From Nitrospirales bacterium (GTDB lineage: Bacteria > Nitrospirota > Nitrospiria > Nitrospirales > UBA8639): 33,529 nucleotides of DNA. The notes under the pieces are model-generated. The model was given only the letters and a program-made list of their open reading frames with translations, did no database searches and was not told where the DNA came from. The stretch is taken from positions 1 to 33,529 of the forward strand of contig BQIV01000046.1 in assembly GCA_021604005.1 (NCBI GenBank), given 5' to 3'. Position numbers and translations under genes: made by a program. Positions 1 to 33,529 of the stretch are shown here, piece after piece. Within the stretch, counting starts at the first letter, position 1. Every line of letters starts with the position of its first letter.

Positions 1-138
1 CCCATTCGAGCCTGGGAGGGCAGACGCCAGATCAGGTCTACTTTCAACAACTGCCGCAGTTACACGCGGCGTAATTCAACGAGGAGTGTTCCACTTATCG
101 TTGCCCAATGAGTTGTTCAAAAAACCGGGGCCACTTCT
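1..138 (+). mobile_element. Right end of an IS3-family insertion sequence (transposase C-terminus plus terminal repeat)
   Basis: Positions 3-74 encode the last 23 residues of an IS3-type DDE transposase (OrfB), reading HSSLGGQTPDQVYF and ending LPQLHAA before a TAA stop. The H-S-x-L-G-x-x-T-P motif is the usual tail of IS3-family integrase cores. The element probably ends at 138: read inward on the other strand the end is TAGAAGTGGCCCCGG, which resembles IS2-group ends (IS2 starts TAGACTGGCCCC, from memory). Everything upstream lies outside the window, so the left end and any target duplication cannot be checked. The KAP-type reading frame starts immediately after this boundary, so the element appears to have inserted into that gene or deleted its 5' part. 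Confidence 0.8.
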
Positions 139-141
139 AAC

Positions 142-2013
142 TTGCATACGTTACTAAGTAACACTCTCCAAGAAAAAGTAAAGGATCTCGTTCCTAACCT
201 CGGTAAAAAATTGTTGCAAGCTGGGCCAATTATCAGCTCAGCTTTAGCACTAACACCTGCAGGCCCACTAGCAGCGCTAACAGGTCAATCTCTCGATTTT
301 GCAAAGCGATTCTTCCCGGAAGAAGACACATTAGAAAAAACATTTCAAAAGTTATCTGAAATTTTGGAAAGAGAAAAACGGCGATTTGTCATCATTGTCG
401 ATGATATTGATCGTTTGAGCCCTGATGAAGCTCTAGCAATATTTAGAGTAGTGAAATCTGTTGGACGCTTGCCGAATGTCATGTACTTGCTGGTATTTGA
501 CCGTGAACTAGCCGAAAAGGCAATTAAAGAAAGATATCCGTCTGAAGGCCCGCATTTTCTTGAAAAAATTATTCAAGCGAGCGTTGAAGTTCCTGTTCCG
601 CTACGTACTGACCTTAATCATGCTGTGCTTATGTCCATAGAAAAAATATGTGGCCCTTTGGATGAGTCAAAGAAGACTCGTATATTAAACAGCTTTTATG
701 ATGTTGTTGCGCCATATATTAATACACCAAGGCATGTCGTACGCTTTCAAAACGCAATTAGTGTTTCTTGGCCCGCTATAGCAAACGAGATTAGTTTGGC
801 CGACTTCATTGCTCTTGAAACACTCAGGTTATATGAGCCAAGTCTATTTCAAGCAATACGCTCAAACAAATCCAAGTTGTGTGGGTTGGATAGTCAAAAT
901 AATCCTAGAGCCGAAAATAAGTTTCTCTCTTTTCTTGATGATGTTCACGAAAACAAAAAAGATACAGCCAAATTGGCTTTACAGCGTTTGTTCCCAAGAA
1001 TGGAAGATATTAACTATGTAGAAGGTTTTCTCAAAAAATGGGATGCGGAACGTCGTGTTTGTATTGAGAAGCATTTTGATACGTATTTTAGGCTTTCATT
1101 AAGTAGTGAAGCTCTTTCTATAAAAAGAATTGATGAAATTATTGAGCATATTGATGAACCTGACTATGTTCATGAAATTTTCAGAGAGGCCGCTTTATCG
1201 CGAAGGCGTTCTGGTACTTCAATGATTCCGATTTTACTTGATGAGCTCATTACGCACGCGTCCAAAATAGAAAAAGGAAAAGTTCAACCGTTTTTAAATG
1301 CTATTTTTGAAATTCATGACGATATAGATTTGGATATTGACGAGGATAGAGGCATGTATGCAGTAGGTGATACCTCGCGACGCTATCATTGGCTTATTCG
1401 TAGTTTAACGCGTGATCGTTTTACAATAGCTGAGCGCACTGATCTTTATTTAGCAGCTACTCGAAATGCATCTTTGGGATGGCTTGTTGACTTTGTTTCT
1501 TCCGCCAAAAGCGATTATAGTGAACGTAAAGCGCCAAGAAGAGAAGAAGATTGTTTAATAAGGCAAGATGCTATCCAAGAGCTGGTTCAGCGCGCCGTAG
1601 CATCTATTCGATCAGCTGCGAGTGATAATCAACTGCTACTTCATCGGGATCTTCTTAGCATTTTGTATTTTTGGCGCGATTTTCTTGGGAATGATCCTGC
1701 TGAAGTAAGAATGTGGACCGATGCCTTACTTGATAATGGCGAGGCGCTCGTTATTTTAGCAAAAGCGTTTACTGGTGAATCTTGGTCTTATGCGCAAGGA
1801 GGCTTTGGCCGTCTTGGTGATAACGTTGCAACTCGAAATAGTACTGTAAGAATTGATGAGAATACTGATATCATTGACCAAGAGAAATTTAGATTAAAAC
1901 TAGAAGAATTACAGTCTAATGGACGTTTACAAGAAAATGATCAGAGATTGGTAGATGAATTTTTAAATACTTGGAAAAATAAGCTGGAAGTAAAAGACGA
2001 AGATATATTCTAA
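142..2013 (+). pseudogene. 5'-truncated KAP-family P-loop NTPase
   Basis: The 623 codons from a TTG at 142 carry a KAP-type Walker B region (FVIIVDDIDRLSPDEA, residues 82-97, acidic cluster at 87-90). It is followed by the sensor-like stretch NVMYLLVFDRELAEKAI, typical of KAP ATPases, which are found in membrane-linked and phage-defence settings. The Walker A loop (GxxxxGKS) that should lie N-terminal to this is absent, and the frame runs open back into the IS3 end, so the N-terminus has been lost. The long C-terminal half (roughly 200-620) is helical-looking with no domain I recognise. The gene is clearly more AT-rich than the following operon, which suggests horizontal acquisition. Without a P-loop it should not bind ATP normally. 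The TTG start is only the first available one and may not be used. Confidence 0.75.
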
Positions 2014-2173
2014 TCGTGCCATAATTATTTAATTGGAATGTCCGCTTTTGGCCGACTGCCGCCTGATAACCGACCCTATTCCCAACGTCCACTTTTGAGC
2101 TGAACTATCACACCCTGTCGGGTCAGAATCGAGTTATAACAGTATAATTTGCACAGCATAGAACCCGCGTTTA

Positions 2174-2530
2174 TTACTTCTTCTGCCACTGGCCATTTGG
2201 CAATTGAATATAATGGCCAGGGCTGGTTTTAGACAGCGCGGTCTTTCCCGCTAACGTTTCTACGGCCTTGAGCGTCGTGTTATTTCGCTTTGCCACTTCC
2301 TGGTACTTGGCTTTGCGTTTTTGATTGACCTCATTCATCAGTGCCTTCATCTCTGGTGGAGCTGTTGGAGTGACAAGCCCAAGATAGCCGCTCACCTTCT
2401 CGCCAAGAAATCCTTGCGATTTGGCTTCCTCTAGCGTTGCGGCGAATGCCGTGTGTCCAGTATAGAGGCCCATAGCGAGGAGCACAATCATGAATGTCTT
2501 CCATATGATTGAATGATGTCGTCGGGTCAT
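2174..2530 (-). CDS. ydbL: YdbL family protein (DUF1318)
   Basis: A 118-aa periplasmic protein of the YdbL/DUF1318 family. A signal peptide ends near AFA, followed by the family's conserved start TLEEAKSQGFLGEKVSGYLG and the tail motif IQLPNGQWQKK. It is the last gene of a ydbH-ynbE-ydbL operon. In E. coli these three products form a complex that helps move phospholipid to the outer membrane; YdbL modulates YdbH-YnbE. I chose the ATG at 2530 because GGAG lies six bases upstream; an ATG four codons earlier (2542) has no ribosome-binding site. The gene begins 17 bases after the ynbE stop, so it is probably co-transcribed. Confidence 0.85.
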   Translation of the reverse strand: MTRRHHSIIWKTFMIVLLAMGLYTGHTAFAATLEEAKSQGFLGEKVSGYLGLVTPTAPPEMKALMNEVNQKRKAKYQEVAKRNNTTLKAVETLAGKTALSKTSPGHYIQLPNGQWQKK

Positions 2531-2547
2531 CGCGTTCTCCATTCTGA

Positions 2548-2766
2548 CTAGAAGAGGTTACTATCTTCAGAAAGTATTTGATCAAGCTCTTTTTCAACTT
2601 TCACGCGAACTTCATGGTCAATTTTGACATTGAGATTAATGGTAATAGGTTTTTCTGGCGCGGCGACTTCTACTCGTGCGGTTGGTGTACAACTGGTGGA
2701 TGAGAGCAGTAGCGCGATAAGGCACAAGACGATGGATACCAGGAGCAACGTACGGCGTCTATTCAT
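2548..2766 (-). CDS. ynbE: YnbE family lipoprotein
   Basis: A 72-aa lipoprotein: basic start MNRRRT, hydrophobic segment, lipobox-like STSC with the lipidated Cys at residue 26, then the family signature PEKPITINLNVKIDHEVRV. In E. coli, YnbE is an outer-membrane lipoprotein that partners with YdbH, completing a periplasmic lipid bridge. The start at 2766 is preferred over the upstream in-frame ATG at 2799 because AAGGT precedes it at reasonable spacing and it gives a proper signal peptide. It sits between ydbH and ydbL on the same strand. Confidence 0.85.
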   Translation of the reverse strand: MNRRRTLLLVSIVLCLIALLLSSTSCTPTARVEVAAPEKPITINLNVKIDHEVRVKVEKELDQILSEDSNLF

Positions 2767-2864
2767 GGTGTATTGACCTTCGTGAAATTGTCTGTGCATG
2801 TGTGTGATCGGTACGGCATTTCTTCATCTGTAAGCCGGCGGCGAGCCGAGTATTCAGTGCAAGG

Positions 2865-5717
2865 CTAGAGTCCTTGTATCAGCTTTTCCCCTGAACTCTG
2901 GATCAACTCATCTATTGTTCCTTCGATGTCTTTGGCGACTTGTAAGCTCTGTAAGAGCGCTGGGATGTTTTCTTCAACATTCAGATTAAAGTGGATCGGT
3001 TTTCCACGATGCAGGTTGGGATTTTTCCCCTTAATCTTGGTTGCAAGCAGCAACTTTCCCGTGTGGTCGTAGTCAACCCCTACTGTCAGCGCATCATAGT
3101 GGAAATTGTTGAGTGCTTGCAAAACCAAATTCATATCCTTGCTCGTTTGTTTCAGAGTTTTTGCGGTACCTTCCGCCGTTTGGTACCGTATCATACCACC
3201 TGGCGGGCGTGCCGCAAGTTTTCCATTGTGCACTTCCACTCCGTTATCCGTGAGCAAGACCGGAATGGTTCCATCAATCAATCCGGTGCCGTGAAGCCCT
3301 TCTTGTTGTTCGAGATTGAGAATGGCTCCAATATCAAGGCCTTGTGCATGGACGGTCAGTTGAGTTCTGGATTGAGACGCATCGAAGACAAAGGCATCAC
3401 TGGAAACATTTCCAGCAAACATCTCGGCTGAAAACATGCGTATATTCGCGCGAGGAATGCTGGAGTTTGGAATGTGGTTTAACAGGAAATTCATGGAAAT
3501 ATTCGAAATGGTTACACCGGTTTCCACTTTTGCGAGTGTCAGCGTTCCCGGAGCTGGCATGGACCATGTGTCGGTGCCAACCACGGTCATTGCTGTGCTC
3601 AACCCGTCAAAAATAATATTCTCGTAATGGCCTCCAAGATGATCGACGTTGAGATCAGCCTGTGCCCGTGTGAGAGAAACCGGTTGTTGGTCCGTATTCC
3701 TCGGCAGCGTCCAGAAGGCTTCAGCCTTGGCGGAAATCTGTCCGGTGGTGATATCAAGAGGATATGTCCACGGTGTAATGCTGGTTCGAAGATTGAACGC
3801 GGAGGGTGAAAAGGTGACCGGGGCAAGTTTCATGTGGAAACTGCCCTTTCGAGTCGTGACGTCTTGGTGTAGTCGTCCATAGAGGGACACCTGCGTGTCC
3901 GATGTTTGTCCAAGTAGATTAACAAGGAGAGCATGCGGATTCGCAGAAAATTGAAACTTCCAATTGGTTGTTGGAGGTGTCACGTCTTGGATGGTGGTTG
4001 AGATCCCCAAGAGAACCATCTCCCCAGAGGTTTGCCACGTTGAGAGTGAGCCTTGCAATTCATGGATGGAGACTTTGGCCTGTTGTATTGCGACTGCCTG
4101 GTCTTTCCATGATATCTCAGGCGTATTGATTCTCAGAAAGAGGGGATTCGTTTCCCATTGTTGGTCTTTAAGATTGTAGGTAGCCGTAAATTTTTTTGTG
4201 AATGTGAGATCGGCTTGAGGTATGAGAATCTCATTGATTGGAAGCAGGCTCATGCGTAAGGACGATTGCGGCGCAAGCGAGGCAGCCAGCTTTTCCTTTC
4301 GCACAGACAGCTCTCCTGAAAGCTTCCATTGTAGGTGTTTGATTGGGAGGTCAGGTTCGAGTTGTGTGTCTACTGTTCCTGAAAACGCATAGGTTCCGTT
4401 TGCGGAAAGATTCTGCATCGATGAGCCTGCCATTTGCGTCAACGAACATTCCAGGTCGACCGGGAAGTCTTGAATGTGATAGCGACTGAGAATGAGCCCG
4501 TCTATGTTCAACGAAGGGGGCGTCGTGTTGAGGTCTATGCGGCCTGAGAGAGGTTTGGGAAACCGTATGGATAGGTGGTGCCCGGTTCGTGGTATCATCG
4601 TACGTAGAGGATCCGGGATTGGGAGTTGGTCAACGAGCACGGTGCTGGATGCCTCCGAGTCTTTTGAAAATTTCCAGGAAATGGTGTCATGTGTGGCGGC
4701 AAAGGTCCCATTGACCTTCACGTCGATGTGTTGGCCATAGGGGCGAAATTGCGGCAGGGCCGCGCGGACTTGGAATGTGCCGTCCAGCGCCCCGACTTTT
4801 TCTCTCACGAGGGAATTGATCGTAACCGAATGGGGAATGGTCCCGTTCCAATTCGCTATGATGGTTCCGGACATCTGCAAGAAGTCACGCTCGATGGGAA
4901 CGAACAACTTGACGAGTTTGATGACATTGGGGATATCGATGTCGAGAGACCCTTGTACTTGAACGGTGTCAGCAATGCGTGTTGCGTGTGACGTCATGCG
5001 GGCAAGCGTTGGTGGAGTGGAGGCTGGAGAGAGCATGGCCAAACTGATATCGCCTATCGACGTTCCCGATAACGTGATGTCGTAATCCGGAATGTTCGCT
5101 CCCTGAATAAAGAAGTGCGTGTGCAGTGCTTCCTGTCGTGTGTCCACCGTTCCATCGACGCGGATGTGTTGCAAGGGGTCGTCTCCTAGTGAACGATCGA
5201 TTGCTATGTGCCCGATAATCAGTTGTTCAAAAGGGAGTCTGGGAAAGGGCAAAAGCATCTCATCGATGGTAAAAGATGGACTGTGTGGGGCTGAGAAACT
5301 GGCGGGTGCTTGTTCTGCAGGAGGCTTGGATGATACGGGTTTGATCGCCAGTTCTCCGTTCCCGATAACGATTTGAGCTAACTGCCCATCGAATAGTTGA
5401 GGAAGTTGATATGTCATCTCAATATTATGGAATGTGCCTTGGTATGAAGCTTCAGCAATATCTTTTTGAAACGTCAGCATATGGATTGGGAGGGAATGCG
5501 TCGTAGGATATCCGAGGCGAATTGAGACATGCGTGAACCCCTGTTGCGTTAAGGCTTCAGTGAGTACGGTTGAGGCGATGTAAGGAAATCCACTGTAGCC
5601 AGCGATTGAGAGCAATAGAAGTCCTAATAACCACCACCAGAGTCTTCCCCGTCGATTCTTGGCTACAGTCTCTTGTTGGTCCGGATATTCGGTTTTTTGT
5701 TGTTGGAGTTTCTGCAT
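2865..5717 (-). CDS. ydbH: YdbH-like AsmA-superfamily inner-membrane protein
   Basis: A 950-aa protein with one N-terminal membrane anchor (about residues 25-50, LWWWLLGLLLLSIAGYSGF), then a long beta-rich periplasmic body with repeated short strands, as in AsmA-like bridge proteins. The C-terminal region has the YdbH-type segment with LHGTGLIDGTIPVLL and PPGGMIRY. E. coli YdbH (about 880 aa) is one of three partly redundant AsmA-like proteins (with TamB and YhdP) that carry phospholipids toward the outer membrane. Identity is supported by the family motif and by the downstream ynbE and ydbL in the order seen in E. coli. The start at 5717 has no obvious ribosome-binding site. It is transcribed divergently from glnS, sharing a 93-bp intergenic region. 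The many plus-strand open frames inside are shadows. Confidence 0.82.
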   Translation of the reverse strand: MQKLQQQKTEYPDQQETVAKNRRGRLWWWLLGLLLLSIAGYSGFPYIASTVLTEALTQQGFTHVSIRLGYPTTHSLPIHMLTFQKDIAEASYQGTFHNIEMTYQLPQLFDGQLAQIVIGNGELAIKPVSSKPPAEQAPASFSAPHSPSFTIDEMLLPFPRLPFEQLIIGHIAIDRSLGDDPLQHIRVDGTVDTRQEALHTHFFIQGANIPDYDITLSGTSIGDISLAMLSPASTPPTLARMTSHATRIADTVQVQGSLDIDIPNVIKLVKLFVPIERDFLQMSGTIIANWNGTIPHSVTINSLVREKVGALDGTFQVRAALPQFRPYGQHIDVKVNGTFAATHDTISWKFSKDSEASSTVLVDQLPIPDPLRTMIPRTGHHLSIRFPKPLSGRIDLNTTPPSLNIDGLILSRYHIQDFPVDLECSLTQMAGSSMQNLSANGTYAFSGTVDTQLEPDLPIKHLQWKLSGELSVRKEKLAASLAPQSSLRMSLLPINEILIPQADLTFTKKFTATYNLKDQQWETNPLFLRINTPEISWKDQAVAIQQAKVSIHELQGSLSTWQTSGEMVLLGISTTIQDVTPPTTNWKFQFSANPHALLVNLLGQTSDTQVSLYGRLHQDVTTRKGSFHMKLAPVTFSPSAFNLRTSITPWTYPLDITTGQISAKAEAFWTLPRNTDQQPVSLTRAQADLNVDHLGGHYENIIFDGLSTAMTVVGTDTWSMPAPGTLTLAKVETGVTISNISMNFLLNHIPNSSIPRANIRMFSAEMFAGNVSSDAFVFDASQSRTQLTVHAQGLDIGAILNLEQQEGLHGTGLIDGTIPVLLTDNGVEVHNGKLAARPPGGMIRYQTAEGTAKTLKQTSKDMNLVLQALNNFHYDALTVGVDYDHTGKLLLATKIKGKNPNLHRGKPIHFNLNVEENIPALLQSLQVAKDIEGTIDELIQSSGEKLIQGL

Positions 5718-5800
5718 TATGGTTGATTGCGGTACTATGGCTGAATTACTGCACGTGTGACGAGACCGTCAAGAGTTGAGCCATTCATGAATTCTGAAAA

Positions 5801-5806
5801 AAGGAG
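5801..5806 (+). promoter_or_regulatory. Ribosome-binding site fixing the glnS start
   Basis: AAGGAG five bases upstream of ATG 5811. The reading frame is open further upstream to a GTG at 5757 and an ATG at 5787, but neither has a comparable site, so this SD decides the start. Confidence 0.8.
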
Positions 5807-5810
5807 CAAC

Positions 5811-7505
5811 ATGACCTCGGACAGTTCCTCAGGTTCCAAAGACTTTATTCGTACGCTGATTGCGCAAGATGTGAAGGCGGGAAAGCATGGAGGACGCGTA
5901 CATACGCGGTTTCCGCCGGAACCCAACGGCCATCTTCATATCGGTCATGCCAAGGCCATTTGTTTAAATTTTACTGTGGCAGAAGAACAGCACGGGCGCT
6001 ATAACCTCCGGTTCGATGATACCAATCCCAGCAAGGAACATGTCGATTATGTGACGTCGATCCAAGAAGATATCCGATGGTTGGGCTTTGATTGGGAAGA
6101 TCGATTATTTCACGCATCTGACTATTTTGAGCAATTGTACCAATTTGCGGTCAAACTCATTCGTGATGGAAATGCCTATGTTGACAGTTTATCGGCTGAC
6201 GAGATTCGTGCCAATCGAGGAACCTTAACCGAATCTGGGACGGACAGTCCGCATCGCATTCGTTCCGTTACCGAGAATCTTGACCTCTTCGCACGAATGC
6301 GTGCCGGAGAATTTGAGGATGGCGCGCATGTGCTTCGAGCCAAAATCGATATGACATCGCCCAATATCAATCTGCGCGATCCAACGCTTTATCGCATCCG
6401 CCGGGTACCCCATTATCGGGCCGGCAATGCTTGGAATATCTATCCAACGTATGATTTTGCTCACCCGCTCTCGGATTCACTCGAAGGCATTACACATTCC
6501 CTGTGTACGTTAGAGTTCCAGGATCATCGTCCGCTCTATGAATGGGTGTTGAACGCCTGTCAGGTTGACTGTCATTCGCAACAGATTGAGTTTGCGCGGC
6601 TCAACATGAATTATACCGTCATGAGTAAACGGAAGCTGCTGCAACTCGTCGATGAGGGGCATGTCTCAGGGTGGGACGATCCGCGCTTACTCACGCTAAA
6701 AGGATTGCGTCGTCGGGGCTACACGCCGGAATCTATTCGTACCTTTTGTGAACAAGTCGGAGTAGCCAAGCGTGACGGTATCATTGAAATGCCGGCATTG
6801 GAACATGCGATACGAGAAGATTTAAATCGACGGGCCTTTCGCGTGATGGCGGTGCTGCATCCCTTGAAAGTGATCATTGATAACTTTCCGGAAGGTCAGG
6901 TGGAAGACATGAATGCGGTGAACAATCCTGAAGATGCCGCTGCCGGTTCGCGGACCGTGCCTTTTTCTCGTGAACTCTATATTGAGCAGGATGACTTTCG
7001 TGAAGATCCACCCAAAAAGTTTTTCCGTATGACACCGGGACAAGAGGTTCGATTACGTTATGCCTATATCGTTCGGTGCGAGCGAGTTGTGAAGGATGAA
7101 CAAACCGGCGCAATTCTCGAAGTGCATTGTACCTACGACCCGGACACCCGAAGTGGAGGGCCGCAAGCCGGTCGAAAGGTCAAAGGCACGCTCCATTGGG
7201 TGTCAGCAGCACATGCGGTGTCAGCGGAAGTCAGGCTCTATGAATCCTTGTTTACGAAAGCCAACCCTGCTGAAGAGAAAAATGGTGTTGATTTTCGTTC
7301 GTATCTTAATCCTGATTCATTGCACATCTTACCGAATTGCCAAGTTGAGCCGAGTCTTGCTGATGCCAAGCCGGGAACGCCGTATCAATTTGAGCGGCAA
7401 GGTTATTTTTGTGTGGATTCTGATACGACAGCGGACAAGCTGGTGTTTAACCGTACCGTTGCCTTACGTGATTCTTGGGCCAAAATTGAGAAAAAATCGC
7501 AATGA
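5811..7505 (+). CDS. glnS: Glutaminyl-tRNA synthetase
   Basis: Class I aminoacyl-tRNA synthetase charging tRNA-Gln, 564 aa from the chosen start, close to E. coli GlnRS (554 aa). The HIGH motif is in [15 protein letters not shown] (residues 36-50) and the KMSKS-equivalent is VMSKR (270-274). The GlnRS-type context is [10 protein letters not shown] and, in the anticodon-binding half, the beta-barrel region with [16 protein letters not shown]. The GlnRS-type KMSKS variant and the C-terminal beta-barrels separate it from GltX. The presence of glnS implies direct glutaminylation of tRNA-Gln, although it does not exclude a GatCAB route elsewhere. It is divergent from ydbH. No operon partner is seen downstream. 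Confidence 0.97.
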
Positions 7506-7732
7506 TTTGTCAACACCAGGGGTACGTTATGTGGAGAAGTGCATGCTCGGAGTCTAACTTGGTATTGGGTTTCGAATATGGTTTCTCTTTCTCAAACTAT
7601 GGATGTGTTTGGCCAGCTATCTCATGGAAGTCATTGGCCATGCGTTGAGGGAAGGAAGAAGGGATTGAGGTTTTCTTTGTAGTGTGTCAAGATTTGTGAA
7701 GCACGGAGCACGAATTATCTTCTATTATCTGA

Positions 7733-7840
7733 AGGGCACCTCTAAAAACTAGGATTTTTTCGTGAGGGCAAGGAAGCTGTGCGCGCAAAACCGCAGTGTA
7801 TGAAAATACATGAGGAAAGGACGGTTTTTAGAGGCGCCCT
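7733..7840 (+). repeat. Hairpin-forming MITE-like intergenic repeat, copy 1 (internally deleted)
   Basis: A 108-bp element with 16-bp terminal inverted repeats: AGGGCACCTCTAAAAA at 7733-7748 and its complement with one mismatch at 7825-7840. An inner stem TGTAT/ATACA lies around a gaaa loop. It shares the terminal repeats and the internal block GAGGGCAAGGAAGC with copy 2 at 11935-12077, which is in the opposite orientation and about 35 bp longer. It has no coding capacity, so it is a non-autonomous element or a REP-like repeat. The two bases GA flank both ends, which could be a target duplication but may be chance. It lies 33 bp before the start of the DUF1579 gene. Confidence 0.85.
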
Positions 7841-7873
7841 GAAAAGAAACTTATGTTGCGAGAGGGTGTATTC

Positions 7874-8527
7874 ATGAAGTTATGTACGTCTCAACGGTCG
7901 GTCGGCGGGGTCGTGAGTGTCATCAGTCTCTGTCTTGTGTTTGCGAGCCTGTCGTATGCGTCAGATGGGCATGAGCCAACAGGATCGCACGGTACGCCGA
8001 TGGATCCTGCCATGAAAGCTATGATGGAAAAGTGGCAAGCGTATGCCTCGCCCAATGACAATCATGAAGTATTAAATCCCTTGGTGGGGACATGGAGTCA
8101 TGTGGTGAAATGGTGGATGAAGCCAGGAAGCGTTCCAGAGGTGTCGAAAGGTACGAGTGAAACGAAATGGTTGATGGGAGGGCGTTATCTCCAACATACC
8201 GCAACGGGAATGTCGATGGGGCAACCGTTTGAAGGAATGGGATTTACGGGGTTCGATAATAAGAAAAGAAAATACCAGACCATCTGGATGGATAATATGG
8301 GAACAGGCATAATGACCGGTGAAGGTACGTATGATCCCAGTCAAAAGACGTTAACCGATCATGGTCTGTATACGGATGCCTTGATGGGCCAGCGGGCTTA
8401 CCGTGGAGTCGTCACGATTATCGACGACAATCATCATAAATATGAGATGTACAGCTTAGACCAGTCTGGACAAGAATTCCGTATGATGGAAATCGTCTAC
8501 ATACGGACAAACGATCATGCGAAATGA
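7874..8527 (+). CDS. DUF1579 family secreted protein
   Basis: A 217-aa protein with a signal peptide (MKLCTSQRS, hydrophobic core, cleavage after SYA) and a DUF1579 domain. The domain opens with HEVLNPLVGTWSHVVKWWMK, then has KWLMGGRYLQHTATG and a GFTGFDNKKRKYQTIWMDN stretch, the usual family landmarks. DUF1579 proteins are small lipocalin-like beta-barrels of unknown function. The histidine- and methionine-rich stretch just after the signal peptide (HEPTGSHGTPMDPAMKAMM) could bind metal, but that is only a possibility. I chose ATG 7874 (GAGAGGG upstream) rather than the in-frame ATG at 7853, because it gives a clean signal peptide. It appears monocistronic, with a hairpin repeat directly upstream. 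Confidence 0.8.
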   Translation: MKLCTSQRSVGGVVSVISLCLVFASLSYASDGHEPTGSHGTPMDPAMKAMMEKWQAYASPNDNHEVLNPLVGTWSHVVKWWMKPGSVPEVSKGTSETKWLMGGRYLQHTATGMSMGQPFEGMGFTGFDNKKRKYQTIWMDNMGTGIMTGEGTYDPSQKTLTDHGLYTDALMGQRAYRGVVTIIDDNHHKYEMYSLDQSGQEFRMMEIVYIRTNDHAK

Positions 8528-9209
8528 TAAGCCTGGTGCTACGAATGTCATGGGTGGCACGAGCGTGCCATTCATGATGTACGTCTGACATCATGTTCCT
8601 ACCGAGTGCTTCTGTCTCCGTATAGCTGTTTTCCCCAATGCCCTCACTCTCTTGATTGCCTGTAATCCCTTCTATGGCAAACCCTATACGCTCTAAACAG
8701 CAACATACCATAAGCTCTGTGCCATATAATGTTTCAATACACGGAAGCTAGAGCCGTTCCGGTTCTCGTTTGCTCATACGACGTGTGTCGTTACGTTTTC
8801 TATGTGATGTCAATTTGGCTGAATGTCTGTATCCTTAAGGCATGTGATCCCACGTTTAATGTTCCCTGTCGGGAAGGAATGTGACGCGCCTGTAGCACCG
8901 GGATTTGCTTGACTCGTTTCGTAGACATGAGATGTCTATGAGGTTTGGAGCATTCCGATGTCATCTTTTTGACATGGAGCGTCAAGATCTAAATGGATAC
9001 AGGGAGTTATCTTTCCCGATACAGACCTGCAGCAGGACGATAGTCTAGGGGGCCATGAGGTTTGCCTCGTCTAATATATTGATTTTATGGATGAAAATCG
9101 TATGTATCGAGTCTTGCGTCATGAATGATTTCCATGGCATTGCGCTTGCTCTCTTAACAGGAAAAATGTGAATTCAAACTTATCACAATGTTAAGAGAGG
9201 ATCTCCGCA
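8528..9209. other. Gene-poor interval, 682 bp
   Basis: No convincing gene on either strand. Short frames on the minus strand lack ribosome-binding sites or family motifs. A 38-codon plus-strand frame from ATG 9055 is open but its G-run is too close to the start. One small inverted repeat, ATGTCA/TGACAT around TCTTTT (8958-8975), is visible. The last 60 bp should carry the promoter of the 79-aa gene. I see nothing else. Confidence 0.5.
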
Positions 9210-9449
9210 ATGCGAAACTTACTTGTAGAAAAAACAACGCAAGCTCCAGATACGTCTTACATGGGCATCCAGCCTATTGAGAATTCGGCACGTCTGCTTG
9301 GACTTGCCCAAGGGCTCGACCGGAAGCAGCGCTATGAGAAAATGGTTGAGAGTGTGTATGGAGAGCCTGACGCAGCGAACCGGTTGTTATTAAAGACTCT
9401 CTGTTTGTCGGCGATTGATGAATCTCACGTTGACTATACAGAAAATTAG
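9210..9449 (+). CDS. Small conserved-looking hypothetical protein (79 aa)
   Basis: A short soluble protein with no signal peptide, membrane segment or recognisable domain. It is predicted mostly helical, with a charged middle (GLDRKQRYEKMVESVYGEPDAANRL) and an acidic end. GAGAGG sits nine bases before the ATG, which is the main evidence that it is translated. Codon use resembles its neighbours. It is a monocistronic small gene between two large non-coding stretches. The function is unknown; I do not recognise the family. Confidence 0.55.
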   Translation: MRNLLVEKTTQAPDTSYMGIQPIENSARLLGLAQGLDRKQRYEKMVESVYGEPDAANRLLLKTLCLSAIDESHVDYTEN

Positions 9450-9935
9450 TGAACCGATGAGTCACGACAACCCTGCGTCTCGCTATGGGAATGATGATGT
9501 GTCTGATAGATGGAGATCTCTCCGTTCGGATCGTTGTATAGTGTTGTGCCGCGACGTATCGCGTGCGTCGTCGCGGCCTTGTTGCCGAGTGACTTTTCCT
9601 TCCTCTTCGTGCTCAATCCCTGTGTGTGAAGGGGTACTCTGAGCACCACCTGCCTCTGTTGCCTGCATTTTTAGCATTTTTTTAGAAATTGCCGATATAT
9701 GTATTGGGGGAGTATGTCCGAGTCGTACTTTCCTGTGAGATAGAGACTGTGTGCTGTAGATGTGTCACATTGTCTTTGACGTTTGCCGTGCAGGTCTTTG
9801 TCCTCTAGCCGTTCTATTTGGTTTCCGTAAGTATGATGTAGGTTCGTGCGCCGTCTCGACTCCCTGCGCCAGACACGTCAAATGGGGAGAGGCCAATTCG
9901 GCCAGGAGTTATTGGGTTCCCTATAGACGGGAAGA
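9450..9935. other. Gene-poor interval, 486 bp, with a GC-rich stem-loop
   Basis: Overlapping short frames occur on both strands, none with a start signal or recognisable product. A perfect 9-bp stem (GCCGCGACG / CGTCGCGGC, 9548-9556 and 9569-9577, 12-base loop) follows the 79-aa gene by about 100 bp. It lacks a T-tract, so intrinsic termination is doubtful. The remainder is the leader region of the TPR lipoprotein gene. Confidence 0.45.
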
Positions 9936-11843
9936 ATGCATGTGAACGCTTTATTCTGTCATAGATGGTCTTTTTTACTCTTCCTCAGTATAGTTTTTAC
10001 CTGGGGGTGTGCCGGAGACAAAGAACGCTGGGTCGTCAAGGGAACGACGCAACATTCAGCATTGAGCGATATTCCTGCCGCGTCCCCGTCCAACAATATT
10101 TCTGGAAACGAAGGGGGACAGGAGGCGTCTCTCCGTTCGTCTCATGTCCCGGACAATCAGAAGGATGATACCTTGACTGTACACCGAATGTTGAATGAGC
10201 GTACTGTGCCGTTACTGGGAATCGAACGTTCATTTGCACATGACCATACGAATGACCGTCAGATTGTTGCGGATGCAATGGAGCCGGGTGAACGTCCAGT
10301 CATTTCGATGCTGGAGCAAGATGGTGAACCACCTTCCTCGAGAGTCAACCCACAGCCTTTCAACAATGGGCGGAATGCTTCAGCGGCTTTCAGCGAACTT
10401 GAGTCGGCATTACGTCACGCGATCTCAGTGAACGAACGCTTAGACACTGAGGGTGTTGATGGAGAGATAATCACGACAGAAATACCCTCAGTGTATGAGA
10501 TTTCGCAAGTGCCGTTACCCGGTATCGAGGCTCTAGCCGTTCCGGGTTATGCATATGAAAGTGAGGCGGTCAGTAGCGAGCTGACATTGAATGTACGACA
10601 AGAAGAAGCATCAGTCTTGGTGAAGACGGAAAATCCTGCAGTGCTTCCTCTTGGTCATACCCTGAAGGAAGATTTGGCGAGCCATGATGAAAGAAAACCT
10701 GTATTTCAACAGGTGCCCGTTGACAATGCTCAATCCGGGACAGGAAAGACGCATGAAAGACGCATGCATGTGCCATTGCCTACGCAGTCTGTTCAACAGA
10801 GTCCGCATGATCATGTGGACTCTGAAGATGTGCTGATACAGAAATCGTCTAGCCAAGACTCGAAGTTGATACAAGCCCCTCTTGCCAATCAGTCTCACGC
10901 TTTTCCCAGTGTCATGATTCCTGAGGAAGGCATTGTGTCGGATGAGTCATCGTTGGATGACCGTGAATATGCAAGACGGCAAGAGCCGGACGATGAAGAG
11001 GCTATGCCGGGCATGCTTGCTGAGAACGACGTTTCGACAGAAAATGTTGTGTCAAAGGATTCGATTGCTGCATCGATCCTGGTGACGAATAATGAGTTGC
11101 CGGAGGTCCAAACGGAGCCATTACGCGACTCTCTAGAGACTGAGTCCGTGGTTGTCATGGCGGAGAACGAGAAACCCAAGAAGGTGTTAGAGAACAAGAA
11201 AGATATTGAAAACAGTATTCTTGCCAGCGATGCACCACGTTCATCTTTGGATGAACGTCCACAGACTCGGTCTCTTTACTCCTCGAAATTGAAGAAAGTG
11301 CAGGAACCGTCGGGACGCAATGGGGTCATCCCTAGTGATTCTTTGGATGCGCAACGCCATGACGTATGTCGACCGGGCCGTACTTCATTGCGTCAATCTC
11401 AGGCTCACAACATGCTGGCGGCAATTTCTCGATCAATTCAAACCTATTTACAGATGGACCTTCCTCAATCACAACATCCGAATTTGTTAGAATGTTTTCG
11501 GCAACGCGGGTTGATTTACTTTCAGCTTCGTGATCTGACGAACGCGCTTTCCGATATCAATCAAGTTCTTCGGACGGCACAAACGGAAGATATTCAACAG
11601 GCGCGGGATCTATTTTTTCGAGGGCGTGTGTATGCAAAGATGAATGCTTCCCGACCTGCGATAGATGATCTGACGAACGCTTTGGCGTTAGGTATGGACG
11701 GACATCGTCAAGCTCATGCCTATTACCTGCGTGGTTTGTCGCAGTTCCAGCTTCAGTTATTCGATTCCGGACTCAAGGACATAAGCATGAGTTGCCGGGC
11801 CAAATTTACTCAGGCCTGTCAATTGTTAGAAAAAGTAATGTGA
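9936..11843 (+). CDS. Lipoprotein-like protein with a long disordered middle and C-terminal TPR repeats
   Basis: A 635-aa protein. Residues 12-25 are a hydrophobic signal ending FTWGC, a divergent lipobox with Cys 25. Residues about 30-480 are acidic, Ser/Glu/Asp/Val-rich and lack globular patterns, so they are probably disordered. The C-terminal 150 residues hold about three TPR-like repeats, e.g. RQRGLIYFQLRDLTNALSD, FFRGRVYAKMNASRPAIDD and YYLRGLSQFQLQLFDSG. A plausible role is an envelope-anchored scaffold whose TPR end binds a partner across the periplasm. This is inference. The start is either ATG 9936 or the in-frame GTG 9942; GGGAAG upstream fits either imperfectly. I recognise no specific family beyond TPR. 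Confidence 0.7.
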   Translation: MHVNALFCHRWSFLLFLSIVFTWGCAGDKERWVVKGTTQHSALSDIPAASPSNNISGNEGGQEASLRSSHVPDNQKDDTLTVHRMLNERTVPLLGIERSFAHDHTNDRQIVADAMEPGERPVISMLEQDGEPPSSRVNPQPFNNGRNASAAFSELESALRHAISVNERLDTEGVDGEIITTEIPSVYEISQVPLPGIEALAVPGYAYESEAVSSELTLNVRQEEASVLVKTENPAVLPLGHTLKEDLASHDERKPVFQQVPVDNAQSGTGKTHERRMHVPLPTQSVQQSPHDHVDSEDVLIQKSSSQDSKLIQAPLANQSHAFPSVMIPEEGIVSDESSLDDREYARRQEPDDEEAMPGMLAENDVSTENVVSKDSIAASILVTNNELPEVQTEPLRDSLETESVVVMAENEKPKKVLENKKDIENSILASDAPRSSLDERPQTRSLYSSKLKKVQEPSGRNGVIPSDSLDAQRHDVCRPGRTSLRQSQAHNMLAAISRSIQTYLQMDLPQSQHPNLLECFRQRGLIYFQLRDLTNALSDINQVLRTAQTEDIQQARDLFFRGRVYAKMNASRPAIDDLTNALALGMDGHRQAHAYYLRGLSQFQLQLFDSGLKDISMSCRAKFTQACQLLEKVM

Positions 11844-12218
11844 AGGACAGTTTTGTGAGCATTTCTGTGAAAATCAGAGTTTTTGGTCGTACTTCTTGTT
11901 GCCTAGGCATAGAATATGCTTTGTAAATTCTTTGAGGGCACCTCTAAAAGCCGTCTTTTTCCGCGATGGCAGCGTCAGCCGCGTGCTCAAATCCTCATGT
12001 ATGCCTCTATACACTGCGGTTTTGCGCGCGCCGCTTCCTTGCCCTCACGAAAAAATCCTGGTTTTTAGAGGTGCCCTTGAAAAAGAGAGGGACTTTCCGG
12101 TGTACAAATGACGATCTACGGTATTACAATTATAAGAGAGCTGAAGAGTGTTCAAGCCCTGATTTGATTGTTCCGACAATACATATTGAAAGGCCAATGA
12201 ACTCGAAAGGCGAGGGCA
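11844..12218. other. Intergenic interval containing repeat copy 2
   Basis: 375 bp without a convincing gene. It contains the 143-bp hairpin repeat (11935-12077) and, after it, an AT-rich stretch (about 12100-12210) that may hold the promoter for the 42-aa protein. I could not assign clear -35/-10 boxes. Confidence 0.5.
11935..12077 (-). repeat. Hairpin-forming MITE-like intergenic repeat, copy 2 (full length, inverted)
   Basis: A 143-bp element with ends AGGGCACCTCTAAAA and TTTTTAGAGGTGCCCT. Read on the minus strand it matches copy 1 (7733-7840) through the terminal repeat, the block GAGGGCAAGGAAGC and the segment GCGCGCAAAACCGCAGTGTA. It also carries about 35 bp that copy 1 lacks. Its centre again forms a TGTAT/ATACA stem but with a different loop (agaggc), which suggests the fold is maintained. 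The dinucleotide TG flanks both ends. Confidence 0.85.
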
Positions 12219-12347
12219 ATGCTCAGTAAAATAACCTTTGTCATGATGATGATTTTCTTGGCGTGTTTTGTGGTGGTGCTTTCATGGTTCGGTTGGATGA
12301 ACGGGTATTCGTGGTCGCGTCGCAAAGATAACGTACACCACGCGTAA
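12219..12347 (+). CDS. Small single-span membrane protein (42 aa)
   Basis: The ATG at 12219 begins MLSKITFVMMMIFLACFVVV and continues LSWFGWMNGY to a basic tail with SRRKDN and a TAA at 12345. One hydrophobic segment (about residues 5-26) with a positively charged C-terminus is the usual look of a small inner-membrane protein. Good evidence for translation is the sequence GGCGAGGG a few bases upstream of the start. No family is recognised. A longer antisense frame overlaps it but lacks a start signal. The function is unknown; small proteins of this kind often bind and modulate larger membrane complexes. Confidence 0.5.
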   Translation: MLSKITFVMMMIFLACFVVVLSWFGWMNGYSWSRRKDNVHHA

Positions 12348-12817
12348 AGTCTCACCGCCACTCTTTTATCGTTATATTCTTTGCAGCCCAAGACCCACTT
12401 AGCTGCGATTTGACGTGTTTTCCTATCCACTCCCTTCTTCTTTACCTCCTCTTTCTTACTTAACCGCAGCGTCGTTTTTCCAATATTCCATAGCCGAATC
12501 AATGAATAGCCGTACCTGTGGAGCGTATGATTCCGTTTAGAACGCCGCATGCTTGAACTGGTGCGTCTATACATCTCAGAGGTCGTCTAGAGTCTTGCAC
12601 CGTCTGTTTCCCTCGCTGAATACTCCTATCCAACAAGTGTCTCTAACGCAAAATATGTATGCAGCTTGTACAGCAAGATGAAGAGATCAGTAACAGCATG
12701 TAAGTGTTAAGAATATCAAGAAATCTCCGATGTATATATGGAGAGCCATGACTCAACCGATATTCAATAATGAGATAGCCACTTGTCTGAGGTGGGGAAG
12801 GGTGTGAATTGTAAGTT
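12348..12817. other. Gene-poor interval, 470 bp
   Basis: AT-richer than the flanking genes, with no supported coding frame. A 140-codon minus-strand frame (12152-12574) crosses it but looks like a shadow of the 42-aa gene plus random sequence. No repeats, strong hairpins or clear promoter boxes found. It serves as the leader of the large ATPase gene at 12818. Confidence 0.45.
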
Positions 12818-15346
12818 ATGAGCAAGCTTATTGATGCATTGAACCGGCTGCAATCACTTCGATCCGATGATGATCTGACTGAGTTGGACTCACTCCAGAA
12901 TCCGACGGAGAACTTTCAGGCGGCGCTCGTCTCTGCCGAGGATGTCGAGATTTCTCCGGACTTGCCGCCTGACTTACACGACCCTATCCAGCAGGAGAAC
13001 GGCCACGCCGCAGTCTCCCTGGAAATTAATCAACATGCGTGGCTAGAGATTGTCCGGCGGGAGTACTTGCAAGGCTATGTCCGCGATGGTGGAGGGACGG
13101 TGAAGTTTGTCGTGTTGCCCGATGCCGACAGTCATAAATCGTTTTCCGATGTCTTAGGGGGCAATGCCCACGAAGACGAGTTCGTGTTTGCCAAAGTGGA
13201 CGCGAAATATACCAAAGCCCACATGGTGGATCGTGTGTTTCACAAAGTGGCCAAGCAATTGGATTGGGATGAGTTGGCCTATGAGTATGTGGTGCGATTG
13301 CTTATTGAACATGGCTATCACGTGCCATCGCAGCGAAAAGAATTCACGTTACACCACGTCGCGACGCTTAATGAACGGAAGGAACCGTTATTGCGGCGGG
13401 ATCTGCAAACCTGGCTGGAAGAAACGATTGAAGGCGATGCCAATCTGTGCCGTGAATTTCGGATGGCCATCATCCGGCTGTGTTTGGCGCAACTGGAAAG
13501 TGGCGAATCCGATCGTGTGTTAGGTAATGCGGTGAAAGAGTGGCTGTGCGGCGAACTTCGCTTGATCTCAGGCGTGAAGAAAGCCCTGATATTTCAGAAA
13601 ATCGTTCGTCATAATGCTCGTTATATGCTGTCGTCCTTGACGCACTGGCTCCGGCTTTCCGGAAAACGCGGACTCATCATTACCCTGGATATTTCACGGT
13701 ATCTTGTTGCCAAACGGCCTGCCGAGCCCGACCGGACGTTGTATTATAGTCCCACCGCCGTGCTTGATCTGTACGATATGCTTCGGCAATTTATCGATAC
13801 CTCCGACGAATTAGAAGGCTTCATGATGGTCGTGCAGGCTCCCCCAGAGTTTTTGACTGATCCCAAGCGAGGCGTTGACCGTTATGAGGCGTTGAAACAT
13901 CGTATTTGGGATGATGTGCGAGACAAGCATCGTCAGAACCCATTGGTCCCGCTCGTTCGATTATCGCCAACGTCTGCTTCTTTGGCGTCATTACCTGCTG
14001 GAGAAGCTGTTATATCTGTGACCGACAATGAAACCTTGATGGCCAGACGGGTTATTGAAGGTTTGCGTGCAGGGGTGCCCAATAGTCATGTTGTGAAGAC
14101 GTTAGGGTGTTCGCAAGGAGAAATTGAGTGGCGTTTCCGGCGTTTATTGGAAGGGACGCAACAGAATACTGCGACGGGTCAGTGTTCCAAGGGGCTCATT
14201 GTAGAAGGGAGTTTCGGAAGCGGAAAGTCCCATGTGTTGGAATATTTGCAACATGTCGCCTTAGAGTCGAACTTTATCTGTAGCCGAGTGGTCATTAGCA
14301 AGGAAACGCCGCTGTATCATCCTGTGCGCATGTTTCATGCTGCGGTTGAATCGGCTGTCATTCCCGATAAAAAAGGGGAATTGCTCTCGGAGATTGCGAG
14401 CCAGTGCGACTCGTGGGATCCGAAGTATAAAAGTTTGTCGACGTGGGTGAATAGCGTAGACAGTGGAATTGACCCGCGATTTGCGGCAACCCTGTTTCTG
14501 TATGAACGGATGGGCACGGATCAAGAGTTGGGGCATCGAATGACCCGATTTTGGACGGGCGATCCGCTGGGAGTCGGAGAACTCAAGAAGTATTTAAAAG
14601 AATGTGGCATTGCCGGACGTTATACGTTTGGGAAAATTTCACAGGCTGAACTTGCCTCGCAACGATTTCAATTTACGTCGCGTTTGGTCCAAGCGGCGGG
14701 GTATGCCGGGTGGATTGTGCTTGTCGATGAAGTCGAGGTTATGGGGCGTTATTCCGTTAATCAACGAGCCAAGTCCTATGCGGAATTGGCTCGATTGGTC
14801 GGTGGGCAAGATACGCGTAGCTATCCCGGCATTGGCGTGGTTGTCGCATTGACGGATGATTTCCAGAAAGAGGTGTTGGAGGGAAAAGGGGATATGGTGA
14901 AAATTCCTCAACGTCTCAGGGCTGTGTCATCGGACGAGAACATGACGTTAGCCGAACAGGCCGAAATAGGAATGAATCTGGTCGAGTCTCGACGAATTCC
15001 GATCGAAGCACCAACGGAACCATTGATTCAACAGACACATCACACCATTCGTACTCTTCATGTGCAAGCCCATAACTGGCGTGATTGGGATCATTCTGCG
15101 GTGGCCCCGCATATAGAGGTTCAAGCTGGAACCCGGATGCGGGAATATGTCAAAAGCTGGATCACAGAATTAGACTTGAAGCGTTTGACTCCTGATGAAG
15201 TTGTTGAAATTGAAGTGGATAATCTGAAGCCTCATTATGAAGAGGATCGCGTGTTAGCCACGGTGAGTCAGGATGACTCGAATCAGGCCAGTGTTGAAGG
15301 GCCTGAAGGGCCAGTCGAGTCTCCTGAAGGTCATGAAGCTTGTTAA
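12818..15346 (+). CDS. Tandem BrxC/BrxD-like P-loop ATPase (DUF2791-type), first module degenerate
   Basis: An 842-aa cytoplasmic protein with two modules that read like the BREX ATP-binding family (DUF2791). The second (about 440-750) is complete: Walker A GSFGSGKSH with Lys 470, then VVISKETPLYHP, and Walker B WIVLVDEVEVM with Asp 637/Glu 638, followed by RAKSYAELARLVGG. The first (about 70-410) follows the same order (GGGTVKFVV, then FVFAKVDAKY, later RHNARYMLSSLTHWLRLSG). However, the P-loop position reads PDADSHKS (Lys 107) and the Walker B position reads GLIITLDISRYL, with Asp 291 followed by Ile where Glu is expected. So it looks like a pseudo-ATPase fused to an active one. The first 65 residues are acidic and probably flexible; the C-terminal 25 are too. 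No PglZ, BrxA, BrxL or methyltransferase gene is nearby, so BREX function should not be assumed. The start at 12818 has only a weak ribosome-binding site. Confidence 0.7.
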   Translation: MSKLIDALNRLQSLRSDDDLTELDSLQNPTENFQAALVSAEDVEISPDLPPDLHDPIQQENGHAAVSLEINQHAWLEIVRREYLQGYVRDGGGTVKFVVLPDADSHKSFSDVLGGNAHEDEFVFAKVDAKYTKAHMVDRVFHKVAKQLDWDELAYEYVVRLLIEHGYHVPSQRKEFTLHHVATLNERKEPLLRRDLQTWLEETIEGDANLCREFRMAIIRLCLAQLESGESDRVLGNAVKEWLCGELRLISGVKKALIFQKIVRHNARYMLSSLTHWLRLSGKRGLIITLDISRYLVAKRPAEPDRTLYYSPTAVLDLYDMLRQFIDTSDELEGFMMVVQAPPEFLTDPKRGVDRYEALKHRIWDDVRDKHRQNPLVPLVRLSPTSASLASLPAGEAVISVTDNETLMARRVIEGLRAGVPNSHVVKTLGCSQGEIEWRFRRLLEGTQQNTATGQCSKGLIVEGSFGSGKSHVLEYLQHVALESNFICSRVVISKETPLYHPVRMFHAAVESAVIPDKKGELLSEIASQCDSWDPKYKSLSTWVNSVDSGIDPRFAATLFLYERMGTDQELGHRMTRFWTGDPLGVGELKKYLKECGIAGRYTFGKISQAELASQRFQFTSRLVQAAGYAGWIVLVDEVEVMGRYSVNQRAKSYAELARLVGGQDTRSYPGIGVVVALTDDFQKEVLEGKGDMVKIPQRLRAVSSDENMTLAEQAEIGMNLVESRRIPIEAPTEPLIQQTHHTIRTLHVQAHNWRDWDHSAVAPHIEVQAGTRMREYVKSWITELDLKRLTPDEVVEIEVDNLKPHYEEDRVLATVSQDDSNQASVEGPEGPVESPEGHEAC

Positions 15347-15730
15347 TCGTGTGACGGTTTTGGTCATTCCTCCCGTATTGAACTCAATGCCTACCGTATG
15401 GGTCCTTCCCGGAAGCCTTCGAGAGCAAGAACGGTCTCTCTGGGGCTTCTGAGGTTTAGGGCCATCAGTCAGTCGTCTCTCGCCGCAAAGAACTGGTTAG
15501 TGTTATGCTGGGATGTGTATAGATGGTCGAGTGTACGCACGTCTTTCACCCAGCAATTCCCTCATTGACCGTGATGGTGTAATGGCCGGGCTGTACAACT
15601 GCCGGTTATGACAACCACATCATTCTTGACCATTCTTCTCAGCATCTCACCCCTCGTATCTCGACCGCGAGTCTTGAGCTTCTAGAGCATTGTGTGTATC
15701 AGTGATGTCCTGAGGGAAATAGGAGTGCAT
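15347..15730. other. Gene-poor interval, 384 bp, with an imperfect hairpin after the ATPase gene
   Basis: No gene supported. About 70 bp after the ATPase stop an imperfect hairpin is visible (AAGCC-ttc-GAGAG ... CTCTC-tgg-GGCTT, about 15413-15450). It may slow or end transcription, although no clean T-tract follows. The rest is leader sequence for the membrane protein gene, with AGGAG at 15721-15725 as its ribosome-binding site. Confidence 0.4.
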
Positions 15731-17062
15731 GTGTCATCGATGACAACCTTGTCTCAAACAGAATCGTCGCTTCGTCTTCGAAAGGTATTTGAGCTGTGGT
15801 GGCCTCTGGCTGGAAGTTGGGTGCTCATGGGCATTGAACTTCCTATTGTGAGCGCGGTCATGGCTCGACTGGCTGATCCCGAAGTGCATCTCGCGGCATA
15901 CGGAGGTGTGGTCTTTCCGATCGCGCTTATTATCGAAGCTCCGGTCATTATGCTGCTGGCGGCCTCAACGGCGCTGTCTCGAGATTGGACGTCGTATGTG
16001 TTTCTTCGCCGGTTTATGTTTCAGATGTCCGGGGTTCTGACGGTGCTTCATATCCTCGTTGCGTTTACGCCGTTGTATGATGTGGTGGTTGCCGATGTTC
16101 TCCATGTTCCTGAACCGGTTCGCGAGCCGGCTCGAATCGGACTCATGCTCATGACGCCCTGGACGGGTGCGATAGCCATTCGGCGGTTTCAGCAAGGTGT
16201 CATCATTCGATATGGTCAGACTCGGTCCATTGGTCTGGGAACGGCATTGCGATTATTCGTCAATGTGTCCATTTTAGGATGTGGACTTTATTGGGGGACG
16301 ATTCCTGGTATTGTCGTGGCGACTATTGCGGTATCCTTGGGCGTATTAACAGAAGCGGTTGTCGTGAATCGCATCGTTCAGCCACTTTTGCTGCGAATGC
16401 AAGCCGAACACTATTCCCTTTCGTCGCCGTTGACATTGGGTCGTCTGCTGCGATTTTATGTTCCGCTGGCAATGACGTCATTTCTTGCGCTTATCGCGCT
16501 ACCGATTGGCAGTGCGGCCTTGAGCCGCATGCCCCGTGCCTTGGACTCATTGGCCGTGTGGCCTGTGATGGCTGGACTGTCATTTACGCTACGCAGCCTC
16601 GGATTAGCCTTTCAAGAAGTGGTTGTCGCGCTGGTTGGGAAGCCAGGGGCTAAAGCCATACTCGGTCGGTTTGCGATTGGCCTGGGGCTCACGACGAGCA
16701 CGCTGTTGTTGCTCATTGCGGCCACGCCGTTGGCTCGCCTGTGGTTTGGAGAAATTGCAGGTTTGTCACCCGAGTTAACGGAGTTAGGCTGCCAGGCAAT
16801 CTGGTTGGCCGTGTTGCTGCCGGGGTTAAGCGCCGTAGAAAGTTTTTTGCAAGGCTCACTGGTACACAGTCATCAGACGAAAAGCATTACCGAGGCTGTG
16901 GCCATATATCTTGTCACAAGCACTTCAATCTTAATGGCCGGCACCTATTACGGGCAGATCGCCGGGCTGTATGTCGGGCTATTGGGTGTGAGTTCTGGGC
17001 TTTTGTGCCAGACGCTCTGGTTGTGGTATCGGAACGCCTCTACTGCTCAAATTCCAGAGTAG
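15731..17062 (+). CDS. ANKH/MATE-like multidrug/oligosaccharidyl-lipid superfamily membrane protein
   Basis: A polytopic inner-membrane protein of about 443 aa with roughly 12 hydrophobic segments. The early motif FELWWPLAGSWVLMGIELP and the internal repeat LLRFYVPLAMTSFLALIALP show the two-bundle duplication of MATE-type carriers. The phrasing of both motifs and SLAVWPVMAGLSFTLRS are closest, in my recollection, to bacterial relatives of the ANKH (progressive ankylosis) transporters rather than NorM. The substrate cannot be deduced; small anions, drugs or lipid-linked molecules are all possible. The start at GTG 15731 is preferred because AGGAG ends five bases before it; GTG 15692 and ATG 15740 are alternatives. 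It is separated by 384 bp from the upstream ATPase gene and is probably transcribed alone. Confidence 0.75.
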   Translation: MSSMTTLSQTESSLRLRKVFELWWPLAGSWVLMGIELPIVSAVMARLADPEVHLAAYGGVVFPIALIIEAPVIMLLAASTALSRDWTSYVFLRRFMFQMSGVLTVLHILVAFTPLYDVVVADVLHVPEPVREPARIGLMLMTPWTGAIAIRRFQQGVIIRYGQTRSIGLGTALRLFVNVSILGCGLYWGTIPGIVVATIAVSLGVLTEAVVVNRIVQPLLLRMQAEHYSLSSPLTLGRLLRFYVPLAMTSFLALIALPIGSAALSRMPRALDSLAVWPVMAGLSFTLRSLGLAFQEVVVALVGKPGAKAILGRFAIGLGLTTSTLLLLIAATPLARLWFGEIAGLSPELTELGCQAIWLAVLLPGLSAVESFLQGSLVHSHQTKSITEAVAIYLVTSTSILMAGTYYGQIAGLYVGLLGVSSGLLCQTLWLWYRNASTAQIPE

Positions 17063-17342
17063 GCGACCTGATTTGGCACGTTGAAGGCAAGCCACGCTTT
17101 TCACCAGACGGCAAACCTTAAGTCGCCAGGGACTGTAGGGGAAAGTATACTTCCAAGACCAAAGTGAATGGTTGAGCCTTCACCTGCTTTGTTCGATACA
17201 TGCATGGCTGACAATTGTAAGGTATTGAAACATCGCATGAAGTAGGGATATGTGTTCTTTTTAATAAGGCGGTATATCATTTGCTTAATTTACCTACTGT
17301 ACGTGTGTTGGAGTACGGCCTTGACGGAAGGAGTAGGGGGGG

Positions 17343-17723
17343 GTGGAGCGAATCTTAGTGATTGACGGTGATGAGTCCGTCAGAGATTCTTTGACCTTAA
17401 CTCTGGAGTGGGCTGGCTACGATGTATCGGAAGCTGCGAGTCCACGAGAAGGTTTTGCGTTTCACCAGGAAAACCCTGCCACTGTTGTCGTGGCCAATGC
17501 GTTGAATGTCGATGAAGATGGCTTAGCGCATCTGCAAGCTCTTCGGCGTCATTCGCCCACGTTGCCAATTATTGCCATGTCGGGATCTCTTCCCTCAAGC
17601 GATCAGGAATCTCAATCTCTCCAGAACATCTTCGGCTCTGTTTACCGTTTGCAAAAGCCATTTACGGTCGATGAATTTCTTGCAACGGTCCAAACAGCCC
17701 TTCCTAGATTAGCGCATTCTTAA
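17343..17723 (+). CDS. Stand-alone response-regulator receiver domain with Asn at the phosphorylation site
   Basis: A 126-aa single REC domain with no output domain. It keeps the fold's landmarks: ERILVIDGDESVR at the start, the switch Ser in IIAMSGS (Ser 80), and the conserved Lys in LQKPF (Lys 105). At the phospho-acceptor position, eight residues before the conserved Gly 60, it has Asn 52 (VVVANALNVDEDG) instead of Asp. The acidic pair at the end of strand 1 is also altered (D-G-D rather than D-D). It is therefore probably a pseudo-receiver, working by binding rather than by His-Asp phosphotransfer. The start is GTG 17343, with AAGGAG about a dozen bases upstream. No histidine kinase is adjacent, so the partner is unknown. 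Confidence 0.85.
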   Translation: MERILVIDGDESVRDSLTLTLEWAGYDVSEAASPREGFAFHQENPATVVVANALNVDEDGLAHLQALRRHSPTLPIIAMSGSLPSSDQESQSLQNIFGSVYRLQKPFTVDEFLATVQTALPRLAHS

Positions 17724-17857
17724 TTCTCTCTTGTCCCCTCTTTGCATTTGGATATCTTGGGGTTTGCCCCTTATTATGTATTTTGTTAAGGAGTTGGGTA
17801 TCATAATGGTTGGAAATAGATAGATTTTACATTCCCTTTGTTTAGGCTTATCTTTTG

Positions 17858-18055
17858 TTGAAGCTAACGGACTCCCACGCCAAGTTCTACGCCTATGAAC
17901 TCACGAAACGCTGTCCTTCCGGTAGTATTGAAAAGCGGACCAGTGCGCTAATCGATGTGCGGGTCGATCGCAATCTTCACTCCCCCAAAATAAGCTCTCA
18001 ACAGCTATTTGTCATACGCTGGCAAGTACGGTAAGGGAGTGATTTTCTTCTAGGC
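17858..18055 (+). pseudogene. N-terminal remnant of a SNF2-family DEAD/DEAH helicase
   Basis: From TTG 17858 the frame reads MKLTDSHAKFYAYELTKRC, then PSGSIEKRTSALIDVRVDRN, ending in a stop at 18032. This matches the start I remember for large SNF2/RapA-like helicases (HAKYFAYELTKRCPSDSVEKLA...AQVDLNPHQV). The downstream bases CGCTGGCAAGTACGGTAAGG, followed by GAGTGATTTTC in another frame, still resemble the next family segment (FRSPLSKGVIL), so at least one frameshift is present. The ATPase motifs are missing altogether. It is a decayed leftover of a several-kb gene. Such helicases are common in defence islands, in keeping with the adjacent abiE genes. Confidence 0.6.
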
Positions 18056-18136
18056 AATCTCTAGTTCATTGTAGATCCTGAATAACAAAGTATACTTGTG
18101 AAATTTGACTAGACAGAAACTTTCTATTGACTCTAT

Positions 18137-18165
18137 TTGCACGAAGTTTATTTTTGATCTATATT
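18137..18165 (+). promoter_or_regulatory. Probable sigma-70-type promoter giving a leaderless abiEi transcript
   Basis: TTGCAC (18137-18142), a 17-bp AT-rich spacer, then TATATT (18160-18165). The -10 box ends only seven bases before the AbiEi ATG at 18173, so transcription would be expected to begin at or next to the A of the start codon. No ribosome-binding site is present before that ATG, which fits a leaderless mRNA. Confidence 0.5.
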
Positions 18166-18172
18166 AACAATA

Positions 18173-18946
18173 ATGTCTTTTTATAAAGGAAGTAAAATAA
18201 ACCAAATACTCAAAAAGTGGCCGCATAGTACGGTGGCAGTATTGTCATGGCTGGAAAAGCAGGGAGCTTATCAGCAACTGATGCGTGAGTATGAAAAGAC
18301 CTCATGGGTGAGGAGAGTTGGACGAGGGGCCTATGTCAGAGAAGGCGAGCAAGTCGAGTGGACAGGCGGACTGTATGCGCTTCAAGAACAATTAGGACTT
18401 CCCATACACATAGGTGGAAAAACCGCACTGTCATTTCAGGGATACGCGCATTTTTTTCCAATGGGAAAAAACATAACGGTCACGCTGTTTGGCTTTCCCA
18501 ATGTCAAACTTCCTCTGTGGTTCAAAGAGTATCGTTGGGAGGTCAAAATCCGATATACCACAACCAACCTGTTCATGAGCCGAGACAAACATGGCCTCAC
18601 ACAAAAAGATATGGGCTCCTATGACGTCAGACTGTCAACACCTGAGCGGGCTGTTATGGAGATGCTGTATGAGGTCCCACAACGAGAATCGTATGAAGAG
18701 GCCAAGCTCATAATGGAAGGGTTAACGACCTTACGCCCACGACTAGTTCAAGCGTTGCTTGAGGACTGCATGTCAGTAAAGGTCAAGCGCCTGTTCATGG
18801 TACTGGCCGAAACCTGCAAATACGCGTGGGTAAAAAAGCTTGACCTATCACAGGTGGCCTTTGGCAAAGGGAAGCGTATGTTAGTCAAAGGCGGACGGTT
18901 GAACCCTACATACCATATCACGGTGCCGAAGAATCAGATGGGTTGA
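18173..18946 (+). CDS. AbiEi family antitoxin / transcriptional regulator (type IV TA)
   Basis: A 257-aa protein of the AbiEi family. An N-terminal winged-helix region (about 1-60) contains VLSWLEKQGAYQQLMREYEK and WVRRVGRGAYV. It is followed by the AbiEi core with LPIHIGGKTALSFQGYAHF and VRLSTPERAVMEMLYEVPQ. In known systems AbiEi binds inverted repeats in its own promoter to repress the operon, and it counteracts the AbiEii nucleotidyltransferase without direct complex formation. Here the partner gene directly downstream carries a premature stop, so this may now be an antitoxin without a working toxin. The start ATG at 18173 has no SD but lies right after a good promoter. Composition is slightly more AT-rich than the neighbours, typical of transferred TA genes. 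Confidence 0.85.
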   Translation: MSFYKGSKINQILKKWPHSTVAVLSWLEKQGAYQQLMREYEKTSWVRRVGRGAYVREGEQVEWTGGLYALQEQLGLPIHIGGKTALSFQGYAHFFPMGKNITVTLFGFPNVKLPLWFKEYRWEVKIRYTTTNLFMSRDKHGLTQKDMGSYDVRLSTPERAVMEMLYEVPQRESYEEAKLIMEGLTTLRPRLVQALLEDCMSVKVKRLFMVLAETCKYAWVKKLDLSQVAFGKGKRMLVKGGRLNPTYHITVPKNQMG

Positions 18947-18966
18947 GCGGCGGCCGGAGTAAGGAC

Positions 18967-19887
18967 GTGAAAAAAAGCCCCTACTTCAAACAAGTGGAGT
19001 TAATTCTGCAAACAATTCCGCACATCGCAACGGAAACAAGCTTTGCGCTGAAAGGCGGAACCGCGATCAATCTCTTCGTGCGGGACATGCCATGACTGTC
19101 TGTGGATATTGACCTGGCCTATTTACCACGGGATGAGCCACGCGACACGGCTCTGAACAAGATCAGTGAGGCACTCCGCCGCATCGCTTCCACGCTAAAG
19201 AAAGCCATGCCTGGCGTCAAAACCCAGGAAAGTCGAGCACAAGAACCACAGCGGACCACAAAGCTGGTAGTGGCAAACAGCCAGACACGAATCAAAATCG
19301 AGCCGAACGAGGTGCTTCGAGGTTCGGTCTTTCCACCCGAAGAACGGGAGCTGACACCACGCGCGGAAGGCATGTTTGAGCGTTCGGTGACGGCATGTGT
19401 GCTTTCAACCCCGGATCTGTATGGTGGCAAGATCTGCGCAGCATTAGACCGCCAGCATCCACGGGATCTCTATGACGTAAAAGTTCTCCTTGAACAAGAA
19501 GGGTTGACGGATGAGATACGCAAAGCTTTTGTCGTCTATCTCGCCAGCCATGATCGGCCTATAAGCGAGCTGCTCGCCCCCACAAGGAAGGAGATACGGC
19601 AGATCTATGAACACGAGTTCGTCGGCATGACCATTGATACGGTCTCCTACGAAGATTTACTCGAAGCCAGAGCGCACCTCATTGCAACACTGAGGAAAGA
19701 ATTAACCGATGACGAGAAGACCTTTCTCCTTTCGCTCAAAAAAGGTCATCCAAACTGGAGCCTCCTGGGCGTCGAAGGAATAGAGAAGCTGCCAGCTGTA
19801 CAATGGAAATTGAAAAACATTCACAGCATGCACGAAAAGAAACATGCCGAGGCACTGGAAAAACTCAAAAAAGTTTTGGCGTATTGA
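18967..19887 (+). pseudogene. AbiEii nucleotidyltransferase toxin interrupted by an in-frame TGA
   Basis: The full frame runs from GTG 18967 (GGAG and AAGGA just upstream) to 19887, 306 codons, and is the usual second gene of an abiE pair, 20 bp after abiEi. Codons 1-42 give KKSPYFKQVELILQ and the nucleotidyltransferase motif FALKGGTAINLFVRDMP. Codon 43 (19093-19095) is TGA where the family has Arg (PRLSVDIDL), consistent with a CGA-to-TGA change. After it the same frame continues with LSVDIDLAY (the DxD catalytic pair) and later with DLYGGKICAALDRQHPRDL, the third conserved motif. Everything else is intact, so the lesion is recent. Without readthrough, the GG motif and the DxD motif end up on separate polypeptides, so the toxin should be dead. 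A start at GTG 19102 would give a 261-aa product lacking the GG motif. Confidence 0.85.
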
Positions 19888-20080
19888 AACAAGTACTCAT
19901 GAAACTCAACGCTGAACGAAAAAGAGTAGTACGTATAATGGAAAAACTGGAATGTAAAGTTTTTGTATACAAAAGACGGAAGTTATTGAAATGGCTATAA
20001 ACGCTAAACTGTTGATACGTGTATGAAGAGACAGTTCTCCCGAATATTGACTCTGGATGAAAGAAGACGAGAAAGCTGGC

Positions 20081-20548
20081 TTAATCACTTGGCGGTTCGA
20101 AATGTCCTGGTATGCGGTTTTGCCAGGGAACGGTGGCGGTCTTTGCCTGTTTCAGTAGGCTTTTGAGGTTTACTTCTGCAGCTCGCAAAAGTTTTGGTTC
20201 TCCGCTTTGAAGAAGTGCGGTGAGGAGCGAGTACATGTCGCGTTGTTCCTGAGGCGAATGGGCGATGAGTTCTAGAATGGGGTCTGGGGAATCTACATTT
20301 GTCCAATCACTATCTTTCTCGTCAGGGTAACCTAAAAGGAGATTGATTGCGGTTGGATTACTATAGAGCCAGCCTGGCGGTATACCAAGTGCAGTCGCCA
20401 ATGCTTCAAGTCGTGAGGCTGGAGGATCCAATTCACCGGCTTCGATGGCTTCAAGCTCTGTTGAAGGCATGCCGACTTTTTTGGCTAATCCCGTCACGGA
20501 ATTTCCTCGCATGCGCCGCCAGGCCTGAATGTATTCATTGATAGGCAT
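20081..20548 (-). CDS. XRE-family helix-turn-helix regulator
   Basis: A 155-aa protein with an N-terminal XRE/Cro-type HTH (about residues 5-62). Its pattern is IQAWRRMRGNSVTGLAKKVG, then PSTELEAIEAGELDPPASRL and LEALATALGIPPGWLYSNP. The remainder (about 65-155) is a helical tail with no enzymatic motif. It lies downstream of dnaE on the same strand, 163 bp away, so it may be read through from the imuB-dnaE operon or have its own promoter. Whether it regulates that operon, the AbiE remnant or something else cannot be told from sequence. No good ribosome-binding site is visible before the ATG. Confidence 0.85.
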   Translation of the reverse strand: MPINEYIQAWRRMRGNSVTGLAKKVGMPSTELEAIEAGELDPPASRLEALATALGIPPGWLYSNPTAINLLLGYPDEKDSDWTNVDSPDPILELIAHSPQEQRDMYSLLTALLQSGEPKLLRAAEVNLKSLLKQAKTATVPWQNRIPGHFEPPSD

Positions 20549-20711
20549 GGGCTGATCTTAGCCAACACCCAGACGCATGTCTAGTGTTCTTTGACCTCAT
20601 CGCTCTTGAACCGTCGCTCGTCGCTCATGAAGCGTTAAACATAAAAAAATAGCAATGCGACTCTTTCTACGAAATACGAGATACGAACAGCGAGATACGT
20701 TTTTAGTCCGC

Positions 20712-23700
20712 TTATGATATTTCACGTTTGCAAGGAGATGATCCTTTTCGAACAACGGCCTCGTTAAATATGGAGAACCGGGAAGACATGTTGCTGGAAA
20801 GCGTGCGAATTTCCTTGACGATCAATGAATAGGTTTGAAATTCTTCCTCAATGACACCATCCAGAATGTATGGGCCATGATTGGTTAAGAGATGACCAAA
20901 CTGCCGGTACGTTTTCGGGAAAAACGTGGCTTCATACAATCCTGTTTTATCTTCAAAGGTCACGAATTCCATGGGTTCCTGGCGTTTCGTCTGAACGGAT
21001 TTTTCGGTGATCATCCAGCCGATCATCGTAATGGGTTGTCCAACATGCAGGTGTATGTCGCAGGCTGACACAGCATGTAACCCTTGAAGCGCTTCTTCAA
21101 ACAATTCGAGTGGATGTGTGTTGAGCGGGAATCCGAACAGTTCAATCTCATGTTGAATTTTTTGACTTGGAGCGTAATCTGGTGGAATGGGAAGCGCCGA
21201 TGAAACGTGAGGGGTGAGAAGTGAGGCGTGAAAATCTGAACCATGTGGGCCGGGTGAAACATGGGTGGAGTGAGTGTATGGCATGTGACGACTGAACCCT
21301 TGCTGTGCATGATGAGCATACAGGCGCCAGAGGAGGCCTGGACGTGTAACGTCTCCTGCAACACTATCGAAACATCCGGCTTTGATTAATGTCCGGGTGT
21401 GGGCTTGCTCTCCCTTCGTGCGGATCAGAAAATTCTGCAATGATCGAAATGGGCCATGTTGAGTTCGTTCCTTGAGAAGATGAGCGATCATATCGGCTTT
21501 CAGCCCTTTGATGTGCATGAAGCCCATGCGAAGGGTTTTGCCGATTCCCACATATTCCCAACAACTGGCATTGATGTCTGGCAGTACAATGGTCAATCCC
21601 ATACGACGGGTTTCCGAGAGATAGGCAAATGGAGAATAGAACCCGCCTTGATTGTTGAGCACGGCTGCCATGAATTCTGCGGGATAATAGGTTCGAAGGT
21701 AGGCGGATTGAAACGAGACTTGTGCATAGGATGCGGAATGAGGCTTACAGAAACTGTATCCCGCAAAACTCATGATCATGTTCCACATCGTGGCGATCGC
21801 CTGTTCCGACGCTCCGTTGGCGGCAGCTCCACGAGAGAATTGCACATGATAATCCTGGAGCTGTCGTTCCTTGTGCTTTTTACTCAGGATTTTTCTGAGT
21901 TGATCCGCATCTTCCACTGAAAAGCCTGCCACAGCCATCGCGACTCGTGTCACATCTTCCTGGTACACCATAATGCCGTGAGTGTCGGCTAACACTTTCT
22001 CGAACATCGGGTGAATCGGTTGATGTGTCTCACCATGGGCACGCAGCACGAAGCCCCGGTTGTAGGGGTTGCCTGCCGGACGAACGAGAGAGGACACCAT
22101 GACGACATAATCGAAAATATCGAGCGTTGATTGTCGTGTCTTGGTCATGGCTTTCCACAGTTTTCTCAGCAACAGACGCGTGGCGGGCGATTCGATATAA
22201 AAGCATCCGATCGTATCGGTCTGACGAATTAACTCTTGAGTCCGGGGATCATGAATAGGATCCCATGATGTGTGGGTAAGACGTCGTTCCGTATGAACCG
22301 CGACGGCATCAAGCGCATCTCGAATCACGGCGAGCGAACGATTCCCTAAAATGTCGAGTTTGACGAGGCCGGCATCTTCGGCTTGATCTTTTTCCCATTG
22401 GATAACGGGCACACCTTTGGGTGCAATTTGGATTGGGACATAACGTTGAATCTCACCCGGAGCGATGATGACTCCGCCACAATGAACGCCGAGATGTTGC
22501 AAGCATCCTTTGAGGCGGAGTGCGACAGAGAGTATTTCCGGCCATGGTTCAGCTATTCCGATGGCTTGGCAAATGTTCTCTGCCCAGGAGCGTAACGTGT
22601 GGGTTGCCGGAGAGGGATGGAATGCTGTCTGACGTACAAGTCGTGGCATCAATCGATTGAGTTCGGCTGGAGCCATGCCGTACACCTTGGCGACCTCGCG
22701 AATTGCCGCGCGGAAGCCAAGCGTGTTGTGGTTGGCCACCATGGCGGTTTGACGAGTGCCGTATTTTGCGAAGATATAATCCAGAATACGATCCCGTTCA
22801 TCCCACGGAAAGTCAATGTCGATGTCTGGCGGATCTTGTCGTCCGGCATTCAAAAACCGTTCAAAAAACAAGTTATGACGAATCGGGTCGACATGCGTGA
22901 CGCCTAGGCAATAGGAGACGATGGAGGCGGCCGCCGACCCCCGGCCACATGTACGTGGCGCTTGCTGGACGATGTCTTCGACGATTAAGAACCACATGGC
23001 AAATCCTTTTGAACGAATCACGTCCAGTTCAGTCTCGATTCGTGTTCGGACTTCATCGGAAATTTTCCCGTATCGTTGTCGGGCGCCTTCGTATGTTTTG
23101 GCTTGGAGGGTGGAAAATGTTTGTGGATCTGTTCGGTCACGAAAGGCTTGCTGCATTCGAGCCTTGAAATTCCATTCGGTGTGGCAGCGGTCGGCAAGAC
23201 GACTGGCGTTGAGCAGTGCATGCGGAATATGCACATAGTGCGGTTCCAGAGCTGAAACCGGGGCAAGCCATTGGTGACGGGAACAGTGAGCGTCTGGCGG
23301 CAGTTGAGACAGCGTGGTTTTCAAGGCAATGGCGCGTAACGCACGATGAAGATGAAAACCTTTAGCATCAACAAAATGCACGCGATTGGTTGCGACTGGG
23401 GGAATCCCTGTCCGCCGGCTCAATGCCACGGCTTGATGCATCATGACTCCCGGTGTCAATTCAACATAGAGATTGTGCCGTTTTCGCTTTTTCCATGCTG
23501 TCAGAGCGGGAATATCATCGGACAAAACAAGAAGATCCCGATAATGCTGGCTCACGGTTTCAATGAAATCAAAGTCATCATGACAGTGCCGGGCCGACAG
23601 GATGCGACAGAGGTTTGTATAGCCAGTCATGGTCGTTGCGAGTAATGTGGCTCGGTGATGCTGGTGAGTAAGCTCAGCCCCGAGAATCGGTTTGAGCCCT

Positions 23701-23873
23701 GCCCGCTTGGCTGTTTCCACGAATCGAACAGCGCCATATAGGCCATTGGTGTCGGTGAGTGCGAGCGTGTCGGCTCCATGAGACTTGGCCGTAGCACACA
23801 ACTCCTCCAATGAAGACACCCCGGACATGGGTGAATAATTAGAATGGACGTGCAGATGAACGAAGGGTGGCAT
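20712..23873 (-). CDS. dnaE2: DnaE-type (DnaE2-like, error-prone) DNA polymerase III alpha subunit
   Basis: A C-family replicative-type polymerase of 1,053 aa from the chosen start. Domains in order: PHP (HLHVHSNYSPMSG at 6-18); palm with the catalytic PDIDIDF (Asp 352 and 354) and the third Asp in LVKLDILGNRSL (Asp 507); the helix-hairpin-helix region near FSVEDADQLRKILSKKHK; and a C-terminal OB fold (MIGWMITEKSVQ ... MEFVTFEDKTGLYEATFFP). All polymerase carboxylates are present. Coupling with an inactive Y-family polymerase identifies it as the mutasome DnaE rather than the main replicase. Its ATG at 23873 lies inside the 3' end of imuB (35-nt overlap) after a G-rich site, giving translational coupling. 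The frame is open 18 codons further up, but those lie deeper in imuB and look unlikely. Confidence 0.9.
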   Translation of the reverse strand: MPPFVHLHVHSNYSPMSGVSSLEELCATAKSHGADTLALTDTNGLYGAVRFVETAKRAGLKPILGAELTHQHHRATLLATTMTGYTNLCRILSARHCHDDFDFIETVSQHYRDLLVLSDDIPALTAWKKRKRHNLYVELTPGVMMHQAVALSRRTGIPPVATNRVHFVDAKGFHLHRALRAIALKTTLSQLPPDAHCSRHQWLAPVSALEPHYVHIPHALLNASRLADRCHTEWNFKARMQQAFRDRTDPQTFSTLQAKTYEGARQRYGKISDEVRTRIETELDVIRSKGFAMWFLIVEDIVQQAPRTCGRGSAAASIVSYCLGVTHVDPIRHNLFFERFLNAGRQDPPDIDIDFPWDERDRILDYIFAKYGTRQTAMVANHNTLGFRAAIREVAKVYGMAPAELNRLMPRLVRQTAFHPSPATHTLRSWAENICQAIGIAEPWPEILSVALRLKGCLQHLGVHCGGVIIAPGEIQRYVPIQIAPKGVPVIQWEKDQAEDAGLVKLDILGNRSLAVIRDALDAVAVHTERRLTHTSWDPIHDPRTQELIRQTDTIGCFYIESPATRLLLRKLWKAMTKTRQSTLDIFDYVVMVSSLVRPAGNPYNRGFVLRAHGETHQPIHPMFEKVLADTHGIMVYQEDVTRVAMAVAGFSVEDADQLRKILSKKHKERQLQDYHVQFSRGAAANGASEQAIATMWNMIMSFAGYSFCKPHSASYAQVSFQSAYLRTYYPAEFMAAVLNNQGGFYSPFAYLSETRRMGLTIVLPDINASCWEYVGIGKTLRMGFMHIKGLKADMIAHLLKERTQHGPFRSLQNFLIRTKGEQAHTRTLIKAGCFDSVAGDVTRPGLLWRLYAHHAQQGFSRHMPYTHSTHVSPGPHGSDFHASLLTPHVSSALPIPPDYAPSQKIQHEIELFGFPLNTHPLELFEEALQGLHAVSACDIHLHVGQPITMIGWMITEKSVQTKRQEPMEFVTFEDKTGLYEATFFPKTYRQFGHLLTNHGPYILDGVIEEEFQTYSLIVKEIRTLSSNMSSRFSIFNEAVVRKGSSPCKREIS

Positions 23874-25071
23874 GTGTGTTCCCCCACCAAATCGCTTGTG
23901 CCCCGAATCGTGCTCGAATCTGATCAAGGGCCAGTGTTAAGCGGTGTGATTTTTTTTGTACAAAAGGTTCTGGAATGAGTGCTTCTTGAAATAGTTCGCC
24001 TTGCTCGATGAATGTGGTGAGGTGTTCCGCGTGTATGGCGAGGCGACTGATTCGGACCCGGCGTTTGAACATTCGTGCAAGCAGCGTTGTGGCATAGGGG
24101 AACAGGTCCACTTCCCAGTAGGTTCCCGGTGTCACGGCGTGCGCTTTCGCCATTTCTATTCCGTCACGATACTGAAATTCGACTCTGATCGCGTGGCACA
24201 TTCGTTGTTGATGCCGTAACTGCCGACAGACTTCTTCGAGGAGCCCATACAACGCACTATGGAGTCGATGGATATCGATGTCATCGGAATCGAGTTTCAT
24301 GGTCGCTTCAATCTGTGGTTGTTGGGGTGGGCAGAGAACGGGGGATGAGTCTGTGCCATGTGCCCAGGCATGCAGGGACCGGGCATGTTGTCCCAGTACT
24401 ATTTCAAGGTGGGCGAGTTCAATGTCTGCAAGATCGTGTAATGTCTGGATATTCAAATCAGACAATAACGGCAAGATTATCTTCGTATGATGGGGGCTAA
24501 ACGGTAAGGTCTGAATGGGAAGTGGTGCCAGAAAGGCTTCTTCAGAGCCATGATGAATGTCGCACAGGCGTGGAGGCGTGACGACTGTTGATGCAATCCG
24601 TGCGACGAGTTTGTTGCTGGCCAATCCGGCAACTCCCACGAGTCCATATTGCTGTGCGATGTCTCGTTTAATTCGCATGGTGGCATCACAGGCCAATCCA
24701 AAGAGACGTGTGGTGCCGGTCAGATCAAAAAAGAACTGACCAGGTTGAATCGGTTCCCACACTGGGGAATATTGCCGGATGGTGTTTACGAGTGCATGGT
24801 GAGCTTGCCGAACTTGAGCGCGACGTGGAGGCAGAATGTGGAGCGACGGACATTGCTGACGAGCCTGTGCGACAGAGAGGCCAGGCAAGACGCCGTCTTG
24901 CTGGGCTTCTTGTGACACTTCAGTAATGGGTGCTCGAGCGGCTGGTGAAACCGAAACAGCAACCGGCCGTGTTTGTAATGAAGAGTCGTCTAGGCGCGCG
25001 AGAGCGATGGAAAACGTGGGAATAGAAAAGCAGGCAATATGACGATCCATCGTTCGAGCAAGCCCTTTCAT
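23839..25071 (-). CDS. imuB: ImuB-like, catalytically inactive Y-family polymerase
   Basis: A 410-aa DinB/UmuC-like protein. The fold is evident from YSPVWEPI...FFFDLTGT (102-120), VAGLASNKLVARIAS (147-161), the helix-hairpin-helix part LLSDLNIQTLHDLADI and the tail LTLALDQIRARFG (378-390). The catalytic acids are gone: the motif expected as VDMDAFF reads FSIPTF (16-18 are Ser-Ile-Pro), and SLDEAYLD reads QPGQFFFD (Gly 111 and Gln 112 replace Asp and Glu). ImuB proteins are known to be inactive hubs that bind the sliding clamp, ImuA and DnaE2. QGELF (357-361) in the little-finger position could be the clamp-binding peptide. There is no imuA upstream. The start at 25071 has no clear SD; an in-frame ATG at 25050 is an alternative. 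Confidence 0.85.
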   Translation of the reverse strand: MKGLARTMDRHIACFSIPTFSIALARLDDSSLQTRPVAVSVSPAARAPITEVSQEAQQDGVLPGLSVAQARQQCPSLHILPPRRAQVRQAHHALVNTIRQYSPVWEPIQPGQFFFDLTGTTRLFGLACDATMRIKRDIAQQYGLVGVAGLASNKLVARIASTVVTPPRLCDIHHGSEEAFLAPLPIQTLPFSPHHTKIILPLLSDLNIQTLHDLADIELAHLEIVLGQHARSLHAWAHGTDSSPVLCPPQQPQIEATMKLDSDDIDIHRLHSALYGLLEEVCRQLRHQQRMCHAIRVEFQYRDGIEMAKAHAVTPGTYWEVDLFPYATTLLARMFKRRVRISRLAIHAEHLTTFIEQGELFQEALIPEPFVQKKSHRLTLALDQIRARFGAQAIWWGNTHATLRSSARPF

Positions 25072-25121
25072 TGTCGGTCATGGAAATCTTGGCATTCCTT
25101 GAAATATCCTCAAAAATCATG

Positions 25122-25152
25122 ATCAATATGCAACCAATGGTTGCATATTGAT
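25122..25152. promoter_or_regulatory. Perfect palindrome (operator candidate) between imuB and the RHH-PemK genes
   Basis: Two 14-bp arms, ATCAATATGCAACC (25122-25135) and GGTTGCATATTGAT (25139-25152), are exact inverse complements around AAT. The palindrome lies 50 bp before imuB and 99 bp before the RHH antitoxin gene, which are divergent. It is too symmetrical and too far from gene ends to be a terminator, and no T-tract follows. It is probably the binding site of a dimeric regulator: a LexA-like repressor, the XRE protein downstream, or the RHH antitoxin itself. Confidence 0.65.
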
Positions 25153-25251
25153 AAATTTCTGTCAATGTTCCTGGAGAAAAATCACGATAAATCTGGGGCT
25201 GGTCTTTAATGTGTCTTAGAATAGCTATAAATGTTGGAGGTATGAGGTATT

Positions 25252-25482
25252 ATGAAGACCGTGCAAATGACTCTAGACGAAGGTCTGCTAGTGGCTGTGG
25301 ATAAAGCGGCCAGACGGATAGGCACAACGCATTCCGGTTTTACTCGCGATGCGCTTCGGTTGGCATTAGAGAACCTGCAAATGGCTGAGTTTGAACAAAA
25401 GCATCGCGAAGGGTATCGACGCAAACCAGTCAAACCAGGGGAGTTCAGCGATTGGGAAGAGGAGCAGGTATGGGTAGAGTGA
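25252..25482 (+). CDS. Ribbon-helix-helix antitoxin (MazE/CopG-type)
   Basis: A 76-aa protein. An N-terminal ribbon-helix-helix fold reads KTVQMTLDEGLLVAVDKAAR then RIGTTHSGFTRDALRLALEN (residues 2-41). The charged C-terminal tail (QKHREGYRRKPVKPGEFSDW) is typical of the toxin-wrapping part of antitoxins. The stop at 25480 is separated by one base from the toxin's ATG, so the two are translationally coupled. It presumably neutralises the PemK/MazF-like ribonuclease and represses the shared promoter. GGAGG and GAGGT precede the start. It is divergent from imuB. Confidence 0.88.
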   Translation: MKTVQMTLDEGLLVAVDKAARRIGTTHSGFTRDALRLALENLQMAEFEQKHREGYRRKPVKPGEFSDWEEEQVWVE

Positions 25483-25483
25483 T

Positions 25484-25795
25484 ATGAAGCATGGCGATAT
25501 CCATTGGTATCGGTTTTCTCAACCCGACAAGAAATGGCCGGTGGTCATTCTCACACGAGATTCTGCGTTTGAATGGTTGTCTGAAGTGACCGTGGCTCCC
25601 ATTACCTCCATCATTCGTGACATCCCATCTGAAGTGGCATTGACCACGGCTGACGGCTTGCCGAAGGCCTGTGCGATTAATTTCGATCATCTTCAAACCG
25701 TGTCCAAAAGTAAAATCGGTCCTCGCATTACTTCCTTAAGCCCTAAGAGGTTAGCCGACGCACGGATCGCCTACTTGTTTACTCTAGGGTTTTGA
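25484..25795 (+). CDS. PemK/MazF-family mRNA interferase toxin
   Basis: A 103-aa toxin of the MazF/PemK fold: MKHGDIHWYRF at the start, then KKWPVVILTRDSAF and EVTVAPITSIIRDIPSEV, the usual order of the strand-forming motifs. The later stretch ACAINFDHLQTVSKSKIGPRI completes the family pattern. Members cut single-stranded RNA at short specific sequences; the specificity here cannot be predicted. It is full length with no frameshift, so this TA pair looks functional, unlike the AbiE pair further up. Confidence 0.9.
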   Translation: MKHGDIHWYRFSQPDKKWPVVILTRDSAFEWLSEVTVAPITSIIRDIPSEVALTTADGLPKACAINFDHLQTVSKSKIGPRITSLSPKRLADARIAYLFTLGF

Positions 25796-25861
25796 ATGCG
25801 TTTGAAAGCGTAAAATAAAATAGTTGAAATAGTGAAGCGGGTGTACAGAGGACAGCAAAGA

Positions 25862-27625
25862 ATGCGCTTCGTGATTTGTTTGGCGATGGTTGTTCTGCCG
25901 GAACTGGTCTTGGCAGAGTTGAATCCCGACCAGATTGCGATCCTCTCGAACGTCAATAGCTCTGGCAGTCGTTCCGTCGCTCGATATTATGCGAAGCAAC
26001 GGAGCATTCCCCTCTCGCACATCATTGAATTGGATACGTCGACAAGGGAGACGATTGACCGAGAAGAATATGAAGTGTCTATAGCCCAACCCCTTCGAGA
26101 TGCGTTGAAAGCCAAAAAACTTACCTCCACTGTTCGCGCCATTGTTACGACATATGGCATTCCCCTTCGCGTCGAAGCGCCTCGGCCTTCTGCACAAGAG
26201 ATCGCTTGGTTGGATGATGCCAAAGCCTGGCGAAAATCTTCTGTCGATTTTCTCCATGAGCTTAAGCATGAGATCGACGGCATTGCGGCTCATGGATCTC
26301 AGGCACCGTCTTCGCAATCACATGATATCGATATGGATGAGCGAGCCATCCAGCGATTGCTTCAACAAATAGGTCAGGCTATTCAACAGGCCAATGAGCG
26401 TATTCGCAACGTTGAAGGTGTTGATCGAAGAAAAGCTCATGAACGCGTTTTTGAAAAGATCAATCAACGTATCAATGGTCTGGCGGGCAAGGTGGAGATG
26501 TTACGGTCTGTGACGGAGAAGACGGCAACGGCCATGGATGTGCCGTTGTTGACAGGCATGCAGGCTCAACTCCGTTCGGCAGAACGTCTGACCGGGTTAT
26601 TGTTGAATGTTCCCTCAGACCAAAATCGGGAACATGCCTATCGCGTGGTGCAACAACATTTTGGTGTGGTTGGCGTGCTTCGTTATGCCAATCAAGAAAT
26701 TCAGCGGTTTAGTTATGCCCATGCCCGTGCGAGCGTTGATAGCGAATTAAGTGTCGTGTGGTGGGGGCGCGATTTCGCCCATCCATCCGGGAAAATCCCG
26801 AATCCCTTGTATGCCTGGTATCCTGAGCAGACGCAGCAGCCGACGGTAAACCTTCCAGTCATGCTGGTGAGTCGGCTTGATGGGCCAAATCCTGATTTGG
26901 TCAAAGGCATGATCGATCATGCAATCCTGGCGGAGCAGAATGGATTGAGGGGAAATGCCTATTTTGACGCGCGGGGCATGGATTCGGATCAATTATTAAG
27001 CTACGGACATTATGATCGAGACATCCGGATACTCAGCAAGACCGTGCGGAAAATATCTGCGTATCCGGTAGTACTTGAAAACACGCAAAAACGATTGAGT
27101 GAACCTGGTGATGCTCCTCACGTTGCGCTCTATGTTGGGTGGTATCGTCTTCGACACTATGAAGATGCCTTTACGTTTAATCCTGGTTCGATTGGCTATC
27201 ATATCGCTTCGGGCGAGGCGGTCAGTCTTCGCGATCCGATTGAACGAGGCTGGTGTAAAAATGCTTTGGAGCGCGGTATCACGGCAACTCTCGGTCCAAT
27301 CGGGGAACCGTATCTGGATGCATTTCCCTTACCGACAGAGTTTTTCGGCCTGCTTCTCTCCGGTCGGTATACATTAGTTGAAGCGTTTTATCTTTCATCC
27401 CGCTATGTGAGTTGGCAAATGGTGCTGGTGGGAGATCCGCTGTATAATCCGTGGCGGGGACGGGCATTGGCTCAAAAAGTGAAGGAATCTGGAATTTTAA
27501 GGCGAGAGACGTTTCCGATGCCTCCATCCGAACAGATCTTTCCTGATCCAGTTCAGACGAGGAAGCGATTGCAGGAAGAACAGCAACGATTGTTATCACG
27601 GTTTTCATTGAGGGCAAACGAGTAA
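25862..27625 (+). CDS. TIGR03790 family secreted protein of unknown function
   Basis: About 587 aa with a signal peptide (MRFVICLAMVVLPELVLA, cleavage before ELN). The TIGR03790 start follows: LNPDQIAILSNVNSSGSRSV, ARYYAKQRSIPLSHIIELD, then TVRAIVTTYGIPLRV. Later conserved-looking parts include ALYVGWYRLRHYEDAFTFNP, GSIGYHIASGEAVSLRD and GATLGPIGEPYLDAFP-like wording near the C-terminus. A Gln/Arg-rich helical insert (about 130-240) probably forms a coiled coil. The biochemical role is not known to me. I chose ATG 25862 (AGAGGA upstream) instead of GTG 25832, because it gives the clean signal peptide. It begins 66 bp after the toxin gene. The ogt gene starts one base after its stop. Confidence 0.8.
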   Translation: MRFVICLAMVVLPELVLAELNPDQIAILSNVNSSGSRSVARYYAKQRSIPLSHIIELDTSTRETIDREEYEVSIAQPLRDALKAKKLTSTVRAIVTTYGIPLRVEAPRPSAQEIAWLDDAKAWRKSSVDFLHELKHEIDGIAAHGSQAPSSQSHDIDMDERAIQRLLQQIGQAIQQANERIRNVEGVDRRKAHERVFEKINQRINGLAGKVEMLRSVTEKTATAMDVPLLTGMQAQLRSAERLTGLLLNVPSDQNREHAYRVVQQHFGVVGVLRYANQEIQRFSYAHARASVDSELSVVWWGRDFAHPSGKIPNPLYAWYPEQTQQPTVNLPVMLVSRLDGPNPDLVKGMIDHAILAEQNGLRGNAYFDARGMDSDQLLSYGHYDRDIRILSKTVRKISAYPVVLENTQKRLSEPGDAPHVALYVGWYRLRHYEDAFTFNPGSIGYHIASGEAVSLRDPIERGWCKNALERGITATLGPIGEPYLDAFPLPTEFFGLLLSGRYTLVEAFYLSSRYVSWQMVLVGDPLYNPWRGRALAQKVKESGILRRETFPMPPSEQIFPDPVQTRKRLQEEQQRLLSRFSLRANE

Positions 27626-27626
27626 T

Positions 27627-28121
27627 ATGAAAAAGGAAATATTCTACTACGTGCTTCAGAGTCCGGTCGGCAGATTACTGCTTGTCGGAGATCATGGCGG
27701 ATTACAGCGGTTACAGTTTCAGGATGGTACGCATCCGCATCCCATCGAATCCGGATGGAAGAAAGATCGAAATTTTTTTAACCGGATCATTTCCCAATTG
27801 GAAGAATATTTCGACGGAAGACGAAAACGATTTTCCATCAAACTGTCTCAGCAAGGCACGGGCTTTCAGCAGCAAGTGTGGAAGGCTCTTCGAACGATTC
27901 CGTACGGCGAGACCGTATCATATAGTACGATCGCGCGCGCGATCGGGAAACCCACTGCCTCACGTGCCGTGGGAGCTGCAAATGGACAAAACCCCATTTC
28001 GATCATTGTTCCCTGCCATCGGGTGATCGGAGCCAATGGCCAATTAGTCGGTTACGGTGGCGGGTTGCCGATTAAGCAGTCACTGCTTGCGCTGGAACAG
28101 CAATATTGTGGGAAATGTTGA
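27627..28121 (+). CDS. ogt: Methylated-DNA--protein-cysteine methyltransferase (Ogt/MGMT)
   Basis: A 164-aa suicide DNA-repair protein that moves the alkyl group from O6-alkylguanine to its own cysteine. The active site IIVPCHRVIGANG has Cys 130. The DNA-binding helix-turn-helix region FQQQVWKALRTIPYGETVSY and the Arg finger region (ASRAVGAANGQNP) are both intact. Length fits stand-alone Ogt without the AdaA domain. The start ATG 27627 follows the TIGR03790 stop by one base, implying co-transcription. It ends convergently with the Nudix gene. A repeat block lies in between. Confidence 0.95.
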   Translation: MKKEIFYYVLQSPVGRLLLVGDHGGLQRLQFQDGTHPHPIESGWKKDRNFFNRIISQLEEYFDGRRKRFSIKLSQQGTGFQQQVWKALRTIPYGETVSYSTIARAIGKPTASRAVGAANGQNPISIIVPCHRVIGANGQLVGYGGGLPIKQSLLALEQQYCGKC

Positions 28122-28177
28122 AAACAAGGGTAGCATTCTTTGGAATATGACCTGCAATACGTTCTAGGCAAGCGTAG

Positions 28178-28240
28178 CAGTTCAAAGTCTAAAGGGAACT
28201 CCTAATACTTTAAACTTGAGACTTTAAACTTTCGATTTTT
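28178..28240 (-). repeat. AT-rich intergenic repeat block, copy A
   Basis: Contains ACTTTAAACTTGAGACTTTA (from 28207) and TTCAAAGTCTAAAG just upstream. The reverse complements of both occur in copy B (31985-32060): a 23-bp exact match at 31994-32016 and a 14-bp match at 32031-32044. The block is built of variations of a CTTTAAA/AAGTTT unit and can self-pair. It lies between the convergent ogt and Nudix genes. Confidence 0.65.
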
Positions 28241-28275
28241 ATAAGGTGCATTTAAAGGTGCACTTAAAAGAAATG

Positions 28276-28839
28276 CTATGTGGGTTTTGGGGTCATCGGC
28301 GCGATCGATCCAAAATGCACACCGAAGCTCTTCTGCTCGCAGTCATGCACGTAACGGGTGAGGGCTTCACGAATCACGGGGAAGGCGAGCTCATCCCAAG
28401 GGATATTATCGAGAGAGACCAATTGCACTTCCAGGCTCTCTTCGCCGGCGCCAAACTCACGCTGCCGCAGCGCTCCACGATAGATGACATAGACTTGATC
28501 CACATGGCGCAACGAATACACGGCATACAGCGACATAATCTGTACGTCGGCTTTGGCCTCCTCCAACGTTTCTCTCGCCGCGGCCTCTTCCGTGCTTTCG
28601 CCCATTTCCATAAACCCGGCCGGAAACGTCCAGAGCCCTAAGCGAGGTTCAATGGCTCGGCGACACATGAGGATCTGTCCTTCCCATTCAGGGATGCATC
28701 CTGCCACAATTTTAGGATTTTGGTAGTGGATGGCGTGGCATGATGGGCAAACCGCCCGCAGCCGGTCCTCTCCCTGAGGGATCTTCTGCTCGACTTTTTC
28801 ACCGCATTGACTACAAAAATTTATGGGTGGGATTGGCAT
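28276..28839 (-). CDS. Zinc-ribbon Nudix hydrolase (NudC/ADP-ribose pyrophosphatase-like)
   Basis: A 187-aa protein. A zinc ribbon at the N-terminus has CSQC (9-12) and CPSC (31-34), then HYQNPKIVAG as in NudC-type proteins. The Nudix box is GFMEMGESTEEAAARETLEE (Gx5Ex7REUxEE). The usual Gly after the EE is replaced by Lys in EEAKAD, something I recall as tolerated in this subfamily. Members hydrolyse nucleoside diphosphates linked to another group, such as NADH or ADP-ribose. The substrate is not resolved here. It is convergent with ogt and divergent from ettA. Confidence 0.88.
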   Translation of the reverse strand: MPIPPINFCSQCGEKVEQKIPQGEDRLRAVCPSCHAIHYQNPKIVAGCIPEWEGQILMCRRAIEPRLGLWTFPAGFMEMGESTEEAAARETLEEAKADVQIMSLYAVYSLRHVDQVYVIYRGALRQREFGAGEESLEVQLVSLDNIPWDELAFPVIREALTRYVHDCEQKSFGVHFGSIAPMTPKPT

Positions 28840-29116
28840 ATAGCTTTCTTATCGGACAAAAGGCCGGCGGTGAAAAGCCTGAAAGTGAAAAGTCGTGGGA
28901 AATGATTTGTATTCGATTTTACATTTTTCACTTTGAACTTTGCATTGTCATTTTTACCATCAGATGTACCACAGGTACGGGGAGCGGGTCACGATATTTC
29001 GATTATGGCTGAACCGTATCGTGCGTTTGTGATACCGCCGCTGCCTTTGGTAAGGTTGGGGTCCGGCGTGTGTGGCCCGTTTCTTAACCCGCAATTGCTA
29101 AAAGGAAGATAATGGA

Positions 29117-30802
29117 ATGAGTACAGACGAGAAGCAAGTTATTTTTTCACTAATAGGGGTAGGGCGCGTCCATCCGCCGAAAAAACAGGTTCTCAAAGAC
29201 ATTTATCTATCGTTTTACTACGGAGCCAAAATTGGAGTGCTGGGCCTGAATGGTTCCGGAAAAAGTACACTTCTGCGTATTATTGCAGGGCTCGATTCCG
29301 ATTATCTTGGGGAGATCACCTTTTCCAAAGGTTATTCCGTTGGATTGCTTGAACAGGAGCCTCACCTTGACCCTGGAAAAACCGTTAAAGAAGTTGTGGA
29401 GGAAGGGCGAGCAGAGGTTATTGGGCTTCTGCGGGAATATGAAGCCGTCAGCAATAGATTTGGCGAAGACCTTTCTCCTGACGAGATGGAAAAATTGATT
29501 GAGAAGCAAGCGCAATTACAAGAAAAAATCGAAGCCGCGAACGGCTGGGAGCTTGAACATGAACTTGAAATTGCCATGGATGCGCTTCGGTGTCCGCCGT
29601 CCGATGCCGTCGTGGATACGCTCTCGGGTGGAGAGCGTCGTCGCGTGGCCCTCTGTCGTTTAATGATTCAAGAACCGGACATTTTATTGTTGGATGAACC
29701 CACCAACCACCTTGATGCTGAGTCGGTGCAATGGTTAGAACAGCATTTACAGCAGTACAAGGGAACGGTGATTGCCGTCACGCATGACCGGTATTTTTTA
29801 GATAATGTCGCGGGATGGATTTTGGAATTGGATCGTGGTCAAGGCATGCCGTTTCAAGGCAATTATTCTTCCTGGCTTGAACAGAAGCAAGACCGATTAG
29901 CAAAAGAAGAAAAGACCGAGTCCAAACGGCGGAAAACTCTTGAGCGTGAGTTGGAGTGGATTCGCCTGTCTCCTAAAGGCCGGCAGGCCAAGGGAAAGGC
30001 TCGCGTGACTCGTTATGAAGAACTGGTGAGCGAAGAACAAGATCGACAAAGTCAGGACCTTGAAATCTATATTCCGCCTGGTCCGCGATTAGGAGATGTG
30101 GTTATTGAGGCCAGAGGGCTTCAGAAGGCCTTTGGCGAGAAAAATCTTTTTGAAGATCTTTCCTTTACGTTGCCTCGAGGTGGCATTGTGGGGGTGATTG
30201 GACCGAACGGCGCCGGAAAAACCACCCTCTTTCGAATGATCATGGGAGCCGAAAAACCTGATGCCGGGGAATTTACCATTGGTGAGACCGTGACGCTTGG
30301 ATATGTGGATCAGGATCGAACACTTGATGCCAACCGTACGGTATGGGAAGTCATTTCCGATGGGCAAGAGACGATTCTGTTAGGGAAGTCTGAAGTGAAC
30401 TCTCGAGGCTATGTGTCGCGGTTTAACTTTGCGGGTTCCGATCAACAGAAGAAGGTCAAAGATCTTTCTGGCGGTGAACGGAATCGTGTGCATTTGGCGA
30501 GGATGCTGAGAGAAGGGGCCAACGTGTTGTTGCTCGATGAACCAACCAATGATCTTGATGTGAATACGCTCCGTGCATTGGAAGAAGGCTTGGAACAATT
30601 TGGAGGGTGTGCTGTCGTCACCAGTCATGATCGTTGGTTTCTCGACCGCATTGCGACGCATATTTTGGCATTTGAAGGTGATAGCCAAGTAGTGTGGTTT
30701 GAAGGCAACTATAGTGAGTATGAGACTGACCGGAAACGGCGTTTGGGGAAGTCGGCTGAGCGGCCTCATCGAATTCGGTATCGCAAGTTGACCAAAGGAT
30801 AA
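29117..30802 (+). CDS. ettA: ABC-F translation factor EttA (energy-dependent translational throttle)
   Basis: 561 aa, matching EttA length (E. coli 555). Two ABC domains: Walker [10 protein letters not shown] (Lys 49) and GPNGAGKTT (Lys 368); signatures LSGGERRR and LSGGERNR; Walker [12 protein letters not shown] and [11 protein letters not shown]. The opening [20 protein letters not shown] is the EttA type rather than Uup or YheS. Between the domains, the linker [19 protein letters not shown] is also typical. There is no transmembrane region. It binds the ribosomal E site and couples ATP/ADP level to the first peptide-bond step. AAGGAAG precedes the ATG. The small membrane protein gene 30 bp downstream may be in the same operon. 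Confidence 0.95.
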
Positions 30803-30832
30803 GTCGTCTGCATTGTTGAAATAACGAATGAA

Positions 30833-31051
30833 ATGCTTGGACAACGCCCCGAAGTGCTTATTGCCCGAACTGTCGGGATTGTGTGTATTGCCCTTGGGTT
30901 TGTCTTAGGGATGCACGGTCTGGATTATCCTGATTCGATGTGGTTGCCAACCGCATTAGGCCTGATTGTCACAGGGATGGTTGCTCAATTATTTGCATTA
31001 ATTCGATCGTTGATGCGAGCGTCTGAAGATAAGAAAGATCCAAAGCTGTGA
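30833..31051 (+). CDS. Small two-span membrane protein (72 aa)
   Basis: Two hydrophobic segments (about 9-27, VLIARTVGIVCIALGFVLG, and about 38-58, LPTALGLIVTGMVAQLFALI) are separated by a short polar loop. A charged Lys/Asp tail follows. No family is recognised. It starts 30 bp after ettA and ends 10 bp before the lipoprotein gene, so ettA-72aa-lipoprotein may be one transcript. There is no obvious ribosome-binding site. The function is unknown. Confidence 0.65.
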   Translation: MLGQRPEVLIARTVGIVCIALGFVLGMHGLDYPDSMWLPTALGLIVTGMVAQLFALIRSLMRASEDKKDPKL

Positions 31052-31061
31052 AGAAAAACTG

Positions 31062-31529
31062 ATGCGTGGTCGAGGCGGTGATTCGAAAAAATCAACCTTG
31101 CTGTTGACGTGTAGCATTATCCTATTCGCTAGTTCTATCCTGATGAGCTGTAGCCATTGGCGCGACCGCTATTTTGATAATGCCGTAGACGACTTGACGC
31201 AATTTGATATTCGTGAAAAATTCGGGAAACCGCATATTATCGAACATTCGCTGTTGGATAAAAACACGACGTGGGTCTATCGCGTGGCCATTCCAGAGGG
31301 TGAACTTGACCCTTCCGGATTAAAGGGGTTTGGGTCTGGTGTTGCGGATGTTGGTGAAGCCGTTGCGTCCTTAGTTGGAAAAGGGGATCAGGGTGGCGCC
31401 CCACGAGAACGTATTGTCTGTTTGCGCTATGAACTTGTGTTTGATGAAGAGCGCATACTCAGAGAATGGACGCGTCAGTTTTGTCAATTGAAAAAATCAG
31501 AAGATCCGTTTGGACGTCGCGAGCGGTGA
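31062..31529 (+). CDS. Lipoprotein with a BamE/SmpA-like phrase (155 aa)
   Basis: A signal peptide with a lipobox near SSILMSC (Cys 30) makes it a probable lipoprotein. The mature part has FDIREKFGKPHIIEHSLLDK followed by TTWVYRVAIPEG. This resembles the V.x.lGxP....w.Y pattern of BamE/SmpA-like domains, and a matching last strand is RILREWTRQFC. The middle insert is Gly-rich (GLKGFGSGVADVGEAVASLV). The BamE similarity is weak and should be treated as a hint. It may be co-transcribed with the small membrane protein just upstream. Confidence 0.65.
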   Translation: MRGRGGDSKKSTLLLTCSIILFASSILMSCSHWRDRYFDNAVDDLTQFDIREKFGKPHIIEHSLLDKNTTWVYRVAIPEGELDPSGLKGFGSGVADVGEAVASLVGKGDQGGAPRERIVCLRYELVFDEERILREWTRQFCQLKKSEDPFGRRER

Positions 31530-31607
31530 TCCGTTCCGTGAGGGGGCTGGTGAGCGGGGACCCTGGTTCCGATCGAAGACGACAGGTAAGGTTGCGAGAA
31601 TAGGTCT

Positions 31608-31949
31608 ATGCCCATTTTTAAAAGTCCGGCGTTTATTCAGCAATGTTTTGCCGTGCATCCATTTTCTTTGAGTGTCAAGATGGTTGCACTGCCCGAAAAA
31701 GTTGGTATTTATTGCGACAATTGTCATATGCGGCATCGTCTTCAGGTGACCATGTGTCAAAGTCAAGTTGGAGACGAATCGTTCACGGAAATTGGTGCGG
31801 CTGAGAGTTTAGGGCAATGTATGGCTGATCACGCAGTTGATTTGCGTGTGAGTCAAGTAAACGTCAAGTCAGATTCCGTCCAGTTCCGATGTCGTCTTTG
31901 TCGACGGGCTTATCAGCTAGTTGTCTCCTTGTTTGAAACGCATCAATAG
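31608..31949 (+). CDS. Hypothetical small protein with paired CxxC motifs (possible zinc ribbon)
   Basis: 113 aa with no signal peptide. Two Cys pairs, YCDNCHMRH (about 35-43) and FRCRLCRRAY (about 92-101), are placed as in treble-clef or ribbon zinc sites. The intervening part is beta-like with hydrophilic residues. It may bind metal or nucleic acid; no specific family is recognised. A G-rich start context (ATAGGTCT before ATG) is only fair. A minus-strand frame opposite it has no such features. A bidirectional terminator lies 160 bp downstream. Confidence 0.6.
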   Translation: MPIFKSPAFIQQCFAVHPFSLSVKMVALPEKVGIYCDNCHMRHRLQVTMCQSQVGDESFTEIGAAESLGQCMADHAVDLRVSQVNVKSDSVQFRCRLCRRAYQLVVSLFETHQ

Positions 31950-31984
31950 TAAATATGGGAATGATGAAAAACCCCCGTATCCAG

Positions 31985-32060
31985 TGCAAGTCTAAAGTTT
32001 AAAGTCTCAAGTTTAACGTGTTGCGATTGACTTTAGACTTTGAACCTGAAACTTTGAATT
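31985..32060 (+). repeat. AT-rich intergenic repeat block, copy B
   Basis: Inverted partner of copy A (28178-28240): AAAGTTTAAAGTCTCAAGTT (within the 23-bp match at 31994-32016) and CTTTAGACTTTGAA (32031-32044). Like copy A it lies in the space between two convergent genes, just before the bidirectional terminator. Confidence 0.65.
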
Positions 32061-32108
32061 TCTCTGCTGACGAGAACGCCGCTGCTGGTCTTTTCAACAG
32101 TCGCACAA

Positions 32109-32138
32109 AAAAAGAGCCGCTCTAGAGCGGCTCTTTTT
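32109..32138. terminator. Bidirectional intrinsic terminator
   Basis: Perfect 15-bp inverted repeat centred on 32123/32124: an A-run, GAGCCGCTCTAGAGCGGCTC, then a T-run. Both ends have the A/T-tract needed for termination in either direction. It lies between the convergent 113-aa gene (plus strand) and the peroxiredoxin gene (minus strand). Confidence 0.92.
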
Positions 32139-32189
32139 CTATCGACTCTTTTGATGATCGTTCGCCTGCCTGGGACTGTTGAACATTCC

Positions 32190-32825
32190 CTACTTATTTG
32201 GTTGCGGTGTGTACCGGAGATACGGCTTCACGGCGCGATGGCCTTTGGGAAAGAGGGAGGGAACTTCGGCATCGGTCACAGCTGGAGTGATGATACAGTC
32301 TTCGCCATCCTTCCAATTAGCCGGCGTGGCCACCTTATGGTTTGCCGTCAATTGTAAGGAATCGATCACGCGAAGAATTTCATTGAAGTTTCTGCCTGTC
32401 GAAGCTGGATAGGTTAGCGTGAGCTTGAGCTTCTTGTCCGGCCCGATGACAAAGACCGAACGCACCGTCATGTTGTCCAATGCGTTTGGGTGAATCATGT
32501 CATAGAGATTGGCCACCTTCTTTTCAGGGTCTGCAATAATGGGATAGCCGACGGTGCAGTTTTGGGTTTCATTGATATCGTTGATCCATCCTTTGTGAGA
32601 ATCAAGGGGGTCTACGCTTATCGCCAATACTTTGACATTGCGTTGCTTGAACTCGTCACTCATTTTAGCCATTGTTCCAAGCTCAGTCGTGCAGACTGGT
32701 GTATAGTCCTTGGGGTGAGAAAAGAGTATGCCCCACCCATCGCCGAGCCATTCATGAAAATTGACGGTCCCTTCCGTGGTTTCTGCTGTGAAATTCGGTG
32801 CTTCATCGCCTAATCGCAGTGCCAT
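32190..32825 (-). CDS. Peroxiredoxin (Prx6/1-Cys type, AhpC/TSA family)
   Basis: 211 aa. Peroxidatic Cys 45 in HPKDYTPVCTTELG, and the Prx6-type opening LGDEAPNFTAETTEGTVNFH. The long C-terminal arm includes YPASTGRNFNEILRVIDSLQ and ends with KPYLRYTPQPNK, as in Prx6-like enzymes that reduce H2O2 and organic peroxides. Additional cysteines at 90 and 177 could take part in thiol recycling, so a strict 1-Cys mechanism is not certain. GAGG lies eight bases before the ATG. It is convergent with the 113-aa gene over a strong terminator and divergent from the 51-aa gene. Confidence 0.93.
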   Translation of the reverse strand: MALRLGDEAPNFTAETTEGTVNFHEWLGDGWGILFSHPKDYTPVCTTELGTMAKMSDEFKQRNVKVLAISVDPLDSHKGWINDINETQNCTVGYPIIADPEKKVANLYDMIHPNALDNMTVRSVFVIGPDKKLKLTLTYPASTGRNFNEILRVIDSLQLTANHKVATPANWKDGEDCIITPAVTDAEVPSLFPKGHRAVKPYLRYTPQPNK

Positions 32826-32956
32826 AATGTGCCTCGCTTGATAGGAAGTAGATGGATAAGGTCCTCGTGCTAATCGTGAGGGGGTTTTCTGTGAGGTAGA
32901 GGGTCGGATGTTTCATGGACCCAGTACCCTTCATCGAATAGGGGAAAGTCTACGTC

Positions 32957-33112
32957 ATGTCACAGAAGCTGGTCAACTTGGCAGTGGATTGCCTAGAAGC
33001 AGGCATGCGGCATCGAAGTGTTCGTATGTGCCGTCAGTACACCGCACACCGCTGGGAACTTATTGGGATTTGCTACAGTTGCGGGACTGAAACGGTTTCA
33101 ACTGGGGTGTGA
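32957..33112 (+). CDS. Small CxxC protein (51 aa)
   Basis: ATG 32957 with AGGGGAAA about ten bases upstream. The product opens MSQKLVNLAVDCLEAGM and continues HRSVRMCRQYTAHRWEL to a tail with CYSCGTETVS. The CxxC in the tail and the two earlier Cys residues could bind metal. The stop at 33110-33112 is followed after six bases by a strong hairpin terminator, which supports this being a real transcription unit. It is divergent from the peroxiredoxin gene. I do not recognise a family. Confidence 0.5.
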   Translation: MSQKLVNLAVDCLEAGMRHRSVRMCRQYTAHRWELIGICYSCGTETVSTGV

Positions 33113-33118
33113 AGAGTT

Positions 33119-33158
33119 GCCGGCTCGGCATTCACGTGCCGGAGCCGGCTCTGTTTTT
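33119..33158 (+). terminator. Intrinsic terminator after the 51-aa gene
   Basis: GCCGGCTC (33119-33126) pairs with GAGCCGGC (33142-33149), with an inner GGCA/TGCC pairing around TTCACG, followed by TCTGTTTTT. Confidence 0.8.
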
Positions 33159-33233
33159 GGGAATATAGAACCCTCTGCAAAAGTAACGGAATAAGGTAGA
33201 ATAGCCCTCCTGCAAACCACGATGAGGTACAAG

Positions 33234-33529
33234 ATGAAAACGAACCCGTTGCGGATTGAACGCTTTCTCAACGAGATGGACCAGGTCGTGCCGTGGCAGC
33301 AACTGGAGGCAGTCATTCAGCCGCATTCCAAGAGTACAAGCGGGCGCCCTCCGCACGAGCTGCGGGATTCATTTTCTCCAACTGTGGCATCACTGGAGTG
33401 AGCCTCTGATGGAAGAAGCCCTGTATGACCGGCTCAGTTTGCAGACCTTTCTGGGGTTTGACTGTTTGGGCGGGGGCATTCCCGATGAGAGCAGTATTTG
33501 TCGGGTTCGCCATCTCTTGGAAGAGCACG
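33234..33529 (+). pseudogene. IS5-family transposase, frameshifted, running off the window
   Basis: ATG 33234 opens with MKTNPLRIERFLNEMDQVVP then GRPPHELR, the N-terminal signature of IS5-type transposases. Around 33360-33366 the family sequence shifts frame. After it, frame +1 reads IHFLQLWHHWSEPLMEEALY, then DRLSLQTFLGFD and IPDESSICRVRHLLEEH to the window edge. In frame 0 the protein stops at 33401 after 55 residues. So it is either a damaged copy or one using programmed frameshifting; a missing stretch near the shift favours damage. The element's left end is probably near 33165-33200 but I could not fix it, and the right end lies outside. Confidence 0.75.

Follow-up and report, generated by a model that had tools for sequence, protein, structure and literature searches.

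An inverted pair of hairpin repeats bounds a 4.3-kb block of genes in this Nitrospirales genome, and the locus raises the question of whether the two repeats form a unit with the block, able to invert or mobilise it as a first sequence-only reading had proposed, or arrived there separately, and what kind of element they are. The window analysed here, a stretch of 33,529 nucleotides, is the entire contig C46 of a 4.7-Mb assembly in 92 contigs. The inverted repeat pair was borne out, the best arms (7732-7801 and 12009-12078) extending over 70 nt with 96% complementarity, and both copies have the edges GGGC...GCCC, in opposite orientation. That copy 1 is the shorter by about 35 bp was also correct (106 bp from GGGC to GCCC, as compared with 141 bp in copy 2), and in the alignment this 35-bp deletion takes out the greater part of one inner-stem arm. 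The idea that the two copies form the same inner stem with a different loop stood only in part: the outer stem made by the terminal inverted repeats and the apical TGTAT/ATACA are kept in both, but the inner fold of copy 1 differs. The features are collected in Table 1.

Table 1. Features of the two MITE copies and of the block between them, in window positions
Feature	Positions	Strand	Description and basis
MITE copy 1	7734..7839	+	106 bp, 35-bp internal deletion, core on + strand; end-motif search and alignment with 21 other copies
MITE copy 2	11936..12076	-	141 bp, full length, core on - strand; end-motif search, blastn, alignment
Copy 1 left target-site duplication	7730..7733		TGAA
Copy 1 right target-site duplication	7840..7843		TGAA
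Copy 2 left target-site duplication	11932..11935		TTGA
Copy 2 right target-site duplication	12077..12080		TTGA
Copy 2 left terminal inverted repeat	11936..11949	+	GGGCACCTCTAAAA; 14 nt matching the ends of an IS5-type element
Copy 2 right terminal inverted repeat	12061..12076	-	16 nt; compared with the IS in G011 and G003
Copy 1 truncated core hairpin	7766..7831	+	covariance model R1, 37.4 bits
Copy 2 core hairpin	11972..12044	-	73 nt; covariance model R1, 102.1 bits; covariation over 40 cores
Block between the copies	7853..11843	+	DUF1579 gene, 79-aa ORF, TPR-like gene; order and strand as in congeners

Copies of the repeat are numerous in the genome. A search of the 4.7 Mb for the end motif AGGGCACCTCTAAAA, allowing up to two mismatches, gives 88 matches against 10 for a reversed-pattern control, and blastn with copy 2 gives 21 near-full-length places (∼137-144 bp, too short for a transposase gene) besides copy 1 and partial matches, so that the further copies for which a search had been suggested are present. 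Inverted arms are found at both window copies, and the ends align over 22 copies. The genome also holds eight variants of ∼325 bp, which have the outer 65 and 55 nt in common with the short copies and, instead of the core hairpin's apex, carry ∼206 nt of other, self-folding sequence (e.g. L057:1240-1565). The two-base flanks GA and TG, which had been taken as repeated on each side of the copies, proved to be the middle of 4-bp target-site duplications, TGAA/TGAA and TTGA/TTGA. Across the family an exact 4-bp duplication flanks 14 of the 22 short and 4 of the 8 long copies (27/462 and 6/56, respectively, in a control with mispaired flanks); its absence at 8 of the 22 short copies is counted against the MITE explanation. 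A 2-bp target duplication was considered and rejected, since the middle dinucleotide agrees at 18/22 copies, yet all four bases agree at 14/22. The exact flank matches, and the loss of the 4-bp signal when the edge is shifted, define GGGC/GCCC as the edge and 4 bp as the length of the duplication. The suggestion of mobile repeats was likewise supported, and relatives have empty sites: once the element and one duplication are left out, both window sites align with G003 and G004.

Beyond these genomes, copy 2 had no match in collections of plasmid, phage and E. coli genomes (blastn for E. coli), and an exact 19-mer was found in none of the viral contigs searched. No promoter-like or terminator-like match lies within either copy, and a promoter or terminator role was rejected: promoter-like matches over 7450-12200 are below the shuffle mean, with none inside the copies. 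A 99-bp element in another genome (L156:440-538, on G017:C87) has terminal inverted repeats identical to those of the MITE around an unrelated interior, which suggests that an element needs no more than these ends to be mobile.

A candidate partner is an insertion sequence (IS) of ∼1.25 kb with matching ends, which is present on G003:C106 and G011:C45. The 16-nt end of the MITE agrees with one end of this IS at 16/16 positions in G011 and at 15/16 in G003, and the G003 transposase scores 280 bits with the IS5-family model NF033581 (cut-off 140) and is above cut-off with Pfam DUF772 and DDE_Tnp_1. This IS with the 16-bp ends of the MITE encodes an IS5-family transposase, whereas the MITE has the ends only and no transposase. 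The alignment between the two is confined to the ends, and the MITE was rejected as a simple deletion derivative of this IS. As the MITE and the IS have only their ends in common, movement of the MITEs by the transposase of this IS is an inference, and a different IS with such ends may have been the source. In such a mechanism a transposase acting in trans would recognise the ∼16-bp ends (GGGCACCTCTAAAAAC) of the MITE and move it, leaving a 4-bp duplication, a likely source being the ∼1.25-kb IS of the sister species, of which a fragment remains in the MITE-bearing genome itself. There the transposase search gave four weaker or partial matches, and the search with IS DNA gave the one fragment (C24:62196-62333); neither search found an intact partner IS in this genome, which is counted against the MITE explanation, as is the finding that G003 carries the IS but has 0 matches to the core.

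More unexpectedly, the 73-nt centre of the MITE recurs in bacteria of a second phylum, within small elements that have quite different ends. An exact 21-mer of the centre occurs in 21 stretches in a collection of 84,980 species, 20 of them belonging to three MAGs that bear the titles Nitrospirae, Nitrospirales or Nitrospinota and the remaining one to the gammaproteobacterium IMCC1989, in which the element holding the 21-mer has ends that differ from those of the window MITE. With a covariance model of the core (R1), built from 28 cores, we found 22 matches in the genome of the window, 44 in G017, 19 each in G010 and G002, and 5 in G001; the search of G003 and G004 found no core. Counting genomes at E<=0.001 per genome (the E-values are rough, and ∼0.4 chance genomes are expected per set), 73/369 sampled genomes of the Gammaproteobacteria, the class of IMCC1989, and 20/395 sampled genomes of the window's own phylum, Nitrospirota, match the model, for the most part within elements of ∼120-150 bp that have differing terminal repeats. 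Two elements of the gammaproteobacterial type also matched plasmid records, L246 three and L249 two; phage and E. coli records gave no match to L246. The core was traced to named carriers in plasmid records from Pseudomonas veronii, Halomonas sp. PA16-9 and Candidatus Fukatsuia symbiotica. Many of the 44 matches in G017 (MAG B83T1B8) have identical scores and several lie at contig ends, perhaps the trace of a recent burst by which the assembly was also broken up.

We aligned 40 cores (30 from gammaproteobacteria and 10 from Nitrospirota, one further Nitrospirota core being left out) using MAFFT without the model structure, and 17 of the 21 stem pairs show two-sided compensatory change. Paired cells make up 89.2% against 67.7% after shuffling, a measure that favours the tested structure because this was derived from those sequences, having been named by eye on the same 40 rows, a point counted against the explanation. 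Cells with two-sided change number 193 against 62.6 in the shuffles, and the covariation score is 0.558 against 0.183, and at most 0.102 with the partners slid by 1-3 columns. None of 500 shuffles reaches any of the structure measures, although such shuffle counts are not probabilities because the rows are related. A further short helix was kept out of the 21-pair count because two subtypes are out of register in its columns, and was tallied separately after moving one gap. The compensatory changes in this alignment indicate that the pairing of the core is maintained. As to the strand, G-U pairs on the modelled strand outnumber A-C mismatches, which are G-U on the other strand, by 27 to 11 without two near-constant columns and by 62 to 31 with these columns included. 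Codirectional neighbouring genes oppose the modelled strand at 14 of 18 sites elsewhere and at 6 of 11 in the genome of the window (by crude ORF calls), and neighbour orientation therefore gives no support for a co-transcribed, cis-acting RNA of the modelled strand.

The sequences that bracket the core are, in contrast to its fold, variable. From 45 loci, three of which were skipped for short flanks, 42 were measured; an inverted repeat brackets the core in 32 of these (shuffle p<=0.01), and its sequence differs between loci, for example GGGCACCTCTAAAAAT, CAGGCTGTTGAAAAA, TAGACCTCTTTCC and GTAACTGCTCAGGT. At the 42 measured loci the elements are 115-150 bp long. Duplications of 4 bases were read by eye at L237, L249, L250, L251 and L257; many gammaproteobacterial elements read in the same way have none, which is counted against the explanation. 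In eight gammaproteobacterial genomes, none of the 30 transposase loci examined bears a pair of the local ends (there were 64 DDE_Tnp_1 matches in total, the other 34 mostly in G338), and this too is counted against the explanation. The core looks like a structure-conserved module, so far undescribed, that is common to MITEs with exchangeable ends.

Our reading, to which we assign a probability of roughly 85%, is that copies 1 and 2 were inserted independently of each other and that each is a non-autonomous IS5-type MITE, the centre of which is a structure-conserved hairpin module found in differently ended MITEs of Gammaproteobacteria and Nitrospirota. The window pair itself is an ordinary MITE pair. 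What the module does is a more tentative matter. Most likely, the folded core would work in single-stranded form, as RNA or DNA, to help the element persist or spread whichever transposase moves it, a proposal to which we give somewhat less than an even chance. Slightly less probable is the broader view of the 73-nt core as a widespread, undescribed structured module (RNA or single-stranded DNA) with its own selectable function for MITEs, one that would pass between transposon systems by way of new ends and be carried by many unrelated transposases in Gammaproteobacteria and Nitrospirota.

Two other histories of the core can be weighed against this reading. The core could be the original mobile unit, or a captured module, around which terminal repeats were gained several times from different insertion sequences. 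One core with many unrelated ends fits such a history, as does the 99-bp element with these terminal inverted repeats around a different interior. However, across the 42 measured loci, ten of them without a significant arm, the core sits close to the centre of elements that are alike in length, and we regard repeated gain of ends as unlikely. Just as unlikely, in our judgement, is a single old MITE lineage with ends that drifted as its transposases changed and a palindrome that stayed paired through template switching between the arms rather than selection. The ends of many families are indeed loosely alike, and quasi-palindromes are known to undergo arm-to-arm correction. Yet several mismatches and a bulged A persist in most of the 40 cores, although arm correction should erase them, and conserved departures from pairing such as this bulged A and purine-rich internal loops argue against simple correction of one arm by the other.

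The remaining alternative concerns the block between the copies. The DUF1579 gene, the 79-aa ORF and the TPR-like gene are present in it as first described, although the TPR matches are under the Pfam curated cut-offs. A single inversion predicts the flanks TGAA/TCAA and TTCA/TTGA, whereas those seen are TGAA/TGAA and TTGA/TTGA. A composite unit, in turn, predicts one duplication outside the pair, whereas each copy has its own; the outer flanks, TGAA at copy 1 and TTGA at copy 2, differ, and a composite transposon was rejected. As far as the genes can be placed, four congeners (G001-G004) have them in the same order and orientation: GlnRS-DUF1579-(79 aa)-TPR is found on G003:C114 with order and strand unchanged; G004 has the genes split between two contigs, one of which carries DUF1579 and TPR on a single strand; and in G001 and G002 TPR follows GlnRS on the same strand, with DUF1579 not nearby. 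Flipping of the 4.3-kb block by recombination between its inverted flanking copies, or its movement by the two as a composite unit, is thus very improbable, for although 70-nt arms with 96% complementarity, 4.2 kb apart, are in principle of sufficient length to recombine homologously on occasion, one inversion would break duplications that are intact at both copies (an even number of inversions is compatible with them), and order and strand are equal in congeners without the copies. Hence, the inversion and the mobilisation proposed by the sequence-only reading both fall away. Because the copies are separate insertions of a small non-autonomous transposon, the block has not been flipped or moved by them; it is an ordinary inherited neighbourhood that lies outside the element.

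Some further features of the window were seen alongside. The probable start of the DUF1579 ORF is 7874 (ATGAAG) rather than 7853, since the alignment with congeners begins there and a GAGAGGG box immediately precedes it; this start is ∼34 nt downstream of the end of copy 1. Downstream of copy 2, at 12818-15346, is the gene for an 842-aa protein with a match to a BrxC/BrxD ATP-binding domain, which is also found in G001 and G002. An AbiEi/AbiEii-type toxin-antitoxin pair is encoded, by Pfam matches, at 18173-19887, and on the minus strand at 20712-25071 a DnaE-type polymerase adjoins an ImuB-like Y-family protein, an arrangement that resembles a mutagenesis cassette.

Imperfect palindromic intergenic repeats of roughly 30-160 bp are familiar from the ERIC, Correia/NEMIS and REP families, each of which has its own fixed ends or sequence. 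The window MITE is likewise imperfectly palindromic and intergenic, and it is set apart from these families, by description, through their fixed ends or sequence. Bacterial MITEs, in the parts of PMC10969869 that describe them, are IS-derived or IS-moved, noncoding and intergenic, with terminal inverted repeats, direct repeats and a stable fold, and the window MITE is like them in all of these features, in being short and in its presumed mobilisation by an IS. It differs in having an interior that is found across phyla with its pairing kept while the ends vary, a case not described in those parts of the source (PMC10969869). Compared by description, another likeness is QMITE2 of Coxiella burnetii, which the relevant passages of PMC5896051 present as an imperfect palindrome of 150-190 bp with a conserved core and large and small versions, and with relatives reported from another class; the imperfect palindrome, the two size versions, the conserved core and the relatives in another class are all features of the window MITE. 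In the same passages, however, the direct repeats of QMITE2 are 7-11 nt, as compared with 4 in the window MITE, and it is associated with IS1111 as the target of that IS, unlike the window MITE (PMC5896051). The window has no match in Rfam 15 at the gathering score, ten core-bearing loci have none at E<=1, and searches of an open-licence library gave no relevant description of the core, a weak absence given that most subscription journals are outside it. As far as these tools show, a core with exchangeable ends is undescribed.

MITEs are usually treated as remnants left by deletion within an IS, with an interior that is free to drift. In the elements considered here, the interior keeps its pairing across two phyla, and it is the ends, which the transposase needs, that are the variable part. 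If selection holds the core, then the module has some activity to which small elements owe their success, and a profile of the core would annotate many intergenic repeats that at present carry no label.

Follow-up and report, generated by a model that had tools for sequence, protein, structure and literature searches.

A fused pseudo-ATPase and ATPase of the BrxC/BrxD family in Nitrospirales and its split two-gene relatives in other phyla

The fused gene and its neighbourhood

We analysed a stretch of 33,529 nucleotides from a Nitrospirales bacterium (the whole of which is called the window here), in which a gene of 842 codons with an ATG start encodes a pseudo-ATPase half followed by an ATPase half, referred to below as dead and live, respectively (Table 1). 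The protein matched PF10923 (BrxC_BrxD) with an E value of 2.1e-36 and 126 bits, exceeding the curated Pfam cut-off of 22.2, and the match consisted of three stretches that together covered both halves. The strongest stretch lies in the first half (aa 88-386, onto profile positions 44-335) and, as the alignment ends at position 335 of 414, this half comprises a core domain that lacks the end of the profile. The NCBIfam BrxD model (NF033438) aligned best with the second half (aa 409-720, E 1.3e-30), the protein scoring 106.8 bits versus the curated 350 of this equivalog, and PADLOC matched the protein to BrxD (9e-31) and to Shango SngB (E 5.9e-15). An earlier note, made from the sequence alone, had proposed two BrxC/BrxD-type modules in one chain, which these matches confirm; its description of the first copy as degenerate (PDADSHKS, and Ile292 in the Walker B strand) was exact, and the motifs of the second copy (GSFGSGKS and LVDEVE) are intact, as it had stated. 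The first half, whose failure to match a P-loop fold would have spoken against that proposal, matches a P-loop family.

Structure prediction of both halves, which the note had suggested, yielded an AlphaFold2 model (91-row alignment) with a pLDDT of 88.5 and a pTM of 0.87, in which each half shows alternating strands and helices, and residues 16-63 and 821-842 are disordered. The first of these regions is a linker that follows the N-terminal helix and extends to about residue 63; a pattern search of the genome found a MSKLIDALNRLQ-type protein start in this single case. The structures closest to the live half were TnsC, archaeal ORC/Cdc6, and BrxC of Acinetobacter (Z 10-12), with BrxC 9zdx as the top Foldseek match (E 8e-4), and a PDB sequence search with the fused protein gave no meaningful match. 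Promoter and terminator scans of positions 12500-18200 of the window remained near chance level.

Table 1. Features of the fused gene and of its conserved neighbours (positions in the window; aa numbering of the 842-aa protein)
Feature	Position	Strand	Basis
Fused pseudo-ATPase and ATPase gene, 842 aa, ATG start	12818..15346	+	ORF, profile searches, AlphaFold2
N-terminal helix MSKLIDALNRLQ, present in A-clade orthologues	12818..12853	+	Alignment; AlphaFold2 helix aa 2-14
Pseudo-ATPase half, aa 67-390, BrxC/BrxD core without AAA+ lid	13016..13987	+	PF10923 profile; hhalign to plasmid ATPase1
Degenerate Walker A PDADSHKS, aa 101-108, in P-loop place	13118..13141	+	Motif alignment
Degenerate Walker B TLDISR, aa 289-294, Glu replaced by Ile292	13682..13699	+	Motif alignment
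Retained box-VII-like motif RGVDRYEALKHRI, candidate arginine finger Arg362	13868..13906	+	Y.AL..R in 77/77 dead domains
Active ATPase half, aa 401-842, with lid	14018..15343	+	NCBIfam BrxD stretch 409-720; hhalign to plasmid ATPase2
Intact Walker A GSFGSGKS, aa 464-471, Lys470	14207..14230	+	Motif alignment
Intact Walker B LVDEVE, aa 635-640, Asp637 and Glu638	14720..14737	+	Motif alignment
Live-half region with box-VII motif lost, TDDFQKEVLEGKGD	14852..14893	+	Motif alignment
Glutamine-tRNA ligase gene, conserved upstream neighbour of orthologue	5757..7505	+	Profile search, locus comparison
Membrane carrier gene, conserved downstream neighbour in two genera, putative partner	15692..17062	+	Profile search, locus comparison
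Receiver-domain protein, Asn at phospho-acceptor, conserved neighbour, putative partner	17343..17723	+	Profile search, locus comparison
HTH protein, neighbour conserved across g1 and g9	20081..20548	-	Profile search, locus comparison

Orthologues of the window gene that carry the MSKLIDALNRLQ-type N-terminal helix form our class A. In genera g1 and g9, where the copies are 56-60% identical to the window protein, class A genes have glnS upstream and the carrier, receiver, and HTH genes downstream. This shared order (gene - carrier - receiver - HTH) would suit a functional unit of the fused gene with the membrane carrier and the receiver, both of which the earlier note had put forward as possible partners. 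However, gaps of 345 and 280 bp separate these genes, the arrangement is missing at the A-type copies of three genomes (G006, G010, and G015), and the window receiver lacks the phospho-acceptor Asp, so that we consider such a unit improbable. The neighbourhood conservation across 12818-17723 that the note had suggested checking was found in g1 and g9, and was absent from those three genomes. The receiver carries Asn in the window versus Asp in orthologues such as L042, L032, and L046, and the loss of the Asp is possibly recent.

The window also holds an AbiEi/AbiEii type IV toxin-antitoxin pair (18173-19887, + strand) directly downstream of the carrier/receiver block and preceding DnaE-like polymerase and ImuB-like genes. 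These two genes, for a DnaE-type DNA polymerase III alpha and for a Y-family (impB/mucB) polymerase, make up an error-prone repair cassette (20712-25071, - strand). An O6-methylguanine methyltransferase gene is found at 27627-28121, and a KAP-family P-loop NTPase (623 aa, weakly matching QatA) is encoded at 142-2013 (+ strand).

Split relatives and reciprocal motif loss

A genome scan with the live half revealed at least 141 relatives, and models for C2, dead, and live proteins were run on the ORFs of the 80 loci that were returned. Among the matches listed, the order C2 (~265 aa) - dead (~320 aa) - live (~425 aa), with each as a separate gene, occurs in about ten phyla, including Nitrospirota, Actinomycetota, Acidobacteriota, Chloroflexota, Bacillota, Myxococcota, Thermodesulfobacteriota, Armatimonadota, and Spirochaetota; Entotheonella has adjacent dead and live genes and no called C2. 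This split two-gene form in many phyla supports the earlier likening of the fused protein to a hetero-dimer-like machine joined in one chain.

Further genes follow the pair at many of the split loci, and since some loci are cut by contig ends, their counts are lower bounds: (i) F3 (~188 aa, no Pfam match) lies downstream at at least 13 of the 59 split loci listed; (ii) an SNF2 protein does so at at least 19; and (iii) another SF2 helicase, F6, at at least 10 (Actinomycetes and one unplaced bin), with one or the other helicase 3' of the pair at at least 29 of the 59. Among the matches listed, none of the 19 fused loci has an SNF2 gene beside the fused gene. An Mrr_cat nuclease domain forms the C-terminal end of some SNF2 proteins (at L105, SNF2 3.6e-44 and Mrr_cat 2.2e-26), and the best PADLOC match of the SNF2-Mrr protein was ZorD. 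The Acidobacteriota loci comprise the three-gene core alone with no helicase nearby, and the helicase link is therefore not universal. The C2 structure model reached a pLDDT of 92.8 and found no PDB match by Foldseek at E 0.001; the C2 VIA rows span the N-terminal helical hairpin alone, and PADLOC has no model for C2 or F3. In the flanks of split loci, PADLOC detected scattered defence genes versus a few in the control. Among phages we obtained no match to the fused protein, and among plasmids distant matches only. A search of published open-access papers returned no literature on a pseudo/active BrxC/D-type pair or on the C2 - dead - live cluster, the layout of which is apparently undescribed.

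Several split loci have features of their own. The Dethiobacter cluster (L093:1421-7102) lies beside an apparent DUF1156-type methyltransferase and a PLD-type helicase, and its flank scan also matched DUF3780, which would fit a Type-2 BREX-Related locus; among the flanks scanned, BREX-Related-type genes are probably present in this one Dethiobacter locus. In three actinomycete loci (L128, L135, and L142), C2 is preceded by an extra gene, F22 (~530-700 aa, no Pfam match in L128), and the live ATPase is followed by an SF2 helicase, which in L128 is PbeA-like. In genus g4 (L038:4944-8176 and L039:5251-8444), a DSHCT/Mtr4-like helicase, apparently split over two ORFs, is encoded divergently upstream of C2 - dead - live.

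A four-gene plasmid module gives polarity to these comparisons. Aulosira laxa plasmid3 and Desulfomonile pDESTI.01 encode a 279-aa protein, ATPase1, ATPase2, and a helicase, in that order. In hhalign comparisons, the dead half matched ATPase1 at E 2.2e-16 and ATPase2 at 0.053; the live half matched ATPase2 at E 8.1e-19 and ATPase1 at 1.5e-15. The module thus resembles our pair in gene order and in the correspondence of ATPase1 to the dead half and of ATPase2 to the live half; it differs in that its genes are split, both ATPases carry Walker A and B (in ATPase1, P-loop and Walker B are both intact), and the helicase is another one (BrxHI/SngC-like in Aulosira). By these alignments, the dead subunit is the orthologue of plasmid ATPase1 and, because it matches an intact ATPase in the same gene order, it most likely descends from an active subunit. 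C2 and the Aulosira 279-aa protein align weakly and colinearly (P 0.0025), a relation that is suggestive at most. On the Aulosira plasmid (L083:1078-12972), a PglZ - BrxD - helicase module stands immediately before the 279-aa protein - ATPase1 - ATPase2 - helicase genes.

We compared the motifs of dead and live domains in an alignment that also held BrxD, SngB, ATPase1, and ATPase2 rows. Among the matches listed, the P-loop (Walker A) was found in none of 77 dead domains and in all 80 live domains, the latter figure being biased because the live P-loop was one of the two scan patterns; the second scan pattern had no P-loop, and the dead-domain counts are independent of the P-loop pattern. Six DE pattern matches occurred in dead domains, all of them off the Walker B strand. 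Conversely, YxALxxR was found in 77/77 dead domains and in 1/80 live domains among the matches listed; the single live-domain match falls in an unrelated helix, and the rate in shuffled live sequences was 0.003. The fuller motif, (K/R)xG..xYxALxxR(I/L), follows the sensor-1 strand; SngB and most BrxD rows carry it, and a looser version (Gly and second Arg retained) occurs in BrxD of Aulosira and in both ATPase1 rows; ATPase2 and all live domains have no box-VII-like motif at that position. As in a composite-site AAA+ pair, Walker A is therefore missing from one partner and the arginine motif from the other. The position of YxALxxR fits that of the arginine finger of ORC/Cdc6-type AAA+ proteins, making the box-VII arginine (Arg362) a candidate finger by motif comparison.

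From the reciprocal loss and the motif position, we infer one composite ATP site per dead/live pair. The C-terminal live half would bind and hydrolyse ATP; the N-terminal dead half would not bind ATP and, having retained YxALxxR, most likely supplies an arginine finger that would complete the live half's site, in cis or between adjacent chains, with the fusion setting the dead:live ratio at 1:1. We consider it likely that the dead half donates its arginine finger in this way. It is less probable, and in our view fairly unlikely, that the dead half is a mere scaffold or a DNA/partner-binding platform beside an ordinary homo-oligomeric live ATPase whose arginine finger lies elsewhere. The dead half does retain further invariant residues (Y17, G25, G26, K30, W84, W176, and G179; A11), so that conservation of the motif is by itself no proof of a catalytic role; on the other hand, all dead domains have kept the motif and all live ones have lost it, and a version of it occurs in the single-type relatives BrxD, SngB, and ATPase1. 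Taking donation of the finger as the preferred reading, the best explanation of the whole, which we favour with reserve, is that the gene product is an obligately asymmetric AAA+ ATPase made of two ancient subunits fused together. The naturally split pair with its reciprocal loss offers a clean test of whether BrxC/BrxD-type ATPases work as asymmetric machines of the ORC/Cdc6 kind, with the finger supplied in trans, and the fused form provides one handy chain for biochemistry.

Fusion history, selection and present role

Across 59 genomes, the window's own included, fused-protein matches were found in 25, all from the window's own family. In addition to class A, these comprise class B, in which one or two fused genes are preceded by C2 (~290 aa, no Pfam match) and followed by a histidine kinase and a response regulator. 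The kinase in G001 consists of Tll0287-like, HisKA, and HATPase domains, and at L041, L048, and L049 a spacer of 9-24 bp separates the fused gene from the start of the kinase. In a Nitrospirales lineage, the fused ATPase has thus come into a signalling context. The class A gene and the class B operon are ~35 kb apart in several genomes (L032-L034 and L035/L045 of g9; G011) and ~8 kb apart in G015.

When 78 dead+live concatenations were placed in a tree, the fused proteins all fell into a single clade (38 rows, support 100) that adjoins split forms of Bacillota and deltaproteobacterial lineages, and within which A, B1, and B2 are separate supported clades. This topology indicates that the fusion is a single event in Nitrospirales. 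The helicase was lost with it. In genus g4 (L038, L039, and L040), the halves are separate genes after C2 and cluster with Entotheonella and Chloroflexota, a grouping that points to acquisition by transfer. What looked like a separate fusion in L166 proved to be an artefact of ORF calling; the dead domain there is actually encoded in another frame.

Of the C2 - pseudo-ATPase - ATPase - F3 - SNF2/Mrr cluster, the window gene carries the dead and live domains. C2 is single copy and beside class B in genomes that have B, and was not found in the window's genome or in A-only congeners; F3 was present in G027 only among the 59 genomes, and was not found in the window's genome. That genome encodes a general SNF2 helicase (1225-aa frame) on another contig (G000:C4), the match to which stops before the Mrr region; since this SNF2 core is common to most genomes checked, it is not a dedicated partner. 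With C2, F3, and SNF2-Mrr all lost, nothing else of the ancestral cluster is left in the window lineage, and its gene is a descendant of the pair rather than a full system.

Both halves are under strong purifying selection. More specifically, dN/dS against three congeners (dS 0.9-3) was 0.048-0.063 for the dead half and 0.038-0.048 for the live half, with the N-terminal extension evolving faster (0.13-0.21). Because dN/dS is low and the dead state of the first domain is kept in 77/77 homologues, the dead and live arrangement is not due to chance, and the dN/dS values rule out a pseudogene. Although all other ancestral-operon parts are gone from the genome, as would be expected of a decaying remnant of a defence system, we consider such decay extremely improbable: both halves show a dN/dS of 0.04-0.06 with dS at about 1 or higher, the orthologue frames are open, and the live-half catalytic motifs are intact.

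BrxD has been described as an ORC/Cdc6-type helicase-associated ATPase for which helicase loading or activation is proposed, its role being called uncharacterised (PMC12839542), and Shango (a TerB protein, an ATPase, and a helicase) blocked phage when tested (PMC10250203). The ancestral operon would have had the order C2 - dead - live - F3 - SNF2 helicase, with or without the Mrr nuclease. If ORC/Cdc6 and the relation proposed for BrxD and BrxHI are a guide, the two ATPases would be seated on nucleic acid, where they would load, position, or switch an effector. Ancestrally this effector would be the SNF2 helicase/nuclease, and the whole a defence-like machine in the style of BREX or Shango. 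We lean slightly towards helicase loading and an ancestral defence role. In Nitrospirales, the effector genes have gone and the ATPase would have been re-used: one branch was duplicated beside C2, a Tll0287-type histidine kinase, and a response regulator, and the window branch kept a single, vertically inherited gene with an added N-terminal helix, which probably acts on another partner.

The conserved position, single copy, and strong selection point to housekeeping or regulatory re-use of the window gene rather than defence, and we place its present exapted role at about even chances. Its homology to BrxD and SngB, the general SNF2 helicase on G000:C4, and the AbiE toxin-antitoxin pair nearby would all accord with a component that still acts against phage, in trans with a general cell helicase or nuclease. 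We nevertheless give this little credence, given that the gene is single copy with conserved neighbours and strong purifying selection, that the genome lacks C2, F3, and the nuclease, and that an SNF2 core found in most genomes checked provides no dedicated partner. Returning to re-use, our overall scenario is tentative and somewhat short of even: a widespread defence-like system, in which a split-site AAA+ pair drives an SNF2/Mrr effector, may have been fused once in Nitrospirales, which dropped the effector and domesticated the pair in a two-component branch and in a core-like branch.

The earlier interpretation of the fused gene is thus partly supported as a whole, and the ancestral operon, the reciprocal motif loss, and the paralogues linked to a two-component system go beyond it. 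BrxC/BrxD-type ATPases are parts of many defence systems and their mechanism is unsettled; the C2 - pseudo-ATPase - ATPase - F3 - SNF2/Mrr cluster adds a new candidate to these systems, one that spans many phyla, and in the Nitrospirales branch a defence-type ATPase may have been put to another purpose.

Comparison with known systems

ORC/Cdc6 and clamp-loader hetero-AAA+ complexes consist of complementary subunits, some of which do not bind ATP, with an arginine finger supplied in trans. The dead/live pair resembles them in its complementary subunits and in its structural match to archaeal ORC/Cdc6 and TnsC, the similarity being at fold level only (Z 10-12) and implying no origin or clamp function.

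Neither PglZ nor another PF10923 protein over the cut-off was found in the window's genome, which agrees with the earlier statement that no BREX locus is present and rules out BREX of any type or a BREX remnant. No full BREX locus lies beside orthologues either, the closest case being the distant homologue on the Aulosira plasmid, beside PglZ, BrxD, and a helicase. BrxD, the Type-2 BREX ATPase, shares Pfam family PF10923 and is an AAA+ protein of the ORC/Cdc6 kind, and its gene adjoins an SF2 helicase gene (PMC12839542), as the live gene's locus does in part of the split loci; in contrast to the two complementary domains of the fused protein, BrxD is one self-sufficient ATPase.

Likewise, Shango SngB is a homologous ATPase (E 5.9e-15), and the Shango operon also pairs an ATPase with a helicase. 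Shango has one ATPase and a TerB protein, whereas the ancestral operon has two ATPases, C2, and often an SNF2 or other SF2 helicase. In the window, two SngB/BrxD-like domains lie in one chain with the carrier and receiver as neighbours, and no TerB or helicase was detected among the window proteins scanned.

Finally, BREX is itself a defence system in which an inactive NTPase, BrxB (iSTAND), goes with an active one, BrxC. BrxB, however, comes from a different family, as an inactive STAND NTPase (PMC12839542), whereas in the fused protein both members belong to the BrxC/BrxD family.
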